Part shown: piece after piece, positions 1 through 64,000 of the stretch | How the letters are laid out: the number at the start of each line of letters is the position of its first letter | How positions within the stretch are numbered: position 1 is the first letter of the stretch | Origin: Thermus brockianus | GTDB taxonomy: Bacteria; Deinococcota; Deinococci; Deinococcales; Thermaceae | Reading direction: 5' to 3' | Assembly (NCBI RefSeq): GCF_001880325.1 | Contig: NZ_CP016312.1 | Span: forward strand, 1,798,001-1,862,000 | Length of the DNA stretch: 64,000 bases | The notes under the pieces: generated by a model | The model's database searches: none | What the model saw: the letters and a program-made list of their open reading frames with translations, nothing else | Told to the model about the DNA's origin: nothing | Position numbers and translations under genes: made by a program

Positions 1-565
1 CCGCCACCTCCAGGGCCTTTCCCGGGGGGCTTAGGCGGTTCACAAGGCCCAGGGCCTTGGCCTCTTTCGCCTCCAGGAGGCGCCCCGTGAGGAGGAGGTC
101 CTTGGCCACCTTTTCCCCCACGGCCCGCACGAGGATCACGGAGACCAGGGCGGCCACGAAGCCGATCTTGACCTCGGTGTAGCCGAGCTTGGCCCCCTCC
201 TCCATGACCACGAGGTCGCAGGCGGTGGCCAGCCCGGCCCCGCCCGCCACCGCCGGGCCGTTCACCGCCGCCACCGTGGGCTTGGGGAAGGTGTAGAGGC
301 GGTGGAAGAGGCGCATGAGGGAAAGGGAGTGGCGGTAGTTTTCCTCCGCCCCCATCTCCGTGACCCTTTCCAAAAAGGCCAGGTCCGCCCCAGCGCTAAA
401 GGCCTGGCCCTTTCCCGTGAGGACCACCGCCTTGGCCTCGGGGTCTTCCTCCGCCTCGTCCAGGGCCTTCAGGAGGCCCTCCACCATGGCGGGGGAGAGG
501 GGGTTGCGCCGCTCGGGGTCGTTCAGGTAAAGGCGGTAGACCCGCCCGCGTTCCACCTGGACCAT
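1..565 (-). CDS. enoyl-CoA hydratase/isomerase family protein (3' end outside window)
   Basis: Reading the minus strand from ATG at 565 gives MVQVERGRVYRLYLNDPERR, then NPLSPAMVEGLLKALD, GKGQAFSAGADL and NGPAVAGGAGLATACDL. These are the crotonase-fold elements, including the two oxyanion-hole segments (SAGADL and the GGA region). The frame stays open to base 1, so at least 188 codons are present and the C-terminus is missing. Family members hydrate or isomerise acyl-CoA esters in fatty-acid or amino-acid breakdown; the substrate cannot be told here. A -10-like TACAAT (577-572) lies 6 nt before the ATG with no Shine-Dalgarno, so the mRNA is probably leaderless. It is divergent from infC. Confidence 0.85.
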   Translation of the reverse strand, partial: MVQVERGRVYRLYLNDPERRNPLSPAMVEGLLKALDEAEEDPEAKAVVLTGKGQAFSAGADLAFLERVTEMGAEENYRHSLSLMRLFHRLYTFPKPTVAAVNGPAVAGGAGLATACDLVVMEEGAKLGYTEVKIGFVAALVSVILVRAVGEKVAKDLLLTGRLLEAKEAKALGLVNRLSPPGKALEVA

Positions 566-572
566 GCCCCCA

Positions 573-601
573 TTGTAGTGGGAAAGCCTTCCTGCTAGAC
601 T
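573..601 (+). promoter_or_regulatory. infC operon promoter
   Basis: TTGTAG (573-578) and TAGACT (596-601) are separated by 17 nt, giving a leader of about 50 nt before infC. The -35 box overlaps the -10 box of the divergent hydratase gene. Assigned from consensus match and spacing only. Confidence 0.5.
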
Positions 602-656
602 GCCCTTAGCCCGCACAGGAAGAGGCCGAGGCCCTGCGGGCTAGGAGGTGGTGTAG

Positions 657-1172
657 ATAAAGGAGTACCTGGTAAACGAACGCATCCGCGCCAAACAGGT
701 GAGGGTCATCGGACCCGACGGGCAGCAACTCGGCATCATGGACACGCGGGAGGCCTTGCGCCTTGCGGAGGAGCAGGACCTGGACCTGGTCCTGGTGGGC
801 CCCACCGCCGACCCCCCCGTGGCCCGCATCATGGACTACTCCAAGTGGCGCTACGAGCAGCAGGTGGCGGAGAAGGAGGCCCGGAAGAAGGCCAAGCGCA
901 CCGAGGTCAAGTCCATCAAGTTCCGGGTCAAGATTGACGACCACGACTATCAGACCAAGCTCAACCATATCAAGCGCTTCCTGGAGGAGGGGCACAAGGT
1001 CAAGGTCACCATCATGTTCCGGGGGCGGGAGATGAGCCACCCCGAGCTTGGGGAAAGGCTTTTGAACCGCGTGGCCGAGGACCTCAAGGGCCTTGCCGTG
1101 GTGGAGATGAAGCCCGAGCTTTTGGGCCGGGATATGAACATGCTCCTGGCGCCCGCCAAGGTGTCTGCCTAG
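657..1172 (+). CDS. infC: translation initiation factor IF-3, ATA start
   Basis: IF3 binds the 30S subunit, blocks premature 50S joining and checks the initiator tRNA/start codon. The 171-aa product matches the Thermus IF3 length. It has the N-domain ([14 protein letters not shown], then [16 protein letters not shown]), a Lys-rich linker and the C-domain ([21 protein letters not shown]). The start must be the ATA at 657: TAG stands directly before it in frame, a strong AGGAGGT (643-649) is 7 nt upstream, and the conserved [13 protein letters not shown]-terminus begins there. The next ordinary start (GTG 699) would remove 14 conserved residues. A rare start codon fits the known IF3 autoregulation by start-codon discrimination. 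It heads infC-rpmI-rplT. Confidence 0.95.
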
Positions 1173-1264
1173 ACGGAAGGCTTTGCCCTTGGTATAGTGG
1201 GAGGGCTTTTGGGGAGCCCTTAAGACCCCCTGGAGGGGCGCTTCCCAAGGGCAGGAGGAAGCGT

Positions 1265-1462
1265 ATGCCAAAGATGAAGACCCATAAGGGCGCCAAGAAG
1301 CGGGTAAAGGTGACCGCTTCGGGCAAGGTGGTGGCCATGAAGACGGGCAAGCGGCACCTCAACTGGCACAAGTCCGGTAAGGAGATCCGGCAGAAGGGGC
1401 GGAAGTTCACCCTGGCCAAGCCCGAGGCGGAGCGGATCAAGCTCCTCCTCCCCTACGCGTAA
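1265..1462 (+). CDS. rpmI: 50S ribosomal protein L35
   Basis: This 65-aa, strongly basic protein begins [20 protein letters not shown] and contains the L35 core [13 protein letters not shown]; length and sequence are typical of the family. It is a structural protein of the large ribosomal subunit. It follows infC by 92 bp, with AGGAGG just upstream, and precedes rplT by 12 bp, the standard IF3-L35-L20 order. A TATAGT at 1193-1198 in the gap could be a weak internal promoter, but it has no good -35. Confidence 0.97.
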
Positions 1463-1474
1463 AGGAGGTAGTGG

Positions 1475-1837
1475 ATGCCGCGCGCCAAAACCGGGGTTGT
1501 CCGCCGCAGGAAGCACAAGAAGATCCTGAAGCTCGCCAAGGGTTACTGGGGCCTCCGCTCCAAGAGCGTGCGCAAGGCCCGGGAAACCCTCTTCGCCGCC
1601 GGGAACTATGCCTATGCCCACCGCAAGCGGAAGAAGCGGGATTTCCGCAAGCTCTGGATCGTGCGCATCAACGCCGCTTGCCGCCAACACGGGCTCAACT
1701 ACTCCTCCTTCATCCACGGCTTGAAGAAGGCGGGGGTGGAGCTGGACCGCAAGGTCTTGGCGGATCTGGCGGTGCGGGAGCCCCAGGTCTTTGCCGAGCT
1801 CGTGGAGAAGGCCAAGGCCGCCCGGGCCTCGGCCTAA
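1475..1837 (+). CDS. rplT: 50S ribosomal protein L20
   Basis: The 120-aa basic protein begins [20 protein letters not shown] and has the L20 signature around [21 protein letters not shown]. It binds 23S rRNA early in large-subunit assembly, and in several bacteria it represses its own operon. ATG at 1475 follows AAAGGAGGTAGTG. It is the last gene of infC-rpmI-rplT, and a hairpin lies 13 nt after its stop. I see no obvious rRNA-mimic operator in the leader, but RNA folding was not computed. Confidence 0.97.
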
Positions 1838-1850
1838 AGCGGGCCCCTTT

Positions 1851-1881
1851 GCGCCCTGCGGGAGGCTTCCTGGCAGGGCGC
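1851..1881 (+). terminator. hairpin after rplT, possible terminator or attenuator
   Basis: GCGCCCTGC (1851-1859) pairs perfectly with GCAGGGCGC (1873-1881), and the loop can form a smaller inner stem. Only ATTTCCCT follows, so termination may be weak. The next ATG is 10 nt downstream, so the hairpin may instead modulate read-through into that gene. Confidence 0.4.
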
Positions 1882-1890
1882 CATTTCCCT

Positions 1891-2355
1891 ATGCCGCCTG
1901 AGCTTTACGTGGTCTTGGTGGCCGCCCTGCCCGTGGTGGAGCTAAGGGGGGCGATCCCCTTGGGGGTGGCCTTAGGGCTTCCCCCGTGGGAGGCTTTCCT
2001 CTTAAGCCTTCTCGGCAACCTCTTGGTGGCTCCCGTGGCCCTGGCGCTCCTGCCCTGGGCGGTGGGCCTGGCCACCCGCAACCCCTTTTTCGCCCGGCTG
2101 TGGCGGGCCCTCGAGGCCCGGGTGCGGCTTAGAGGGGAAGAGCAGGTCCAGCGGCTTGGGGCCCTAGGCCTTTTCCTCTTTGTGGCCGTGCCCCTTCCGG
2201 GCACCGGGGCTTGGAGCGGGGCGGTCCTCGCCGTGGTGCTCGGGCTTAGGCGGCGCTACGCCCTCCTGGCCATCTCCTTGGGGGTCTTAGGCGCGGGGCT
2301 TATCGTCCTCCTCCTTACCGGGGGGGCGGTGGCCGGGCTAAACTACCTGCGATGA
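1891..2355 (+). CDS. small multidrug export family (Sm_multidrug_ex-like) membrane protein
   Basis: The 154-aa protein has about four hydrophobic segments. Its N-terminal motif VAALPVVELRGAIPLGVALG is characteristic of the Sm_multidrug_ex family, whose transport role is largely unproven. A second conserved-looking stretch is VPLPGTGAWSGAVLA. ATG at 1891 is chosen because upstream codons in this frame only shadow rplT. Its stop overlaps the next gene as ATGA, suggesting translational coupling with the PlsY/acyl-reductase fusion. Family assignment is fairly sure; substrate unknown. Confidence 0.75.
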   Translation: MPPELYVVLVAALPVVELRGAIPLGVALGLPPWEAFLLSLLGNLLVAPVALALLPWAVGLATRNPFFARLWRALEARVRLRGEEQVQRLGALGLFLFVAVPLPGTGAWSGAVLAVVLGLRRRYALLAISLGVLGAGLIVLLLTGGAVAGLNYLR

Positions 2356-4013
2356 GCGTTTTCCTCTTCCCCTTGGCCTACCTGGTGGGGGCGCTTCCTT
2401 TGGGCCACTGGCTTGCCCGGCGGCGGGGGGTGGACCTGCGCACGGCAAGCCCCTACACCTTAGGCCTAGAGAACGCCTTTAGGCGCCTGGGCGTGGGGCT
2501 TACCCTCCTGGCCTTTGTCCTGGATTTCTTGAAAGGGTATTTGCCCCTTCTTTTGGGGCGTGCCCTCGGGCTTTCCCTGGCGGAGCTTCTCCTTTTGGGG
2601 ATAGCGGCCTACCTGGGCCACCTCTACCCCCTTTTCCTCCGCGACCCTTGGCCGCTTCGGGCCAAGGGGGCCGGGGTCCTCTTGGGCATCGTGGCGGGGC
2701 TTCCCTTGCCCCCCGCCTTGGGGATGGTGCCCGTGGCCTTGGGCCTTACCCTTTACGCCCTCACGGGCTACGCCTCCTTGGGGGCCTTGGGGCTTCCCTT
2801 GGGCCTCCTCTTGGCGGGGTTCCCCGGGGGGTGGGGCGGGGCGGAAAGGCTTCTCGCCTTGGGGCTTTTCCTCCTCGCCCTTTGGCGCTACAAGGAAAAC
2901 TTGGGCCGGATCCTCGAGGGCACCGAACCTAAGCTGGGAAACCCCTTGCCCCTTCCCTCGGAGCGGCAGGTGGTCTGCGCCTTCCTCATCCACCCCCTCA
3001 CCCTGGAGGATTTCTGGCAAAGCCCCCGGTTTCGCTGGCTTAGGCCTTTGGTCCGCCTGGGGCTTCTGCGGCAGGGGTGGATGGAATGGCTGGCGGAGCG
3101 CTTCCGCCCCATGAAGGTGGGGGAGGTGCGCGGGGTCAAGACGGCGGATGGGCGGGAGGTGCTCTGCCACCTGATCTCCGCTCCCCTTCTGCCCCACCAG
3201 ATCAAGGGGAAGCCGGAGCTGGCGGTAAAGCGGGCCATCCAGGGGGCGAGGCTTGCCCGGGAGCTTGGGGCCACGGTGGTGGGTCTTGGGGCCTTTTGGA
3301 GCGTGGTGGGGGAGAAGGGGAAGAAGGTACAGGAAGCGGTGCCGGGGATTGAGGTGACCAACGGGGGCGCCTACACCGCGGGCACGGTAAAGGCGGCCAT
3401 CCCCCAGATCCTCGCCCACTTCGCCCAAAGCGGCAAGGACCTAAAGGCCACCACCGCCGCCGTGGTGGGGGCCAACGGGGTGGTGGCCTTCGGCATTGCC
3501 CGGCAGATCGCCCCCCTGGTGGGCCGGCTTGTCCTGGTGGGGCGGGACCTGGAACGGCTTGGGCGGGCGGCGGAGACCTTGAGGAAGAACCTGGAGCGCA
3601 AAGGGGAAGCCCCGGAGATCCGGGTAAGCACCGAGGTGGCGGCCATCCGGGAGGCGGACCTCGTCTTCACCGCCACCAGCGACCCCAACCCCGTCATCTA
3701 CCCCGAGCACGTGAAGCCCGGGGCCTGGATCTACGACGAGGGGGTGCCCCCGGACGTCCACCCCTCCGTGCGGGAGGTGCCGGGGGTGCGGGTCATCCCC
3801 GGAGGGGTGGTGCGGCTTCCCGGGGAGGCGTGGGCCACCTTGGACCTCCACTTCGGCGCTCCCAACCAGGTGCCCGCCTGCCTGGCGGAAACCATGATCC
3901 TGGCGGCGGAGGAGGCCTTTGACCGCAAGAGTCTCGGGGGGGAGGTTAGGGCGGAGAACATCCAGTTCTTCGTGGAGCGGGCGGAGGCCTTGGGCTTCCG
4001 GGTGGTGGATTAG
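2352..4013 (+). CDS. fusion: degenerate PlsY-like membrane domain + long-chain acyl reductase-like domain
   Basis: This 553-aa protein joins two families. Residues ~1-200 are a multi-helix PlsY (acyl-phosphate:glycerol-3-phosphate acyltransferase) domain. The third PlsY motif survives (KENLGRILEGTEPKLG), but the first (SGNxGATN) reads SPYTLGLEN and the Gly-rich second (GGKGVATSFG in the plsY of this window) reads RAKGAGVLLG. Residues ~205-553 resemble cyanobacterial aldehyde-forming acyl-ACP reductase: VVGLGAFWSVVGE, a Rossmann loop AVVGANGVVAFGIARQI, VLVGRDLERL, and Cys510 in VPACLAETM at the position of the acyl-thioester cysteine of that family. I infer NAD(P)H reduction of an activated fatty acid at the membrane; the acyl donor and product are unknown. 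It overlaps both neighbours. Confidence 0.7.
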   Translation: MSVFLFPLAYLVGALPLGHWLARRRGVDLRTASPYTLGLENAFRRLGVGLTLLAFVLDFLKGYLPLLLGRALGLSLAELLLLGIAAYLGHLYPLFLRDPWPLRAKGAGVLLGIVAGLPLPPALGMVPVALGLTLYALTGYASLGALGLPLGLLLAGFPGGWGGAERLLALGLFLLALWRYKENLGRILEGTEPKLGNPLPLPSERQVVCAFLIHPLTLEDFWQSPRFRWLRPLVRLGLLRQGWMEWLAERFRPMKVGEVRGVKTADGREVLCHLISAPLLPHQIKGKPELAVKRAIQGARLARELGATVVGLGAFWSVVGEKGKKVQEAVPGIEVTNGGAYTAGTVKAAIPQILAHFAQSGKDLKATTAAVVGANGVVAFGIARQIAPLVGRLVLVGRDLERLGRAAETLRKNLERKGEAPEIRVSTEVAAIREADLVFTATSDPNPVIYPEHVKPGAWIYDEGVPPDVHPSVREVPGVRVIPGGVVRLPGEAWATLDLHFGAPNQVPACLAETMILAAEEAFDRKSLGGEVRAENIQFFVERAEALGFRVVD

Positions 4014-4666
4014 TGTGGCTTCTCCTTTCCCCCACGGCCCTCGAGGCCCCCTTCCTGGAAGGGGAGGCCTTCTCTTTCCTCGGGCGCAAGGGGCTTAGGG
4101 GAAGGGGCTTCGTCTACCTGGAAACGGGCATCGGCAAGGTGAATGCCGCCCTAACCCTGGCCCTTTGGGCGGCCACCCACAAGGTGGAAAAGGCCCTCCT
4201 CTTGGGCATCGCCGGGGCCTATCCGGGTAGCGGCCTCCGCCCGGGGGATCTGGTCCTGGTGGGGGAGGAGGTGGAGGCGGACCTGGGCGTAAGGGAGGGC
4301 CTAAAGGCCCTGGGCTTTTCCGCTTGGGAGCAGGAAGGGGAGCGCTTCTATAACCGCTTTCCCCTGGACAAGGGCCTCACCCAGAACCTGGCCCGGCGCC
4401 TGGGCCTTCGGGTCGTCACCGGCCTCACCCGGGACCTGGTTTCGGAAAGCCTCGAGGAAGCCCTGGCCTTGGCCCACCGGTGGAACGCCGCCCTGGAGAA
4501 CATGGAAGGGGCAGCCTTCGCCCGGGCCTGCCTCGCCCTCGGCATCCAAGGGGCGGAGCTTCGGGCCATCTCCAACCCTGCGGGCGTCCGGGACAAGGGG
4601 GCTTGGCGGGTGAAGGAGGCGGTGGCGGCTCTGGAAAAGGCAGTGGCCCGCCTCTTGGAAGGGTAA
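4013..4666 (+). CDS. mqnB: futalosine hydrolase
   Basis: The 217-aa protein has the nucleoside-phosphorylase-like fold of MqnB: GIGKVNAALTLALWA near the N-terminus, LLLGIAGAYPGSGLRPGDLV, the ENMEGAAFARACLALGI motif that binds ribose in this family, and a late Asn (ISNPAGVRD). MqnB removes the base from futalosine in the futalosine route to menaquinone, the only quinone of Thermus. The GTG start shares one base with the preceding TAG, so it is probably translated with the acyl-reductase fusion upstream. A strong hairpin follows its stop. Confidence 0.85.
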   Translation: MWLLLSPTALEAPFLEGEAFSFLGRKGLRGRGFVYLETGIGKVNAALTLALWAATHKVEKALLLGIAGAYPGSGLRPGDLVLVGEEVEADLGVREGLKALGFSAWEQEGERFYNRFPLDKGLTQNLARRLGLRVVTGLTRDLVSESLEEALALAHRWNAALENMEGAAFARACLALGIQGAELRAISNPAGVRDKGAWRVKEAVAALEKAVARLLEG

Positions 4667-4667
4667 A

Positions 4668-4685
4668 GGGGGCCTTCCGGCCCCC
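4668..4685. terminator. bidirectional terminator between mqnB and sodA
   Basis: GGGGGCC and GGCCCCC form a perfect 7-bp stem with loop TTCC in the 36-bp gap between convergent genes. There is no U-run, but GC-rich stems without long U-tracts are usual in this window. Confidence 0.65.
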
Positions 4686-4702
4686 TGGAAGCGCAACCTC
4701 CC

Positions 4703-5317
4703 TTAGGCCTTCTTGTAGAAAGCCTCCGCCACGTCCCAGTTGAGCACGTTCCAGATGGCCTGGAGGTAATCCGCCCGGCGGTTTTGGTACTTCAGGTAGT
4801 AGGCGTGCTCCCAGACGTCAATGCCCACGATGGGGGTGAAGCCCTCCATCACGGGGTTGTCCTGGTTGGGGGTGGAGAGGACGTGGAGCTTGCCGAAGGG
4901 GTCCTTGACAAGCCAGGCCCAGCCCGAGCCGAAGCGGCCCATGGCCGCCTGGGTGAGCTTTTCCTTTAGCGCCTGGAAGCCCCCCAGTTGCTCGTCAATG
5001 GCCTTCTTGAGCTCCCCCACGGGCTCCTTGGCCCCACCCGGGGTCAGGAGTTGCCAGAAAAGGCTATGGTTCAGGTGCCCGCCCCCGTTGTTGCGCACCG
5101 CCATTTGGATGTCCTGGGGCAGGGCGGCCAGGTGGCGGAGGAGCACCTCCAGCTCCACGCCGTGGAGGTAGGGGTACTTCTCCAGGGCGGCGTTGAGGTT
5201 GTTCACGTAGGCCCCGTGGTGCTTCTGGTGGTGGATCTCCATGGTCTGGGCGTCAATGTGGGGCTCTAGGGCCGCATAGGGGTAACCGAGCTCGGGTAGC
5301 TTAAACGGATACGGCAT
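4703..5317 (-). CDS. sodA: superoxide dismutase, Mn/Fe type (Mn predicted)
   Basis: The 204-aa protein converts superoxide to hydrogen peroxide and oxygen in the cytoplasm. The metal ligands are visible as His29, His84, Asp167 and His171 (the last two in [13 protein letters not shown]). Gly-Gly-His (NNGGGHLNH) and DVWEHAYY are typical of Mn enzymes. Length and N-terminus [20 protein letters not shown] match the Thermus enzyme. ATG at 5317 has GGAGGTGA upstream and its own -10 TATAGT (5342-5337). It lies after a fumC terminator, so it is probably a single-gene transcript. Confidence 0.96.
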
Positions 5318-5336
5318 ACTTCACCTCCCAAGCTCC

Positions 5337-5370
5337 ACTATAAAGCGCCCACCCCCCTCAGGGGGTGGGC
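5337..5370 (-). terminator. fumC terminator with the sodA -10 box just downstream
   Basis: GCCCACCCCC (5347-5356) and GGGGGTGGGC (5361-5370) form a perfect 10-bp stem with a 4-nt loop. On the minus strand it is followed by GCTTTATAGTGG, which supplies a short T-rich tail and contains the sodA -10 TATAGT (5342-5337). Terminator and next promoter are therefore interlocked in 34 bp. Confidence 0.75.
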
Positions 5371-5386
5371 CTTCTCACAAAGCGTC

Positions 5387-6784
5387 CTAGCCCTCGTGGG
5401 GCTTGGCCAGCTTTAGGGGCACCACGATGCGGTCAAATTCCTCTTCCGTGAGATAGCCCAGCTCCAAGGCCGCCTGTTTTAGGGACTTTTTCTCCTTGAT
5501 GGCCTTTTTCACGATTTCCGCCGCCTTGTCGTACCCGATGGCCTTGTTCAGGGCGGTGGCCAGCATGGGGTTCTTCTGCAGGTGCTCCTCAATCCGCTCC
5601 AGGTTGGGCTCAATCCCCTTGGCCAGGTGCTCGTTGAAGGACTCCATGGCGTCTGCCAGGAGATTGATGGACTCGAGGGCCGCATCCACCATCACCGGCT
5701 TGTAGACGTTGAGCTGGAAGTTCCCCTGGCTTCCGGCAAAGGCCACGGCGTGGTCGTTGCCATAGACCCGCACCACCACCATGGTGAGGGCCTCCACCTG
5801 GGTAGGGTTCACCTTGCCGGGCATGATGGAGGAGCCGGGCTCATTGGCCGGGATGAAGATCTCCCCGATTCCCCCGTAAGGCCCCGAGGCCAGCCAGCGG
5901 ATATCGTTCCCGATCTTCATGAGGGCCCCGGCCAGGGTGCGCAAAGCCCCCATTGCGTGGACCAGCTCGTCGTGGGCGGCCAAAGCGGCGAAGCGGTTCT
6001 GGGCCACCCGGAAGGGAAGGGCCGTCTCCTCCGCCAGGTACCGGGCCACCAGTTCGCCGAAGCGGGGGTGGGCGTTGAGGCCCGTGCCCACGGCGGTGCC
6101 CCCGATGGCGAGGTTGTAGAGGCCCTTTTCCGCCTCCTTCACCATCCCCAGGGTGTTCCTTAGCTGGGCGGCCCAGCTGCCGATTTCCTGCCCCAGGGTG
6201 ATGGGCACGGCGTCCATGAGGTGGGTGCGCCCGATTTTGACGATGCTGTCAAAGGCCTTGGCCTTCTCCTCAAAGGTGGCGATGAGGGCTTCCGCCGCCG
6301 GGTAAAGCCGTTGGTGGAGGGCCAGGGCCGTGGCCACGTACATGGCGGTGGGGAAGGTGTCGTTGGAGCTCTGGCCCCGGTTCACGTGGTCGTTGGGGTG
6401 GACGTACTTGCTCCCCAGGGGCTTGCCCAGAATCTCCGAGGCCCGGTTGGCGATGACCTCGTTCACGTTCATGTTGGTCTGGGTGCCCGAACCCGTCTGG
6501 AAGACCACCAGGGGGAAGTGCTCGTCCAGCTTGCCCTGGACCACCTCCTCCGCCGCCTGGATGATGGCCTTGGCGATCTCCTCGGGGAGTTCGCCCAGCT
6601 CCAAGTTGGCTCTGGCGGCGGCCTTTTTTAGCATCCCGTAGGCCCTTATGACCTCTAGGGGCATGCGGAAGCGCCAGGCCCCAATCTTAAAGTGCTCCAG
6701 GGAACGCTGGGTCTGGGCTCCCCAGTACTTGTCCGCCGGCACCTTCACCTCGCCCATGGTGTCCCGCTCAATCCGGTATTCCAT
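5387..6784 (-). CDS. fumC: class II fumarate hydratase
   Basis: The 465-aa enzyme interconverts fumarate and L-malate in the TCA cycle. It carries the aspartase/fumarase signature [30 protein letters not shown], and [16 protein letters not shown] with the catalytic His. Length is typical of heat-stable class II fumarases, which lack Fe-S clusters. ATG at 6784 follows GGAGGGTGG. It lies 22 bp after terC on the same strand, so the two are probably co-transcribed, and it ends at a strong terminator. Confidence 0.96.
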
Positions 6785-6806
6785 AGGACCACCCTCCGGC
6801 CCGATT

Positions 6807-7550
6807 TTACCCTTCCTCTTCGTAGGGCTGGTGGAGCTTCACGGGCTTGCCCCTTAGCCCCGCCCTGAGGTTTAGCCACTCCACGAAGACGGCGAAGCCC
6901 ATGGCGAAGTAGATGTAGCCCTTGGGGATGTGGACCCCGCTCCCTTCCGCCACCAGGGTGAAGCCGATGAGGAGGAGGAAGCTTAGGGCGAGCATCTTCA
7001 CCGTGGGGTGTTCGTTCACGAAGGCGTAGATCCCCTTGGAGGCCAGGAGCATGATGGCTACGGAAATGAGGATGGCCGCCACCATCACGGGCACATAGCG
7101 GGTGAGGCCCACGGCGGTGATCACGGAGTCAATGGAAAAGACGATGTCCAATAGGAGGACCTGGGCGATGACGCTGGCGAAGCTCGGGGCCACCCGCTTC
7201 ACGGCATGCCCCGGTTCCCCTTCCAGCTTCTCGTGGATTTCCTTCACAGACTTGTAGATGAGGAAAAGCCCTCCGGCGATGAGGACCAGGTCCTTCCCCG
7301 TGACCTCGTGGCCCATAAGGGCGAAGAGGGGTTTCTTAAGCGCCATGATCCAGGCGATGGAGAGGAGGAAGAGGATGCGGGTTACCGCCGCCAGGCTTAG
7401 GCCCAGGACCCGGGCCCGGTCCTGCTCCTCCTTGGGAAGCTTGGAAGCCAGGATGCTGATGAAGATCACGTTGTCCACGCCCAGGACCACCTCCAGCACC
7501 GTGAGGGTGACGAGGGCGATCCAGACCTCGGGGTTAGCGAGCCACTCCAT
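6807..7550 (-). CDS. TerC family integral membrane protein
   Basis: The 247-aa protein has seven or so hydrophobic helices and the acidic TerC motifs: [16 protein letters not shown] and [17 protein letters not shown]. TerC-family proteins are linked to tellurite resistance and, in some bacteria, to Mn2+ efflux or metalation of exported proteins. ATG at 7550 is preferred over TTG at 7556: a -10 TATAGT lies 8 nt before it with no Shine-Dalgarno (leaderless). It sits upstream of fumC and near Mn-SOD, so a manganese-related role is possible, but that is inference. Confidence 0.85.
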
Positions 7551-7582
7551 GGGCAAGAACTATACCCCATAAACTGGGGAGC
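7551..7582. promoter_or_regulatory. divergent promoter region terC / YpdA
   Basis: The 32 bp between the starts contain TATAGT (minus strand, 8 nt before terC) and TAAACT (7570-7575, plus strand, 7 nt before the YpdA ATG), plus the short inverted repeat CCCCATAAACTGGGG. Both mRNAs appear nearly leaderless. The repeat may be an operator or chance. Confidence 0.4.
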
Positions 7583-8548
7583 ATGGTGGACGTGTTGGTG
7601 GTGGGGGCTGGACCCGTGGGGCTTGCCGCTGCCATAGAGGCCAAGCGCCTTGGGCTTTCCCACCTGGTTTTGGAAAGGGGCACGGTGGCGGAGACCATCT
7701 ACCGCTTTCCCCGGGACCTGGTCTTCTTCTCCGAGAGCAAGAACATAGAAATCGGCGGACACCCTCTGGTGTCCCACGGCCCCAAGCCCACCCGCAAGGA
7801 GGCCCTCCTCTACTACCAGCGCGTGGCGGAGCGGGAGGCCCTGGGTGTCCTCACCTATACCGAGGTCTTGCGCATCCAGGGCCAGGAGGGGGCCTTCCAG
7901 GTTTTCGCCCGGGAGGGGCGGGGGGAGAGGACCTTTCTCGCCCGCTACGTGGTCCTGGCCACGGGCTACTACGGCAACCCCAACCGCCTTGGGGTGCCCG
8001 GGGAGGACCTGCCCCATGTCCTTTACCGTTACGAGGAAGGGGCGGCCTTTTTCGGCCGCAAGGTGGCGGTGGTGGGGGGGAGCAACTCGGCGGTGGAGGC
8101 GGCCCTGGAGCTTTACCGGGCTGGGGCGAGGGTGACCCTGGTCCACCGGGGGAGGTGGGTGCGCCCCAGCGTCAAGTACTGGCTTCTTCCCGACTTTGAA
8201 AACCGGGTAAAGGAGGGGAGCATAGCGGCCCTTATGGAGGCGGAGGTGGAGGCCATAACCCCTGAGGGCCTTTGGCTTAGGCGCCCCGCGGGGCGGGCGT
8301 TTTTGGAGGCGGACTTCGTGCTGGTCCTCATCGGCTACCGGGCCGAGGACCGCCTTCTCCGGGAAGCCGGGGTGGCTTACGAAGGGGAAACGCCTCGCCT
8401 AAGCCCTGAGTTTGAAACCTCCATCCCGGGCCTTTTCGCCGTGGGTTCCTGCGCCTATGGCCCTGAAACCCGTTCGGTTTTCATAGAAAACGGCCGGGAA
8501 CACGCCAAAGTGGCCCTTGCCGCCATCGCCAGGCGGCTTGCCCCTTGA
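7583..8548 (+). CDS. ypdA: YpdA-type flavoprotein, putative bacillithiol disulfide reductase
   Basis: The 321-aa FAD/NAD(P)H oxidoreductase has an N-terminal FAD-binding motif VVGAGPVGLAAAIEA, an internal NAD(P)H motif VAVVGGSNSAVEAALEL, and a C-terminal FAD contact around GLFAVGSCAYG. There is no thioredoxin-reductase CxxC pair, and the layout matches YpdA, which reduces oxidised bacillithiol. The window also holds bshB1, a bacillithiol synthesis gene, which supports the call. No Shine-Dalgarno is seen and a -10-like TAAACT is 7 nt before the ATG. The -35 of the ilv promoter overlaps its stop region. Confidence 0.75.
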   Translation: MVDVLVVGAGPVGLAAAIEAKRLGLSHLVLERGTVAETIYRFPRDLVFFSESKNIEIGGHPLVSHGPKPTRKEALLYYQRVAEREALGVLTYTEVLRIQGQEGAFQVFAREGRGERTFLARYVVLATGYYGNPNRLGVPGEDLPHVLYRYEEGAAFFGRKVAVVGGSNSAVEAALELYRAGARVTLVHRGRWVRPSVKYWLLPDFENRVKEGSIAALMEAEVEAITPEGLWLRRPAGRAFLEADFVLVLIGYRAEDRLLREAGVAYEGETPRLSPEFETSIPGLFAVGSCAYGPETRSVFIENGREHAKVALAAIARRLAP

Positions 8549-8574
8549 CACCCCCTTGGGGGGCAGGCTATCCT
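8545..8574 (+). promoter_or_regulatory. ilv operon promoter
   Basis: TTGACA (8545-8550, perfect consensus) and TATCCT (8569-8574) are separated by 18 nt. The predicted transcription start, near 8581, lies only about 4 nt before the leader-peptide ATG. The -35 overlaps the stop codon of the upstream flavoprotein gene. Confidence 0.75.
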
Positions 8575-8584
8575 TAGCGGCAAG

Positions 8585-8653
8585 ATGCGCTTCGCTCTAG
8601 CCCTATCCCTAGCCCTGGTCCTAATCGTAGGGCCAGCGGGGGGTAGGGTGTAG
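8585..8653 (+). CDS. ilv leader peptide (attenuation)
   Basis: A 22-codon ORF reads MRFALALSLALVLIVGPAGG followed by RV and stop. Codons 5-15 include five Leu, two Val and one Ile, mostly with CTA or GTA, codons rare in this GC-rich genome. It starts at the 5' end of the predicted transcript and precedes a terminator before ilvB, as in classical branched-chain amino-acid attenuators. The run GGGGGT (8639-8644), in its last codons, can pair with ACCCCC (8674-8679), the 5' side of the terminator stem, giving an antiterminator. I infer that ribosome stalling on scarce charged Leu/Val/Ile tRNA favours read-through. Confidence 0.75.
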   Translation: MRFALALSLALVLIVGPAGGRV

Positions 8654-8671
8654 CGGTTTTAAGGCGCATCC

Positions 8672-8697
8672 AAACCCCCGGGAAACCGGGGGGTTTT
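8672..8697 (+). terminator. ilvB attenuator terminator
   Basis: AAACCCCCGG (8672-8681), a GAAA loop (8682-8685) and CCGGGGGGTTTT (8686-8697) form a strong hairpin with one bulged G, followed by TTTTGGTTT. It lies 20 nt before ilvB and can be excluded by pairing of its 5' arm with the end of the leader-peptide coding region. Confidence 0.75.
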
Positions 8698-8713
8698 GGT
8701 TTAGGAGGGGGCG

Positions 8714-10402
8714 ATGAAGGGAGCGGAGGCACTCTTAAAGGCGCTGGAACGGGAAGGGGTGGAGGTGATCTTCGGCCATCCGGGCGGGGCCATCATGCCC
8801 ACCTACGATGCCCTCTACGACAGCAGGATCCGCCATATTCTGGTGCGCCACGAACAGGGAGGGGTGCACGCGGCCACGGCCTATGCCCGGGCGAGCGGCC
8901 GGGTGGGGGTGGTCATGGCCACCAGTGGCCCCGGGGCGCTGAACCTGGTCACGGGGCTCGCCGACGCCTACATGGACTCCACCCCGGTGGTGGCCATCAC
9001 CGGAAACGTTCCCCGGGCCCTCATCGGCACGGACGCCTTCCAGGAGGCGGACGTCACCGGGGTTACCATGCCCATCACCAAGCACAACTACCTTGTCCAG
9101 GACGTGAACGATCTCCCCCGGGTGGTCAAGGAAGCCTTCCACATCGCCGCCACGGGGCGCCCGGGGCCCGTCCTGATTGACGTTCCCAAGGACGTGCAGC
9201 TCGCCGAGTTTACGGGGGACTTTGACGTGGAGCTGGACCTGCCCGGCTACAAGCCCACCACCAAGGGCCACCCCAAGCAGATTGAGCGGGCCCTGGACGC
9301 CCTGGAAAAGGCGGAAAGACCCATCCTGATGGTGGGGGGTGGGGCCCAGCACGCCCACGCCGAGCTCCTCGCCTTCGCCGAGAAGACCGGCCTGCCCGTC
9401 ATCACCACCCTGATGGGCCTCGGGGCCTTCCCCGGCAACCATCCCCTGTGGCTTGGGATGCCGGGAATGCACGGCACCGTGGCCGCCAACCGGGCCATCC
9501 ACCACGCCGACGTGATCCTGGCCATCGGCCTTCGCTTTGACGACCGGGTCACGGGCAAGGTTTCCCGCTTCGCTCCCCACGCCCACACCATCATCCACGT
9601 GGACATAGACCCGGCGGAGATCGGCAAGGTAGTGCGCACCCACGTCCCCATCGTGGGGGACGCCCGGCTTGTCCTTAAGGAGATGCTCAAGGGGGCGAAG
9701 CCCCTGAAGCTTGCGGGCTGGTGGCGGGAGCTGGAGGAGTGGCGCACCCGCTACCCCTTGCGCTGGAAGCCCAAGCCCCACCTGCAAAGCCAGGAGGTGA
9801 TCCGGGCCTTCTTTGAGGCCACCGGGGGGAATGCCATCGTCACCACGGGGGTGGGGCAGCACCAGATGTTTGCCGCCCAGTTCTTCCCCGTGACCCGGCC
9901 CCGGAGCTTTATCACCTCGGGGGGCCTGGGTACCATGGGGGTGGGGCTTCCCTTCGCCATCGGGGCCAAGTTCGCCCGACCGGACGAGCTCGTCATTGAC
10001 TTTGACGGGGACGGTTCCTTCCAGATGACCCTGCAGGAGCTGGCCACGGTGGTGAAGTACGGCCTGGACGTCAAGGTGGTCATCCTGAATAACGGCTACC
10101 TGGGCATGGTGCGCCAGTGGCAGGACCTCTTCCACGCCAAGCGCTACTCCGAGGTCTACCTGGCGGACTCCAACCCCGACTTCGCCCGCCTGGCCGAGGC
10201 CTACGGCATCCGGGGCATCAAGGTGGAGCGGAAGGAGGACCTGAGGAAGGGCGTGGAGGCGGTCCTGAACGCCGATGGGCCCGTGGTGGCGGAGTTTAAG
10301 GTGTACCACGAGGAAGGGGTCTTCCCCATGATCCCTGCGGGGGGTGCCGCCGAGGACATGATCCTGGAGCACCCCGAGGAGAAGGCGGAGGTGGAGGCGT
10401 GA
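8714..10402 (+). CDS. ilvB: acetolactate synthase (acetohydroxyacid synthase) large subunit
   Basis: The 562-aa ThDP enzyme condenses two pyruvates, or pyruvate with 2-oxobutyrate, as the first common step to Val/Leu and Ile. It shows the N-terminal GHPGGAIMPTYDALYD and HEQGGVHAATAYARASG with the catalytic Glu, the FAD-domain region (GLRFDDRVTGK) and the ThDP/Mg motif (DFDGDGSFQMTLQELAT ... NNGYLGMVRQWQ). GGAGGGGGCG precedes ATG 8714. It overlaps the small subunit as GTGA, which should give equal translation. Expression is probably set by the upstream attenuator. Confidence 0.97.
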   Translation: MKGAEALLKALEREGVEVIFGHPGGAIMPTYDALYDSRIRHILVRHEQGGVHAATAYARASGRVGVVMATSGPGALNLVTGLADAYMDSTPVVAITGNVPRALIGTDAFQEADVTGVTMPITKHNYLVQDVNDLPRVVKEAFHIAATGRPGPVLIDVPKDVQLAEFTGDFDVELDLPGYKPTTKGHPKQIERALDALEKAERPILMVGGGAQHAHAELLAFAEKTGLPVITTLMGLGAFPGNHPLWLGMPGMHGTVAANRAIHHADVILAIGLRFDDRVTGKVSRFAPHAHTIIHVDIDPAEIGKVVRTHVPIVGDARLVLKEMLKGAKPLKLAGWWRELEEWRTRYPLRWKPKPHLQSQEVIRAFFEATGGNAIVTTGVGQHQMFAAQFFPVTRPRSFITSGGLGTMGVGLPFAIGAKFARPDELVIDFDGDGSFQMTLQELATVVKYGLDVKVVILNNGYLGMVRQWQDLFHAKRYSEVYLADSNPDFARLAEAYGIRGIKVERKEDLRKGVEAVLNADGPVVAEFKVYHEEGVFPMIPAGGAAEDMILEHPEEKAEVEA

Positions 10403-10911
10403 GGCACGTGATCTCGGTCCTGGTGCAGGACCATCCCCGGGTTCTGAACCGCATCACAAGCCTGTTCGCCCGCCGGGGCTTCAACCTGGAAAGCCTGGCT
10501 GTGGGGACGACCCACATGCCCGGCCTTTCCCGCATAAGCCTGGTGGTTTCCGGGGATGACCACACCCTGGAGCAGGTGGAAAAGCAACTGAACCGGCTTA
10601 TAGAGGTGCTCAAGGTCACCGACCACTCCGAGCCCCACGTGGAGCGGGAGCTTTGCCTGGTGAAGGTCCACGTGGCCGGGGTGGAGGAGCGGCTTGCGGT
10701 GAAGGACATCCAGGAGGCTTTCCGGGCCCGGGTGGTGGACGTGGCCCAGAAGAGCCTCATCCTGGAGCTCACCGGCGACTCCAAGAAGGTGGATTCCTTT
10801 ATTGAGGCCCTGAGGCCTTATGGGATCCTCGAGGTCATGCGCACCGGGGCCGTGGCCATGAGCCGGGGCGAGAGGACCCTTAAGGTCAGGGAAAAACGGG
10901 AGGCGGTATGA
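10399..10911 (+). CDS. ilvN: acetolactate synthase small (regulatory) subunit
   Basis: The 170-aa protein begins with an ACT domain ([33 protein letters not shown]), which binds valine for feedback control, followed by a C-terminal domain typical of IlvN/IlvH ([20 protein letters not shown]). It stimulates and regulates the IlvB catalytic subunit. The GTG start overlaps the ilvB stop and its own stop overlaps ilvC as ATGA, so the three genes are translationally coupled. The symbol ilvH is used equally for this form. Confidence 0.95.
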
Positions 10912-11921
10912 AGATCTACTACGAGCACGATGCGGACCTAGGCTTCATCCTCGGCAAGAAGGTAGCGGTCTTGGGCTTCGGCTCCCAGGGGCACGCCCAC
11001 GCCCTGAACCTGAAGGAGTCGGGGGTGGACGTGCGGGTAGGCCTGAGGCCCGGTTCCAAGAGCTTCGCCAAGGCGGAGGCGGCGGGGCTCCGCGTGCTTT
11101 CCGTGGCCGAGGCGGTGCGGGAGGCGGACGTGGTCATGGTCCTTCTCCCCGACGAGGCCCAGGGGCGGGTCTACCGGGAGGAGATTGAGCCCAACCTGAG
11201 GGAAGGGGCGGCTTTGGCCTTCGCCCACGGCTTCAACATCCACTTCGGCCAGATCAAGCCCAGGCGGGACCTGGACGTCTGGATGGTGGCCCCCAAGGGG
11301 CCCGGCCACCTGGTCCGGAGCGAGTACCAAAGGGGGAGCGGGGTGCCCGCCCTGGTGGCGGTGCACCAGGACGCCTCGGGGAGCGCCTTCCCCACCGCCT
11401 TGGCCTACGCCAAGGCCATCGGGGCTGCCCGGGCCGGGGTCATCGCCACCACCTTCAAGGACGAGACGGAAACCGACCTCTTCGGGGAGCAGGCGGTGCT
11501 CTGCGGGGGGCTTACCCGGCTCATCCAGGCGGGGTTTGAGACCCTGGTGGAGGCGGGGTACCCGCCGGAGATGGCCTACTTTGAAACCGTGCACGAGGTG
11601 AAGCTCATCGTGGACCTCATCTACGAGGCGGGCTTCGCCGGGATGCGCTACTCCATCTCCAACACCGCCGAGTACGGGGACTACACCCGGGGCGAGGTGG
11701 CGGTGCCGGTGGAGGAGACCAAGCGGCGCATGCGGGAAATCCTCCGGCAGATCCAGACCGGGGAGTTCGCCCGGGAATGGATGCTGGAGAACCAGGTGGG
11801 CCAGCCCGTCCTCGAGGCCAACCGCAAGCGCTGGAAGGCCCATCCCATTGAGGAGGTGGGGGCGAGGCTTCGGGCCATGATGCCCTTCCTCAGGGCCAGG
11901 GTATTGGAGGAAGTCGGGTAA
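10908..11921 (+). CDS. ilvC: ketol-acid reductoisomerase
   Basis: The 337-aa class I enzyme isomerises and reduces acetolactate or acetohydroxybutyrate using NADPH and Mg2+. The dinucleotide loop is [15 protein letters not shown]. Metal-binding acidic residues occur in [17 protein letters not shown] and [16 protein letters not shown]-type helices. [13 protein letters not shown] is the conserved C-terminal knotted-domain motif. It is the last gene of the ilvBNC transcript and is followed after 2 nt by a terminator. Confidence 0.97.
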
Positions 11922-11923
11922 CG

Positions 11924-11949
11924 AAGGGCCCCCCTTGGGGGGCCCTTTT
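11924..11949 (+). terminator. terminator between ilvC and leuA
   Basis: GGGCCCCCC (11926-11934) pairs with GGGGGGCCC (11937-11945) and TTTT follows. The stem is perfect with a minimal loop. It should end most ilvBNC transcripts and leave leuA-cimA to read-through or a separate promoter. Confidence 0.8.
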
Positions 11950-11966
11950 CTGCAAAGGGGGGAACG

Positions 11967-13523
11967 ATGGAGCGGCACATCCGAATCTTTGACACCACGC
12001 TTAGGGACGGCGAGCAGAGCCCAGGGGTGGCGCTTTCCTTGGACCAGAAGCTGGAAATCGCCCATGCCCTGGCCCGGCTCAACGTGGACATCATTGAGGC
12101 GGGCTTTCCCGTATCCGGGCCTTTGGAGTTTGAGGCGGTGCGGCGCATCGCCACGGAGGTAAAGGGCCCCATCATCGCCGCCTTGGCCCGCACCCACACC
12201 CTGGACATTGACCAGGCGGCCAAGGCCTTGGAGAAGGCGGAAAAGCCAAGGATTCACGTCTTCACCTCCGCCTCCAAGATCCACCTGGAGTACATGCTGA
12301 AGAAGACGGAGGAGGAGGTCTTGGAGATGGCGGACCAAATGGTCCGCTACGCCCGCCGCTACGTGGACGACGTGGAGTTTTCCGCCCAGGACGTGATGCG
12401 GGCGGACTGGGACTTCGTGAAGCGGCTTTACGAGGTGGCCATAGAGGCGGGGGCCACCACCATCAACATCCCCGACACCACGGGCTACGGCACGCCTGGG
12501 GAGTACGGGGCCCTCATCCGCCGCATCCGCGACGAGGTGGTGCGGGGGCGGGATGTCATCATCTCCACCCACACCCACGACGACCTGGGCCTCGCCGTGG
12601 CCAACGCCCTGGCCGGCGTGGAGAACGGGGCGGGGCAGGTGGAGTGCACCATCAACGGCATTGGGGAGCGGGCGGGGAACACCTCCTTGGAGGAGGTGGT
12701 CATGGCGCTCTACGTGCGCCGGGACTGGTACAAGGCCTACACCCAGATCAACACCCGGGAGATCTACCGGGTTTCCCGCCTGGTGGAGCGCTACACGGGG
12801 ATGCCCGTCCCCCCCAACAAGGCCATCGTGGGGGACAACGCCTTCGCCCACGAGTCCGGCATCCACCAGGACGGCGTCCTGAAGCACCGGGCCACCTACG
12901 AGATCATGGACGCCGAGCTCATCGGCCGCCGGCCCGCGGTGATCGTCCTGGGCAAGCACTCGGGGCGGGCAGCCTTCAGGAAGGCCCTGGAGGATCTGGG
13001 CTACAAGGACCTCTCCGAGGAGGAGCTGAAGAAGCTCTTCGCCCGCTTCAAGGAGATCGCCGAGAAAAAGGGTCCCCTTTCCGCCGAGGAGCTCCAGGCC
13101 CTGGTGGAAAGCGAGCGCGAGCCCGCCTCCCACTTCTTCACCCTGGAACACGTTCAGTTCTTCTCGGGCTCGGGCCTCTTGCCCACGGCCACGGTGAAGG
13201 TGAGGACCCCCGAGGGGGAGCGGGTGGCCACCCACACAGGGGATGGGCCGGTGGACGCCGTGTACAAGGCCATCCAGGAGGCCATCGGTCTCAGGCCCGA
13301 GCTGGAGCTCTACCGGGTGGAGGCCATCACGGGGAGCACCGAGGCCTTGGGCCAGGTGACGGTGCGGCTCCGGCTGGGTGAGCTCCAGGCGGTGGGGGTG
13401 GGGGTTTCCCCGGACATCATTGAGGCCAGCGCCTTGGCCTTCTTGGACGCCGCCGGGAAGCTGGTCTCGGGCCGGGCCACCCGGCATCCCCCTTCCATCG
13501 CCGAGGTCCAGCGCGGGGTCTAG
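11967..13523 (+). CDS. leuA: 2-isopropylmalate synthase
   Basis: The 518-aa enzyme condenses 2-oxoisovalerate with acetyl-CoA, the committed leucine step. The TIM-barrel domain begins IFDTTLRDGEQSPGVALSL and has the metal HxH (ISTHTHDDLGLAVANALAG) and NGIGERAGNTSLEEV. The C-terminal part (from about residue 390) is the LeuA allosteric domain, which binds leucine. ATG at 11967 follows AAAGGGGGGAACG. It lies right after the ilvC terminator and only 2 bp before cimA. In Thermus the lysine-pathway homocitrate synthase is a paralogue, but the C-terminal allosteric domain and location favour LeuA. Confidence 0.93.
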   Translation: MERHIRIFDTTLRDGEQSPGVALSLDQKLEIAHALARLNVDIIEAGFPVSGPLEFEAVRRIATEVKGPIIAALARTHTLDIDQAAKALEKAEKPRIHVFTSASKIHLEYMLKKTEEEVLEMADQMVRYARRYVDDVEFSAQDVMRADWDFVKRLYEVAIEAGATTINIPDTTGYGTPGEYGALIRRIRDEVVRGRDVIISTHTHDDLGLAVANALAGVENGAGQVECTINGIGERAGNTSLEEVVMALYVRRDWYKAYTQINTREIYRVSRLVERYTGMPVPPNKAIVGDNAFAHESGIHQDGVLKHRATYEIMDAELIGRRPAVIVLGKHSGRAAFRKALEDLGYKDLSEEELKKLFARFKEIAEKKGPLSAEELQALVESEREPASHFFTLEHVQFFSGSGLLPTATVKVRTPEGERVATHTGDGPVDAVYKAIQEAIGLRPELELYRVEAITGSTEALGQVTVRLRLGELQAVGVGVSPDIIEASALAFLDAAGKLVSGRATRHPPSIAEVQRGV

Positions 13524-13525
13524 GC

Positions 13526-15103
13526 ATGGTGGAGATCCTGGACACCACGCTCCGGGACGGCACCCAAGGGGAGGGGGTAAGCCTCTCCGTGGACGATAAG
13601 GTGGCCATCGCCAAGCGGCTTGCCGCCTTTGGCGTCCACGTGATTGAGGGGGGCTGGCCCGGCTCCAACCCCAAGGACGCCGAGTTCTTCGCCCGCATGA
13701 AGGGGGTGGACCTGGGGGCGGCCCGGCTCGCCGCCTTTGGGGCTACCCGCCGCAAGGGGCTCGTGCCGGAGGAGGACCCCTCCGTCCTCGCCCTCCTGGA
13801 GGCGGAAACCCCGGTGGTGGTCCTCTTCGGCAAGAGCTGGACCCTGCATGTCCTCGAGGCCCTGGAGACCACCTTGGAGGAAAACCTCCACATGATCCGG
13901 GACACGGTGGCCTTCTTCGCCAGGAGGGGAAAGCGGGTCATCTACGATGCCGAGCACTTCTTTGACGGCTACAAGGAGGACCCCGCCTACGCCCTCGCCA
14001 CCCTGGAGGCCGCCCGGGAGGGGGGAGCGGACACCCTGGTCCTTTGCGACACCAACGGGGGAAGCCTTCCCGAGGAGGTCTACGCCATCACCAAGGCCGT
14101 GGTGGAGCGCTTTCCCGGGGTTAGGGTGGGCATCCATCCCCACAACGACGCCGAGCTCGCCGTGGCCAACGCCCTGGCGGCGGTGCGGGCCGGGGCTACC
14201 CACGCCCAGGGCACCATCAACGGCTACGGGGAGCGGTGCGGCAACCTCAACCTCACGAGCTTCCTCCCCACCCTGGTCTTCAAGTACGGCATCCCCGCCC
14301 TTCCCCCGGAAAGGCTGAAGGGCCTAAAGGAGCTCTCTCACTTCGTGGACGAGCGGGCCAACCTCACCCCGAACCGCCGCGCCCCCTACGTGGGGGAGGC
14401 GGCCTTCGCCCACAAGGCGGGGGTGCACGTGTCCGCTGTCCTCAAAAACCCCCGCACCTACGAGCACATCCCCCCGGAGTGGGTGGGGAATACCCGCCGC
14501 TTCCTGGTCTCGGATGTCTCGGGCCGCTCCAACCTCCTCGCCAAGCTCCAGGAGCTCGGGGTGGACCTCTCCAAGGAGGAGGCCAAGCGCCTCTTGGACG
14601 AGGTGAAGGCCCTGGAGTACGAGGGCTACGCCTTTGAGGGGGCGGAGGCGAGCTTCTACCTCCTGGCCCACCGGCTCAAGGGCGGGGCCCTGCCTTTTAG
14701 CGTGGAGGGGTTTAGCGTCTTCGTCCACGGCTCGGGCCTGGACACCGCTTGGGCCGAGGCCACGGTGCGGGTGCGGGTGGGGGAGAGCCTCCAGCACACC
14801 GCCGCCGAGAGCCCTTTCGGCCCCGTTTCCGCCCTGGACCGGGCCTTCCGCAAGGCGGTGTTGCAGTTTTACCCGGAGCTCGCCGAGGTGGAGCTCACGG
14901 ACTACAAGGTGCGCATCCTCTCGGGCCAGGAAGCGGGCACCAACTCGGGGGTGCGGGTGATGACCGAGATGCGGCGGGGGGAGGAGCGTTTCGCCACGGT
15001 GGGGGCCAGCGAGAACATCCTCGAGGCCTCCCTCAAGGCCCTCACGGACGGCTACGCCTACGCCCTCCTCTTCGCCCGGGCCCCTACGCCCAAGGAAGCC
15101 TGA
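13526..15103 (+). CDS. cimA: (R)-citramalate synthase
   Basis: The 525-aa LeuA relative begins VEILDTTLRDGTQGEGVSLS and has GIHPHNDAELAVANALAAV and NGYGERCGNLNL, with a C-terminal allosteric domain. The TQGEG form of the N-terminal motif and the overall layout are those of CimA, which makes citramalate from pyruvate and acetyl-CoA, providing 2-oxobutyrate for isoleucine without threonine. It lies 2 bp after leuA, so the pair divides pyruvate-derived carbon between Leu and Ile. Its 3' end overlaps the convergent Uma2 gene by 20 bp. Confidence 0.9.
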   Translation: MVEILDTTLRDGTQGEGVSLSVDDKVAIAKRLAAFGVHVIEGGWPGSNPKDAEFFARMKGVDLGAARLAAFGATRRKGLVPEEDPSVLALLEAETPVVVLFGKSWTLHVLEALETTLEENLHMIRDTVAFFARRGKRVIYDAEHFFDGYKEDPAYALATLEAAREGGADTLVLCDTNGGSLPEEVYAITKAVVERFPGVRVGIHPHNDAELAVANALAAVRAGATHAQGTINGYGERCGNLNLTSFLPTLVFKYGIPALPPERLKGLKELSHFVDERANLTPNRRAPYVGEAAFAHKAGVHVSAVLKNPRTYEHIPPEWVGNTRRFLVSDVSGRSNLLAKLQELGVDLSKEEAKRLLDEVKALEYEGYAFEGAEASFYLLAHRLKGGALPFSVEGFSVFVHGSGLDTAWAEATVRVRVGESLQHTAAESPFGPVSALDRAFRKAVLQFYPELAEVELTDYKVRILSGQEAGTNSGVRVMTEMRRGEERFATVGASENILEASLKALTDGYAYALLFARAPTPKEA

Positions 15104-15608
15104 CCTCGGGAAAGGCCAGGGGGCTCACCGCCTCTTCGGGGGTGAGGAGGCGGATTTCCCGGTACCGCCCAACCCGGGGGTCGCGGTGGACCTCCAGGAG
15201 GCCCTCCTTCAGGTTCACGAGCCACACCTCGGGGATGCCCGCCTCGGCGTAGAGGGGAAGCTTCACCCCTCGGTCAAACTCCAAGGAGGTGTCCGCCACC
15301 TCCACCAGGAGGAGGACGTCCTCGGGGGTGGGGAGGCGATCCTGGTAGCGCTCCAAGGGGGGCTTGAGGATGAGGAGGTCCGGCTCGGGCTCGGAGTCCT
15401 CCGCGAGGCGCAAGGGAGACTGAACCGCCACCAAGGCCTTGCCTGCCAAAGCTTCCTTCAGCTGGTGGTCCAAGCGCATCACGGCGGCCACGTGCCTGGG
15501 TCCCATGGGGCTCATCTGGTACACCTCTCCCCTTAGGAGCTCCACGTGGGGCACCCCCTGGAAGGCCCGCTCAAACGCTTCCACGCTGAAGCGGTACCGG
15601 GTGGCCAT
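15084..15608 (-). CDS. Uma2 family (DUF820) putative restriction-fold protein
   Basis: This 174-aa protein has the Uma2 pattern VELLRGEVYQMSPMGPRH, then PEPDLLIL, LLLVEVADTSLEFDRGVKLP and LYAEAGIPEVWLVN, giving the D...E-x-D...K arrangement of the PD-(D/E)XK nuclease fold. Function is unknown in the family. ATG at 15608 is chosen over an upstream extension because MATRYRFSVEAFERAF aligns with the start of the paralogue at 20431. It is convergent with cimA and 7 bp downstream of the ABC-2 permease gene. Confidence 0.8.
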   Translation of the reverse strand: MATRYRFSVEAFERAFQGVPHVELLRGEVYQMSPMGPRHVAAVMRLDHQLKEALAGKALVAVQSPLRLAEDSEPEPDLLILKPPLERYQDRLPTPEDVLLLVEVADTSLEFDRGVKLPLYAEAGIPEVWLVNLKEGLLEVHRDPRVGRYREIRLLTPEEAVSPLAFPEVRLPWA

Positions 15609-15615
15609 GCCTCCA

Positions 15616-16392
15616 TTATGCCCCGTGGCCGGCGTAGTGCTTGAGCCCAAGCCGCCAGAGGAGGCGCCAGAGGAGGAAGAAGAAAACCCCCCAAAGGAGC
15701 ATCACCCAAAGGCCCGGGAAGAGGCGCACCTCCTGCCCCGCCAGGAGGGCGGCGGGGAGGTAGACCAGGTAGGGGAAGGGGGTGAGGAGGGCGAGGGTCC
15801 TTAGGGGTTCGGGGAAGACCTCCAGGGGGGCGATGGTTCCAGAAAGGAAAAGGTAAAGGAGGAAGAAGACCTCCTCCACTGCCGTGGCCCGCTCGCTGAA
15901 GAAGGTGAGGAGGGCGATGGCGTACTGCATGAGGTAGCGGAGCAAAAAGGCTAGGGCGGTGAGGAGGAGCCCGAGGAGGAAGGACAAAGGCTCGGGTGGG
16001 AAGCGGGCCTCGGGGAAGAGGAGAAAGAAGAGGAGGGTGAGGAGGACCACGAAGGGAAGCCGGGCGAGCCTTTCCGCCACGTGGGCCGCCAAGTGGTCAA
16101 AGAAGGGGTCCAGGGGCCTAAGGAGGCGGAAGGAGAGCCTCCCTTCCACCACGTCCCGCTCAAACTCCCACACCACCCAGACCACCGTGGCCTGGCGCAC
16201 CAGGAAGACCATGAGGAAGTAGCGGGCGAACTCCCCGGGGCCTAAGGGGAAATCCCCGTGCCGCGCCGCTTCCGTCCAGACCCCAAGGAGGATCAGGGGA
16301 AGCGCCCCCGCCAGGGCCCAAAGGAAAAGCTCCGCCCGGTACTCCAGCATGTAGGCGAGGTACACCCCTAGGAGGGCCCAGGCCTTCCTCAT
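15616..16392 (-). CDS. ABC-2 type transporter permease
   Basis: The 258-aa protein has six predicted hydrophobic helices and begins MRKAWALLGVYLAYMLEYRA. Cytoplasmic EFERDVVEGRLSFRLLRPLDP closely parallels VQQGTLDFVLLKPLDPQF in the permease at 17409, marking them as the two membrane halves of one exporter. ATG overlaps the ATPase stop as ATGA. Substrate unknown. Confidence 0.82.
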   Translation of the reverse strand: MRKAWALLGVYLAYMLEYRAELFLWALAGALPLILLGVWTEAARHGDFPLGPGEFARYFLMVFLVRQATVVWVVWEFERDVVEGRLSFRLLRPLDPFFDHLAAHVAERLARLPFVVLLTLLFFLLFPEARFPPEPLSFLLGLLLTALAFLLRYLMQYAIALLTFFSERATAVEEVFFLLYLFLSGTIAPLEVFPEPLRTLALLTPFPYLVYLPAALLAGQEVRLFPGLWVMLLWGVFFFLLWRLLWRLGLKHYAGHGA

Positions 16393-17387
16393 CCCTCCAC
16401 CTCCTTGGGGCTTTGGAAGACCCGGGCGATGACCTCTTCCAGGGGGGGCTCCTTGACCTCGAGGTCCTCCACGGGAAGCCCCTTCAGGATGAGGGCCACC
16501 CGCTCCGTGAGCCCCTCCCGGGGGACGAGGAGCCTGGCCTCCCGCCCCTCCGCTTCCCGCACCTCCCCGAAGGCCTTCAGGGCCTCCCGGGGAAGGGGTT
16601 TGGCCAGGACGAGCCGCACCTCCCGGTAGGGGGCGAAGCGGGCCAAAAGGCCCTCCAAGGCCCCGTCGTAGAGGAGCCTGCCATGGTGGATGACCAGGAC
16701 CCTTTCGCAAAGGGCGGCGATGTCCGCCATGTAGTGGCTCGTGAGGAGGATGGTGGCCCCGTAGCGGGCGTTGTAGGCCCGCACGAACTCCCGCACCGCC
16801 ACCTGGGCGTTCACGTCCAGGCCCAGGGTGGGCTCGTCCAGGAAGAGGACCTCGGGGCGGTGGAGGAGGGCGGCCAAAAGCTCCGCCTTCATCCTTTCCC
16901 CCAGGGAGAGCTTGCGCACGGGCTGGTGGAGCTTCCCCTCTAGCCCCAGCATCTCTGCCAGCTCCCCCACCCGCTTCCGGAACTCCCCCTCGGGGACCTC
17001 GTAGATGGCGGCGTTGAGCCGGAGGGTGTCCATGGCGGGCAGGTCCCAGATCAGCTGTTGCTTGTTGCCCATGACCAGGGTGATCTTCCTCAGGAAGGCC
17101 CTTTCCCGCCGCCAGGGCACGTGCCCCGCCACCAACGCCTCCCCACGGGTGGGGTGGAGGAGCCCCGTGAGCATCTTCAAGGTGGTGGTCTTGCCCGCCC
17201 CGTTGGGGCCCAAAAAGCCCACCACCTCCCCCCGCCGGATGGCGAAGCTCACCCCCTCCACCGCCCGCACCAGGCGGTACTGGCGGAAGAGGAAGTGGCG
17301 CAGGGTACCCAGGAGGCTTTCCTCCTTCAGGGCCACGCGGAAGTGCTTGGTGAGGTCTTGGGCGAGGACGACGGCCTCGAGGCGCAC
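16389..17387 (-). CDS. ABC-2 transporter ATP-binding protein
   Basis: The 332-aa ATPase has Walker A GFLGPNGAGKTTTLKML, ABC signature KLSLGERMKAELLAALL, Walker B EVLFLDEPTLGLD and an H-loop LLTSHYMAD, plus a C-terminal extension of about 90 aa. It powers export through the adjacent permeases at 15616 and 17409. The GTG start at 17387 has TAGACT 6 nt upstream and no Shine-Dalgarno (leaderless). The second permease gene is divergent with only 21 bp between starts. Confidence 0.9.
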   Translation of the reverse strand: MRLEAVVLAQDLTKHFRVALKEESLLGTLRHFLFRQYRLVRAVEGVSFAIRRGEVVGFLGPNGAGKTTTLKMLTGLLHPTRGEALVAGHVPWRRERAFLRKITLVMGNKQQLIWDLPAMDTLRLNAAIYEVPEGEFRKRVGELAEMLGLEGKLHQPVRKLSLGERMKAELLAALLHRPEVLFLDEPTLGLDVNAQVAVREFVRAYNARYGATILLTSHYMADIAALCERVLVIHHGRLLYDGALEGLLARFAPYREVRLVLAKPLPREALKAFGEVREAEGREARLLVPREGLTERVALILKGLPVEDLEVKEPPLEEVIARVFQSPKEVEG

Positions 17388-17408
17388 CCTCTAAGTCTAC
17401 GTGGTGTA

Positions 17409-18188
17409 ATGGTCTTTGTGCGCTACCTGCGGGTCTACCTCCTCTTTTTGCGCCTTTCCTTGGCGGCGGAGATGGAGTACCGCCTGAACTTCCTCCTGGG
17501 GCTTTTCTCCTCGGCCCTCACCCTCCTCGGGGCCCTCTTCGGCCTCCTCCTCCTCTACCAGGGGGGGTACCGGCCGGGGGGGTGGGCCTGGGAGGAGGCC
17601 CTTTTGGTCCTCGCCGCCTTCACCCTCCTTCAGGGGCTTGGGAGCACCCTCCTCGCCCCTAACCTCAACAAGATTGTGGAGCACGTGCAGCAAGGCACCT
17701 TGGACTTCGTCCTCCTAAAGCCTTTGGACCCCCAGTTTTGGCTCTCTTTAAGGGTTTTCTCCCCATGGGGCCTTGGGGATTTCCTCCTGGGGTTTGGGCT
17801 TCTCCTCTTTGGGGGAAGCCGGCTTGGCCTGGGGCTTCAGGACTACTTCCTCTTCGCCCTCTACTGGTTCTTGGGGGCGGTCATGCTCTATAGCCTCTGG
17901 TTCCTCCTCGCCACCACCAGCATCTGGTTCGTGAAGATTTACAACGTGACCGAGGTCCTGCGGGGGCTTTTGGAAGCGGGGCGCTTTCCCGCCTCCAGCT
18001 ATCCGGCCCTTTACCGCTTCTTCTTCACCTTCGTGGTACCCGTGGCCTTCCTTACCACGGTGCCGGCGGAGGCCGCCTTGGGAAGGGGGGCGCCCTGGGT
18101 AGCCCTCGGGATCGCCCTGGGCCTTTTCCTCCTGGCGCGGGGCTTCTTCCGCCTGGCCCTAAGGAGCTACACCTCGGCGAGCAGTTAA
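17409..18188 (+). CDS. ABC-2 type transporter permease, second subunit
   Basis: The 259-aa membrane protein has about six helices and begins MVFVRYLRVYLLFLRLSLAA. It shares the charged loop before LLKPLDPQFW with the permease at 15616, so it is probably its heterodimer partner although it is on the other strand. ATG at 17409 matches the N-terminal helix position; longer reading of the frame upstream only shadows the ATPase gene. It is followed 10 bp later by plsY, which seems to have its own -10 box. Confidence 0.82.
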   Translation: MVFVRYLRVYLLFLRLSLAAEMEYRLNFLLGLFSSALTLLGALFGLLLLYQGGYRPGGWAWEEALLVLAAFTLLQGLGSTLLAPNLNKIVEHVQQGTLDFVLLKPLDPQFWLSLRVFSPWGLGDFLLGFGLLLFGGSRLGLGLQDYFLFALYWFLGAVMLYSLWFLLATTSIWFVKIYNVTEVLRGLLEAGRFPASSYPALYRFFFTFVVPVAFLTTVPAEAALGRGAPWVALGIALGLFLLARGFFRLALRSYTSASS

Positions 18189-18198
18189 AATCCACCCC

Positions 18199-18801
18199 AT
18201 GGACTGGCTTTGGGTCCTCTTCCTCGCTTATCTTTTCGGCTCCATCCCCGCTGGGGTTCTGGTGGCCCGCACCTACGGGGTGGACATCCGCAAGGTGGGT
18301 TCGGGGAACATCGGGGCCACCAACGTCCTTAGGGCCTTGGGGCCTGGCCCTGCCTTCGTGGTGGCCTTCTTTGACGTGTTCAAGGGCGGCATTGCCGTGC
18401 TTATCGCCCGGGCGGTGGGCATAGAGGGGCCCTTGCTAGGGGGTGTGGCCTTGGCGGCGGTTTTGGGGCACAACTACTCCGTGTTCTTGGGCTTTCAGGG
18501 GGGAAAGGGCGTGGCCACCAGCTTCGGCACCCTCCTTTTCCTGGACCCGGTGCTGGCCCTTTGGACCCTGCCCATAGGGCTTTCCGTGATGCTCCTCACC
18601 CGCTACGTTTCCGCAGGGAGCATGACCGGGGGGTTGGCGGCCTTGGTGCTGGCCTTGGCCTTGGGGCGGCCCCTTTGGGAGGTGGGCACCGTGGCCCTCA
18701 TGGCCCTTCTCATCTTCTTCACCCACCGGGAAAACCTAAAGCGCCTCCAGGCGGGTACGGAGCGGCGGCTTGGGGAGCGGGTGGAGGTGAGGGATGCTTG
18801 A
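18199..18801 (+). CDS. plsY: glycerol-3-phosphate acyltransferase PlsY
   Basis: The 200-aa membrane enzyme transfers an acyl group from acyl phosphate to glycerol 3-phosphate, the first step of phospholipid synthesis. All three PlsY motifs are intact: VGSGNIGATNVLRALG, FQGGKGVATSFGTL and HRENLKRLQAGTERRLG. It is thus the functional copy beside the degenerate domain fused at 2352. TAAAAT (18186-18191) lies 7 nt before the ATG, so it is probably leaderless. It overlaps bshB1 by 8 bp. Confidence 0.95.
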   Translation: MDWLWVLFLAYLFGSIPAGVLVARTYGVDIRKVGSGNIGATNVLRALGPGPAFVVAFFDVFKGGIAVLIARAVGIEGPLLGGVALAAVLGHNYSVFLGFQGGKGVATSFGTLLFLDPVLALWTLPIGLSVMLLTRYVSAGSMTGGLAALVLALALGRPLWEVGTVALMALLIFFTHRENLKRLQAGTERRLGERVEVRDA

Positions 18802-19477
18802 CCTTTTGGTCATCGCCCCCCATCCCGACGATGGGGAGCTCGGGTGCGGTGGGACCTTGGCGAGGGCCAAGGCGGAAGGGTTATCCACGGGGATTTTGGA
18901 CCTCACCCGGGGGGAGATGGGCACCAAGGGCACCCCGGAGGAAAGGGCCCAGGAGGTGGCGGAGGCGAGCCGGATCCTGGGCCTGGACTTTAGGGGGAAC
19001 CTGGGGCTTCCCGATGGGGGGCTTGCCGACACCCCCGAGCAGCGCCTGAAGCTGGCGGATGCGCTCAGGAAATTGAGGCCCCGCATCCTCTTCGCCCCCC
19101 TCGAGGCCGACCGCCACCCCGACCACACGGCGGCAAGCCGCCTGGTGGTGGCCGCCCTCCACCTGGCGGGCCTGAAGAAGGCCCCCTTGGAAGGGGAGCC
19201 TCACCGGGTGGAAAGGTTTTTCTTCTACCCGGGCAACCACCCCTTCACCCCCAGCTTCCTGGTGAAGATCTCCGCCTTCATAGACCAGTGGGAGCAGGCG
19301 GTCTTGGCCTACAGGAGCCAGTTTTCCGGGGAGGCGGCGAGCGAGACCGTGGGGCCCAAGGGGGTGGAGGCCCGCAAGGCCATGCGCCGCTACTTTGGCA
19401 ACTACCTGGGGGTGGACTACGCCGAGCCCTTTGTGAGCCAGCTTCCCGTGCTCTACGTCCCCTGGTCCCGGGCCTAG
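18794..19477 (+). CDS. bshB1: bacillithiol biosynthesis deacetylase BshB1-like (PIG-L family)
   Basis: The 227-aa zinc hydrolase carries the LmbE/PIG-L motifs: APHPDDGELGCGGTLA (metal-binding His and Asp-Asp), TRGEMGTKGTPEERAQE and DRHPDHTAASRLV (second His pair). These, with PDGGL and SQFSGEAASETVG, are typical of BshB1, which deacetylates GlcNAc-malate in bacillithiol synthesis. The YpdA-like flavoprotein at 7583 fits the same thiol system. It overlaps the end of plsY by 8 bp. Other PIG-L substrates cannot be excluded. Confidence 0.82.
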   Translation: MLDLLVIAPHPDDGELGCGGTLARAKAEGLSTGILDLTRGEMGTKGTPEERAQEVAEASRILGLDFRGNLGLPDGGLADTPEQRLKLADALRKLRPRILFAPLEADRHPDHTAASRLVVAALHLAGLKKAPLEGEPHRVERFFFYPGNHPFTPSFLVKISAFIDQWEQAVLAYRSQFSGEAASETVGPKGVEARKAMRRYFGNYLGVDYAEPFVSQLPVLYVPWSRA

Positions 19478-19481
19478 GCGC

Positions 19482-19511
19482 TTGCATAACTTTGCAAGGT
19501 CGGGGTATCCT
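19482..19511 (+). promoter_or_regulatory. argF promoter with overlapping inverted repeat (candidate ArgR operator)
   Basis: TTGCAT (19482-19487) and TATCCT (19506-19511) are 18 nt apart, and the argF ATG follows 9 nt after the -10. The -35 lies in the inverted repeat TTGCATAACTTTGCAA (19482-19497; arms TTGCA/TGCAA). An AT-rich repeat of this kind stands out in such GC-rich DNA and is placed to block RNA polymerase. The ArgR link is inference from position and general ARG-box character. Confidence 0.5.
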
Positions 19512-19520
19512 AAGGGCCTC

Positions 19521-20426
19521 ATGGGGGGAGACGCCCTGACCCTGCCCAAGGACCTTTTGGACTTTTACGGCTACAGTGCCCAGGCCATCCGGGACCTGAT
19601 CGCCTTGGCGGAGCGGCTTAAGCGGGAGCGCTACCGGGGGGAGGAGCTAAAGGGGAAGGTCCTGGCCCTCCTCTTTGAGAAGCCCTCCTTACGTACCCGG
19701 ACCACCCTCGAGGTGGCCATGCTCCACCTGGGGGGGCATGCGGTTTACCTGGACCAGAAACAGGTGGGTATCGGGGAGCGGGAGCCCGTGAGGGACATCG
19801 CCAAGAACCTGGAGCGGTTCGTGGAGGGGATCGCCGCCCGGGTCTACCGGCACGCGACCGTGGAGGCCCTGGCCCGCCATGCCCGCATCCCCGTCATCAA
19901 CGCCCTTTCGGACCGGGCCCATCCCCTGCAGGCCCTGGCGGACCTCCTCACCCTCAAGGAGGTCTTTGGGGGGTGGGAGGGCCTCGAGGTGGCCTGGGTG
20001 GGGGACGGGAACAACGTTTTAAACTCCCTCCTGGAGGTCGCGCCCCTGGTGGGGCTAAGGGTGCGGGTGGCCACCCCTAAGGGCTACGAGCCCGATCCCG
20101 CCCTTCTGGAAAAGGCCAAGGCCTACTTCACCCACGACCCCAAGGAGGCCGCCTTTGGGGCCCACGCCCTCTACACGGACGTCTGGACCAGCATGGGCCA
20201 GGAGGCGGAGCGGGAAAAGCGCCTCAAGGACTTCCGTGGCTTCCAGGTGAACGGGGAACTCCTCTCCCTCCTCCACCCCGAAGGGATCTTCCTCCACTGC
20301 CTCCCCGCCCACTACGGAGAGGAGACCACGGAGGAAGCCGTGCACGGCCCCAAAAGCCGCGTCTTTGACCAGGCGGAAAATCGTCTCCACACCGCCAAAG
20401 CCGTCCTCCTCACCTTGCTAAAGTAG
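19521..20426 (+). CDS. argF: ornithine carbamoyltransferase
   Basis: The 301-aa enzyme makes citrulline from ornithine and carbamoyl phosphate. It has the carbamoyl-phosphate motif FEKPSLRTRTTLEVAM, the DRAHPLQALADLLTL motif and the ornithine-site HCLPAHYGEETTEE. ATG at 19521 (MGGDALTLPKDLLDFYGY) is chosen over an in-frame start at 19482 because that would lie in the promoter, and because it gives the known Thermus length. It heads argF-Uma2-argC-argJ. Confidence 0.96.
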   Translation: MGGDALTLPKDLLDFYGYSAQAIRDLIALAERLKRERYRGEELKGKVLALLFEKPSLRTRTTLEVAMLHLGGHAVYLDQKQVGIGEREPVRDIAKNLERFVEGIAARVYRHATVEALARHARIPVINALSDRAHPLQALADLLTLKEVFGGWEGLEVAWVGDGNNVLNSLLEVAPLVGLRVRVATPKGYEPDPALLEKAKAYFTHDPKEAAFGAHALYTDVWTSMGQEAEREKRLKDFRGFQVNGELLSLLHPEGIFLHCLPAHYGEETTEEAVHGPKSRVFDQAENRLHTAKAVLLTLLK

Positions 20427-20430
20427 GGGT

Positions 20431-20949
20431 ATGGTCCGCCCTTACCGCTTTAGCCTGGAGGAGTTCCTGAAGCTTCCCCTGCCCGAGCGGGGGGTGGAGC
20501 TTCTGGAGGGGGAGATTTACCAGATGGCACCCATCGGCCCACGCCACGCCTACGTTCTGAACCGCTGGAACCGTCTCTTCGTGGAGCGCTTTCCCGAAGC
20601 GTTGGTGCAGGTTCAGGGTCCCTTGGCCCTGGCTCCGGATGTGTATTTGGAGCCGGACCTGGCCCTTCTGCGGCCGGGGGACTATGGGGAGCGCCTTCCT
20701 GGGGCGGAGGACGTGCTTTTGCTCCTGGAGGTTTCCGATGCTTCCTTGGAGTACGATTTAGGCAAAAAGGTGCCCCTATACGCCCGTATGGGCGTGCCCG
20801 AGGTTTGGGTCCAGGACCTCCAGGGAAGCCGGCTCCTCGTTTTCCGCACCCCGGAGGAGGACCACTACCGGGAGCAGATCTGGGTTAAGCCCGGGGAGCG
20901 CCTGGCGCCCCTGGCCTTCCCGGAAGTTCTTCTGGAGGTGCCGTGGTAA
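20431..20949 (+). CDS. Uma2 family (DUF820) protein inside the arg cluster
   Basis: The 172-aa protein parallels the Uma2 at 15084 along its length: YRFSLEEFLKLPLPERGVEL, YQMAPIGPRHAYVL, LEPDLALL, LLLLEVSDASLEYDLGKKVP and LYARMGVPEVWVQDL. The PD-(D/E)XK residues (Asp, Glu, Lys) are preserved. It starts 5 bp after argF and overlaps argC by 7 bp, so it is fully inside the arginine transcript, although no arginine role is known for the family. Confidence 0.82.
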   Translation: MVRPYRFSLEEFLKLPLPERGVELLEGEIYQMAPIGPRHAYVLNRWNRLFVERFPEALVQVQGPLALAPDVYLEPDLALLRPGDYGERLPGAEDVLLLLEVSDASLEYDLGKKVPLYARMGVPEVWVQDLQGSRLLVFRTPEEDHYREQIWVKPGERLAPLAFPEVLLEVPW

Positions 20950-21989
20950 GGGTGGGGATCCTGGGCGCCTCGGGGTATGGCGGGGCGGAGCTCCTCCGCC
21001 TGCTTAAGCGCCATCCTGGGGTGGAACTGGTGGGTTTTTCCAGCCGCAAGCACGAGGGTAGACCCCTTTCTTCCGCCTGGCCCCAGCTTTGGGACGAAAG
21101 GCCCTTCGTTGCCCAAGAGGAGGTCTTGGAGCGGGCGGACGTCCTGTTTCTGGCCCTCCCCAACGGCCTCGCCATGGGGATCACCCCCGAGGCCCTTCGC
21201 GCGGGCAAGCGGGTCATAGACCTTTCCGGGGACTACCGCCTTCCCCCGGAGGTCTACGAGGCCTGGTACGGGATCCGCCACCAAAGCCCCGAGCTCTTCC
21301 GGGAGGCGGTCTACGGCCTGCCCGAGCTCCACCGGGAGGAGCTCAGGGAAGCCCGCCTGGTGGCGAACCCTGGCTGCTACGTCACCGCCGCCACCTTGGC
21401 CCTCGCTCCCTTGGCGGCGGAAGGGGTTCTCCGGCGTGCCTTCGTGGTGGGCTTAAGCGGGGTTTCGGGGGCGGGCAGGGAGGGGGAGGGCACCTTCTTC
21501 GCCGAGGTGAACGAGAACCTGAAACCCTACAAGGTAGGGGGCACCCACCGCCACATCCCCGAGATGGAAGCGAACCTGGGCCGCCTCCTGGCCCAAGGGC
21601 GGAGGGTGCGCACCCACGGGCCCAGGCGGGAGGTGCGCCTTTCCTTCACCCCCCACCTGGTGCCCATGACCCGGGGGATTTTGGTCACCGCGGAGGCGGA
21701 GGTGGAGGGGACCTGGAGCCAGGAGGCTCTGGACGCCCTCTACCGGGACTTCTACCTAGGGGAGCCCTTCGTGCGGGTTTTGGGGGGGCTTCCCGAGACC
21801 AAGGGCACCTATGGCGCCAACCGGGTGGACCTCAAGCCCCTCTACGAGGAAAGGACTGGGCGCGTCCTGGTCTTCGCCGCCTTGGACAACCTGGTGAAGG
21901 GCATGGCGGGGCAGGCGGTGCAGAACCTGAACCTGATGCTGGGCCTACCCGAGGACACCGCCTTGCCCAAGGAGGGCGTATGGCCGTGA
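20943..21989 (+). CDS. argC: N-acetyl-gamma-glutamyl-phosphate reductase
   Basis: The 348-aa NADPH enzyme has the N-terminal loop [18 protein letters not shown], the catalytic cysteine in [18 protein letters not shown] and the substrate-site motif [14 protein letters not shown]. It reduces N-acetylglutamyl phosphate to the semialdehyde in arginine synthesis. GTG at 20943 overlaps the Uma2 stop, and the gene ends inside the first codons of argJ (10-bp overlap). Confidence 0.96.
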
Positions 21990-23125
21990 GGTTACCCAGG
22001 GGTTTCCGCGCCGGGGCTACCCGGGCGGGCATCAAGCCTTCGGGCAAGCCGGACCTGGCCCTTTTGGTCTCAGGGCTTCCCGCCCAATGGGCCTACGCCG
22101 CCACCCAGAACCGGGCCGCGGCCCCTTCCATCCACCGGGGCCGGGGGCTTTACGCCACCGGAGCCCCCTTGCGGGCCGTGGTGGTGAACGCCGGCAACGC
22201 CAACTGCGCCACGGGGGAGCGGGGCTTTCGGGACGACGCGCGGATGGCCGAGCTCGCCGCCTTCCGCCTGGGCCTTGCCCCCGAGGAGGTGCTCACCGCC
22301 TCCACGGGGGTGATCGGGGTGCCCCTGCCCGTGGAGCGGATCGCGGCGGGCCTGCCGCAAATAGAGCTCACCCCTTACGCCGACCCCTTCGCCGAGGCCA
22401 TCCTCACCACCGACCTGGTGCCCAAGGTGGCGGAGGCCGAGGTGGCGGGGGCCAGGGTGGTGGGCATCGCCAAGGGAAGTGGGATGATCCACCCCAACAT
22501 GGCCACCATGCTGGCCTTTTTGGTCACGGACGCCTGGGTGCCCCAGGAGGCCTTGCGGGAGGCCTGGAGGGGCATCGTGGACCGCACCTTCAACCAGGTG
22601 ACCGTGGACGGGGACACCTCCACCAACGACCTGGCCCTGGTCATGGCCAATGGGGCTTATGGGGAGGTGCCGCCCGAAGCCCTCTTCCAGGCTTTGGAAG
22701 GGGTGGCGCGGGAGCTTGCCAAGAGGATTGCCCGGGATGGGGAAGGGGCCACGAAGCTTTTGGTGGTGCGGGTGGTGGGGGCGGTCACGGAGGAGGAGGC
22801 GAGGCGGGCGGCTAGGGCGGTGGCGGGAAGCCTCCTTTGGAAAAGCGCCCTCTACGGCAACGACCCCAACTGGGGCCGCATCCTGGCCGCCCTCGGCAAC
22901 TCGGGGGCCCGGTTTGACCCCTTGCGGGTGCGGATTTCCCTCCAAGGTATCCCCCTGTACGCCGGCGGGGACCTCCCCTTTGACCGGGAGAGGGCGAGCC
23001 AGGCCATGCGCCAGGAGGTGGTGGAGGTCCTGGTGGACCTGGGAGAGGGGGAAGGGGCGGCGGAGGCCTACGGGTGCGACCTCACCGAGGGGTATGTGCG
23101 CATAAACGCCTTGTACACGACTTGA
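21980..23125 (+). CDS. argJ: bifunctional glutamate N-acetyltransferase / ornithine acetyltransferase
   Basis: The 381-aa protein recycles acetyl from N-acetylornithine to glutamate. It has the oxyanion region [14 protein letters not shown] and the self-cleavage site [13 protein letters not shown]. Thr176 would become the N-terminal nucleophile of the beta chain. NVNAGNAN-type and [15 protein letters not shown] motifs agree. ATG at 21980 ([17 protein letters not shown]) follows GGAGGGCGT; the long open frame upstream is only an argC shadow. Its stop overlaps the -35 box of the next promoter. Confidence 0.95.
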
Positions 23126-23150
23126 CTTTTTCTTGGGAAGAACGTAGCAT
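23122..23150 (+). promoter_or_regulatory. strong ttoA promoter
   Basis: TTGACT (23122-23127) and TAGCAT (23145-23150) are 17 nt apart. The -35 overlaps the argJ stop codon. The predicted start near 23157 is just before a 5'-end hairpin. Confidence 0.7.
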
Positions 23151-23158
23151 ATCTTCAC

Positions 23159-23187
23159 GAGGGTGGAAACCCTCTATATGGAGGTGA
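23159..23187 (+). promoter_or_regulatory. ttoA 5'-UTR hairpin and ribosome binding site
   Basis: GAGGGT (23159-23164), loop GGAA and ACCCTC (23169-23174) form a perfect 6-bp stem at the predicted 5' end of the mRNA. It is followed by GGAGGTGAAGG before ATG 23191. A 5'-terminal hairpin often stabilises abundant mRNAs; this role is inferred. Confidence 0.5.
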
Positions 23188-23190
23188 AGG

Positions 23191-23868
23191 ATGAAGAAAG
23201 CGGTGGTTGTAGCTTTTGCGGCTCTCCTGACGGCGGCCATGGCGCAGAAGTTTTCCGTGGAGGCTGGTGCTGGCCTCTACGGAAACCTAGGCGGGCAACT
23301 GGCTGTGGTGGCGGAGGACTTTACCCCTGGGCTTCCCTTGGGGGTGCGGCTGGGCGTGGGCTTCGCCCAGAGCGATGCGCGGGACGATGGGTATGACCTT
23401 GGGGGAGGCACGACTTGGGGTGACTACAAGAAGACCAACGAGCTCTCCGAGTGGGGCCAAAACATCACCCTTTCCTTGGATGTTCTCTACAAGGTGGCGG
23501 GCTTGGGTCTGCCGGTGGAGGTGGCGCCTTACGCCGGGATCCGCTACAACCTCTTCTCGGGTGGCTATACGGATCCGCAGAATAAGATTTCGGGCACCAA
23601 GAGCGAATCTGTTTCCACCAACCAGTTTGGCTTCGGCGCCGGTGTGCGCCTCGCTTACCCCCTCATGCCCAACCTGAGCCTGGTGGGGGACCTGGGGGCG
23701 GATTACTACCTGAACGCTTGCTTCAAGAGGGTCCATGAGGATGACTCCGGGAATAAGACCGAGAGAACTGTGTGCCCCGGGGGCAGCGGCTACGATAGCC
23801 TCAACGAATTGGTTACCCAGCCCGAGTGGGTCTTCAAGCTCCGCGTGGGCGCCGCTTATCGCTTCTAA
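23191..23868 (+). CDS. ttoA: TtoA-like outer membrane beta-barrel protein
   Basis: The 225-aa precursor has a signal peptide (MKKAVVVAFAALLTAAMA, cleavage before Gln19) and a mature region of alternating short polar/aromatic strands. It ends in AAYRF, with the C-terminal Phe used for barrel insertion. Start (QKFSVEAGAGLYGNLGGQLA) and length fit the Thermus TtoA/P25 eight-stranded porin of the outer membrane. Two Cys in an extracellular-loop-like region (NACFKR ... TVCPGG) could form a disulfide. Its own strong promoter, 5' hairpin and dedicated terminator point to high single-gene expression. Confidence 0.85.
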   Translation: MKKAVVVAFAALLTAAMAQKFSVEAGAGLYGNLGGQLAVVAEDFTPGLPLGVRLGVGFAQSDARDDGYDLGGGTTWGDYKKTNELSEWGQNITLSLDVLYKVAGLGLPVEVAPYAGIRYNLFSGGYTDPQNKISGTKSESVSTNQFGFGAGVRLAYPLMPNLSLVGDLGADYYLNACFKRVHEDDSGNKTERTVCPGGSGYDSLNELVTQPEWVFKLRVGAAYRF

Positions 23869-23881
23869 GCCCTAGGGTAGC

Positions 23882-24463
23882 ATGAAGGGGATGCGTGGGC
23901 ATCCCCTTCTTCTTTTGCTTTTCCTTGCCGGTTGCGCTCGGCCCGATGGGGCCCCGCCGGAGCTCGGCCTGGTGGAGCCCTTGGGTGGAGCGGTGGCCCC
24001 CGGCAAGGCCCTGGTGGTGGAGGGCTACGCCTTTGACCCCTCCGGGGTGGCGAGCGTGCGGGCGCAAGGGGCGGAGGTGCTGGGGGAGGCGGAGAAGGGC
24101 AAGCGGCTCGTGCGCTTCCGCTTCCGCCTACAGGCCCCCACCTCGGGGGAGGTGGAACTGAGGATGGAGGCGGTGGACGCCCTGGGCCACCGGGTGGAGC
24201 GGCGCGTTCCCTTGGTGCTGGACGCCGCCCCGCCCCGGATCGTGGTGGAGCGGGTGGAGCGGGAGGGGAGCCTCTACCGGGTTTATGGCCGGGTGGAGGA
24301 CAACGTGCGGGTGGACCGGGTGGTGGTGCAGGTGGGAGGACGGTACACGCCGCTTTCCCTGCCCAAGGAAGCTAGGGTTTCCTTTTTGGTGGAGGTCCCT
24401 TCGGGAGCGGTGGTGGTAGCGGTGGACGCCGCTGGCAACCGTTCTTCTAGGCGCATCCCCTAA
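23882..24463 (+). CDS. predicted lipoprotein, Ig-like/beta-rich
   Basis: The 193-aa protein begins MKGMRGHPLLLLLFLAGC, a signal peptide with lipobox LAGC, so a lipid-anchored envelope protein is expected (acylated Cys18). The rest is rich in short beta-like stretches, with two similar halves (VEGYAFDPSGVASVRAQG and VYGRVEDNVRVDRVVVQVGG) of the Ig-like type that ends in VDAAGNRSSR. No specific function is recognised. Its first ten codons form the ttoA terminator stem, so its mRNA must either start inside the stem or be rare read-through. Confidence 0.65.
   Translation: MKGMRGHPLLLLLFLAGCARPDGAPPELGLVEPLGGAVAPGKALVVEGYAFDPSGVASVRAQGAEVLGEAEKGKRLVRFRFRLQAPTSGEVELRMEAVDALGHRVERRVPLVLDAAPPRIVVERVEREGSLYRVYGRVEDNVRVDRVVVQVGGRYTPLSLPKEARVSFLVEVPSGAVVVAVDAAGNRSSRRIP
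23884..23915 (+). terminator. ttoA terminator embedded in the next coding region
   Basis: GAAGGGGATGC (23884-23894), loop GTGG and GCATCCCCTTC (23899-23909) give an 11-bp perfect stem followed by TTCTTTT. It starts 16 nt after the ttoA stop and coincides with codons 1-10 of the lipoprotein gene. Confidence 0.8.
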
Positions 24464-24493
24464 GGGGCGCCTTGTGGTACACTTTGGGCCGGT

Positions 24494-24766
24494 ATGCCGC
24501 TAGGGGAAGCCCTTCACGACCTAGCCCGGGCCCTGAGGGAGACCCCCCTCGAGGCCCGGGAGGCGGGGCGCTTCCGGGAAATCGCCAAGCTCCTCCACCG
24601 CCTTCCCCCAAGCCGGGAGCGGGATGGGCTCTTGGCGGTGGCCTACCTGCGGCTATACCAGCTCTTGGGCCAGGAAGAAGACTACCTCAAGGGCTACAGC
24701 TACGCCCGCACTGCCCGCCTCGAGGCGGTGCGCCTTTTGAGCGAACGCCTGGGGGAGGGCCAATGA
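24494..24766 (+). CDS. small conserved-looking hypothetical protein
   Basis: This 90-aa protein is predicted all-helical, soluble and charged (MPLGEALHDLARALRETPLE ... LLAVAYLRLYQLLGQEEDYL). Frame use is normal for this genome (GC3 high). TACACT lies 10 nt before the ATG. It overlaps the DUF420 gene as ATGA, so the two are probably co-translated; no family recognised. Confidence 0.6.
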   Translation: MPLGEALHDLARALRETPLEAREAGRFREIAKLLHRLPPSRERDGLLAVAYLRLYQLLGQEEDYLKGYSYARTARLEAVRLLSERLGEGQ

Positions 24767-25200
24767 AGGAGCTTTTGGGGCTTCTCGCTGTCTGGAGCAT
24801 CGTTCTTTCCGGGCTTGCCCTTTTGGTGGGGGTAGGGCTCATCCGCCGGGGTGAGCGGGTTTGGCACCACCGGGCCATGCTCACGGCCACGGCGCTGGCG
24901 GCTTTGTTTTTGGTCTTTTACCTCACCAAGTGGGGCCTTTACGGCACCACGGCCTATGGGGGGCCGGAGGCTTGGCGGGGGGTCTACTACTTTATCCTCA
25001 TCACCCACACCCTTTTGGCCACCCTGAACGGGCCTTTGGCCCTTTACGTTATCTGGCGGGCCATTAGGGGCGAGTTCGCCCTCCACAAGCGCTGGGCTAA
25101 GGTCCTGGTGCCCATCTGGCTCTACGTGGCCCTCACGGGTTGGGTCATTTACCTCGTGCTCAAGCGCTACGGGGTGGAGTCGGGGGGGATCGCCTTCTAG
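24763..25200 (+). CDS. DUF420 membrane protein (CtaM/YozB-like)
   Basis: The 145-aa protein has four predicted transmembrane helices and the DUF420 His-containing motifs: WHHRAMLTATALAALFLVFY, ITHTLLATLNGPLALY and LHKRWAKVLVPIWLYVALTG. The Bacillus relative CtaM is needed for assembly of a cytochrome oxidase, so a haem-copper-oxidase assembly role is plausible but not shown. ATG at 24763 follows GGAGGGCCA. Its 3' end overlaps convergent minC by 41 bp. Confidence 0.8.
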   Translation: MKELLGLLAVWSIVLSGLALLVGVGLIRRGERVWHHRAMLTATALAALFLVFYLTKWGLYGTTAYGGPEAWRGVYYFILITHTLLATLNGPLALYVIWRAIRGEFALHKRWAKVLVPIWLYVALTGWVIYLVLKRYGVESGGIAF

Positions 25201-25717
25201 CCCAGGGCTCCACCACGATCCGCCCCTCCACCACCCGGGCGAGCTCGGGCCCCTCCGCCGCTTCCCCCTCGGGGGCCTGGGCCAGGTGGGGTCCGATGCG
25301 GAGTTGCTTGGCGCCGAGGCTTAGGGCGAAGATGAAGCGCTCCTCATCCCCCCCTGCCCCGGCGTGGGCGAGGCCCCGGAGTTTCCCCACCACGATCACG
25401 TCCCCTCCCGCCACCACCTCGGCCCCTGGGTTGACGTCCCCCAGGACCACGACGGTGCCGGGGTGCTCCACCCGCTCCCCGGCCCTTAGGGTTTTGCTCA
25501 CCACCAGGGTGCTTAGGCCCTTGTGGCTTCGGGCGGGTACGAGGGTGAGGGGGCGGCCTAAGGCCAGGAGGGCCTCTACGACCTCTTGGGGCACGGGCCC
25601 CGCCACCTCCACCTCCAGGGGAAGCCCCTCGGGGAGGGTGAGCCGGGCTATGTCCTCGGCGCTCTCCCCCCCGTCCAGGCGGAGGGCGAGGGCCTTGGGC
25701 GTGGCGCGGAGGCGCAT
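25160..25717 (-). CDS. minC: septum site-determining protein MinC
   Basis: The 185-aa protein ends in the MinC beta-helix domain: RAGERVEHPGTVVVLGDVNP, GAEVVAGGDVIVVGKLRGLA and HAGAGGDEERFIFAL. The N-terminal ~90 aa form the short FtsZ-inhibiting part. MinC blocks Z-ring assembly away from mid-cell with MinD. It follows mrdA on the same strand after 9 bp and is last in the shape/division cluster. Confidence 0.9.
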   Translation of the reverse strand: MRLRATPKALALRLDGGESAEDIARLTLPEGLPLEVEVAGPVPQEVVEALLALGRPLTLVPARSHKGLSTLVVSKTLRAGERVEHPGTVVVLGDVNPGAEVVAGGDVIVVGKLRGLAHAGAGGDEERFIFALSLGAKQLRIGPHLAQAPEGEAAEGPELARVVEGRIVVEPWARRRSPPTPPRSA

Positions 25718-25726
25718 GGGGCTATT

Positions 25727-27469
25727 TTACGGGGCCTTGGCCTCCTCGGGCACCTTCCAGTAGGCCTCCATCACCTTGCGCACCGCTGGGAGGGCCACCC
25801 GGCTCCCTTCCCCCCCGTTTTCAAAGAAGGCCACTACCACCAAGGGAGGGTAGGGGCTTTGGGGGTCCGTGGGCCCATACCCCATGTACCAGGCGTGCTC
25901 CAGCCCCCGGCGCTTGCCGGGGGTTTCCGCTGTCCCCGTTTTGCCCCCTGTGGGGACGGGGAAGCTTCCCAGCACGTGGCGCGCCGTCCCCTCGGTCACG
26001 GTCTTCCGCAAACCCTCTTGGAGCACGCCGAAGAAGCGCCCCGGTACCGGCGCCAAGGAGGGCCTTACCTCCTCCTTGCCCAAGCGCTTCACCAGGTGCA
26101 GTCGGGGTTTCTTGCCCCCGTTGGCCAGGGTGGCCAGCATGCGGGCGATCTGGGCCGGGGTGGCGAGGACCGGACCCTGGCCGATGGCCACGGAAAGGGT
26201 TTCCCCGGGGTACCAAGCCTCCCCCAAGGCCTCCCGCTTCCAGGCCCGGGTTGGGAGGAGGCCCGTCTTCTCCGCCACCTCCACCCCCGTGGGCTCCCCA
26301 AGGCCGAGAAGCTGCGCCCGGGCCGCCAGGCGGTCCACAAAGCCCAAGGGGTCCTGGGCCACCGCCTGGTAGTACCAGGTGTTGCAGCTCCAGGCGATGG
26401 CCTCCCGTACCGTCATGGGCCCCATGTCCCGGCTGGCCCAGTTGCGGCGCACCTGCCCCCCGTAGACGATGTAGGGGCTACAGCGGTAGGGGGTGTTTGG
26501 GCTCACGTAGCCCTCCTCCAGGAGGGCGTAGCTCGTGGCGAGCTTGAAGGTGGAGCCCGGGGTGTAGGGCTGGAGGGCGCGGTTGAGGAGGGGCAGGTCC
26601 GGGTCCCGTAGGAGGTCCTGGACCTCCTTGGGCACGGGGCGCTTGGCGAAGAGGTTGGGGTCAAAGGAGGGGGCGCTGGCCATGGCCAGGATCTCCCCGC
26701 TTCTCGGGTCCAGGGCCACGATGGCCCCCTTGACCCGGGTGGCGGGGGGGAGGCCGTTAAGCCTGCGGCCCGCATTGATGTCCGCGAGGGCTTCCTCTAG
26801 CGCCCTTTCCGCCGCCCGTTGCAGGTCTAGGTCCAGGGTGAGGACCACGTCCTTTCCGGGGGTGGGCTCTTCCAGGATGGTTTCCCGCAGACGTTCCCCC
26901 CGGACGTTCACCTCCACCGCCTTCACGCCCCGTTTGCCCCGCAGGTAGGGCTCGAGGGCAGCCTCGAGGCCCGCCTGGCCCACCTGCTCGTCGGGGCTAT
27001 AGCCCCGCTTCACCTGTTCGGCGTTGGCCTGGAGGACGTAGCCCAAAACGGGTCCCGAGATGGGGTTTGGGTAGTGGCGTTCAATGCGTTCTACAAGCTT
27101 CAGGTTCCTCTGCCCGGCGGTGAGCTCCGCCAGGGTGGGGAGGAGGTGCTCGGGCACCCCCGCCTTGAGCACCCCGGGTTCCTTGGGGAGTTCCTTCAGG
27201 CCCAAAAGCGGGAGGAGCCGCTCCTTAAAGGCCACCTCTCCCCCCTCGTAGACCAGGTCCACCACCAGCCGGTCCTGGGCGATGACCCGCCCTTTCCGGT
27301 CCAGGATCCGCCCTCGGGGGGCGGGGATACCCTCGGTCTTCAGGTAGTTCCCCTGGCTTTTCAGGGCGTACTTCTCGTGCTCCAGCACCTGGAGTTGCCA
27401 AGCCCGAAGGCCCAAAAGGCCCAGGGCCACCAGGAAGGAGAGCATGAGGGCGTAAAGCCTCGAGGTCAT
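25727..27469 (-). CDS. mrdA: penicillin-binding protein 2 (elongation transpeptidase)
   Basis: The 580-aa class B PBP has an N-terminal membrane anchor (LYALMLSFLVALGLLGLRAW), a pedestal domain starting GIPAPRGRILDRKGRVIAQD, and the transpeptidase motifs S306-T-F-K (TPGSTFKLATSY), SCN (AWSCNTWYYQ) and KTG (TGGKTGTAETPG). It crosslinks peptidoglycan during side-wall growth with the Mre proteins. ATG at 27469 is chosen; the open frame further upstream has no PBP features. It overlaps mreD as ATGA. Confidence 0.93.
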   Translation of the reverse strand: MTSRLYALMLSFLVALGLLGLRAWQLQVLEHEKYALKSQGNYLKTEGIPAPRGRILDRKGRVIAQDRLVVDLVYEGGEVAFKERLLPLLGLKELPKEPGVLKAGVPEHLLPTLAELTAGQRNLKLVERIERHYPNPISGPVLGYVLQANAEQVKRGYSPDEQVGQAGLEAALEPYLRGKRGVKAVEVNVRGERLRETILEEPTPGKDVVLTLDLDLQRAAERALEEALADINAGRRLNGLPPATRVKGAIVALDPRSGEILAMASAPSFDPNLFAKRPVPKEVQDLLRDPDLPLLNRALQPYTPGSTFKLATSYALLEEGYVSPNTPYRCSPYIVYGGQVRRNWASRDMGPMTVREAIAWSCNTWYYQAVAQDPLGFVDRLAARAQLLGLGEPTGVEVAEKTGLLPTRAWKREALGEAWYPGETLSVAIGQGPVLATPAQIARMLATLANGGKKPRLHLVKRLGKEEVRPSLAPVPGRFFGVLQEGLRKTVTEGTARHVLGSFPVPTGGKTGTAETPGKRRGLEHAWYMGYGPTDPQSPYPPLVVVAFFENGGEGSRVALPAVRKVMEAYWKVPEEAKAP

Positions 27470-27924
27470 GGCGCACGCGCACCCTTTAGCCGAAGGGCCA
27501 GGAGGGCCAGGGGGAGGGTGAAGAGGCCTTCCAGAAGAAGGTCCAGGGGGAGGAGGGGGGGGAGGTCCAGGCGAAGCCAGTAGGCCACCAGGAAGTAGCC
27601 GAACCACTTGGCCAGAAAGGCCCAAAGGAAGGCGAAGGAGGCGCCCAGCCCTTCCCCCGCCACCAGGCGCCGGCTTGCGGCGTAGAAGGCGTAAGCGGCG
27701 AGGAGGAGGCCCGTGGCGTGGAGGCCCAGGAGGCCATACCCCAAGAGGTCTTGGAGAAGCCCAAGGAGAAAGGCCACGGGAAGCCCTAGGTAGTAGGGCC
27801 TGCCCCAGGCGTACCAAAGGGCAAGGACCAGGAAGAGGTCGGGGGCCATGAGCCCCTGGGGCCAGAGGGCGGAAAGGAGCCCGGCCAGAAAAAGGGTGAG
27901 GAGAAGGGCTAAAAGCGCCGTCAT
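27466..27924 (-). CDS. mreD: rod shape-determining protein MreD
   Basis: The 152-aa hydrophobic protein has five or so helices and MreD-type sequence (LMAPDLFLVLALWYAWGRPY, VAFLLGLLQDLLGYGLLGLH). It is a membrane component of the elongasome. Position between mreC and mrdA, with 4-bp overlaps on both sides, confirms the call. Sequence conservation in the family is low, so context carries weight. Confidence 0.88.
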   Translation of the reverse strand: MTALLALLLTLFLAGLLSALWPQGLMAPDLFLVLALWYAWGRPYYLGLPVAFLLGLLQDLLGYGLLGLHATGLLLAAYAFYAASRRLVAGEGLGASFAFLWAFLAKWFGYFLVAYWLRLDLPPLLPLDLLLEGLFTLPLALLALRLKGARAP

Positions 27925-28709
27925 AAGGGCCTCAGGACGATCACCTCTTCCAGGAGGGAAAGCTCCACCAAGGGCCTGGCCCAGGCCCTTAGCTTAAGCC
28001 CCCCCTGAACCCTTTCCACCCGTTCCACCCGGCCCACGGGGATGCCCGCGGGGAAAAGGCCCAAGGGCGCCCCGGTGAGGAGGAGGTTCCCCGGGGCCAC
28101 CTGGACCGTGGGGGGAAACTCGGCCAGGAGCCGGTCCGGGGGGGCACCGCGGGCCACACCCCGCCCGGGGGCCCCTTCGGGGCGCACCCCCACCTGGCTT
28201 TCCGGGTCCAAAAGGGTGCGCACCAGGGCCCGGTGGGCCTCCACCTCCACCACCAGGCCCACCAGCCCCTCGGGGGCGGTGACGGGCATGCCCACCCGGA
28301 TCCCGTCCCGTTCCCCAAGGCCGATCACCAGGCGGCGGTAGAGCCCCGAGAGGTCTTCCCCCACCACGGGGGCCACGGCCACCACCCCCGGGGCCTGCTC
28401 CGCTTGCACCCTAAGGGCCCGGGAGAGGCGCTCCACCTCCAGGCGAAGCCTGCGGTTTTCCGCTTCCAAGGCCGCCACCCGGTCCTTGAGGAGGCGGTTT
28501 TCCCGGTAGAGGTCTTCCCGGTTTAGGAGGGCGGAAACCCCCGCCCGGAGGTTCTCCCCAAACCGGTGCCCTAGGGCGGGCAGGGGGGCGGTGAGGGGGG
28601 AAAGCCGGAGGGAAACCTTGGGGGCGAGGGGCCGGGTGAGGGCGGCCAGGGCGAGTCCCAAGGCGAGGAGGCCGAGGAGGAGAAGGCGGCGCAGGGCGGT
28701 TTCGCTCAC
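27921..28709 (-). CDS. mreC: rod shape-determining protein MreC
   Basis: The 262-aa protein has one N-terminal helix ([16 protein letters not shown]), a coiled coil at about residues 60-100 ([20 protein letters not shown]) and a beta-rich periplasmic domain ([39 protein letters not shown]). It links MreB, MreD and PBP2. mreB is not in the window. Start and stop overlap maf and mreD by 4 bp. Confidence 0.92.
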
Positions 28710-29269
28710 GGCCTAAACCCCCTTTCCCAAAGGAGGGCGAAGAGCCGGGACACGGGGAGGCCCACCACGGTGTAGAAGTCCCCCTCCACCCCCGAAAGAA
28801 GGGCCATGCCGAGCCCCTGGGCCCCGTAGCCCCCCGCCTTGTCCAGGCCCTCGCCGCTTTCCACGTACCAGGCGATCTCCTCCTCCGAAAGGGGACGGAA
28901 GCGCACCCTGGCCGTGTGCACCTCCAGGACCAGGTCCATCGGGGTGCGGAGGTAGATGGCGGTGTGCACCCGGTGGCTCCTCCCGGAAAGGAGCCTGAGG
29001 AAAAGGCGGTTTTCCTCCGGGTCCTTGGGCTTGCCCAAGACCTTCCCCCCAAGGTCCACCACGGTGTCCGCCGCCAGGACCCATTCCCCCGCCACGCTTT
29101 CCCCCTTGCGCCGGGCAAGGGCCAGGGCGAGCTCGGGTGGGGGGAGCGCGAGGTCCGCTTCCTCTACCCCGGGGACCACCACCCGAAGGGGGTAGCCCAG
29201 GGCCTCGAGGAGGGCCCTGCGCCTGGGGCTACCCGAGGCCAGGATTAAAGGGGGTCGCCCGCTTCCCAA
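28706..29269 (-). CDS. maf: Maf family nucleoside triphosphate pyrophosphatase
   Basis: The 187-aa enzyme begins with the Maf signature [20 protein letters not shown] and has [17 protein letters not shown] with the catalytic Asp. Family members hydrolyse dTTP/UTP or modified nucleotides and can affect septation. Its start overlaps the end of the PLD gene by 25 bp and its stop overlaps mreC by 4 bp. Confidence 0.93.
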
Positions 29270-30372
29270 AGCCTTTCCACCTCCTTTCGGTAGGCCTCCG
29301 CCAGGGTGGGGCTCCTTAGGACCAGGAGGTTTTCGTTGTTCACCTCCCGGGCGCGGAAGGAGAAGTTGTAGCTTCCCGTAATCACGTGGATCCCGTCCAG
29401 GACCATGACCTTGTGGTGCAGGGTGTAGGGGTTAGGGTCCTTCCGCACGGGGATACCCCCCTCAAGGAGCCTTTCGTCCCGGCTATCCCCCAGGTTGCGG
29501 GCTTCCAGGACCACCCGCACCGCAAGGCCCCGTTCCTTTGCCCCTAGAAGGGCTTCCACAATTTCGCGGTCCGTGAGGACGAAGGCGGCCACCAGGATCT
29601 CCCTTTGGGCCTCGCCAATGGCCCTTAGGATGGCTTCCTGGGCAAGCCTTCCCCCTTTAGGGCTAAAGTAGGCGGTTCCCTCCACCCCCTCCAGGGCGAA
29701 GGCCACGGGGCGGCCCAGGCCTTCCTTGGCGCCGCCATAAAGGGCCTGGAACTCCTGGGCGTAGCCTTCCGCCAGGGTGGGGGAGGGGAGGAGGAGGGCG
29801 TTTTCGTTGTTGCGGGCGAAGGCGTTCCAGGTCATGTTCACGCTTCCCGTCCACACCGCCTTGCGGTCCACCACCAGGAACTTGTGGTGCATGAAGCCTT
29901 CCCGCTCGTCGTAGCAGACGGGGATGCCGGCGATTTCCTCGCAGTCTAGGGAAAGGGGCTTGACCCTTTCCCGCAGGAGGGCGCGGGGCACCTTAGGGGG
30001 CTCTTCCCCTTGCCCCAAGGAGGCCGCCACCAGGTAGCGGCGGAAGTCCTCCCGGTAGTCGCTTTCCCCGTAAAGCCGAACCCTCACCCCCCGCTTTCCG
30101 GCCGCGAGGAGGCCTTTTGCGATCTCTAGGTCGCGAAATTCGTAGAAGGCCCCCTCCAGGGTTTCCTGGGCCGAGGCCATGAGGGCAAGGAGATGGGCCT
30201 TGGCCCTTTCCCCATCCTGGGGCATGAAGTAGACCTCGGCCTTTCCCGCCTCCACTGGGGGCGGGGCGGGCTTGCGGAGCTCTTGGTAGGCCCAAAGGAG
30301 GAAAAGGACGAGGAGGACCAGGTAGCCGGGAAGCCCCGCCAAAGCCTTTTGCCTGCGCCGCCTAGTACCCAC
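29245..30372 (-). CDS. phospholipase D-like protein, membrane-anchored
   Basis: The 375-aa protein has one N-terminal helix ([20 protein letters not shown]) and two HKD motifs, [19 protein letters not shown] and [20 protein letters not shown], the paired catalytic sites of PLD-superfamily phosphodiesterases. Because of the anchor, the catalytic part is expected outside the cytoplasmic membrane. Substrate may be phospholipid or nucleic acid. GTG at 30372 places the helix near the N-terminus; GTG at 30402 is possible. It overlaps deoC by 11 bp and maf by 25 bp. Confidence 0.82.
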
Positions 30373-31021
30373 TGCCCGCTTCCCCCCGTACCAGGGCCAC
30401 ACCGCTGGAGGTGCCGAGGCGGCTTGCCCCCGCTTCCAAGAGTTGCAGGGCGGTTTCCCGGTCCCGGATGCCCCCCGCCGCCTTCACCCGGGCCCGGCCC
30501 CTGGCGACCCGCACCAAAAGCTCCACGTCCGCAAGGCTTGCCCCCCGGGGGCCAAAGCCCGTGGAGGTTTTGAGGAAGTCCGCCCCACCCCGGATGGCGG
30601 CCTCGGCCAGGGCCTCCAGGGCCTCGGGGGTGAAGTGGCCCGTTTCCAGGATCACCTTGAGCACCGCCCGGGGTACCGCCCGGCGCACGGCGCGCACCTC
30701 CTCTTCCACGTAGGCCAGGTCGCCGGCGAGGGCCCTTCCCAAGTGCAGGACCATGTCAATCTCATCCGCCCCCCGGGCGTAGGCGAGGCTGGCCTCGAGG
30801 GCCTTCACCTCCTTTTCCTGGTACCCCAAAGGGAACCCCACCACGGTCACCAGGCGGAAGGGCGCATGGGGGTAGCGCTCCCGCACGAGGCCCACGTAGG
30901 AGGGGGGGATGCAGAGGCCATAGAAACCGTACTCCAGGGCTTCTTCCGCCACCTTTTGGATTTCTTCCGGGGTAGCCGTGGGTTTTAGGAGGGTGTGGTC
31001 AATGTAGGCGGCCAGGTCCAT
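30362..31021 (-). CDS. deoC: deoxyribose-phosphate aldolase
   Basis: The 219-aa class I aldolase cleaves 2-deoxyribose 5-phosphate to glyceraldehyde 3-phosphate and acetaldehyde. It has IDHTLLKPTATPEEIQKVAE at the N-terminus, the Schiff-base region AVLKVILETGHFTPE, FLKTSTGFGPRGASLADVEL and VKAAGGIRDRETAL. It heads the minus-strand cluster that continues through PLD, maf, mreCD, mrdA and minC. TATGAT (31035-31030) is 8 nt before ATG 31021, so the whole cluster may start with a leaderless mRNA. Confidence 0.95.
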   Translation of the reverse strand: MDLAAYIDHTLLKPTATPEEIQKVAEEALEYGFYGLCIPPSYVGLVRERYPHAPFRLVTVVGFPLGYQEKEVKALEASLAYARGADEIDMVLHLGRALAGDLAYVEEEVRAVRRAVPRAVLKVILETGHFTPEALEALAEAAIRGGADFLKTSTGFGPRGASLADVELLVRVARGRARVKAAGGIRDRETALQLLEAGASRLGTSSGVALVRGEAGSGY

Positions 31022-31062
31022 ACCCTGCCATCATACGCAAGGGGCGTGATAGGATGAAAAGA

Positions 31063-31086
31063 GGCCCCCAAGTGGGGCTTTTTTTG
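31063..31086 (+). terminator. terminator-like hairpin in the ychF leader (possible attenuator)
   Basis: GCCCC (31064-31068) and GGGGC (31074-31078), loop CAAGT, are followed by TTTTTTT, the longest T-run of any hairpin here. It lies 9-31 nt before ychF, between divergent genes, so it serves no upstream plus-strand gene. TAGGAT at 31050-31055 could be the -10 of the ychF promoter. Confidence 0.55.
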
Positions 31087-31094
31087 AGGTAAGC

Positions 31095-32200
31095 ATGCTT
31101 GGAGTCGGCATCGTCGGTCTACCCAACGTGGGCAAGTCCACCCTCTTCAACGCCCTGACCCGAGCCGGGGCGCTCGCCGCCAACTACCCCTTCGCCACCA
31201 TTGACAAGAACGTGGGGGTGGTGCCCCTAGAGGACCCAAGGCTTTACGCCCTGCAGAAGGTCTTCGCCAAGGGGGAGAGGGTGCCCCCCATCGTGCCCAC
31301 CCACGTGGAGTTCGTGGACATCGCCGGGCTCGTGAAGGGGGCCCACAAGGGGGAGGGGCTTGGCAACCAGTTCCTGGCCCACATCCGCGAGGTGGCGGCC
31401 ATCGCCCACGTCCTCCGTTGCTTCCCCGACCCCGAGGTGGTGCACGTCATGGGCCGGGTGGACCCCTTGGAGGACGCCGAGGTGGTGGAAACCGAGCTTC
31501 TCCTCGCCGACCTCGCCACCTTGGAGAGGCGGCTTGAGCGCCTGCGCAAGGAGGCCCGCGCCGACCGGGAGAAGCTTCCCCTCTTGGAGGCGGCTGAGAG
31601 CCTCTACGCCCACCTGCAAGAGGGGAAGCCTGCCCGCACCTTCCCCCCTTCCGAGGAGGTGGGCCGCTTCCTCAGGGAAACCCCCCTCCTCACCGCCAAG
31701 CCGGTGATCTACGTGGCCAACGTGGCGGAGGAGGACCTCCCCCATGGGGAGGGGAACCCGTACGTCCAGGCGGTGCGGGAGAAGGCTGCGGCGGAAAGGG
31801 CGGAGGTGGTGGTGGTCTCCGCCAAGCTGGAGGCCGAGCTCTCCGAGCTTTCGGAAGAGGAGGCCAAGGAGCTCCTCGCCGCCTATGGCCTTGGGGAAAG
31901 CGGCCTGCAACGCTTGGCCAAGGCGGGGTACCGGGCCTTGGGCCTCCTTAGCTTCTTCACCGCCGGGGAGAAGGAGGTGCGGGCCTGGACGGTGCGCCGG
32001 GGGACCAAGGCCCCCCAGGCGGCGGGGGAGATCCACTCGGACATGGAAAGGGGTTTCATCCGGGCCGAGGTCATTCCCTGGGACCGGCTGGTGGAAGCCG
32101 GGGGTGGGCGAAGGCCAAGGAGCGGGGCTGGGTGCGCCTCGAGGGCAAAGACTACGAGGTGCAAGACGGGGACGTCATTTACGTCCTCTTCAGCGTCTAA
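31095..32200 (+). pseudogene. ychF: YchF/Obg-family ATPase, frameshifted near the 3' end
   Basis: YchF (OLA1) binds ribosomes and prefers ATP. Visible are the P-loop GIVGLPNVGKSTLFNALTRA (residues 5-24), [20 protein letters not shown] and the C-terminal TGS domain (KEVRAWTVRRGTKAPQAAG, MERGFIRAEVIPWDRL). After VEAG the frame breaks at the G5 run 32100-32104: adding one G restores WARAKERGWV-type sequence with EGKDYEVQDGDVIYVLFSV and TAA at 32200, giving 368 aa, the expected length. Without that base the frame runs on to 32261 through the tRNA gene. Because ychF is widely conserved, a base-calling error is likelier than true loss. Confidence 0.85.
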
Positions 32201-32204
32201 GGAT

Positions 32205-32233
32205 TTGACGCCGGCGCCCTTTTGCCCTACAAT
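32205..32233 (+). promoter_or_regulatory. tRNA-Gln promoter
   Basis: TTGACG (32205-32210) and TACAAT (32228-32233) with 17-nt spacing, 13 nt before the tRNA: an almost consensus sigma-A promoter. Confidence 0.8.
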
Positions 32234-32246
32234 CCCCCTTGGACGC

Positions 32247-32320
32247 TGGGGCGTCGTCTAATGGCAGGACAGCGGACTTTGGATCCGCCGGTCGTGGTTC
32301 GAGTCCACGCGCCCCAGCCA
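32247..32320 (+). tRNA. tRNA-Gln (anticodon TTG)
   Basis: A 74-nt cloverleaf can be drawn: acceptor TGGGGCG/CGCCCCA, anticodon stem GCGGA/TCCGC with loop CTTTGGA (anticodon TTG, reads CAA and wobble CAG), T-arm around GGTTCGAGTCC, discriminator G and encoded CCA (32318-32320). A T7 run at 32322-32328 is the terminator. Confidence 0.95.
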
Positions 32321-32364
32321 GTTTTTTTCATAGGTTTTTCGCAACTCCTGAGTAAACTGGCCCC

Positions 32365-32745
32365 GTGGCGGCGGACTATCCGGGTGTGCTCCTACTAAGC
32401 CGCAACGAGGCCCTGCGGGCTTACGTGGAGATGGCCCTTTTGGGAACGGATATCCCGCTGCGCTACTTTGACTTGGCCCGGGAAGGCCTCTTTTGGCTTC
32501 TGGACCACACCCCGAGGGCTATCCTCCTGGACGAGGACCTGGACCTGGACGCCTTTGCCGTGGCCGCCCGCATCCGCCACGTCAAACGCCTCAAGGAGGT
32601 GCCCGTGGCCGTTCTCATCTCCCCCTCGGAGAAACAGAGGACCACGGCCGAGGTGGTTCGGGTGGTGCCCCTGGAAAAGCCCCTTAGCCGGGAGAAGCTC
32701 CTCCGCTTCCTCCGGCTTTCCCCTGAGCAGGGGGAGGTTGGGTAA
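32365..32745 (+). CDS. degenerate receiver-like single-domain protein
   Basis: The 126-aa protein looks like a CheY fold: VLLLSRNEALRAYVEMAL, RAILLDEDLDLDAFAVAARI (with a candidate phospho-acceptor Asp), VPVAVLISPSEKQ and the Lys of PLEKPLSREKLLRFL. The acidic pair after strand 1 is replaced by SRNE, so Mg binding and phosphorylation may be lost. GTG at 32365 has TAAACT exactly 6 nt upstream (leaderless). It is followed 10 bp later by the PBP1A gene. Partner kinase unknown; a histidine kinase lies 3 kb downstream. Confidence 0.6.
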   Translation: MAADYPGVLLLSRNEALRAYVEMALLGTDIPLRYFDLAREGLFWLLDHTPRAILLDEDLDLDAFAVAARIRHVKRLKEVPVAVLISPSEKQRTTAEVVRVVPLEKPLSREKLLRFLRLSPEQGEVG

Positions 32746-32755
32746 ACTGGTGGGC

Positions 32756-34882
32756 GTGCGGGTGTTCCGCGTGCTCTTCCTGACGCTTCTAGGGCTCCTG
32801 GTGGGGGTGTCCCTCGCCCTGGGTTACCTGGCCTACGCCTACACCCGCCAGCTCCCGGACCTTGCCCAGTTTGAGCGGCTCCGCCTCACCGCCACCTCGG
32901 TGCTCTATGCCCGGGATGGCGCGCCCATAGCCCAAATCGCCAGCGTGGAGGAGGGGCGGGCCATCCACCGGAGCCTGGTCCGCCTAGAAGAGGTATCGCC
33001 GGCGGCGGTGGCGGCCATCGTGTTTTCCGAGGACCGCCGGTTTTTCCAGCACTATGGGGTGGACTTCGTGCGCCTTCTGGGGGCGCTTTACGCCATCGCC
33101 CGGGGGGACCTGCAGGGGGGGAGCACCATCACCACCCAGGTCATCAAGAACACCCTTCTTAAGGAGCTGGCCCAGGCCCGTTCCCTGGAGCGCAAGTTCA
33201 AGGAGTGGGCCTTGGCCTTAGAGCTGGAGCGGCGTTACACCAAGGAAGAGATATTGGAAATGTATCTAAACATCATCCCCTGGGGGGGGAACGCCGTGGG
33301 GATTAAAGGGGCGGCGGAGGCCTACTTCGGCAAGGATCCCGCCGCCTTGACGCTGGCGGAGGGGCTTTACCTGGCCTCCCTCATCCCCGCCCCTAACGCC
33401 CGCTACGCCGACCTTCCGGGGGTGCGCCAGCGCATGCGCTTCCTCCTGGACCAGATGGTGGCCGAGGGGTGGGTGAGCCCTGAGGTGGCCGAGGCCAGCT
33501 GGCGGGAACCCTTGGTGCCCAAGGGGTGGCAGGCCCGCTACGATGGCGAGGGAAACCTCTTGGAGGCCAAACTCGTGGACCCCGAGGCCCGGCTGGTGCG
33601 CCAGCTGGACTTCCGCATGGCCCCCTACTTCGTTTTGGAGGTGCGGCGCTTCCTCGAGGCCCGCTTCGGCCGGGAAAAGGTGTATGGGGAAGGGGGGCTC
33701 AAGGTCTACACCACCCTGGACCCCGCCATGCAACGGGCGGCGGAACGGGCGGCAGAGGAGGCCCGCCTGCCCGAGGGGGCGGACCTGGCCATCGTGGGCC
33801 TGGACCCGGAAACGGGGGAGGTCTTGGCCATGGTGGGGGGCATAAGGCGGGAAGAGGACGAGTACAACCGGGCCACCCGGGCCCTAAGGAACCCGGGAAG
33901 CGCGGTCAAGCCCTTTGTCTACGCCACCGCCTTTGAGGAGGGGTTCACCCAGGCCACCTTGGTGCCCGACCGCCCCCTGGAGTTTCCCGACCCCAGCCAG
34001 CCCCAAGGGGTGTGGCGGCCCAAGAACTTCTCGGGGACCTTCCTCAACCGGGAGATTACCGTGCGCTACGCCTTGGACCTCTCCTTGAACCTTCCCGCCA
34101 TCTACACCGCCAACGCCATCGGGGTGGAGAAGGTGGCGAGGAAGCTTTCCGAGGCGGGGTTTGCCGTGCGTTACCCCACCTTGGCCATCGCCATTGGCGG
34201 GGCCTCCATCACCCCGGTGGACCTGGCTGCCGCCTACGCCGCCTTTGCCAACGGGGGCTACCGGGTCACGCCCCTTTACGTCCTAAGGGTGGAGGACGCC
34301 AAGGGGACGGTTCTCTACCAGGCGAGCCCCGAACGGCGCCGGCTTTTTAGCCCCGAGGCCGCTTACCAGGGCTGGGACCTCCTGAAGGGCTACGTGTACG
34401 ATCTGGGGGAGCGGGGCCTGGCCAAGGGGGCCCGCATCCCGGGCCGGGTGGTGGGGGGGAAGACGGGCACCACCAACGAGGCCCGGGACCTCTGGTTCGC
34501 CGGGGTGACCCGGGGGCTTTCCGCCGTGGTCTGGGTGGGCCGGGACGACAACAAGCCCTTGCGCATGGGGGGGCGGGAGCCCTCCAGCTCCGTGGTCAAC
34601 CCGCCCATCTGGCGGGCTTTCGTGGCGGAGGCCTTAAGGGGCCGCCCGGGAGGGGACATCCCCCCGCCTTCTGGGCTTGTGCAGGCCCGGGTGGACCTGG
34701 TTTCGGGCAAGCCCGCGCCGGAGGGCGTGGCCATGTGGTTTCCTGAGGGCCGGGTGCCCCTTCCTCCGGTAGAACCCCCTACCGAGGCCACCCCGCCCCC
34801 TCCTTCCGAGCCGCAACCCCAAGCGGCCCCGGAGGCCCCGCCCACCCCACCCTTGGAGGAACCCCATGGAACCTCGCCCTGA
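32756..34882 (+). CDS. bifunctional class A penicillin-binding protein (PBP1A)
   Basis: The 708-aa protein has an N-terminal helix (VLFLTLLGLLVGVSLALGYL), a glycosyltransferase-51 domain (Glu92 in FSEDRRFFQHYGVD, GGSTITTQVIKN, RKFKEWALALELER) and a transpeptidase domain (Ser382 in GSAVK, SLNLP, KTG in GGKTGTTNEARD). The last ~60 aa are Pro/Glu-rich. It polymerises and crosslinks peptidoglycan outside the membrane. GTG at 32756 is chosen: TAAACT (32743-32748, overlapping the previous stop) lies 7 nt upstream, and MRVFRVLF directly precedes the helix. It overlaps trmJ by 17 bp. Confidence 0.9.
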   Translation: MRVFRVLFLTLLGLLVGVSLALGYLAYAYTRQLPDLAQFERLRLTATSVLYARDGAPIAQIASVEEGRAIHRSLVRLEEVSPAAVAAIVFSEDRRFFQHYGVDFVRLLGALYAIARGDLQGGSTITTQVIKNTLLKELAQARSLERKFKEWALALELERRYTKEEILEMYLNIIPWGGNAVGIKGAAEAYFGKDPAALTLAEGLYLASLIPAPNARYADLPGVRQRMRFLLDQMVAEGWVSPEVAEASWREPLVPKGWQARYDGEGNLLEAKLVDPEARLVRQLDFRMAPYFVLEVRRFLEARFGREKVYGEGGLKVYTTLDPAMQRAAERAAEEARLPEGADLAIVGLDPETGEVLAMVGGIRREEDEYNRATRALRNPGSAVKPFVYATAFEEGFTQATLVPDRPLEFPDPSQPQGVWRPKNFSGTFLNREITVRYALDLSLNLPAIYTANAIGVEKVARKLSEAGFAVRYPTLAIAIGGASITPVDLAAAYAAFANGGYRVTPLYVLRVEDAKGTVLYQASPERRRLFSPEAAYQGWDLLKGYVYDLGERGLAKGARIPGRVVGGKTGTTNEARDLWFAGVTRGLSAVVWVGRDDNKPLRMGGREPSSSVVNPPIWRAFVAEALRGRPGGDIPPPSGLVQARVDLVSGKPAPEGVAMWFPEGRVPLPPVEPPTEATPPPPSEPQPQAAPEAPPTPPLEEPHGTSP

Positions 34883-35609
34883 CCTGAGCCACATCCGCAT
34901 CGTCTTGGTGGAGCCGCAGGAGCCCATGAACGTGGGGGCCGTGGCCCGGGCCATGCGCAACTTCGGCCTTTCCCGGCTTTACGTGGTCAACCCCCATCCC
35001 CGGGTGGGCCCGCCCTGGGCCCGGGAGGCCTATTGGGTGGCGGTGCACGCCGAGGGGATTCTGGACGGTGCCGTGGTGACGGGAAGCCTTTTGCAGGCCC
35101 TCGAGGGCACCCGGTTCGTGGTGGCCACCACGGGCCGGCCCCGGGAGCTTTACCCCGCCCCCGTGGTACCTGCTTGGGAGGTGCCCCGCCACGTCCTTTC
35201 CGTGGAGGGGGAGGTGGCCTTGGTCTTTGGCCGGGAAACCTTTGGCCTCACCAACGAAGAGCTGGACCTGGCCCACCTCATCGGCACCATTCCCACCGCC
35301 CCCGAGCAGCCCTCCTTGAACCTGGCCCAGGCGGTGGTGGTCTTCGCCTACGAGCTGTACAAGGGGGCTTTGGCCAACGGGGAGGGGGAAAGGGAAGAAC
35401 TCGCTTCCACGGAGGCCCTGGAGGCCCTCTTCGCCGATCTCGGAAGGTACATCTTGGAGATCGGCTTCACCGACCCCCACCGCCACCCCTACGCCATGCG
35501 CCGCCTGCGCCGCATCCTGCATAAGGCACGGCTTTCCCCGGGGGAGGCGCAACTTTTGAGGGGGCTTCTCCACCAGAGCCGTTACGCCATGGGGAAGAAG
35601 GATGGCTAG
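34866..35609 (+). CDS. trmJ: TrmJ-type tRNA 2'-O-methyltransferase
   Basis: The 247-aa SPOUT enzyme has EPMNVGAVARAMRNFGLSRL (motif 1), ALVFGRETFGLTNEELDLA (motif 2) and PSLNLAQAVVVFAYEL (motif 3, SAM knot), plus a helical C-terminal extension. TrmJ methylates ribose 32 of tRNAs. Assignment to TrmJ over other SpoU-class enzymes rests on EPQEPMNVGAVARA and the C-terminal extension. It overlaps PBP1A upstream and the kinase gene downstream by 8 bp. Confidence 0.85.
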   Translation: MEPRPDLSHIRIVLVEPQEPMNVGAVARAMRNFGLSRLYVVNPHPRVGPPWAREAYWVAVHAEGILDGAVVTGSLLQALEGTRFVVATTGRPRELYPAPVVPAWEVPRHVLSVEGEVALVFGRETFGLTNEELDLAHLIGTIPTAPEQPSLNLAQAVVVFAYELYKGALANGEGEREELASTEALEALFADLGRYILEIGFTDPHRHPYAMRRLRRILHKARLSPGEAQLLRGLLHQSRYAMGKKDG

Positions 35610-37149
35610 CCAAAGCCTCTACCGCCTCGTCCGCTTAGCCCAACGCCTCTTGCCGCCCCTCATCGCCTTGGTGGTGGTGGCCTTTGAGGTGGCCCTTCTT
35701 CCCTACCGGCACGTGGATGCCCTCCTTTGGCTCCGCCTGGGCTTTTACGGCCTGGTGGGGCCTTTGGTGACCTACGCCGTCTTGGAGTGGATCGCCCAGG
35801 AGGTCCTGGAGAAGCTCCGGGCGGAAAGGGCGCTAGAGGAGGCGAACCGCAGGCTTTTGGCGGCGGGGCGGGTTTTCCGGGAGGCCCTGGAGAGCGAGAA
35901 CCTGGAGGAGGCCGTCCAGCGCGTGGCCCGGGCCCTCCAGGAAACCTTGGGCTACCCCCTGGCCCTGGAGGTGGAGGGCGTGCGGGCGGGGGAGGAGTGC
36001 GGGGGGGTAAGGGTGGAGCTTCCCGGCCTCAGGGGATACCTGGAAGCCTGCCCACCTACCCCGGAGCGGGCCTTCCTGGAGGTGCTGGCCCACGAGGTGG
36101 GAGGGGCCTTGCAGGCCGTGGTGGCGCGAAGCCGCGACCTCCTCACCCTTTTTGAGGTGGACCAGGCCCTGAAGGCGGAGGCCAACCTGGACCGGCTTTT
36201 GGAGAACCTCTTGGAGCGCATCCAGGACTGGGCCGAGGCGGAGGGAGGCGGGGTGCTCCTTCTGGACGAGGAGGGGTTCTTGGTGCCCCGGGTGGTGCGG
36301 AACCTGGCCCTTCCCAGCCATCCTTTCCTCCCCGAGGGGGCTTGGAAGGGGGCCTTGGAGGGCCCGGTGTTCGTGGCCCCCGAGACCCTGGCCCTTCCCC
36401 TGAAGGCCCGGGAGCCCGTGGGGGTCTTGGCGCTTAAGGGAAAGGGCCTTTCCCGGCGCATCCCCTTTCTCTCCTTTCTGGCCTCCCAGGTGGCCCTGGC
36501 GGTGCGGAACGCCCAGGCTTACCTGAGGGCGGAGGAGCTCGCCATCAACGAGGAGCGCACCCGGATTGCCCGGGAGATCCACGACGGCCTGGCGCAAAGC
36601 CTGGCCTTCATGGCCCTGAAGCTGGACCTGGCGGAAAGGCTTTTGGACAAAGACCGGGAAGCCGCCCTAAAGGCCCTTGCCGAGGTGAAGGATACCTTGC
36701 GGAGCCAGATCCGCGAGGTGCGCCGGAGCATCTTCGCCCTGAGGCCCATTGACCTGGAGCGCTACGGCTTCCTGGAGTCCGTGCGCCGCTACGCCCTGGC
36801 CTTCGCCGAGCAGGCGGGGTTCCGGGTGCACCTTTCCTTGCCCGATGGGGTGGGCCTGTCCCAGGCGAGCGAACTCGTCCTCTTCCGCGTCCTGCAGGAG
36901 GCCCTCACCAACGCCGCCAAGCACGCCAAGCCCACCCGGGTGGAGGTGGTTTTGGAGCCCTTGGGGGAAAGGGGGGCGAGGCTGCTCGTGCGGGACAACG
37001 GCCAGGGCTTCCAACGCCCTGAGGCCCAGGGCCTGGGGGGTTTTGGCCTAACCCAGATGCGGGAGCGGGTGGAGGCCAGGGGGGGGCGGTTCTGGGTGGC
37101 CTCGGCCCCGGGGAAGGGCACGGAGGTGGGGGCGGAGGTACCCTACTAG
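35602..37149 (+). CDS. NarX/DesK-type sensor histidine kinase with GAF-like region
   Basis: The 515-aa protein has two N-terminal helices (LLPPLIALVVVAFEVALL and LGFYGLVGPLVTYAVLEW), a helical linker, a GAF-like sensor region (about residues 190-310) and HisKA_3 with His327 in REIHDGLAQSLAFMAL. The ATPase domain has NAAKHAK (N-box), RDNGQGF and GGFGLTQMRERV. It should phosphorylate a LuxR-type response regulator, but none is adjacent. The only receiver-like protein nearby (32365) looks degenerate. Signal unknown. Confidence 0.85.
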   Translation: MASQSLYRLVRLAQRLLPPLIALVVVAFEVALLPYRHVDALLWLRLGFYGLVGPLVTYAVLEWIAQEVLEKLRAERALEEANRRLLAAGRVFREALESENLEEAVQRVARALQETLGYPLALEVEGVRAGEECGGVRVELPGLRGYLEACPPTPERAFLEVLAHEVGGALQAVVARSRDLLTLFEVDQALKAEANLDRLLENLLERIQDWAEAEGGGVLLLDEEGFLVPRVVRNLALPSHPFLPEGAWKGALEGPVFVAPETLALPLKAREPVGVLALKGKGLSRRIPFLSFLASQVALAVRNAQAYLRAEELAINEERTRIAREIHDGLAQSLAFMALKLDLAERLLDKDREAALKALAEVKDTLRSQIREVRRSIFALRPIDLERYGFLESVRRYALAFAEQAGFRVHLSLPDGVGLSQASELVLFRVLQEALTNAAKHAKPTRVEVVLEPLGERGARLLVRDNGQGFQRPEAQGLGGFGLTQMRERVEARGGRFWVASAPGKGTEVGAEVPY

Positions 37150-37156
37150 GGGCCCT

Positions 37157-37654
37157 ATGATGGAGGGTATGGAGCGGCCCACGCGCGTGCTCTTCGTCTG
37201 CTTGGGCAACATCTGCCGAAGCCCCTTGGCGGAAGGGGCTTTTCGCAAACTGTTGAGGGAGCGGGGCCTCGAGGCCCACTTTGAGGTGGACTCCGCCGGC
37301 ACCGGGGCTTGGCACGCCGGGGAACCCATGGACCCAAGGGCCAGGCGGGTGCTGGAGGCGGAAGGGGCTTACTTCCCCCACGTGGCCCGGGCCATGACCC
37401 GGGAGGACGCCCTCTACTACGACCACATCCTGGTCATGGACCGGGAGAACCTGGCCGAGGTCCTAAGGCGCTTCCCCGAGGCCCGGGGCAAGGTGCGGCT
37501 CCTTTTGGACTACCTGGGCGGGGGCGAGGTGAAGGACCCCTACTACGGGGACGACCAGGACTGCCTCGAGGCCTACTGGACGGTGGAGGCGGCCTGCAAG
37601 GCCTTTCTGGAGGCCCATGGACCCAAGGGCGCTTCTCCGGCGGGCGGGGCTTGA
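37157..37654 (+). CDS. low-molecular-weight phosphotyrosine phosphatase family protein
   Basis: The 165-aa protein carries the CX5R loop VLFVCLGNICRSPLAEGAF (Cys15, Arg21 from ATG 37157) and the general-acid segment VKDPYYGDDQD. ATG at 37169 is a possible alternative start. It overlaps the fructosamine-kinase gene by 38 bp. In bacteria, including Thermus, such LMW-PTP genes next to FN3K homologues have been linked to removal of phosphate from protein-bound ribulosamine phosphates, so the true substrate may be a glycation product and not phosphotyrosine. Confidence 0.88.
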   Translation: MMEGMERPTRVLFVCLGNICRSPLAEGAFRKLLRERGLEAHFEVDSAGTGAWHAGEPMDPRARRVLEAEGAYFPHVARAMTREDALYYDHILVMDRENLAEVLRRFPEARGKVRLLLDYLGGGEVKDPYYGDDQDCLEAYWTVEAACKAFLEAHGPKGASPAGGA

Positions 37655-38405
37655 GGCAAAGGCCCTTCCCGTCCCCCTCCACGGGGGGGATATCGCCCGG
37701 GTGTGGCGGGTGGGGCCTTATGTGGTGAAGCTGGCGGAAAACCCCCCACCGGGCCTTTTCGCCGCCGAGGCCCGGGGGCTTGCCGAGCTGGGGAAAAGGG
37801 GGGTGCGGGTGCCCCCGGTGCTCCACGTGGCCGAGGAGGGGCTGGTGCTGGCGTACCTGGCGCCGGGGAAGGAGGACTGGGAGGGCCTTGCCGCCATGCT
37901 TGCCCACCTGCACCGGCAAAGGGAGGCGGCGTATTGGGCCGAGCCTGGCTTCCTGGGCACCTTTCCCCTTCCCGGGCGCCAAGGGGGGGAGTGGACGGAG
38001 TTTTTCTTCCTGCGGTGCATTGAACCCTTCCTAAAGGCCACCTGGGAGCGCCTCGAGGGGCTTGGGCCCCAGGTGGAGGCCCTTTTCCAGGACCCTCTCC
38101 CCACGGAAGGCCCCGCTCCCCTCCACGGGGACCTTTGGCACGGAAACGTCCACTTCGCCCAAGGGGGGCCGGCCCTTCTGGACCCCTCCTTCTTCGTGGG
38201 GGAGAGGGGGGTGGACCTGGCCATGATGCGGCTTTTCGGGGGCTTCCCTCCCGCCTTCTGGCGGGCCTACGAGGCCCTGTACCCGGTGCCCGAGGCGGTG
38301 GCAAGGGCCCTGCCCCGGTACCAGGTGTACTACCTGCTCGCCCACGTGCACTTCTTTGGCCAAGGCTACCTGGGGGCGCTATGGAAGGCGATTTCCGCCT
38401 CTTAG
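37617..38405 (+). CDS. fructosamine/ribulosamine kinase family protein
   Basis: The 262-aa protein is a kinase-fold FN3K homologue: RVWRVGPYVVKLAEN (ATP Lys), the catalytic LHGDLWHGNVHF and DPSFFVGERGVDLAMMRLFG (metal Asp). FN3K-type enzymes phosphorylate ketosamines on glycated proteins, which then decompose, repairing the lysine; bacterial members prefer ribulosamines/erythrulosamines. Overlap with the phosphatase upstream suggests one deglycation unit, relevant at high temperature where glycation is fast (inference). Confidence 0.88.
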   Translation: MDPRALLRRAGLEAKALPVPLHGGDIARVWRVGPYVVKLAENPPPGLFAAEARGLAELGKRGVRVPPVLHVAEEGLVLAYLAPGKEDWEGLAAMLAHLHRQREAAYWAEPGFLGTFPLPGRQGGEWTEFFFLRCIEPFLKATWERLEGLGPQVEALFQDPLPTEGPAPLHGDLWHGNVHFAQGGPALLDPSFFVGERGVDLAMMRLFGGFPPAFWRAYEALYPVPEAVARALPRYQVYYLLAHVHFFGQGYLGALWKAISAS

Positions 38406-39139
38406 GCCCCATTGACCTCCTGCAACTCCTGGCCCAGGGGGGCAGGACGGGGCTTTTCCAGGTGGAAACCCCGGGTGGGGTGGGGGAGGTCTACCTGGAG
38501 CGGGGCCGCCCCGTGCACGCCGCCTTCCTGGGCCGGGTGGGCCGGGAGGCCCTTTTGGAGGTGCTCGCCCTGAGGGAGGGGCGTTTCCGCTTCCACCTGG
38601 GGGGCAGGGCCCCCCTCACCACCCTTTCGGGCCCCTTGGAGGCCTACCTCCTGGAGGCCATCCGCACCCTGGACGAGAGGGTGGAGGTGGGCCCCTTTGA
38701 CCTGGTCCGCCCCTCCCCTCGGCTCGGGGCGGTGGGGGCCACCCTGGACCCGGTGGAGCTCGCCCTCCTGGAGGACCTGGGCCAGGGCAAGAGCCCCTTG
38801 GACCTGGTGGGGCCCTCGAGGCCCCTGGAGGAGGTGCTAAAGCGCTTCGGCCACCTGGCCCGGCTCCGCCTGGTGGAGGTTTCGCCCCGGGTACCCCGCA
38901 CCGCCCGGCTTCAGGTCACCTTGGGGAAGCGGGGCGCCCAGGTGGAAGCCCTCCTCCTAAAGGCCTGGCGGGCCCACTACGGCGCCTTTACCCACGTGCG
39001 GGTCAAGGGGGCAAAGGAAGCGGTTTTGCCCGTGGAAGGGGCGGAGGGGCTTGGGGTGGAGCTGCGCCTTGCCCCCGAGCTCCTCCTCTTCCACGGGCTC
39101 AAGGTGGGGGAAGAGGTCCTGGTCTGGCCCGAGGTATAG
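38381..39139 (+). CDS. DUF4388 (PATAN-like) domain protein
   Basis: The 252-aa protein begins MEGDFRLLGPIDLLQLLAQG, then GRTGLFQVETPGGVGEVYLE, RGRPVHAAFLGRVGREALLE and EGRFRFHLGG, the layout of DUF4388 proteins, which often work with GTPase or gliding/two-component systems in Thermus and deltaproteobacteria. The C-terminal half is unassigned. ATG at 38381 overlaps the kinase gene by 25 bp. No precise function. Confidence 0.7.
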   Translation: MEGDFRLLGPIDLLQLLAQGGRTGLFQVETPGGVGEVYLERGRPVHAAFLGRVGREALLEVLALREGRFRFHLGGRAPLTTLSGPLEAYLLEAIRTLDERVEVGPFDLVRPSPRLGAVGATLDPVELALLEDLGQGKSPLDLVGPSRPLEEVLKRFGHLARLRLVEVSPRVPRTARLQVTLGKRGAQVEALLLKAWRAHYGAFTHVRVKGAKEAVLPVEGAEGLGVELRLAPELLLFHGLKVGEEVLVWPEV

Positions 39140-39146
39140 TGGCCCC

Positions 39147-39991
39147 ATGCGGGAAGCCTTGGTGGCTTTGGAATCCGCCCTCCTCACCCACGGCCTGCCC
39201 TATCCCCTGAACCTGGAGGTGGCCCAGGCCTTGGAGGGGGCGGTGCGGGAAGAGGGGGCAAACCCGCGCACCATCGCCTTGCTGGATGGGGAGGTGCGGG
39301 TGGGCCTTAGCCCGGAGGAGATGGAGCGCCTCGCCCAAGGCGGGGCGGAGAAGGCGAGCCTTTGGAACCTGGCGGCCCTCCTCGTTAAGGGGAAAAGCGC
39401 CGGCACCACGGTGGCGGCCACGGTCCACCTGGCCCACCGCCACGGGATAGAGGTCTTCGCCACGGGGGTATCGGGGGGGTGCACCCCGAGCCCCACGACG
39501 AGAGCGCCGACCTCGTGGCCCTGGCCCGCACCCCCATCCTGGTGGTGGCCTCCGGGCCCAAGGCCATCCTGGACCTGAGGGCCACCCTGGAGCGGCTGGA
39601 GACCCTAGGGGTGAGCGTGGTGGGCTACCGCACGGACCGCCTACCCGCCTTCTTCTCTCCCGTTTCCCCCTACCCGGTGCCCGCCCGGGTGGAAAGCCCC
39701 CTGGAGGCGGCCCAGGTGTACCGGAAGGCCAAGGCGCTGGGCTTGGGGGCGGTTTTGTTGGTAAACCCCGTTTCCGAGGGAATCCCCTATGAACGGGTGG
39801 CGGCGTGGGTGGAGGAGGCGAGCCACCAAGCGGCCCGGGAAGGGGTCTATGGCAAGGCCCTCACCCCCTACCTCTTAAGGCGGCTTTCCGAGCTTTCCCA
39901 GGGGGAAACGGACCGGGTGAACCGGCGCCTCCTCTTGGAAAACGCCCGCCTGGCGGCCCAGGTGGCCCGGGCCCTTGCCGAGCTAGAATAG
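39147..39991 (+). pseudogene. psuG: pseudouridine-5'-phosphate glycosidase, frameshifted
   Basis: PsuG reversibly splits pseudouridine 5'-phosphate to uracil and ribose 5-phosphate. Part 1 (MREALVALESALLTHGLPYP, NPRTIALLDGEVRVGL, LLVKGKSAGTTVAATVHLAH, IEVFATG) and part 2 (HPEPHDESADLVALARTPIL, GPKAILDLRATLERLETLGV, NPVSEGIPYERV) are in different frames. One extra G in the G5 run 39464-39468 joins them as ATGGIGGVHPEP, the conserved PsuG sequence. TATAGT is 6 nt before ATG 39147 (leaderless). Either a lost gene or, as for ychF and recJ, a one-base sequence error. Confidence 0.82.
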
Positions 39992-39995
39992 GCCT

Positions 39996-40858
39996 GTGTG
40001 CGAGCTGGGGGAAAGGCTTAGGCGGGCGCGGGAGGAAAGGGGCCTAAGCCTCAAGGAGGCGGCGGAGCGGCTTTCCCTGAAGGTGGGGGTTTTGGAGGCC
40101 CTCGAGGCCTGCCGCTTTGCGGAGCTTCCCGAGCCGGCCCTGGCCCGCGGGTACCTAAGGCGCTATGCCCGGCTTTTGGGCCTGGACCCCGAGCCCCTTC
40201 TCGCCCTTTACCCCAAGGCCCCTACCCTAGAGCCGCCCCCGCCCCCCAGCGCAGGGGGCGGCCTTGGGCCCTGTGGCTCTTTCTCCTTTTGGGCCTTGGG
40301 GCTTTGGGCTATGGGGCTTACCTCCTCCTGAGGCCCGCCCCCACGCAGGTGGTGGCCGTGCCGGAACCCCCGAAGCCCCCTGAGCCCCTGCGCTACACCC
40401 TCCGGGTGGGGAGCGAGCCCCCGGGGGCCCGGGTTTACCTGGACGGCTTTTACCTGGGCCAGACCCCCTTGGTGACCCCGCCCTTGGAGGGGGGGAGGCG
40501 GGTTTTGCGGGTGGAGCTCCCCGGCTACGCCCCGTGGGAGGAGGAGATCGCCCTGGACCGGCACCTCTCCCTGAACGTGCGGCTTACACCCCTTCCCCAG
40601 GCGCCTTCCCCTGCCCCGGCTCCTTCGGCGCAGGCGGGAAAGCTCGTGCTCCGGCTAGAGGGTAGGAGTTGGCTTCGGGTGACCCAAGGGGAAAAACGGC
40701 TTTATGAAGGCATCCCCGAGGTGGGCACGGAGCTTAGCTTTGACCTCCCCGTGGAGGTGCGGGCTGGGAACCCCGGGGGGGTGCGGGTCCTCCTGGACGG
40801 GAAGGATTTGGGGCTTATGGGGGAGCCGGGCAAGCCCCTTACCCGGAGTTTCCCCTAG
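39996..40858 (+). pseudogene. RodZ-like HTH-TM-PEGA protein, frameshifted
   Basis: The N-terminal part is a RodZ-type helix-turn-helix (MCELGERLRRAREERGLSLK, EAAERLSLKVGVLEALEACR). After a Pro-rich linker a second frame continues with a transmembrane helix (WALWLFLLLGLGALGYGAYL), a PEGA domain (LRVGSEPPGARVYLDGFYLG) and a beta-rich DUF4115-like end. One missing base between 40236 and 40258 (runs C5, C6 and G5) separates the halves; adding one C or G restores a protein of about 287 aa. RodZ anchors the MreB cytoskeleton, which fits the mre genes in this window. TAGAAT lies 6 nt before GTG 39996. Confidence 0.72.
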
Positions 40859-40878
40859 GCGGGGCCTTCCGGTTTTCG

Positions 40879-40884
40879 CTATAC
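40879..40884 (+). promoter_or_regulatory. rimO -10 element
   Basis: TATACT at 40879-40884 lies 35 nt before ATG 40920, with AAGGAG as ribosome binding site. No clear -35 is seen. Unlike most neighbours, this mRNA would have a normal leader. Confidence 0.5.
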
Positions 40885-40919
40885 TGCAACCTTGTTGGGG
40901 GTAGGCCCCAAGGAGCGCT

Positions 40920-42224
40920 ATGGCGAAGATTGGCTTCGTGAGCCTGGGTTGCCCCAAGGCTTTGGTGGATTCCGAGCAGATCCTCTCCCGGCTCAAAGCT
41001 TTAGGCTACGAGACGAGCCCCACCTACGAGGAGGCCGAGGTGGTCATCGTCAACACCTGCGGCTTCATCACCCCCGCGGTGGAGGAGAGCCTCGAGGCCA
41101 TCGGGGAGGCGCTCAAGGAGAACGGCCGGGTCATCGTGACGGGGTGCCTGGGGGCGCGGCCGGAGGTGATCCGCGAGCGCCACCCGGAGGTCTTGGCGGT
41201 CACGGGGCCAGGGGAGGTGGAGGAGGTCTTGGAAGCGGTGGAAAGGGTCTTGCCCCCTCCCCGGGACCCCTTCTTGGACCTGGTGCCGCCCCAGGTGAAG
41301 CTTACCCCCAAGCACTACGCCTACCTCAAGCTTTCCGAAGGGTGCGACCACCGGTGTAGCTTCTGCATCATCCCCAAGCTCCGTGGAAGGCTTCGCTCCC
41401 GGGACGCCGCCGAGGTCCTGGCCGAGGCGGCGAGGCTTGTGGCCACGGGCACCAAGGAGCTCCTCCTCATCGCCCAGGACCTTTCCGCCTATGGGGTGGA
41501 TCTGGGCCACCGGGCGAGCTTCTGGGGCGACCGCCTGGTGCGGGCGGAGCTTAAGGACCTCCTCGCCCACATGGCCGAGCTGGGCGCCTGGATCCGGCTC
41601 CACTACGTCTACCCTTACCCCCACGTGCGGGACCTCCTTCCCCTCATGGCCGAGGGAAAGGTCCTCCCTTACCTGGACGTTCCCTTGCAACACGCCTCCG
41701 AGCGCATCCTGCGGCGCATGCGCCGGCCAGGGGGGTACCAAAGCCACCTCCAGACCCTGAAGGCCTGGCGGGAGGTGGTGCCGGAACTCGCCCTTCGCTC
41801 CACCTTCATCGTGGGCTTTCCCGGGGAAACGGAGGAGGACTTCCAGGTCCTCCTGGACTTCCTGGAGGAGGCGGAGCTGGACCGCGTGGGGGTCTTCACC
41901 TACTCCCCGGTGGAGGGGGCGGAGGCCAATGCCCTGGACGGCCACGTGCCCGAGGAGGTGAAGGAGGAGAGGAAGGCGAGGCTTATGGAGCTCCAGGCCA
42001 AGGTGAGCCTGCGCAAGAACCGGCGCCTTGTGGGAAAGACGCTAGAGGTCCTGGTGGACGAGCTTCCCGAACCGGGCCTCGCCATAGGCCGCACCTACCG
42101 CGACTCCCCCGGCATTGACGGGGTGATCTACGTGGAAACGGACGGTACGGTGCGGGTGGGGGAGAGGATCCAGGCCAGGGTGACCCGGGCCGACACCTAC
42201 GACCTCTACGGCGTCCAGGTTTAG
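40920..42224 (+). CDS. rimO: ribosomal protein S12 methylthiotransferase
   Basis: The 434-aa radical-SAM enzyme adds a methylthio group to an Asp of S12. The N-terminal cluster cysteines lie in [36 protein letters not shown] and [10 protein letters not shown]. The SAM cluster motif is [28 protein letters not shown] and a C-terminal TRAM-like domain follow. [12 protein letters not shown] distinguishes RimO from MiaB. Confidence 0.95.
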
Positions 42225-42236
42225 GATAGGGGCGGT

Positions 42237-43545
42237 ATGTACATCGTCATCGCTGGGGGCGGGGAGGTGGGCGGGGAGCTGGCCCGTACCCTGGAGAAGG
42301 CCCACGAGGTGGTGGTCATTGACCGGAACCCCCAGGCCAAGGAGCGCCTCGCTCACCTGGACGTGAAGGTGGTGGTGGGTGGGGCCACGGACCCCGACAC
42401 CCTAAGGGAAGCGGGCGTGGACCGGGCGGACCTCTTCATCGCCAGCACCGATTCCGACGAGGTGAACCTCCTCGCCTCCCTCCTGGCCAAGGGCCTTGGG
42501 GCGAAGGAAACCCTTTGCTTTGTGGGCAAAGGGGGGTACGTGGAGGTTTTGGCCGATCCCCGCACGGCGGAAATCCTCGGCACCCGCATTGACAAGGTGC
42601 TCTGGCCGCAAAGGGCCATGGCCCGGGAGATCGTGGAGGTGATCCTGGTCCCTGGGGCGGTGGACACGGAATTCCTGGCCGGGGGAAGGCTTCGCTTTGT
42701 GGAGTACCGGGTGAAGGAAGGGGGGCCCTACGTCCACCGCCTCCTGGTGGAGGAAGCCTGGCCCGAAGGGGTCTTGGTGGTAGGGGTGGTGCGGGATGGG
42801 GCTTTCCTCAGCTTCGCCCATCCGGACTTCCCTGAGCTCGTGCTGGAGCCTGGGGATAAACTCCTCTTCGTCACCACCTTGAGGGCCTTCCCCGAGCTGG
42901 AGGCCTGCTTCGCCACGGGTCGGGGGGTGAGGCGGGTCATGGTCTTGGGCGGGGGGAACGTGGGCTTTATGGTGGCCCAGGAGCTTTTGCGCAGGCGGCT
43001 GGAGGTGGTCATCATTGAACCCAACCGGGAGCGGTGCGAGTGGCTTTCCCAGGAGCTTCCCGGGGCGTTGGTGATCCAGGGGGACGGCACGGACCTGGAG
43101 CTTTTAGAGGCGGAGGGGATGCAGGAGGCAGACGTGGTGGTGGCGGTGACGGACAACGACGAGAAAAACCTCCTCGCCTCCCTCCTTGCCAAGCAGCTTG
43201 GGGTGGGCAAGGTCATCACCCGGGTTTCCCGTTCGGAAACCCGCAGGCTCTTTGAACAGGTGGGGATTGACCTCCCCCTCACGCCCCGCCAGGCGGCGGT
43301 GCGGGCGGTGTTGGACTTCCTGGGACCGGAGAACGTGGAGCATGTTTCCACCATGGACGAGAACATAGAGCTCCTGGAGGTGGAGCTTCCTGGAGACTTC
43401 CGCCCGAGACCCCTTAAGGCCCTGGCCGAGCCCCAGGTGGTTCCCGTGGCGTTGGAACGGGATCACCGGGTGATGCTTTACCGGGAGGACCTGTCGGCCC
43501 TCCCTGGGGATCGGCTCTTCTTGGTGGCGGCCCGGGAGGTGGCGG

Positions 43546-43574
<29 letters not shown>
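42237..43574 (+). CDS. trkA: Trk potassium uptake system regulatory protein TrkA
   Basis: The 445-aa cytosolic protein is a tandem of two RCK halves, each with an NAD-binding motif (VIAGGGEVGGELARTLEKAH and VMVLGGGNVGFMVAQELLRR), followed by RCK-C domains. It gates the TrkH channel in response to nucleotides. TAGGAT lies 9 nt before ATG 42237. It overlaps trkH by 29 bp. Confidence 0.94.
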
Positions 43575-45018
<1,444 letters not shown>

Positions 45019-45024
45019 TTTGGG

Positions 45025-45030
45025 TATAAT
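45025..45030 (+). promoter_or_regulatory. glgP -10 element
   Basis: A perfect TATAAT at 45025-45030 is 8 nt before GTG 45039, with TTGGCA (45000-45005) 19 nt upstream. No Shine-Dalgarno: leaderless. Confidence 0.65.
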
Positions 45031-45038
45031 CTCCCCCC

Positions 45039-47495
45039 GTGAGGACCCTAGGCCATATCACCGCCATGCCCGTGCTCCCGGGGCCCCTGCAGGGCTTGAG
45101 GGAGCTTGCGTATAACCTTTGGTGGAGCTGGAACCCGGAGGCGGCGGAGCTATTCCAAGAAATAGATCCTTTGCTCTGGAAGCGCTTCCGGGGCAACCCC
45201 GTGAAGCTCCTCTTGGAGGTGGACCCGGCCCGCCTCGAGGCCCTCTCCGGCACCAGCTACCCGGCCCGGGTGGAGGCGGTGGTGGGCGCCCTGCGCCGCT
45301 ACCTGGAGGAGAGGCGGGCCAAGCAGGGCCCCAGCGTGGCCTACTTCTCCGCCGAGTACGGCTTCCACAGCTCCCTGCCCATCTACTCTGGGGGGCTTGG
45401 GGTTTTGGCCGGGGACCACATCAAGGCGGCAAGCGACCAGGGCCTGGACCTGGTGGGGGTGGGGATCTTTTACCACGAGGGGTACTTCCACCAGCGCCTT
45501 TCCCCCGAAGGGGCCCAGGTGGAGGTGTACGAGCCCTTGCACCCCGAGGAGCTTCCGCTTCTTCCCGTCCAAGACCCCGAAGGGCGGCCCCTAAGGGTGG
45601 GGCTGGACCTGCCGGGAAGGAGCCTTCTCCTTGGGGCTTACCGGGTCCAGGTGGGGGCGGTGCCCGTCTACCTCCTTACCGCCAACCTGCCGGAAAACGC
45701 CCCCGAGGACCGGGCCATCACCGCCAGGCTTTACGCCCCGGGTTTGGAGATGCGCCTTTTGCAGGAGATGGTCCTGGGGATTGGGGGGGTGAGGCTCCTG
45801 CGCGCCCTGGGCCTTTCGCCCCAGGTCTTCCACATGAACGAGGGCCACTCCGCTTTTCTGGGGTTGGAAAGGCTTCGGGAACACTTTTTGGAGGGACATC
45901 CTTTCCCTGTGGCCTTGGAAAGGGTCCGGGCTGGAGCGCTTTTCACCACCCATACCCCCGTGCCCGCCGGGCACGACGCCTTCCCCCTGGACCTGGTGGA
46001 GCGTTACCTGGGGGGCTTCTTTGACGGGCTTGGGGTGGGGTGGGAGGCGCTTTTGGCCCTTGGCCTAGAGGAAAAGCCTTGGGGCAAGGTTTTCTCCATG
46101 TCCAACCTGGCCCTTTCCACCAGCGCCCAGGCCAACGGGGTCTCCCGCCTTCACGGGGAGGTTTCCCGCCGGATGTTCCACCACCTGTGGCCGGAACTTC
46201 TACCCGAGGAGGTGCCCATCGGCCACGTGACCAACGGGGTGCACACCTGGACCTTCCTGCATCCCCGCCTCCGCCGCCATTACGCCGAGGTGTTTGGCCC
46301 CGAATGGCTCAAGCGCCCGGAGGACCCCGCCACCTGGAAGGTGGAGGGGCTAGGGGAGGCGTTTTGGCGCATCCACCAAGAGCTTCGGGGCGACCTGGTG
46401 CGGGAGGTGCGGCGGAGGCTTTACGAGCAACGTCGCCGCAACGGGGAAAGCCCAAGCCGCCTGCGCGAGGCGGAGAGGGCCTTGGACCCCGAGGCCCTCA
46501 CCATCGGCTTCGCCCGCCGGTTCGCCACCTACAAGCGGGCCGTCCTCCTCTTCAAGGACCCCGAGAGGCTTCTCAAAATCGTGCGGGGACCCTATCCGGT
46601 CCAGTTCGTCTTCGCCGGCAAGGCCCACCCCAAGGACGAGCCGGGAAAGGCGTACCTGCAGGAGTTGGTGGCGAGGATACGGGAACTGGGCCTCGAGGAC
46701 CGCATGGTGGTCCTGGAGGACTACGATATGTACCTCGCCCGCGTCCTGGTCCACGGCTCGGACGTCTGGCTCAACACGCCCCGGCGTCCCCTGGAGGCCT
46801 CGGGGACGAGCGGCATGAAGGCCGCCCTGAACGGGGCCCTCAACCTGAGCGTGTTGGACGGCTGGTGGGCCGAGGCCTATAATGGCAAAAACGGCTTCGC
46901 CATCGGGGACGAGCGCACCTACGAGAGCGAGGAGGCCCAGGACATGGCGGACGCCCAGGCCCTTTACGACGTCCTGGAGTCCGAGGTCCTTCCCCTCTTC
47001 TACGCCGTGGGGTCCGAAGGGTACTCCTCCGGCTGGCTTTCCATGGTCCACGAGAGCCTCCGTACCGTGGGGCCCCGGTTCAGCGCCGCCCGCATGGTGG
47101 CGGAGTATAAGGCGCTTTACCAAACGGGGAAGGCCTGGTCCGAGCGTACCGCCCTGGAGGCGGAAGCCCTTAAGGCCTTCCACGAAGCCCTGCCCCGCTT
47201 CTTCAACCTGGGGCTGAAGGTGGAGGTACCGGGGGACCTCACCCTCAACGGCACCCCCATGCGGGTGCGGGCCTGGGTGGAGGGGGAGGTGCCGGAGGCC
47301 TTGAGGCCCTTTTTGGGGGTGGAGCTCGTGGTGCGCCGGGCGGATGGGGCCTTTTGGGTGGTGCCCTTGGTGCCAGAGGGGGAGGGCTACGGCTTGGCCT
47401 ACCGCCCGCCCCGCCCCGGCAGCTACGCCTATGGGGTACGCCTCGCCCTAAAGCACCCCATCACCGGCCGGGTGGGTTGGGTGCGCTGGGCCTAG
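45039..47495 (+). CDS. glgP: alpha-glucan (glycogen/maltodextrin) phosphorylase
   Basis: The 818-aa GT35 enzyme releases glucose 1-phosphate from alpha-1,4-glucans. The N-terminus has the DUF3417 type (LRELAYNLWWSWNPEAAELF) of the short phosphorylases of thermophiles. Also visible are AYFSAEYGFHSSLPIYSGGL, HTPVPAGHDAFP, IGFARRFATYKRA and the PLP lysine, Lys594, in ASGTSGMKAALNGALNLSVL. The Arg-rich allosteric N-terminus of animal enzymes is absent. GTG start with a perfect TATAAT 8 nt upstream. The C-terminal ~100 aa form an extra beta-rich domain. Confidence 0.94.
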   Translation: MRTLGHITAMPVLPGPLQGLRELAYNLWWSWNPEAAELFQEIDPLLWKRFRGNPVKLLLEVDPARLEALSGTSYPARVEAVVGALRRYLEERRAKQGPSVAYFSAEYGFHSSLPIYSGGLGVLAGDHIKAASDQGLDLVGVGIFYHEGYFHQRLSPEGAQVEVYEPLHPEELPLLPVQDPEGRPLRVGLDLPGRSLLLGAYRVQVGAVPVYLLTANLPENAPEDRAITARLYAPGLEMRLLQEMVLGIGGVRLLRALGLSPQVFHMNEGHSAFLGLERLREHFLEGHPFPVALERVRAGALFTTHTPVPAGHDAFPLDLVERYLGGFFDGLGVGWEALLALGLEEKPWGKVFSMSNLALSTSAQANGVSRLHGEVSRRMFHHLWPELLPEEVPIGHVTNGVHTWTFLHPRLRRHYAEVFGPEWLKRPEDPATWKVEGLGEAFWRIHQELRGDLVREVRRRLYEQRRRNGESPSRLREAERALDPEALTIGFARRFATYKRAVLLFKDPERLLKIVRGPYPVQFVFAGKAHPKDEPGKAYLQELVARIRELGLEDRMVVLEDYDMYLARVLVHGSDVWLNTPRRPLEASGTSGMKAALNGALNLSVLDGWWAEAYNGKNGFAIGDERTYESEEAQDMADAQALYDVLESEVLPLFYAVGSEGYSSGWLSMVHESLRTVGPRFSAARMVAEYKALYQTGKAWSERTALEAEALKAFHEALPRFFNLGLKVEVPGDLTLNGTPMRVRAWVEGEVPEALRPFLGVELVVRRADGAFWVVPLVPEGEGYGLAYRPPRPGSYAYGVRLALKHPITGRVGWVRWA

Positions 47496-47501
47496 GCTTG
47501 C

Positions 47502-47507
47502 TATAAT
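47502..47507 (+). promoter_or_regulatory. -10 element of the amino-acid transporter operon
   Basis: TATAAT at 47502-47507, right after the glgP stop, with a possible TTGGGT (47477-47482) at 19-nt spacing. A ~22-nt leader with AAGGAGG precedes ATG 47535. Confidence 0.6.
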
Positions 47508-47534
47508 CTTCCGGTGTACGCAAGGAGGTATGCG

Positions 47535-48299
47535 ATGAAGAAACTTCTTGTGCTTTTGGGCCTTTTGGCGCTTTCCCTGGGGCTTGCCCAGGTGCGGAGC
47601 CTGGACCAGATTAGGCGCTCTGGGGAGATCCGCATCGGCACGGAAGGGGCTTTCCCCCCGTTCAACTACTTTGACGAAAAAAACCAGCTCACCGGTTTTG
47701 AGATTGACCTGGGCAACGCCATCGCCAAGAAGCTGGGGCTGAAGCCGGTCTGGATCACCCAGGCCTTTGACAGCCTCCTCATCCAGCTCAACCAGGGCCG
47801 TTTTGACTTTGTCATCGCCTCCCACGGCATCACCGAGGAAAGGGCCAAGGCGGTGGACTTCACCAACCCCCACTACTGCACGGGCGGGGTCATCGTGAGC
47901 CGGAAGGGAGGCCCTAAGACGGCCAAGGACCTCCAGGGCAAGGTGGTGGGGGTGCAGATCGGCACCACCTACATGGAGGCGGCGCAGAAGATCCCCGGGG
48001 TCAAGCAGGTGCGCACCTACCAGAAGGACCCGGATGCGCTCCAGGACCTCTTGGCGGGCCGCTTGGATGCCTGGATTACCGACCGCTTCGTGGCCAAGGA
48101 GGCCATCAGGGAAAGGAAGCTGGAGAACGCCCTGCAACTGGGTGAGCTGGTCTTCCAGGAAAAGGTGGCCATGGCGGTGGCTAAGGGCAACCGGAATGTC
48201 TTGAACGCCCTCAACAACGCCCTGGCCGAACTGATGAAGGACGGCACCTACGCCCAGATCTCCAAAAAGTGGTTTGGGGAGGACGTGCGCTGCAAGTAG
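47535..48299 (+). CDS. amino-acid ABC transporter substrate-binding protein
   Basis: The 254-aa precursor has a signal peptide (MKKLLVLLGLLALSLGLAQ) and the type 3 solute-binding fold: IRIGTEGAFPPFNYFDEKNQ, LTGFEIDLGNAIAKKLGLKP, GRFDFVIASHGITEERAKAV and VGVQIGTTYMEAA. It should bind a polar amino acid in the periplasm. ATG at 47535 fits the AAGGAGG at 47521-47527 and the signal peptide; upstream in-frame codons do not. A terminator separates it from the permease, which should make it more abundant. Confidence 0.9.
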   Translation: MKKLLVLLGLLALSLGLAQVRSLDQIRRSGEIRIGTEGAFPPFNYFDEKNQLTGFEIDLGNAIAKKLGLKPVWITQAFDSLLIQLNQGRFDFVIASHGITEERAKAVDFTNPHYCTGGVIVSRKGGPKTAKDLQGKVVGVQIGTTYMEAAQKIPGVKQVRTYQKDPDALQDLLAGRLDAWITDRFVAKEAIRERKLENALQLGELVFQEKVAMAVAKGNRNVLNALNNALAELMKDGTYAQISKKWFGEDVRCK

Positions 48300-48309
48300 C
48301 CTGAACGTG

Positions 48310-48337
48310 ACCCAAGGGCCAAGCGCCCTTGGGTTTT
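48310..48337 (+). terminator. intra-operon terminator after the binding protein
   Basis: ACCCAAGGGC (48310-48319), loop CAAGC, GCCCTTGGGT (48325-48334) and TTT. A perfect 10-bp stem with partial read-through would set binding protein above permease. Confidence 0.75.
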
Positions 48338-48347
48338 CCTTCTGCCT

Positions 48348-49136
48348 ATGCCCCTTTGGCTTCGCCTCACGTTGGTGCTGGCCCTCCTCCTTGGGGGCTA
48401 CGTTCTCTTTTTCGTCCTTTTAGGGTATGCCCTAGAGCGGTACTTCCTCCTCACGGGCTTTGGTCCCGAGCGGGCGGCTTCCGCCAGCCAGGCCATGGCC
48501 TTGGGGGCGGAGATCACCTTGAAGCTCACCCTGATCTCGGGCCTGGCCGGCCTCGTCATCGGCGTCTTCGCTGGGATGTTCCGGCTTTCCGCCCGGGCTT
48601 GGGTGCGGCTTCCCGCCACCTTTTACATCTGGGTCACCCGGGGCACCCCTCTCTTGGTGCAGATCCTCTTCGCCTACAACGCCTTGCCCCTTTTGCTTCA
48701 GCCCCTTTGGCCTGGGGCGCAGCAGGCCCTCACGCCTTACTGGGCGGCCTTTATCGCCCTCTCCTTCAACGTGGGGGCCTACAACGCCGAGGTGGTGCGG
48801 GCGGGCATCCAGGCTATTCCCAAGGGGCAGTGGGAGGCGGCCTGGTCCTTGGGCCTTTCCCCGGCGGACACCATGCGCTTTGTCGTCCTGCCCCAGGCCT
48901 TAAGGATCGTGGTGCCCCCCTTGGTGAACAACGTGGTGGCGCTCCTGAAGGACTCCTCCTTGGCGAGCGCCATCGCGCTAACCGAGCTGGCCCTTTCCGG
49001 GCAAAGGATCATCTCCGCCACCTTTCGCCCGGTGGAGGTCTACCTGGCGGTGGCCGCCATCTACCTCCTCCTCACCACGGTGCTCACCGCCTTTACCAAC
49101 CGTTTGGAGGTGCGCCTAAGGGTGCGCACGCGCTAG
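48348..49136 (+). CDS. amino-acid ABC transporter permease (HisM/GlnP type)
   Basis: The 262-aa protein has about five helices and the EAA loop AEVVRAGIQAIPKGQWEAAW, SLGLSPADTMRFVVLPQALR typical of polar amino-acid importers. Residues ~60-250 form the conserved permease domain (ITLKLTLISGLAGLVIGVFA, WVTRGTPLLVQILFAY). Its ATPase is not next to it: a TAXI-TRAP module intervenes and the likely ATPase follows at 52189. Confidence 0.9.
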   Translation: MPLWLRLTLVLALLLGGYVLFFVLLGYALERYFLLTGFGPERAASASQAMALGAEITLKLTLISGLAGLVIGVFAGMFRLSARAWVRLPATFYIWVTRGTPLLVQILFAYNALPLLLQPLWPGAQQALTPYWAAFIALSFNVGAYNAEVVRAGIQAIPKGQWEAAWSLGLSPADTMRFVVLPQALRIVVPPLVNNVVALLKDSSLASAIALTELALSGQRIISATFRPVEVYLAVAAIYLLLTTVLTAFTNRLEVRLRVRTR

Positions 49137-49146
49137 GGCTTGCCGC

Positions 49147-49169
49147 GGGGTAGCTACCCCCGGTATACT
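49147..49169 (+). promoter_or_regulatory. palindrome plus -10 before the TAXI gene (candidate operator)
   Basis: GGGGTAGCTACCCC (49147-49160) is a perfect 14-bp palindrome directly upstream of TATACT (49164-49169), where the -35 would be. A regulator binding there could control the TRAP genes. It has no T-tail, so a terminator is less likely. Confidence 0.45.
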
Positions 49170-49197
49170 GCCCTCGGCTTAAAGGAGGTGCATGGAT

Positions 49198-50148
49198 ATG
49201 CGCTTAACGCGTTGGTTGCTGGCGGGAATGGCCCTCCTGGGCCTGGGTCTAGCCCAGGAGTTTATCACCATCGGCTCGGGTTCCACCACCGGGGTTTACT
49301 TCCCCGTGGCCACCGGCATGGCCAAGCTGGTAAACGACGCCAACGTGGGGATTAGGGCCAACGCCCGCTCCACCGGGGGCAGCGTGGCCAACATCAACGC
49401 CATCGCCGCCGGGGAGTTTGAGATGGCCTTGGCCCAAAACGACATCGCCTACTACGCCTACCAGGGGTGCTGCATCCCCGCCTTTGAGGGCAAGGCGGTG
49501 AAGGGGATCCGGGCCCTGGCCGCCCTTTACCCCGAGGTGATCCACATCGTGGCCCGGGCCGATGCCGGCATCCGCACGGTGGCGGACCTCAAGGGCAAGC
49601 GGGTGGTGGTGGGGGACGTGGGCTCCGGCACGGAGCAGAACGCCCGGCAGGTCCTCGAGGCCTACGGCCTCCGCTTTGAGGACCTGGGCCAGGCCATCCG
49701 GGTGAGCGCCACCCAGGGCATCCAGCTCATGCAGGACAAGCGGGCGGACGCCCTCTTCTACACGGTGGGCTTGGGGGCAAGCGCCATCCAGCAGCTCGCC
49801 CTCACCACCCCCATCACCCTGGTGGCGGTGGACCTGGCCAAGGTGCAGGCCATCGCCAAACAGTACCCCTTCTACGTGGGCTTCAACATCCCGGGCGGCA
49901 CCTACAAGGGTGTGGACGTGACCACCCCCACGGTGGCGGTCCAGGCCATGCTCATCGCCTCGGAGAAGCTCTCCGCCGACACCGTGTACCGGTTCATGAG
50001 GGCGGTCTTCGGCAACCAGGAGGCTTTCAAGAAGATCCACCCCAACCTGGAGCGCTTCTTTAGCCTGCAAAGGGCGGTGAGGGGCCTGCCCATCCCCCTG
50101 CACCCCGGGGCGGAGCGCTTTTACAAGGAAGTGGGCGTCTTGAAGTAG
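49198..50148 (+). CDS. TAXI family TRAP transporter solute-binding protein
   Basis: The 316-aa precursor has a signal peptide (MRLTRWLLAGMALLGLGLAQ) and the TAXI pattern: ITIGSGSTTGVYFPVATGMA, ARSTGGSVANINAIAAGEFE, VVGDVGSGTEQNARQVLEAY and DALFYTVGLGASAIQQLAL. A Thermus TAXI protein has been crystallised with glutamate/glutamine, so an amino-acid ligand is plausible. ATG 49198 is preferred to ATG 49192 because GGAGGTG would be too close to the latter. Confidence 0.88.
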   Translation: MRLTRWLLAGMALLGLGLAQEFITIGSGSTTGVYFPVATGMAKLVNDANVGIRANARSTGGSVANINAIAAGEFEMALAQNDIAYYAYQGCCIPAFEGKAVKGIRALAALYPEVIHIVARADAGIRTVADLKGKRVVVGDVGSGTEQNARQVLEAYGLRFEDLGQAIRVSATQGIQLMQDKRADALFYTVGLGASAIQQLALTTPITLVAVDLAKVQAIAKQYPFYVGFNIPGGTYKGVDVTTPTVAVQAMLIASEKLSADTVYRFMRAVFGNQEAFKKIHPNLERFFSLQRAVRGLPIPLHPGAERFYKEVGVLK

Positions 50149-50165
50149 GCTGAGGGCCGCACCCA

Positions 50166-50190
50166 GGGGGCCCCGCCTGGGGCCCCCTTT
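50166..50190 (+). terminator. terminator between TAXI binding protein and TRAP permease
   Basis: GGGGGCCCC (50166-50174), loop GCCT, GGGGCCCCC (50179-50187) and TTT. As in the ABC operon upstream, it follows the binding-protein gene and should raise binding protein over permease. Confidence 0.75.
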
Positions 50191-50221
50191 GCCTGGTGGC
50201 GAAGGAGGTAAAGGAGGGAGG

Positions 50222-52188
<1,967 letters not shown>

Positions 52189-52192
<4 letters not shown>

Positions 52193-52932
52193 GGGCGGTG
52201 GAACCCATCATCCGCATCCGCAACCTGCAGAAGTGGTTCGGTTCCCTGCACGTGCTCAAGGGGATTGACCTGGAGGTGGCCCCGGGGGAGAAGCTCGTCA
52301 TCATCGGCCCCTCGGGCTCGGGGAAGAGCACCCTGATCCGCTGCATCAACCGCCTGGAGGACTTCCAAGAGGGGGAGGTGGTGGTGGACGGGCTTAATGT
52401 GAAGGACGAGCGCGCCTTAAGGGAGGTGCGGCGGGAGGTGGGGATGGTCTTCCAGCAGTTCAACCTCTTCCCCCACATGACGGTCTTGGAGAACATCACC
52501 CTGGCGCCCATGCGGGTGCGGGGCTGGTCCAGGGAGAAGGCGGAAAAGAAGGCCCTGGAGCTTCTGGAAAGGGTAGGGATCCTGGACCAGGCGCGCAAGT
52601 ACCCGGCGGAGCTTTCCGGGGGCCAGCAGCAACGGGTGGCCATCGCGCGGGCCTTGGCCATGGAGCCCAAGGTGATGCTCTTTGACGAGCCCACGAGCGC
52701 CCTGGACCCGGAGATGGTGGGGGAGGTGTTGGACGTGATGCGGGACCTGGCGCGGGGTGGGATGACCATGTTGGTGGTGACGCACGAGATGGGGTTTGCC
52801 CGGGAGGTGGCGGACCGGGTGGTCTTCATGGACCGGGGGCAGGTGGTGGAGGAGGGGAGGCCGGAGGAGATCTTCACAAGGCCCAAGGAGGAGAGGACCC
52901 GGGCCTTCTTGGAAAGGGTTCTGCACCACTAG
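52189..52932 (+). CDS. amino-acid ABC transporter ATP-binding protein (GlnQ type)
   Basis: The 247-aa ATPase has Walker [22 protein letters not shown]-loop [18 protein letters not shown], signature [16 protein letters not shown], Walker [19 protein letters not shown] and H-loop [18 protein letters not shown], all typical of polar amino-acid importers. It is the natural partner of the binding protein and permease at 47535 and 48348, despite the two TRAP genes between them. Translation is coupled to the TRAP permease by ATGA. Confidence 0.92.
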
Positions 52933-52935
52933 CCC

Positions 52936-53349
52936 GTGGAGACGTGGTTTCGGGCCCTTAAGGCTTTGGCCGACCCCCGGGCCCCTTGGCCCGAGCGGCG
53001 GAAGGGGCTTTGGCTCTACGCCCTTTCCCTTTTGGGTGTGCAGGGCATTTCCCTCCTCCTTCTTTCCCCTTTTCTGCCCCGGGCGGACCATCCCCTCCTC
53101 TTTGGCCTGGCCCTTGTGGGGGGCGGGTGGTTCTTTTGGCTTGGGGAGAGGACGCGAAGGGAAAAGACCCCCCTTTCCCCCCTGGTGGCGGCGGGGTTTG
53201 GGGCCTCCTTGGCCTTCTTCCTGGGGGTGATGGGGCTCCTCCTAAGGCCCTGGGGGCTAGGGCTTTGGCTCCTGGGAGGGATGGGCTTTTACCTCCTCCT
53301 CAGGCGGGCCGAGGCGGCCTTAGGGGGAGGAGGTGGGGGAGGTCCTTGA
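52936..53349 (+). CDS. hypothetical membrane protein
   Basis: The 137-aa protein starts at GTG 52936 (METWFRALKALADPRAPWPE), 3 bp after the ATPase stop, and has four hydrophobic segments ending in a Gly-rich tail. No family recognised; it may only ride on the transporter transcript. Its last 50 bp overlap the convergent patatin gene. Confidence 0.55.
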   Translation: METWFRALKALADPRAPWPERRKGLWLYALSLLGVQGISLLLLSPFLPRADHPLLFGLALVGGGWFFWLGERTRREKTPLSPLVAAGFGASLAFFLGVMGLLLRPWGLGLWLLGGMGFYLLLRRAEAALGGGGGGGP

Positions 53350-54151
53350 GGCGGAGGCGGGCCAGGGCTTGGATCTCCCGAAGCCTTTCCTGGGCCCGCT
53401 GCTGCCCGAGCGCGTAGACCAGGGGAAGCCTCTCGTGGTCAAAGGTGTCTATGGGGAAGGGGGGGTCCAGGGAGAGGACGAGGTCCGCTTCCTGGAGGGC
53501 CAGCGCCTTCAGCCGCCTGCGGCTCGCTTCCCCGGCCAGGAGGGCGGCCTCGAGGGCCGTTTTTGGGGGCGCTTGGGGCGGCGGGTTGGACACGTCCACC
53601 GCCACCACCTTGGGGAAGAGGGCCTTGGCCGCCCGCACCGGGACCTTTTCCGCCACGTCCCCGTCCACGAGGAGCCTCCCCTGCCACTCCACGGGGGGAA
53701 AGAGCCCGGGGATGGCGGCGCTGGCCAAGACCGCTTGCCACACCGGGCCCTCCCGCAGGACCACCGCCTCCCCCGTGAGGAGATCCGCCGCCTGGATGGC
53801 GAGGGGGATGGGGCTCTCCTCGAGGCGGGCGTCCCCGAAGAGGCGCTTTAGGCCTTCCGCCACCCGGGCGGTATCCGCGAGCGCTTGCCGCCTGAGGGCG
53901 GAGAAGAGCCGGGCCAGGAGGCGGAGGTTTCCCGCACGCCGTAGATCCGCTATGGCCTCGTCAAAGACCGCCTGGTGCACCTTCCAAGGGTCCCGGTGGC
54001 CGAAGGCCCAGGCGCAGGCGGCCAAGGCGCCGGCGGAGCTTCCCGCCAGGCCCCGGATGGGGATGCCGGCCTCCTCTAAAACCCTCAGCACCCCCAGGTG
54101 GGCGTACCCCCGTACGCCCCCGCCGCCCAAGGCCAGGGCCACGCCCCTCAT
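53300..54151 (-). CDS. patatin-like phospholipase
   Basis: The 283-aa protein has the patatin oxyanion loop GGGGVRGYAHLGVLRVLEEA, nucleophile elbow GLAGSSAGAL (Ser39) and the catalytic Asp163 in LLVDGDVAEKVPV, giving the Ser-Asp dyad. Members hydrolyse acyl esters of lipids. No signal peptide, so cytoplasmic. It overlaps the HTH gene at 54148 as ATGA and may be co-transcribed with it. Confidence 0.9.
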   Translation of the reverse strand: MRGVALALGGGGVRGYAHLGVLRVLEEAGIPIRGLAGSSAGALAACAWAFGHRDPWKVHQAVFDEAIADLRRAGNLRLLARLFSALRRQALADTARVAEGLKRLFGDARLEESPIPLAIQAADLLTGEAVVLREGPVWQAVLASAAIPGLFPPVEWQGRLLVDGDVAEKVPVRAAKALFPKVVAVDVSNPPPQAPPKTALEAALLAGEASRRRLKALALQEADLVLSLDPPFPIDTFDHERLPLVYALGQQRAQERLREIQALARLRLKDLPHLLPLRPPRPA

Positions 54152-54567
54152 TCCGTATAGCCTAGCCCCAGTTCCTGCCCCTCGCGGGTGAGCTCGTTGA
54201 GCAGGTCTTGGCCTTTCTTCTTGGACGCCTCTAGGTAGGCCAGGAGGTCCTTGGCCAGGACCCGCCGATGGGTCCCCACCTTGCGGTAGGGGATTTCCCC
54301 TTCTTCCAGAAGGCGAACGAGATAGGGCCGGGAAACCCCGAGGAGTTCCGCCGCCTGGCTGGTGGTAAGCTCGGCCTCCAAGGGGACAACCCGCACGGGT
54401 TCATTTCTGAGGAGGGCCCCCAGGAGGTCTTGCAGGAGCTGGGCGAGCTCGGGGGTAAGGACCAGGGAAACCTCTTCCAGGTGCAAGACCTTTCCGGGGG
54501 TTAACCGCTCCCGGAACCGGCGAAGTTCTTCGTGGGCAGTTCGGGTTGCAAAGAGCACACCGCTCAT
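54148..54567 (-). CDS. HTH (excisionase-type) DNA-binding protein, probable antitoxin
   Basis: The 139-aa protein ends in a MerR/excisionase-like helix-turn-helix (LTTSQAAELLGVSRPYLVRL, LEEGEIPYRKVGTHRRVLAK) with a helical N-terminal half. Such proteins are commonly paired with PIN-domain ribonuclease toxins in Thermus and other bacteria, and a split PIN gene lies directly upstream. ATG 54567 is favoured; ATG 54588 (MWYAVNTMSG) is possible. The 54568-54610 spacer is AT-rich (ATAAACGAAATAAACGC) and could hold its operator. Confidence 0.75.
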   Translation of the reverse strand: MSGVLFATRTAHEELRRFRERLTPGKVLHLEEVSLVLTPELAQLLQDLLGALLRNEPVRVVPLEAELTTSQAAELLGVSRPYLVRLLEEGEIPYRKVGTHRRVLAKDLLAYLEASKKKGQDLLNELTREGQELGLGYTE

Positions 54568-54844
54568 GGTGTTCACAGCGTACCACATAAACGAAATAAA
54601 CGCAATAGCCCTAGAGCTCGGAAGCAAACGCATGCAGGAGCCTAGCGAACGCCGTCAATCCCGCCTTTCTTAGGCTTTCCAGGAACGCAGGCACTTCTAA
54701 TGGAGGGTTCCGCAGTTGACCTCTCTGGTTGCGTAGGATCTTGAGGATGGTCCCCGGTACGGCGTTTTCCCGAATTAAAGCATCGGCTAGTTCCATCAAG
54801 AATGCGTCAGGGTGTAGGGCTACGAGGTCAAAACGGGCCAAATC

Positions 54845-54856
54845 TTCTTCTGGAAA
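54845..54856. repeat. target site duplication, left copy
   Basis: TTCTTCTGGAAA, identical to 55894-55905, directly abuts the left IS end. Confidence 0.9.
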
Positions 54857-55893
54857 CCCCCCTTTCGGATATTCAATGCATACCCCCTTGACAAGCCAAA
54901 GGAAAAGGGGGCGCTTGGTGAGCTGTGGAAGAACACCAGACGCCCCCTTCCATCCTACCCCTGCCCCTGGAGGAACTGGTCCCCCTGCTCCAGGCATGGC
55001 TCCAAGCCCGCTTGCCAGAAGGGGAGAGAAAACCCGGCAGGCCCAGGACCTTCTCCGACCTCAGCCTCTTTCTCTTCCACCTGGTCCGCGCCCTCCTGGG
55101 CTTCTCCAGCGAACGCATGCGCCGGGAACTGGCCCGCAACCCTAGGCTCCGCAAGCGCCTCGGTCTAGAGCGCGTTCCCTCCTCTGCCACCCTCAGCGAG
55201 CGGAGCCGGAAGCTACCCTGGCCCCTCCTGCGGGGAGGGAAGCGGGTGGGCCGGGGGAGGCGGGTGCTGGCCATGGACGCCACCCTTCTCCCCGCCCAGA
55301 GGTCGGATGGGGAGGCGGCTTGGGGCGTGGGCTCGGATGGGGGCTGGGTTTATGGGTACAAGCTCCACCTCCTCGTGGACCTGGACACGGGGGAGGTGCT
55401 GGCCCTACGGGTGACCCCGGCCTCATGGCACGACTCCCCGGTGGGGCGGGGGATGCTCTGGGGGGTGGAGAGGTTTCCTGGGGAGAAGCCCCCCGTGGTG
55501 GTGGCGGACGCGGCCTACGAGGGGGAAGCCAACTTTCGGTTGACGAGGAGGCGAGGGATGCTTCTGGTGACGGGGCATAACCGGAGACGGGGAAGGCCAA
55601 AGGGGAGGGGGCGGCTTTTGAACCTGCGGCGGCGGGGGAGAGGTGCGTACCGGAGGCTTTTGGGGCGGCGGTGGGAGCTGGAGACGGTCTTTGGTCTGCT
55701 GAAGGGGCCGATGGGGCTGGTGGGGGCGGTGGGGAGGGTACGGGGGCTGAAGGCGGTGGCCCTGCAAGTGGAAGCTTGGGTGATGGCCTGGAGCGTGGTG
55801 GCCCAGCTTCTTGGGCAGGCGGGTCTGCCCATCACCCGGGTGTTGCGGGCGGTGGCGTGAGGTGAGTACGCAGGTGAATATCCGAAAAGGGGG
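54857..55893 (+). mobile_element. IS4-like insertion sequence, 1,037 bp, complete
   Basis: The ends are near-perfect inverted repeats: left CCCCCCTTTCGGATATTCA (54857-54875) against the complement of the right end (55875-55893), 18 of 19 matching. The 12-bp sequence TTCTTCTGGAAA flanks both sides (54845-54856 and 55894-55905), a target duplication in the 10-13 bp range of the IS4 family. It carries one intact DDE transposase and sits in a PIN gene. CCCCCTT/AAGGGGG (54883-54911) just inside the left end could form a hairpin shielding the transposase from outside transcription. Confidence 0.9.
54925..55860 (+). CDS. DDE transposase of the IS (IS4-like)
   Basis: The 311-aa basic protein starts at GTG 54925 and shows the DDE triad: Asp in RRVLAMDATLLPAQ, Asp in PPVVVADAAYEGEANFRL, and Glu in YRRLLGRRWELETVFGLLKG, matching the Y-R-E-K signature region of the IS4/IS5 group. 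An N-terminal helical domain (LFLFHLVRALLGFSSERMRR) probably binds the ends. The frame is intact, so the element may still be active. Subfamily needs comparison with ISfinder. Confidence 0.88.
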   Translation: MEEHQTPPSILPLPLEELVPLLQAWLQARLPEGERKPGRPRTFSDLSLFLFHLVRALLGFSSERMRRELARNPRLRKRLGLERVPSSATLSERSRKLPWPLLRGGKRVGRGRRVLAMDATLLPAQRSDGEAAWGVGSDGGWVYGYKLHLLVDLDTGEVLALRVTPASWHDSPVGRGMLWGVERFPGEKPPVVVADAAYEGEANFRLTRRRGMLLVTGHNRRRGRPKGRGRLLNLRRRGRGAYRRLLGRRWELETVFGLLKGPMGLVGAVGRVRGLKAVALQVEAWVMAWSVVAQLLGQAGLPITRVLRAVA

Positions 55894-55905
55894 TTCTTCT
55901 GGAAA
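55894..55905. repeat. target site duplication, right copy
   Basis: TTCTTCTGGAAA, identical to 54845-54856, directly abuts the right IS end. Confidence 0.9.
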
Positions 55906-56295
55906 GTCATGGAGATTAAAGGTGAGGATGGCCTCTGCCCCTCCCCAATGGGCGGCGGCCACCACGTGGCGGTCGTCCTCGTCGGGAAGGTGGACCTTGG
56001 CCACCAGGTGTTCATAGCCTTCCACCAGGGGTTCATGCGGTTTCAACGCCGCCTCCATTTTGGCCGGCATAGCCCTAATCCGCTCCACCTGTTCGGGTCC
56101 TAGGTCGGGCCGCTTCTGTAGGAAATTTCGGATCCACTCCTCCTGTACCCGTTGGCTCCACTTGAGCCGCACTAGGCCTTCTAGGGCTAACCTCATGAAG
56201 AGGTCCCGCGTTTGGGTGGGGTATAGGACGCAAGCGTCTAGGAACAGGATGCGGGGTAGCATGGCCCAATTCTAAAGCTGGGGTACACTATTCCC

Positions 56296-57060
56296 ATGCG
56301 GCCCGACCTTTCCCGGGTGCCGGGAGTTCTCGGGGAAATCGTCCGGCGGAGGGTCCAGGAGGTGGTCCCCTACCCCCTCCCTGCGCCCCCGGCCGTGCCC
56401 TCCTTTAGGGAAGCCCTTCTCCTTCCGGGCCTTTCCCTCATCGCCGAGGTGAAGAAGCAAAGCCCTTCCGAAGGGGCCATCCGGCAGGTGGACCCCGTGG
56501 AGGCGGCCAGGGCCTACGCCCGAGGGGGTGCCCGGGCCATCAGCGTCCTCACCGAGCCCCACCATTTTGGGGGAAGCCTTTTGGACCTGGAGCGGGTGCG
56601 CCAGGGGGTGGCCCTTCCCCTCCTGCGCAAGGACTTCGTGGTGGACCCCTTCATGCTGGAGGAGGCCCGGGCCTTTGGGGCAAGCGCCGTCCTCCTCATC
56701 GTGGCGGTGCTTGGGGAGCTCACGGGGGCCTATCTGGAAAGGGCGAGGGCCTTGGGGTTAGATGCCCTGGTGGAGGTGCATGCGGAAAGGGAGCTGGAGG
56801 TGGCCCTCGAGGCCGGGGCGGAAATCCTCGGCATCAACAACCGGGACCTCGCCACCCTGCGCCTAGACCTGGCCACCGCCCCCCGCCTGGGCCGCCTGGC
56901 CCGGGAGCGGGGCTTTGCCGGCGTGTTGGTGGCGGAGTCGGGCTATGGCCGGCGGGAGGAGCTTAGGGCCCTGGAAGGGCTTTTTGATGCCGTGCTTATC
57001 GGTACTAACCTCATGCGCAAGCCCGACCTGGAGGGGGCGGTGCGGGAGCTTGTAGGATAG
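56296..57060 (+). CDS. trpC: indole-3-glycerol phosphate synthase
   Basis: The 254-aa TIM-barrel enzyme of tryptophan synthesis has [20 protein letters not shown] (catalytic Lys), [50 protein letters not shown] and [18 protein letters not shown] is 6 nt before ATG 56296 (leaderless) and it is divergent from the PIN gene with 33 bp between starts. No other trp gene is in the window, so trp genes are dispersed as in other Thermus. Confidence 0.95.
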
Positions 57061-57064
57061 CCCC

Positions 57065-57769
57065 ATGCTGGTCATCCCTGCGGTGGACCTAAAGGGGGGC
57101 CGGGCAGTGCGGCTCTACGAGGGCCGCCCCGAGGCGGAAACCGCCTACGGCGACCCGGTGGCGGCGGCGCTTCGCTGGCAGGCGGAGGGGGCGAGGTTTT
57201 TGCACCTCGTGGACCTGGACCGGGCCCTGGGCACCGGGGATAACCGCGAGGCCCTTTCCCAAATCGCCAAAGCCCTTTCCGTGCCCTTCCAGGTGGGCGG
57301 GGGCATCCGCTCCTTGGAGGCCTTGGAGGAGGTGCTGGCCCTAGGGGCGAGCCGGGCGGTGGTGGGCACGGTGGCGGTGAAGGACCCCGCCCTTTTGGAA
57401 AGGATGCTTTCCCTGGCGGGACCGGAGCGGCTGGCCGTGGCCCTGGATGCCCGGGGGCTTGACGTGGTGGTTTCGGGCTGGCAGGAGGCCACCTTCCTCT
57501 CCGCCCTGGACCTCCTTAGGGACTGGGCGGCCATGGGGGTGCGGACCGTCATCTACACGGACGTGCGGCGGGATGGGACCCTAAGGGGCCTGGACCTGGA
57601 AGCGGTGGCCCGGGTGCGGGAGGCCTGGCCCCACGTCCTCATCGCCGGGGGCGGGATTGCGGGGCCCGAGGACCTTTGGGGCCTGAAGCGCCTAGGGGTA
57701 GAAGGGGCGTTGGTGGGGAAGGCGCTTTACGAGGGGAGGGTCCGGCTTAGGGACTTCGCCGTATCCTGA
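57065..57769 (+). CDS. hisA: phosphoribosylformimino-5-aminoimidazole carboxamide ribotide isomerase
   Basis: The 234-aa (beta/alpha)8 isomerase of histidine synthesis begins MLVIPAVDLKGGRAVRLYEG (catalytic Asp8) and has FQVGGGIRSLEALEEVLALG, TVIYTDVRRDGTLRGLDLEA (second Asp) and LIAGGGIAGPEDL. Two phosphate-binding Gly-rich loops confirm the fold. TAGGAT overlaps the trpC stop, 6 nt before ATG, so it may also have its own leaderless transcript. Isolated from other his genes. Confidence 0.95.
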   Translation: MLVIPAVDLKGGRAVRLYEGRPEAETAYGDPVAAALRWQAEGARFLHLVDLDRALGTGDNREALSQIAKALSVPFQVGGGIRSLEALEEVLALGASRAVVGTVAVKDPALLERMLSLAGPERLAVALDARGLDVVVSGWQEATFLSALDLLRDWAAMGVRTVIYTDVRRDGTLRGLDLEAVARVREAWPHVLIAGGGIAGPEDLWGLKRLGVEGALVGKALYEGRVRLRDFAVS

Positions 57770-57776
57770 GGGGGCT

Positions 57777-58091
57777 ATGAAGCTCGTCCACTGGACCTTT
57801 CTTCTGGTAAGCCTCGGGGTGGTGGGGGCGGGGCTTTACCTTTACCTCACCTACCCCTTTCTGGTGGTCCCCACGCCCTGGGGGCCGTGGCCCTTTTACC
57901 TCGTCCTCCCCGCCGCCTACGCCCTGGGCTTCCTGGTGGGGGGGCTTTACGCCCTGGCCCTTTGGCTTTCCGGCCTGGGGGCCCGGCGGGTTCTTCTCCG
58001 GGAGGTGCGGCGGCTTCAGGGGGAGGTGAACGCCCTAAAGCGGGAGCGGATTGAGGAGATTCCCCGCATCCCCGACCGGGAAGACCTATGA
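57777..58091 (+). CDS. LapA-like small membrane protein
   Basis: The 104-aa protein has two helices (LVSLGVVGAGLYLYLTYPFL and YLVLPAAYALGFLVGGLYAL) and a C-terminal coiled coil (RLQGEVNALKRERIEE), the layout of the LapA/DUF1049 family. Function unknown in Thermus. It overlaps recJ as ATGA, suggesting co-translation. Confidence 0.65.
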   Translation: MKLVHWTFLLVSLGVVGAGLYLYLTYPFLVVPTPWGPWPFYLVLPAAYALGFLVGGLYALALWLSGLGARRVLLREVRRLQGEVNALKRERIEEIPRIPDREDL

Positions 58092-60087
58092 GGGATAGGG
58101 TCCGCTGGCGCCTCCTTCCCTTGCCCCCTGTTCCCGAGTGGCTTGGCCTCATGGAGGCCTTCGGGGTGGGGCCCGAGGCCGCCTTGGCCTACTGGCACCG
58201 GGGGGTGAGGCGGCGGGAGGACCTCGCCCCCCCCCTCACCCGGCTTCCCCTAAAGGGCTTGGAGGAGGCGGCCGGGCTTTTGGCGCAGGCGCTAAAGGAA
58301 GGCAAGCGCATCCGCATCCACGGGGACTACGACGCCGACGGCCTCACGGGCACGGCCATCCTGGTGCGGGGGCTTCGGGCGCTTGGGGCCAAGGTCCACC
58401 CCTTTATCCCCCACCGCCTGGAGGAGGGGTACGGCGTCCTCATGGACCGCGTCCCCGAGCACCTGGAGGCGGCGGACGTCTTCGTCACCGTGGACTGCGG
58501 CATCACCAACCACGCCGAGCTTCGGGAGCTCGTGGAAAACGGGGTGGAGGTTTTGGTCACCGACCACCACATGCCCAAGGAAACCCCGCCCCCGGGCCTG
58601 GTGGTCCACCCCGCCTACACCCCGGGGCTAGGGGAGCACCCCACGGGGGCGGGGGTGGCCTTTTCCCTCCTTTGGGCTTTGCACGAGCGCCTGGGGTTCC
58701 CGCCCCCTTTGGCCTACGCCGATTTGGCAGCGGTGGGCACCATCGCCGACGTGGCGCCCCTTTGGGGGTGGAACCGGGCCCTGGTGCGGGAGGGCCTGGC
58801 AAGGTTGGCCACCTCGAGGTGGGTGGGCTTACGCCTGCTGGCCCAGGCGGTGGGCTACACGGGGAAGGCGGTGGAGGTGGCCTTCCGCATCGGCCCCCGC
58901 ATCAACGCCGCAAGCCGCCTAGGGGAGGCGGAGAAGGCGCTTAACCTCCTCCTTACGGATAGCGAGGCGGAGGCCCAGGCCCTGGTGGAGGAGCTCAACC
59001 GCCTAAACGCCCGCCGTCAGGCCATAGAGGAGGAGATGCTAAGGAGGCTTCTCCCCAAGGCCGACCTCGAGGCCAAGGCCATCGTCCTGGAGGACCCGGA
59101 GGGCCACCCCGGGGTGATGGGCATCGTGGCGAGCCGCATCCTGGAGGCCACCTTGCGCCCCGTATTCATCGTGGCCAAGGGCAAGGGCACGGTGCGGAGC
59201 CTTCCGCCCATCAGCGCCGTGGGGGCGCTTAAGGAGGCGGAAGACCTCCTCTTGCGCTTTGGCGGCCATAAGGAGGCGGCGGGCTTTGCCCTGGACGAAG
59301 CCCGCTTCCCCGAGTTCCAACGGCGGATAGAGGCCTACGCCGCCCGTTTCCCCGACCCCGTGCAGGAGGTGCCCCTGCTCGGCCCCTTGCCCCCCTTTCC
59401 CGGTTGCCCGAGCTTTACCAGGCCCTTTCGGCCCTGGAGCCCTTCGGGGCTGGAAACCCCGAGCCCCTTTTTCTGCTTGCGGGAAGTCCCGGGGAGGTTA
59501 GGACCATGGGAGAGGGCAAGCACCTTTCCTTCCGCCTCCAGGGGGTGCGGGTGGTGGCCTGGCGCATGGGGGAGAAGGGGGTGCCGAGCCCCTTGGAGGC
59601 GGCGGTCCTCCTTACGGAAAACCGCTTTAACGGTACCCTGAGCTACGAGGCCCAGGCCCTGGACTTCCGGGCGCCGGGGGAGCTTCTTTGCGAAACCGAG
59701 CCCTTCGCCTTTCCCCTTTCCCTGGAGGAGGCCCTGGCCCGGGCCCGGATGGGGGAGGGCGTGTACGTCCCCGAGGAGAACCGGGAGGGCCTGGCCTACG
59801 CCAGGCGGCAGGGCTTCCGCCTCCTCCCCCCGGAGGAGGCCTCCCTTTGGCTCGGCCTCCCCCCTTACCCCGTGGCCCAGGGGCGGGTGGAGGTGGCCTT
59901 GGGAAGCGAGACCCGAAGGCGGTTGGAAAGGCCCCCGGTCTTGGAAACCCCGAAGGAGGCCCTCCGGGCGCACGTGGCCAAGAGGCTCCTTTTCGCCTAC
60001 GAGAAGCGGCACCCGGGCCTTTTCAGCGAGGCGCTGGTGGCGTACTGGGAGGTGAACCGTGTACAAGCAACCGCGGGAAGCCCATGA
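58088..60087 (+). pseudogene. recJ: single-strand exonuclease RecJ, frameshifted
   Basis: RecJ degrades single-stranded DNA 5'-3' in recombination and repair. The first frame contains the DHH motifs (RIHGDYDADGLTGTAILVRG, FVTVDCGITNHAELRELV, VLVTDHHMPKE) and RFGGHKEAAGFALDEARF. After PLLGPLPPF the frame is lost; the second frame continues LPELYQALSALEPFGAGNPE to the end at 60087. One missing base between 59390 and 59403 (run C6, or GG for GGG) explains it; with it the protein is 666 aa, the known Thermus length. RecJ is usually essential in Thermus, so sequence error is likely. Confidence 0.85.
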
Positions 60088-60622
60088 GGCCAGGATCTAT
60101 ACCCAGGCCTACCGGGTCTATGGGATGATCTACCTGGTACCGGGCTCGGGCACCGCAGACCTATTGAACCAGGAAAAGGTCTACCTGCCGGTGACGGGAG
60201 CCCTCATCTATACCCCAGGCTACGTCCACCCACCCGAGGCCAAGGACCTGAAGGCCAGCACGGGGTTTTTGGCCCTGAGAAAGGAGCGCATCCAGTGGAT
60301 CGTGGGGGGTAAGCCCGCAGAGCCCCGCACGAGCCCCGCCCTTTTGGAGAGGCGCCCGTTGGCCTTCCTTTTCGGGGACTACCTCTTGGCGGGGGAGCTT
60401 CTTGTGCCCCGGGGGGTGAGGCTTTCCGACCACCTGTCCCAGGCCAAAGCCTTTCAGACCCTCCTCGAGGCCCGCCTCTACCTCCTCCGCCCTGACCGCC
60501 CCATCGTGGACCTGGAACCGGTGGAGCGCTTCCCCTTCGTAACGCTAAACCTGCGCCTGGCCGAGGCGGTGGCCGAGGCCCCCGGGGAGGCCCATGACCC
60601 CCGCCTTACCCTATTTGGCTGA
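60059..60622 (+). CDS. conserved hypothetical protein
   Basis: The 187-aa soluble protein starts at GTG 60059, overlapping the recJ end by 29 bp. It has beta-rich sequence (RVYGMIYLVPGSGTADLLNQ, KVYLPVTGALIYTPGYVHPP) and a helical middle (HLSQAKAFQTLLEARLYLLR). No family recognised. Codon use matches neighbours. It overlaps the convergent valS by 17 bp. Confidence 0.6.
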   Translation: MYKQPREAHEARIYTQAYRVYGMIYLVPGSGTADLLNQEKVYLPVTGALIYTPGYVHPPEAKDLKASTGFLALRKERIQWIVGGKPAEPRTSPALLERRPLAFLFGDYLLAGELLVPRGVRLSDHLSQAKAFQTLLEARLYLLRPDRPIVDLEPVERFPFVTLNLRLAEAVAEAPGEAHDPRLTLFG

Positions 60623-63197
60623 GGGCTTCCCGGATCCTCTCCGCCTGCTCCAGGTTTTCCCGAAGCCTCGCCTCCTCCGCCGCCACCACCTCCTTGGGGG
60701 CCTTTTCCCGGAACCCGGGGGCGGAAAGCTTCCGTTGGCTCTTCTCGGCGAGCTCCAGCAGTTCCTTAAGCCGCTTTTCCTGCCGGCGCTTCCACTCCTC
60801 CACGTCCAGAAGGCCCTCGAGGGGCATCCGGACCGTGACCTTGGGCAGGGCCTTGACCAAGGCCCGTTCCGGCTTGGCCTCTAGGAGTTCCGCCCGGGCC
60901 AGGAAACGGAAGACCTCCAGGTTCTCCCGCACGGGGGCCGTTTCCCCTTCCAGGTAGACCCCCACCTCCTGCCCCAGGGAAAGCCCCGCCTCGGCCCTCA
61001 GGGCCCGCACCGCCGTCACCGCCTGCCTTAGGGCGTCAAAGGCGGCCTCGGCCTCCGGGTCTTCCTCCCCTTTGGCCTCGGGCCAGGCCTCGAGGGCGAG
61101 CTCCTCTTGGCCCGTGAGGGCCAGGTAGAGCTCGCTGGTCAGGAAGGGCATCATGGGGTGGAGAAGCTTGAGGAGGGTGGCGAGGGCCTCTTCCAGGGTC
61201 CTTAGGGTGTGGGTGTTCCCCCGCTTGAGGGCGGGTTTGCTGGCCTCCAGGTACCAGTCGCAGAACTCGCTCCAGACGAGCTCGTAGATTTCCCGCGCCG
61301 CCTGGGCCAGGTCCAGGGCCTCGTAGAGGGCGGTGATTTCCCGCACACCCCGGTCCAGGCGGCTTCGCATCCAGCGGTCCGCCAGGGTGGGGGTGTCCTC
61401 CTGAGGCGCGAAGCCTTCCCGGGAGAGGAGGACGAAGCGGGCGGCATTGTAGAGCTTGTTGGCGAAGTTGCGGGCCATCTCCAGCCAGCGGAGGTCCAGG
61501 CGGATGTCCTGCCCCCCTGTGGCCAGGTAGGTGAGGGCGAAGCGCAGGGCATCTGCCCCGTAGCGCTCCACCATCTCCAAGGGGTCAATCACGTTCCCCT
61601 TGGACTTGGACATCTTCTGCCCCTTCTCGTCCAGGACCAGGCCGTGGAGGAGGACCGTCTTAAAGGGCCTTTCCCCCATGAAGTGGTAGCCGGAAACCTC
61701 CATGCGGGAAACCCAGAGGAAGAGGATATCGTACCCCGTGACCAGGACGTCCCCGGGATAGAAGGCCTTGAGGTCCTCCGTCTCCTCGGGCCAGCCCAGG
61801 GTGGAAAGAGGCCAAAGGGCGGAGGAGAACCAGGTATCAAACACGTCCTCGTCCCGCTTCAGCTTGGGGCTCCCGCAGGCCTCGCACGTCCTGGGGTCTT
61901 CCAGGTAGCGCTCGGGGCGGGGGACGTGGATGGCCCCGCAGTCCTCGCAGTACCAGGCAGGGATCTGGTGCCCCCACCAAAGCTGGCGGGAGATGTTCCA
62001 GTCCCTTACGTTCCGAAGCCAGTCCAGGTTCACCTTTTTCCAGCGCTCGGGCACGAAGGCGATATCCCCCCGCTCCAGGCCCTGGATGACCTTTTCCGCC
62101 AGGGGCTTCATGGAAAGCCACCACTGGGGGAAGATGGCGTACTCAATGGGGGTGCCGCAGCGGGAGCAGGTGGCGAGGCTTATGCTGTAGTCCTCCTCCT
62201 TGACCAGGTGCCCCGCTTCCCGGAAGAGCTCCACCGCCTTCTTGCGGGCCTCAAAGCGGTCTAGGCCCCTTAGGGGTGGGGGCACCCTTTCCCCCTCCAT
62301 CCTCCCCTCCAGGTTGATGACGGACACCGCCTCCAGGCCGTGGCGCTCGCCGATCTCGTAGTCCAGGGGGTCGTGGGCGGGGGTCACCTTGAGGGCCCCG
62401 GTACCGAACTCCCTCTCCACGGCGCTGTCGGCCACGATGGGGATCCAGAGGTCCGTGAGGGGGATGCGGGCTTTCCGGCCAATCAGGCCTTGGTAGCGCT
62501 CGTCCTCGGGGTGGACGGCGATGGCCTGGTCGGCGAAAACCGTTTCCGGGCGCACCGTGGCGATTTCTATAAAGCCACCCCCCTCCACCTCATAGCGCAG
62601 GGTGTAGAGCTTGCCCGGGGTGGGTTCGGTTTCCACCTCCAGGTCCGAAAGGGTGGTTTCGCACCGGGGGCACCAGTTCACGAGCCTGGGGGCGCGGTAG
62701 GCCAGGCCCTCGTGGTAGTAGCGGGAGAAGGCGTAGCGCACCGCCTTGGAGCGCTTTTCGTCCATGGTGAAGGCTTCCCGGCTCCAGTCGGCGCTGGCCC
62801 CGAGGCGCTTGAGCTGGCGCAGGATGGTCCCCCCCGATTCCTCCTTCCACTGCCAGACCCGGGCCAGGAAGGCTTCCCGCCCCAGGTCGTGCCGGGTCTT
62901 GCCCTCCTTGAGGAGGAGGCGCTCCACCACCACCTGGGTGGCGATGCCGGCGTGGTCGGTGCCGGGGAGCCAGACCGCCTCGTAGCCCCGCATGCGCTTG
63001 TAGCGGATGAGGGCGTCCTGGAGGGAGTTGTCCAGGGCGTGGCCCATGTGCAAGGAGCCCGTGACGTTGGGGGGCGGCATGAAGATGACGAAGGGGGGCT
63101 TGCCGCTTTTGGGGTTGGCCACGAAGGGGTTCTTCGCCCACTTCTCCGCCCACTTGGGTTCCACCGCTTTGGGATCGTAGGCCTTGGGTAGGTCCAT
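60606..63197 (-). CDS. valS: valyl-tRNA synthetase
   Basis: The 863-aa class I synthetase charges tRNA-Val. It shows HIGH (PPPNVTGSLHMGHALDNSLQ), the editing domain (ATVRPETVFADQAIAVHPED), zinc pairs (WCPRCETTLSDLE, CSRCGTP, CEDCGAIHV, CEACGSPK), KMSKSKGNVIDPLEM and a C-terminal coiled coil (KRLKELLELAEKSQRKL). ATG at 63197 (MDLPKAYDPKAVEPKWAEKW) gives the known Thermus length; upstream ATG 63206/GTG 63209 are possible but lack support. TAAAGT lies 10 nt upstream. Confidence 0.96.
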   Translation of the reverse strand: MDLPKAYDPKAVEPKWAEKWAKNPFVANPKSGKPPFVIFMPPPNVTGSLHMGHALDNSLQDALIRYKRMRGYEAVWLPGTDHAGIATQVVVERLLLKEGKTRHDLGREAFLARVWQWKEESGGTILRQLKRLGASADWSREAFTMDEKRSKAVRYAFSRYYHEGLAYRAPRLVNWCPRCETTLSDLEVETEPTPGKLYTLRYEVEGGGFIEIATVRPETVFADQAIAVHPEDERYQGLIGRKARIPLTDLWIPIVADSAVEREFGTGALKVTPAHDPLDYEIGERHGLEAVSVINLEGRMEGERVPPPLRGLDRFEARKKAVELFREAGHLVKEEDYSISLATCSRCGTPIEYAIFPQWWLSMKPLAEKVIQGLERGDIAFVPERWKKVNLDWLRNVRDWNISRQLWWGHQIPAWYCEDCGAIHVPRPERYLEDPRTCEACGSPKLKRDEDVFDTWFSSALWPLSTLGWPEETEDLKAFYPGDVLVTGYDILFLWVSRMEVSGYHFMGERPFKTVLLHGLVLDEKGQKMSKSKGNVIDPLEMVERYGADALRFALTYLATGGQDIRLDLRWLEMARNFANKLYNAARFVLLSREGFAPQEDTPTLADRWMRSRLDRGVREITALYEALDLAQAAREIYELVWSEFCDWYLEASKPALKRGNTHTLRTLEEALATLLKLLHPMMPFLTSELYLALTGQEELALEAWPEAKGEEDPEAEAAFDALRQAVTAVRALRAEAGLSLGQEVGVYLEGETAPVRENLEVFRFLARAELLEAKPERALVKALPKVTVRMPLEGLLDVEEWKRRQEKRLKELLELAEKSQRKLSAPGFREKAPKEVVAAEEARLRENLEQAERIREALSQIG

Positions 63198-63247
63198 GCT
63201 ACCCATCACTTTACCCGGGAGGGCTCGGAACAGGCCACCCGATGGGG

Positions 63248-63835
63248 TTAGGGGAGGGCGTAAAGGTAGTAGCGACCGTTTTCCAGGTGGAAAAAAGCCT
63301 CCTCAAAGGCGAGGCCTTCCACGAGGGTTTCCTCGGGGATGGCAAGGGCGAACGCCCCCACCCGGATCCCCCCGGGGAGGAGTTCCAGGGTCCCCGTGGC
63401 GAGTTCCTGGCTTTCCGCCTCCGGGTCGTTTAGGGGGGTGTGGAGGAGGCGCACGGGAAGCCCCTCGAGGCTAAAGAGCACGTTGCTCGGGTCGCGGAAG
63501 GGGGCCCGGTGGAGGAGGCGTTCCTCCACCTCCGCCACCTCGCCCAAGAGGGCGTAGCGGTCCAGGGGCAAAAGGGCCTTGCCGCTTTCCAGAAGGAGGT
63601 GGAACCGGGCGCGGTCCTCCTCCGAGAGGAGGATGGGGGCCTTGTGGGGGCCCACTTTCGGGTCCTGGTCCAGGCGCCCCTTGAGGAGTTCCTTGGCCGC
63701 TTCCAGGGCCTCTTCCCGCGTGGGGTAGAGGCTGTAGGGGTTTACCTTGAAGAGAAGCTCGTAGCCCTTGGGCCCTTGGATGAGCCAGGCCAGGTGGAGC
63801 TCATAGAAGCGGCGCTTCTGCCAGGCGGGGTACAT
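63248..63835 (-). CDS. conserved hypothetical protein
   Basis: The 195-aa protein begins MYPAWQKRRFYELHLAWLIQ and has no recognised domain; it reads as a mixed alpha/beta soluble protein (KVNPYSLYPTREEALEAAKE, GLPVRLLHTPLNDPEAESQE). TATACT is 7 nt before ATG 63835 (leaderless). It precedes valS on the minus strand by 50 bp. Confidence 0.6.
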   Translation of the reverse strand: MYPAWQKRRFYELHLAWLIQGPKGYELLFKVNPYSLYPTREEALEAAKELLKGRLDQDPKVGPHKAPILLSEEDRARFHLLLESGKALLPLDRYALLGEVAEVEERLLHRAPFRDPSNVLFSLEGLPVRLLHTPLNDPEAESQELATGTLELLPGGIRVGAFALAIPEETLVEGLAFEEAFFHLENGRYYLYALP

Positions 63836-63909
63836 AGGGAGGAGTATACGCTCTCATTGTGCCTTCACCCCTTGCCCAAAGCTATCGCCGGGTATACTCT
63901 AGGCCCGGT

Positions 63910-64000
63910 ATGGCGCTATCGGAAGAGCGGGTCCTCGAGGCCCTGCGCACGGTGATGGACCCCGAGCTCGGGAAGGACCTGGTGTCCTTGGGCATGGTGG
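63910..64000 (+). CDS. Mrp/NBP35-type iron-sulfur carrier ATPase, N-terminus only
   Basis: The 30 visible codons, MALSEERVLEALRTVMDPEL then GKDLVSLGMV, are the start of the DUF59 (MIP18-like) domain that precedes the P-loop ATPase in Mrp/ApbC proteins. The same domain also occurs alone in SufT-like proteins, so the ATPase part is unproven here. TATACT is 11 nt before ATG 63910. Confidence 0.65.
   Translation, partial: MALSEERVLEALRTVMDPELGKDLVSLGMV

Follow-up and report, generated by a model that had tools for sequence, protein, structure and literature searches.

A PlsY-like membrane domain joined to an AAR/PigE-type acyl reductase in Thermus, and its possible part in alkylamine lipid synthesis

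The closest described enzymes and the alkylamine lipid

In AAR, PigE, and TamH, an acyl group is passed from a thioester to a cysteine and reduced to an aldehyde (PMC8341465, PMC9594044). PigE reduces the thioester and then transaminates the aldehyde (PMC8341465), and TamH converts a C12 acyl-ACP to the C12 amine (PMC9594044). PlsY has been described at the level of single residues. In aaPlsY, the G3P phosphate is clamped by Ser35, Arg45, Lys104, and Asn180, and Ser142 and His177 contact the G3P hydroxyl. On the acyl-phosphate side, His92 and the backbone of loop 104-107 hold the phosphate, and the Thr41 hydroxyl holds the carbonyl (PMC5700162).

Among the major phospholipids of Thermus, Meiothermus, and Deinococcus is the N-glyceroyl alkylamine phosphoglycolipid. 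Its structure has been reported from M. ruber, Thermus, and Deinococcus, whereas the reports for M. silvanus and O. profundus are based on Rf. Together with its Deinococcus relatives, this lipid was considered an unambiguous chemical marker of the Deinococcus-Thermus lineage (PMC3035268). The alkyl chain of the T. thermophilus lipid is iso-branched, like the fatty acids of this species (PMC3398001), and the most recent paper found draws a presumed pathway for the origin of the fatty amine (PMC9636437).

The window analysed here (64,000 nucleotides of the Thermus brockianus genome, contig NZ_CP016312.1, positions 1,798,001 to 1,862,000) contains a gene in which relatives of PlsY and of the acyl reductases are joined in one chain (Table 1). 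No paper joining these two families was found in the literature searched, and the architecture, which is real and conserved, is apparently undescribed. Our best explanation, held with about even confidence, is a membrane-anchored fatty acyl reductase whose aldehyde would go to the amine of the N-glyceroyl-alkylamine phosphoglycolipid. Aldehyde formation, as inferred from the relatives of the reductase, is the firmer part of this explanation; the amine destination and the acyl donor are proposed less surely.

Table 1. Coordinates of the fusion gene, its parts, and the related genes within the window.
Feature	Position	Strand	Basis
Small membrane protein (PF06695), upstream; overlaps the fusion start by 4 bases	1891..2355	+	Pfam
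Fusion gene, 553 aa: PlsY-like membrane domain and AAR/PigE-like acyl reductase	2352..4013	+	ORF, Pfam, NCBIfam, predicted structure
PlsY-like integral membrane domain, residues about 1-201	2352..2954	+	PF02660; Z 21.4 to PlsY 5xj7 over residues 1-195
Glu40, place of aaPlsY Thr41	2469..2471	+	Glu in 30/31 Deinococcota-side rows and 0/9 outgroup rows; PMC5700162
His90, equivalent to aaPlsY His92 (phosphate hole); invariant 40/40	2619..2621	+	Orthologue alignment
Loop R103-A-K105-G106 replacing GGKG; Arg103 40/40, Lys/Arg105 39/40	2658..2669	+	Orthologue alignment
AAR/PigE-like NAD(P)H-dependent acyl reductase domain, residues 205-553	2964..4010	+	NCBIfam, solved AAR/PigE chains, predicted structure, profile
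Putative nucleotide-binding motif VGANGVVAFG, residues 372-381	3465..3494	+	Alignment with the AAR GxxGxxG segment
Cys510 codon, in VPACLAET; equivalent to AAR Cys294 and PigE Cys296; invariant 40/40	3879..3881	+	Alignments; PMC8341465
Futalosine hydrolase (menaquinone route), downstream; overlaps the fusion stop by 1 base	4013..4666	+	NCBIfam
Canonical PlsY, used for internal comparison	18199..18801	+	PF02660, 170 bits; TIGR00023, 169 bits, above the cut-off of 137

The reductase half

The open reading frame of the fusion starts with ATG. Its residues 8-187 matched the Pfam family PF02660 (G3P_acyltransf) at 97 bits, where the cut-off is 24. Among the NCBIfam models, PigE (NF053554) matched residues 255-549 at 2e-31 over model positions 46-333, AcACP_reductase matched residues 259-530 at 4e-14, and glutamyl-tRNA reductase was weaker still. 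The C-terminal half also matched solved AAR and PigE chains. The first-pass annotation had proposed a PlsY-like domain fused to an acyl reductase, and this is borne out by PF02660, by NCBIfam, and by the predicted structure. Cys510, which it had placed in the second half, was confirmed and is invariant in all 40 orthologues aligned.

The structure model, built from a 40-sequence alignment of orthologues, had a mean pLDDT of 92.3 and a pTM of 0.89. In this predicted structure, residues 208-553 matched the cyanobacterial AAR 6jzu with Z 26.8 and rmsd 3.0 over 320 residues, and residues 1-195 matched the acyl-phosphate form of PlsY, 5xj7, with Z 21.4 and rmsd 2.3 over 186 residues, so that both halves matched the families with which a structural comparison had been proposed. 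Against the predicted reductase half, glutamyl-tRNA reductase gave Z about 15 and shikimate dehydrogenase about 14. A profile of 13 orthologue reductase domains ranked the families similarly, with AAR at 4.5e-20, PigE at 3.5e-18, the carmabin TAD domain at 8e-6, and GluTR at 1e-4. Enzymes of the shikimate and glutamyl-tRNA types thus came out well below AAR, so that the refuting alignment named in the first-pass annotation was not seen, and a HemA/AroE identity of this half is rejected on score and structure match. The second half belongs to the aldehyde-forming acyl reductase type (AAR, PigE, TamH), as had been claimed.

The resemblance to cyanobacterial AAR (6JZQ, 6JZU; TIGR04058) includes the fold, the catalytic-type Cys, and the dinucleotide-binding segment, at 24% identity. 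Unlike AAR, the fusion has an N-terminal PlsY-like membrane domain, and its score against the AAR equivalog TIGR04058 was 52.8 bits, far under the cut-off of 449.7. It also has no ADO partner: a search of the genome for the aldehyde-deformylating oxygenase (TIGR04059) gave no match, while the S. elongatus positive control matched. The alkane route of cyanobacterial AAR is therefore unlikely. PigE and TamH are close sequence relatives of the reductase domain (PigE model 2e-31, solved PigE 3.5e-18), and the Cys is kept. Unlike these enzymes, the reductase is joined to a PlsY-like domain and has no aminotransferase in its chain; an aminotransferase, if it is a partner, is encoded elsewhere.

The carmabin TAD domain has the same fold as the reductase half (Z 22.6), and for this reason the fold and the Cys are not sufficient proof that an aldehyde is released. 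This domain was solved with a thiol cofactor disulfide-bonded to its Cys, which would fit a domain that is no catalytic reductase and instead senses or regulates acyl pools, or one that carries out some other thioester redox reaction. Against such a role, the Cys is invariant, the dinucleotide-binding segment is intact, and the nearest sequence relatives are aldehyde-forming, and we consider it very improbable. In our judgement, the reductase half probably turns an activated acyl group into a fatty aldehyde. The cytosolic C-terminal domain would take a long-chain acyl group onto Cys510 from an activated donor, either acyl-ACP or acyl phosphate handed over by the PlsY-like domain, and the resulting acyl thioester would be reduced with NAD(P)H to the aldehyde.

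Residues kept, lost, and new in the PlsY-like half

The membrane half resembles PlsY (5XJ5-5XJ9) in its seven-helix membrane fold, the phosphate-hole His, the basic loop residue, and the C-terminal GxE motif. Unlike PlsY, the fusion lacks Ser35, Ser142, His177, and Asn180 as a set, has Glu in place of Thr41, and carries an invariant Arg before the loop Lys/Arg in addition to the joined reductase. The score against the PlsY equivalog TIGR00023 was 74 bits, under the cut-off of 137. In the fusion of the window, the places of the G3P pocket residues Ser35, Arg45, Lys104, Asn180, Ser142, and His177 hold Pro, Arg, Lys, Asn, Ala, and Tyr, respectively, where the Ala is alignment-dependent. Across the orthologues, the Ser35 place holds mostly Pro or Ala (Ser in just 4/40), and the His177 and Asn180 places vary.

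The acyl-phosphate site gives a mixed picture: the His92 equivalent is present in 40/40 orthologues and the loop base in 39/40, but the Thr41 place is Glu in 30/40. Invariant residues include His90, Gly38, Gly89, Arg103, Gly112, and Glu192. Arg103 stands two residues ahead of the loop base and takes the Gly102 place if the base is matched to Lys104; at this point, a gap was introduced by the automatic alignment. Conservation is lower overall in the PlsY-like half (mean majority fraction 0.52) than in the reductase half (0.67).

The first-pass annotation had spoken of lost active-site motifs. This is correct for the G3P-binding residues, which no longer occur together as in PlsY, but on the acyl-phosphate side the His and the loop base are retained, and new residues specific to this family have become fixed. 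The PlsY-like domain is thus re-tooled and not merely decayed, and from its sequence it may plausibly still hold acyl phosphate or a lipid. Two of the motifs quoted earlier were found as given (SPYTLGLEN at residue 33 and RAKGAGVL at residue 103); the C-terminal motif at residue 181 reads KENLGRILEGTE, and RENL is the form of the intact PlsY.

Three outgroup fusions (L138:80-1876, L141:5161-6951, and L146:2401-4158) hold GSHNIGATN or GSLNIGATN and nearly all canonical PlsY residues. The fusion therefore probably arose with a near-canonical PlsY as partner, and the G3P site was given up afterwards.

The near-canonical motif in L138, L141, and L146, together with the invariant residues named above, would also suit a membrane half that is still an acyltransferase, moving acyl phosphate to an acceptor other than G3P, such as the Cys of its own reductase or an amine, so that the two halves catalyse successive steps. 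The top PlsY structure match was the acyl-phosphate form, and the genome encodes PlsX, the enzyme that makes acyl phosphate, which is hence available. The choice of the acyl-phosphate form means little, however, because the other PlsY chains lie within about 1.5 Z of it (Z 20.0-20.9). The Glu at the Thr41 place in 30 of the 31 Deinococcota-side rows and the lower conservation of the PlsY half also speak against this acyltransferase, which we regard as unlikely.

In the explanation that we prefer, the PlsY-like domain would no longer acylate glycerol 3-phosphate and would serve as a membrane anchor, probably also binding the acyl substrate or passing the aldehyde on within the membrane. A more specific form, in which the protein is an acyl-phosphate reductase whose PlsY domain has turned into a substrate-loader feeding the AAR-type site, in the first committed step to the fatty-amine phosphoglycolipid, is tentative, and acyl phosphate as the donor is put forward with the same low confidence.

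The intact PlsY at 18199, noted earlier as an internal comparison, was confirmed with 170 bits (Pfam) and is 34% identical to the membrane half of the fusion. Every genome keeps one or more separate PlsY-family genes above the cut-off besides the fusion. The fusion is therefore dispensable for ordinary phospholipid synthesis, as we infer. The genome of the window has four PlsY-family genes, including the canonical PlsY and the fusion. The third carries the motif SGNPGALN and adjoins a SufE-like gene and an SDR, and the fourth is divergent and adjoins a fumarylacetoacetate-hydrolase-like gene. Four such genes were also present in most of the Thermaceae genomes searched.

Spread of the fusion and possible fate of the aldehyde

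The reductase was found in 108 of 111 genomes of the phylum and in 29 of 31 genera, although the match in one of these genomes (G077) is weak and covers only part of the domain. The PlsY-like half was present in 46/46 phylum orthologues read, and the reductase was never seen unfused. A pattern-based scan across 84,980 species found 72 loci, mostly from Deinococcota. A few were labelled Armatimonadota, Actinomycetota, or Bacillota; these are mostly bins whose labels may be wrong, and all complete ones are fusions. The architecture is therefore neither chance nor an assembly join, since the PlsY-like half accompanied the reductase in all phylum orthologues read and in every complete orthologue elsewhere. 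In the tree, all Deinococcota rows share the same side of one branch (support 100/100), which is the pattern that inheritance inside the phylum would give. The plasmid collection contained no match to the fusion.

No Deinococcus was among the hits of the 84,980-species scan or of the 111 phylum genomes, and no Deinococcus was seen in the 111-genome set itself. Deinobacterium chartae matched the AAR model TIGR04058, which is suggestive, since this model finds just the fusion in the Thermus genome; it is not proof of a fusion, because M. jannaschii also matched.

The upstream PF06695 gene and the fusion are probably co-transcribed. The order PF06695, fusion, futalosine hydrolase is that of Thermus; the link to futalosine hydrolase is not kept outside Thermus-like genomes, and the Trueperaceae fusions have another set of neighbours. 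No lipid gene was found among the conserved neighbours of the fusion when the orthologue neighbourhoods were compared, which speaks against a role in lipid synthesis as we propose it.

Long-chain 1,2-diols occur in Thermus strains (Wait et al. 1997, as cited in PMC3398001), and the first-pass annotation had suggested that the fusion supplies their aldehyde or alcohol. An acyl reductase step would fit diol synthesis, but diols are possibly present in only small amounts in Meiothermus ruber (PMC3035268), yet almost all genomes of the phylum carry the gene. The membranes of Thermomicrobium roseum (Chloroflexota) have been described as entirely diol-based, and no Chloroflexota locus appeared in the 84,980-species scan, a weak observation since the scan is pattern-based. 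The link to diols is thus not supported and we consider it improbable; the product that fits better is the N-glyceroyl alkylamine phosphoglycolipid.

For this lipid, a separate class-III aminotransferase would transaminate the aldehyde to a long-chain, mostly iso, alkylamine, which would then be joined to glyceric acid by the amide bond of the major phosphoglycolipid in Thermus, Meiothermus, and Deinococcus. The relatives PigE and TamH support this reading, since they carry out both reduction and transamination in a single chain and make amines. The fusion gene is present in the genomes of Meiothermus ruber, M. silvanus, Oceanithermus profundus, and Truepera radiovictrix, and its presence in the first three supports the amine reading, as these species are reported to make the lipid or one of the same mobility.

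The genome of the window encodes five class-III aminotransferases, of which G000:C1:221274-222515 is the candidate. Putrescine aminotransferase was the top family for this protein, followed by the PigE model (1e-126, the aminotransferase part of that model); its best solved relatives are putrescine aminotransferases, then PigE. PigE therefore unites in one chain domains that are related to two separate proteins of Thermus. Among complete genomes, nearly all of those in families f1 and f4 carry an orthologue of the candidate. None was found at E 1e-100 in f2, f3, and f5 (Trueperaceae-type), which have the fusion, and the best PigE-model scores there were about 240-320 bits, like those of other aminotransferases, against 411 in Thermus. 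A phylum-wide partner of PigE type is rejected on this absence, which is the main gap in the amine hypothesis; the distribution supports a possible partner limited to Thermaceae and relatives. By reading of the sequences, the neighbours of the candidate are GlmM, RbfA, a thioesterase, and RNase R, and no lipid cluster was seen.

The lack of a phylum-wide PigE-type aminotransferase, together with the fusions in the few bins labelled Armatimonadota, Actinomycetota, and Bacillota, would also agree with a fatty aldehyde that is reduced on to a fatty alcohol or used in another ether, ester, or signalling lipid, and not in an alkylamine. The evidence from the reductase is identical for this route. 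No fatty-alcohol lipid common to the whole phylum is known to us, whereas the alkylamine lipid has been reported across several of its genera, and we rate the fatty-alcohol route as a minority possibility, although less doubtful than the diols. The amine lipid as the destination of the aldehyde is held at about equal chances for and against.

If the amine reading is correct, a lipid acyltransferase fold has been re-used as the membrane half of a reductase. The fusion offers one nearly universal and well-conserved candidate for the first step towards the amine of this lipid, and the question is testable in the genetically tractable T. thermophilus. It is also a possible thermostable enzyme for making fatty aldehydes or amines.

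Two split genes were observed during this analysis. A LysJ-like aminotransferase of lysine biosynthesis is divided over two frames, L077/L080 (G000:C1:709990-711095), suggesting a frameshift or a sequencing error. At L155:3494-5346, a long-chain acyl-CoA ligase-like gene is present as two consecutive open frames and adjoins an ABC transporter of the branched-chain amino acid type.

Follow-up and report, generated by a model that had tools for sequence, protein, structure and literature searches.

A putative ribosome-mediated attenuator with a predicted near-leaderless leader ORF preceding ilvBNC-leuA-cimA in Thermus and related families

The ilvB locus and its leader

The window, a stretch of 64,000 nucleotides, belongs to a Thermus genome of 2,388,273 bases (G000) and contains at 8545-8713 an element that lies between ypdA (7583-8548) and the genes ilvB-ilvN-ilvC-leuA-cimA (8714-15103), which are named here after their NCBIfam profiles (table 1). 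The element is composed of a promoter, a short ORF (ilvL) and a terminator. The promoter at 8545-8574 is as the sequence-only reading had described it, and TTGACA-18-TATCCT is the sole promoter-like site in 7500-13500, where 0.4 such sites are expected. Two details had been missing from that reading: the overlap of the -35 box with the ypdA stop codon, and the complementarity between GAUGCGC and GCGCAUC.

The leader ORF begins with ATG at 8585, 10 nt past the -10 box, and ends with TAG at 8651-8653. Codons 5-15 read L A L S L A L V L I V, and the earlier count of five Leu, two Val and one Ile in a 22-codon frame is thus correct. Transcription probably starts near 8581-8582, so that only 3-4 nt would precede the leader AUG. 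The script-scored set comprises 87 loci, whose -35 box is TTGACA in 84 and TTGACG in three. The distance from the -10 box to the start codon is 7-12 nt throughout this set, with 10 nt in nearly all leaders of Thermaceae, too short a gap to accommodate a Shine-Dalgarno sequence. No such leader was found within 600 bases upstream of ilvD.

Table 1. Features of the ilvB locus (window positions) and similar mini-ORFs elsewhere in the same genome (positions with the prefix G000:C1).
Feature	Position	Strand	Basis or remark
-35 box TTGACA, overlaps ypdA stop codon (8546-8548)	8545-8550	+	sequence
-10 box TATCCT, 18-nt spacer from -35	8569-8574	+	sequence
Start-codon strand GAUGCGC	8584-8590	+	start/anti-start helix
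Leader ORF ilvL, predicted near-leaderless, MRFALALSLALVLIVGPAGGRV, 22 codons	8585-8653	+	control codons 5-15
Region 1 and apical hairpin, control codons	8600-8636	+	MFE structure
Region 2, GGGGGGUAGGGUGUAGC, antiterminator 5' half	8638-8654	+	last ORF codons and stop
Anti-start strand GCGCAUC	8664-8670	+	complementary to GAUGCGC
Region 3, antiterminator 3' half and terminator 5' arm	8674-8681	+	folding
Terminator: 7 G-C pairs, GAAA loop, then G-TTTT	8675-8697	+	sequence
AGGAGG, ribosome-binding site of ilvB	8703-8708	+	sequence
ilvB, acetolactate synthase large subunit	8714-10402	+	TIGR00118, 802.6 bits
ilvN, acetolactate synthase small subunit	10399-10911	+	TIGR00119
ilvC, ketol-acid reductoisomerase	10908-11921	+	TIGR00465
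leuA, 2-isopropylmalate synthase	11967-13523	+	TIGR00973
cimA, citramalate synthase	13526-15103	+	TIGR00977
mgtE (magnesium transporter) mini-ORF MLGPLPSSRWR and hairpin	G000:C1:259547-259588	+	L183
lysJ-like aminotransferase mini-ORF MAARRKP, Arg and Lys codons	G000:C1:709800-709840	+	L186
hcs (homocitrate synthase, lysine pathway) KK mini-ORF MLARAKKLGRRGVG	G000:C1:815621-815662	-	L187
trpE mini-ORF MALSSALWWPG, two Trp codons, and terminator	G000:C1:1310300-1310900		L181, this genome
aroG (DAHP synthase) Phe/Tyr-rich near-leaderless mini-ORF MRRLGRYFGFYYPAGGALRSA	G000:C1:1546998-1547040	-	L193
leuC Leu mini-ORF MRRGILLDLGRAGPV and terminator	G000:C1:1587286-1587325	-	L179, L194
aspS2 (aspartate-tRNA(Asn) ligase) mini-ORF MRPRLLNNG and C/G-rich hairpin	G000:C1:1619290-1619331	-	L195

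The terminator stem pairs 8675-8681 with 8686-8692. Its G-C stem and GNRA-type loop are as described before, and the T-rich tail is there too in the form G-TTTT-GG-TTT, that is, with an interrupted T tract (TTTTGGTTT). A hairpin with a T-rich stretch, from which termination is predicted, is present in all 88 leaders analysed. The fold of the whole leader is markedly stable (z -4.8; none of 200 shuffles as stable), and in the ribosome-free MFE structure 8600-8609 pair with 8640-8649, and 8613-8623 with 8628-8636. In the competing antiterminator, region 2 up to the stop codon pairs with 8663-8679, giving a duplex of -23.7 kcal/mol; the previously noted match between GGGGGT (8639-8644) and ACCCCC (8674-8679) is contained in it, and the possible pairing is longer.

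Conservation and codon content of the leader

Of the 89 ilvB loci for which upstream DNA is available, from five families, 88 carry the element before ilvB, and the comparison yielded no leaders lacking both the peptide and the alternative pairing, the finding that the sequence-only reading had named as evidence against itself. All 50 Thermaceae genomes have ilvB, and the element is intact at 48 of 49 loci with upstream DNA; at the exception, L050, which comes from a genome 65% complete, it is present with indels in the ORF. Outside Thermaceae it was found at 40/40 ilvB loci read, from four further families, these being 40 of the 56 genomes with an ilvB match. The phylum search yielded 111 genomes, those listed belong to the same order or nearer, and Deinococcaceae fall outside the sample. 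The set of 88 leaders used below omits L048 (no upstream DNA) and L050 (ORF indels), and the start codon was picked by hand in L063, L064 and L046. A covariance model built on the Thermaceae leaders has a single strong match, located immediately before ilvB, in each of 49 of the 50 Thermaceae genomes (in the remaining genome, G020, the contig ends there), and its other matches in these genomes score at most 40.5 bits, compared with 71 or more. Judged from sequence, the putative attenuator is conserved across a whole bacterial order.

Some leaders depart from the common pattern. The leader ORF of a Meiothermus-like genome (L046:1051-1203) has lost one base at its end, so that its stop is a UGA slightly downstream instead of UAG, and region 2 is largely intact despite the deletion. 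In five leaders of family f5 (L068, L069, L070, L073 and L074) the mini-ORF ends within the first G run or directly after it (for example GGGGTAA), and L069 and L070 in addition have few Leu/Ile/Val codons and no cluster of three within six codons. In these five leaders the switch might have changed or be in decay.

At least three Leu/Ile/Val codons occur within six consecutive codons in 86 of the 88 leaders, and the mean fraction of such codons is 0.44 in the 26 Thermus leaders against a background of 0.26. In the window ORF as a whole they make up 9 of 22 codons, which is not significant alone (P 0.09); the significance of the enrichment comes from the comparison across genomes. The choice among synonymous codons is more distinctive. 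Four of the five Leu codons of the window ORF are CTA (P about 3e-5), whereas CTA accounts for 4.9% of Leu codons in the 57 ORFs of the window; the earlier description of the control codons as mostly uncommon CTA and GTA therefore holds for Leu, but only one of the two Val codons within codons 5-15 is GTA (3.4% of Val codons in the window genes). In the leaders overall CTA makes up 210 of 383 Leu codons (55%) and GTA 102 of 271 Val codons, compared with 14/1331 and 7/1374, respectively, in the ilvB genes of Thermus. The CTA/GTA bias of the leaders agrees with the notion, derived from work on E. coli, that tRNA charging is sensed most sharply at rarely used codons. That these codons merely serve the hairpin between regions 1 and 2 was considered and ruled out, because they make the ORF fold weaker in four of the eight leaders tested and stronger in the other four: when Leu, Val and Ile codons were redrawn from genome usage, the fold was at least as stable in 274-292 of 300 draws in L029, L057, L063 and L087, but in only 1-60 of 300 in L001, L009, L033 and L052.

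These observations bear on the idea that the product of the ORF is a small hydrophobic protein with a function of its own and that the terminator merely ends the transcript of this ORF. The product has the appearance of a signal peptide and is well conserved inside Thermus; across families, however, peptide length, N-terminus and hydrophobic pattern differ completely (MKNAPIIVVVVALSKGVAA, MTSDPHAYGWIVVLGLGLRGRTA), and what persists is the Leu/Ile/Val codons, the use of CTA and GTA, a G-rich ORF end that is paired with the arm of the terminator, and the location upstream of ilvB. We consider a functional protein very unlikely.

The antiterminator co-varies in some families. In family f3 its two strands are GGGGGUCGC/GCGACCCCC in L087 and L088, GAGGGUCGC/GCGACCCUC in L086 and CCGAGGGUCGC/GCGACCCUCGG in L089. 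A leader's own pairing ranks in the best 10% of cross-group pairings in 4/4 leaders of f3, 2/2 of family f2, 5/5 of genus g13, 6/7 of genus g14 and 7/21 of f5. The corresponding numbers are only 0/26 in Thermus and 1/17 in Meiothermus, since their plain runs of G and of C pair indiscriminately.

The complementarity between the start codon and the sequence abutting the terminator concerns a second helix. The anti-start strand is also the upstream extension of region 3, as which it pairs with GGUGU-A-GC of region 2. From 48 Thermaceae leaders RNAalifold chooses a helix between GAUGC at the start codon and GCAUC just before the terminator, and the two leaders starting with GUG (L028, L035) carry the matching change CACC in the anti-start strand. 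Over 47 distinct Thermaceae rows, 92.1% of cells are paired against 90.8% in shuffles (3/500), a modest excess, and at most 53.9% when the strands are slid. The pairing falls in the best 5% of shuffles in all 26 Thermus leaders and in 6/7 of genus g14, which achieves the same pairing with other sequence (GAUGCCGC with GCGGCAUC), but in only 3/17 of Meiothermus, 0/5 of g13, 2/21 of f5 and 0/4 of f3. The helix stands out in Thermus and g14 and not in the other groups, and is not proposed as a feature of the whole order. Speculatively, the anti-start strand closes the start codon of the terminated RNA and so helps to keep termination the default. Comparable self-inhibition of leader translation occurs in the trp leader of E. 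coli, and we know of no start/anti-start helix in the ilvBNC leader of Corynebacterium glutamicum.

Ribosome position, proposed mechanism and competing explanations

The effect of a translating ribosome was modelled by a mask whose leading edge lies 13 nt downstream of the first base of the A-site codon, with folding at 65 C. With the ribosome at codons 7-14 of the window leader and the 3' arm of the terminator not yet made, 0.82-0.89 of the ensemble has the 5' arm captured; the sequestered fraction is only 0.10 with the ribosome at the stop codon and 0.06 without a ribosome. The equilibrium probability of the terminator is 0.10-0.21 at codons 9-12 and 0.98 at the stop. The window profile is robust, being the same for leading-edge offsets of 10-16. 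Stalling within codons 5-15, as proposed originally, thus narrows in the model to codons 7-14 as the effective ones, and a stall at Val15 comes too late.

Extended to the 88 leaders, the model gives a mean sequestration at Leu/Ile/Val codons that exceeds the value at the stop by at least 0.4 in 66 leaders, compared with 15 when codon order is shuffled and 3 when it is reversed. These per-codon profiles, with shuffled and reversed order as controls, replaced a first metric that used the last Leu/Ile/Val codon at least four codons before the stop; its contrast was weak (2/88 at 37 C, 19/88 at 65 C), because that codon is often too close to region 2. Within the decision zone 53% of codons (608 of 1150) are Leu/Ile/Val codons, compared with 24% (182 of 767) outside it. 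The previously proposed logic, in which a stalled ribosome permits read-through and a ribosome at the stop causes termination, is therefore reproduced in silico, and the outcome depends on codon order. Only 41/88 leaders have at least one Leu/Ile/Val stall at which the terminator is disfavoured at equilibrium, and the remaining ones would need kinetic trapping, with the antiterminator forming first. For family f3 (L086-L089) the model gives read-through without a ribosome, unlike the window.

Taken together, the element very probably is a ribosome-mediated transcription attenuator of ilvBNC-leuA-cimA. We infer the stalling, the termination in vivo and the identity of the amino acids that act, and the mechanism could be envisaged as follows. 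Transcription would begin 3-4 nt upstream of the leader AUG and the ribosome would load at an almost bare 5' end. When charged Leu-, Val- or Ile-tRNA is scarce, the ribosome would stall in codons 7-14 and cover region 1, leaving region 2 (8638-8654) free to pair with 8664-8679; no terminator would then form and the operon would be transcribed. A ribosome that reaches the stop at 8651 would cover region 2, so that the hairpin 8675-8692 could form and transcription would stop. Without a ribosome region 1 would fold onto region 2, and termination would be the default in this genome. The terminated RNA of Thermus might also close its own start codon, GAUGCGC pairing with GCGCAUC and probably blocking re-initiation, a step that is speculative.

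The alternative structures by themselves would also permit control that does not involve leader translation, by a T-box or riboswitch, or by an RNA-binding protein, operating through the same hairpins. T-boxes do exist in the phylum: the part of PMC2494555 drawn on here gives two in Deinococcus radiodurans, one of three Deinococcus/Thermus genomes searched. On the other hand, no Rfam family matches the site (a tRNA elsewhere is the single match of the window, and no T-box reached the gathering score), and neither the ORF with its rare Leu and Val codons nor the location of these codons before region 2 would find an explanation; such control is even less probable than a functional small protein. 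The least probable reading of all, in which a constitutive or promoter-regulated terminator damps expression and the mini-ORF and the pairing are relics, could appeal to the two of 88 leaders with few Leu/Ile/Val codons, but it is opposed by conservation in five families, the codon bias, the co-varying antiterminator and the dependence on codon order.

Known systems and similar mini-ORFs in Thermus

Ribosome-mediated attenuation of the kind proposed here has well-known counterparts. The ilvGMEDA, ilvBN and leuABCD attenuators of E. coli combine control codons with a mutually exclusive antiterminator and terminator, as in Thermus, and E. coli leuL also uses rare CTA codons; the E. coli leaders are translated from a ribosome-binding site, whereas in Thermus the leader would begin close to the bare 5' end of the RNA. 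Within the genus, leader-peptide attenuation is known for other amino acids, at the lysine gene cluster and trpE of Thermus thermophilus, although neither case was found in the open-licence literature searched. The same search returned no description of an ilv leader in Thermus or Deinococcus, an absence that carries little weight because only open-licence papers were covered.

A close likeness is to the ilvBNC attenuator of C. glutamicum (leader MTIIRLVVVTARRLP; Morbach et al. 2000, Neshat et al. 2014), which belongs to the same operon type and has a branched-chain leader peptide, made, according to a title cited in PMC8709942, without a ribosome-binding site; it comes from another phylum and its peptide has no visible sequence relation to that of Thermus. 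The excerpted text of PMC8079986 describes ilvL of Streptomyces lividans TK24 (MRTRILVLGKRVG) as leaderless, with Ile/Leu/Val codons and a terminator before ilvBHC, and mentions other leaderless leaders in that genome; ilvL is shorter than the Thermus leader, has fewer control codons and likewise belongs to another phylum. A near-leaderless leader is thus not the unusual twist that it had been taken for. In Sinorhizobium meliloti the trpL attenuator RNA (rnTrpL) starts at the AUG of the leader ORF (PMC7298713, in part); this system concerns tryptophan in another phylum, with a small RNA and a peptide that both work in trans. Leaderless genes are abundant in Deinococcus-Thermus genomes, at about 40% by the section of PMC3160421 consulted, and a 2010 survey (PMC2965389), in the portion used, counted systems with leader peptides in Proteobacteria and Actinobacteria, with Firmicutes as a new addition, and in no other phylum. 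The function, and also a leader free of a ribosome-binding site, are already known at the same operon in Actinobacteria, and the papers searched report no ilv case from the phylum of Thermus.

The ilvB leader has companions in the same genome. A search for TTGAC, TAnnnT and a near-leaderless ATG finds 19 places, and none with the pattern reversed; several of the 19 are, besides ilvB, mini-ORFs with cognate codons before amino-acid genes (table 1). The leuC mini-ORF is present at 27/27 Thermus loci and that of aroG, of FGFY or YGFY type, also at 27/27 (L239-L265), while the KK mini-ORF of hcs is present at 26/27 (L266-L292), the missing one being L291, where the match starts at residue 135. Aspartate-tRNA(Asn) ligase, encoded by aspS2, is the non-discriminating enzyme of tRNA-dependent Asn synthesis. 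A mini-ORF with at least one Asn codon precedes its gene at all 30 Thermaceae loci read (L209-L238), out of 50 genomes with a match, and it is possible, from these codons, that this leader is an Asn-sensing attenuator.

Because cognate mini-ORFs are conserved before amino-acid genes, the design appears to serve Thermus as an amino-acid switch of general use, and the set of leuC, aroG, hcs and aspS2, with trpE in this genome, looks like a regulon as far as sequence comparison can indicate. A broader reading, to which we give slightly less than an even chance, combines two aspects. First, leaderless attenuators would run most amino-acid biosynthesis in Thermus, and probably in the order, with leuC (Leu), trpE (WW), aroG (FGFY), hcs (KK) and aspS2 (Asn) besides ilvB; second, the ilvB start codon would itself be a switch strand that locks out ribosomes when paired with the element next to the terminator, an element that otherwise lengthens the antiterminator. 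If this is true, each terminated ilvB transcript in Thermus would lock out new ribosomes. The ilvB leader would represent ribosome-mediated attenuation on a near-leaderless mRNA, conserved across an order, and its compactness, about 110 nt in total, raises the question of how ribosome loading at a bare 5' end matches the pace of RNA polymerase. For a phylum that serves as a thermophile model, it would provide a concrete, ancient and testable amino-acid sensor that operates without a regulatory protein.
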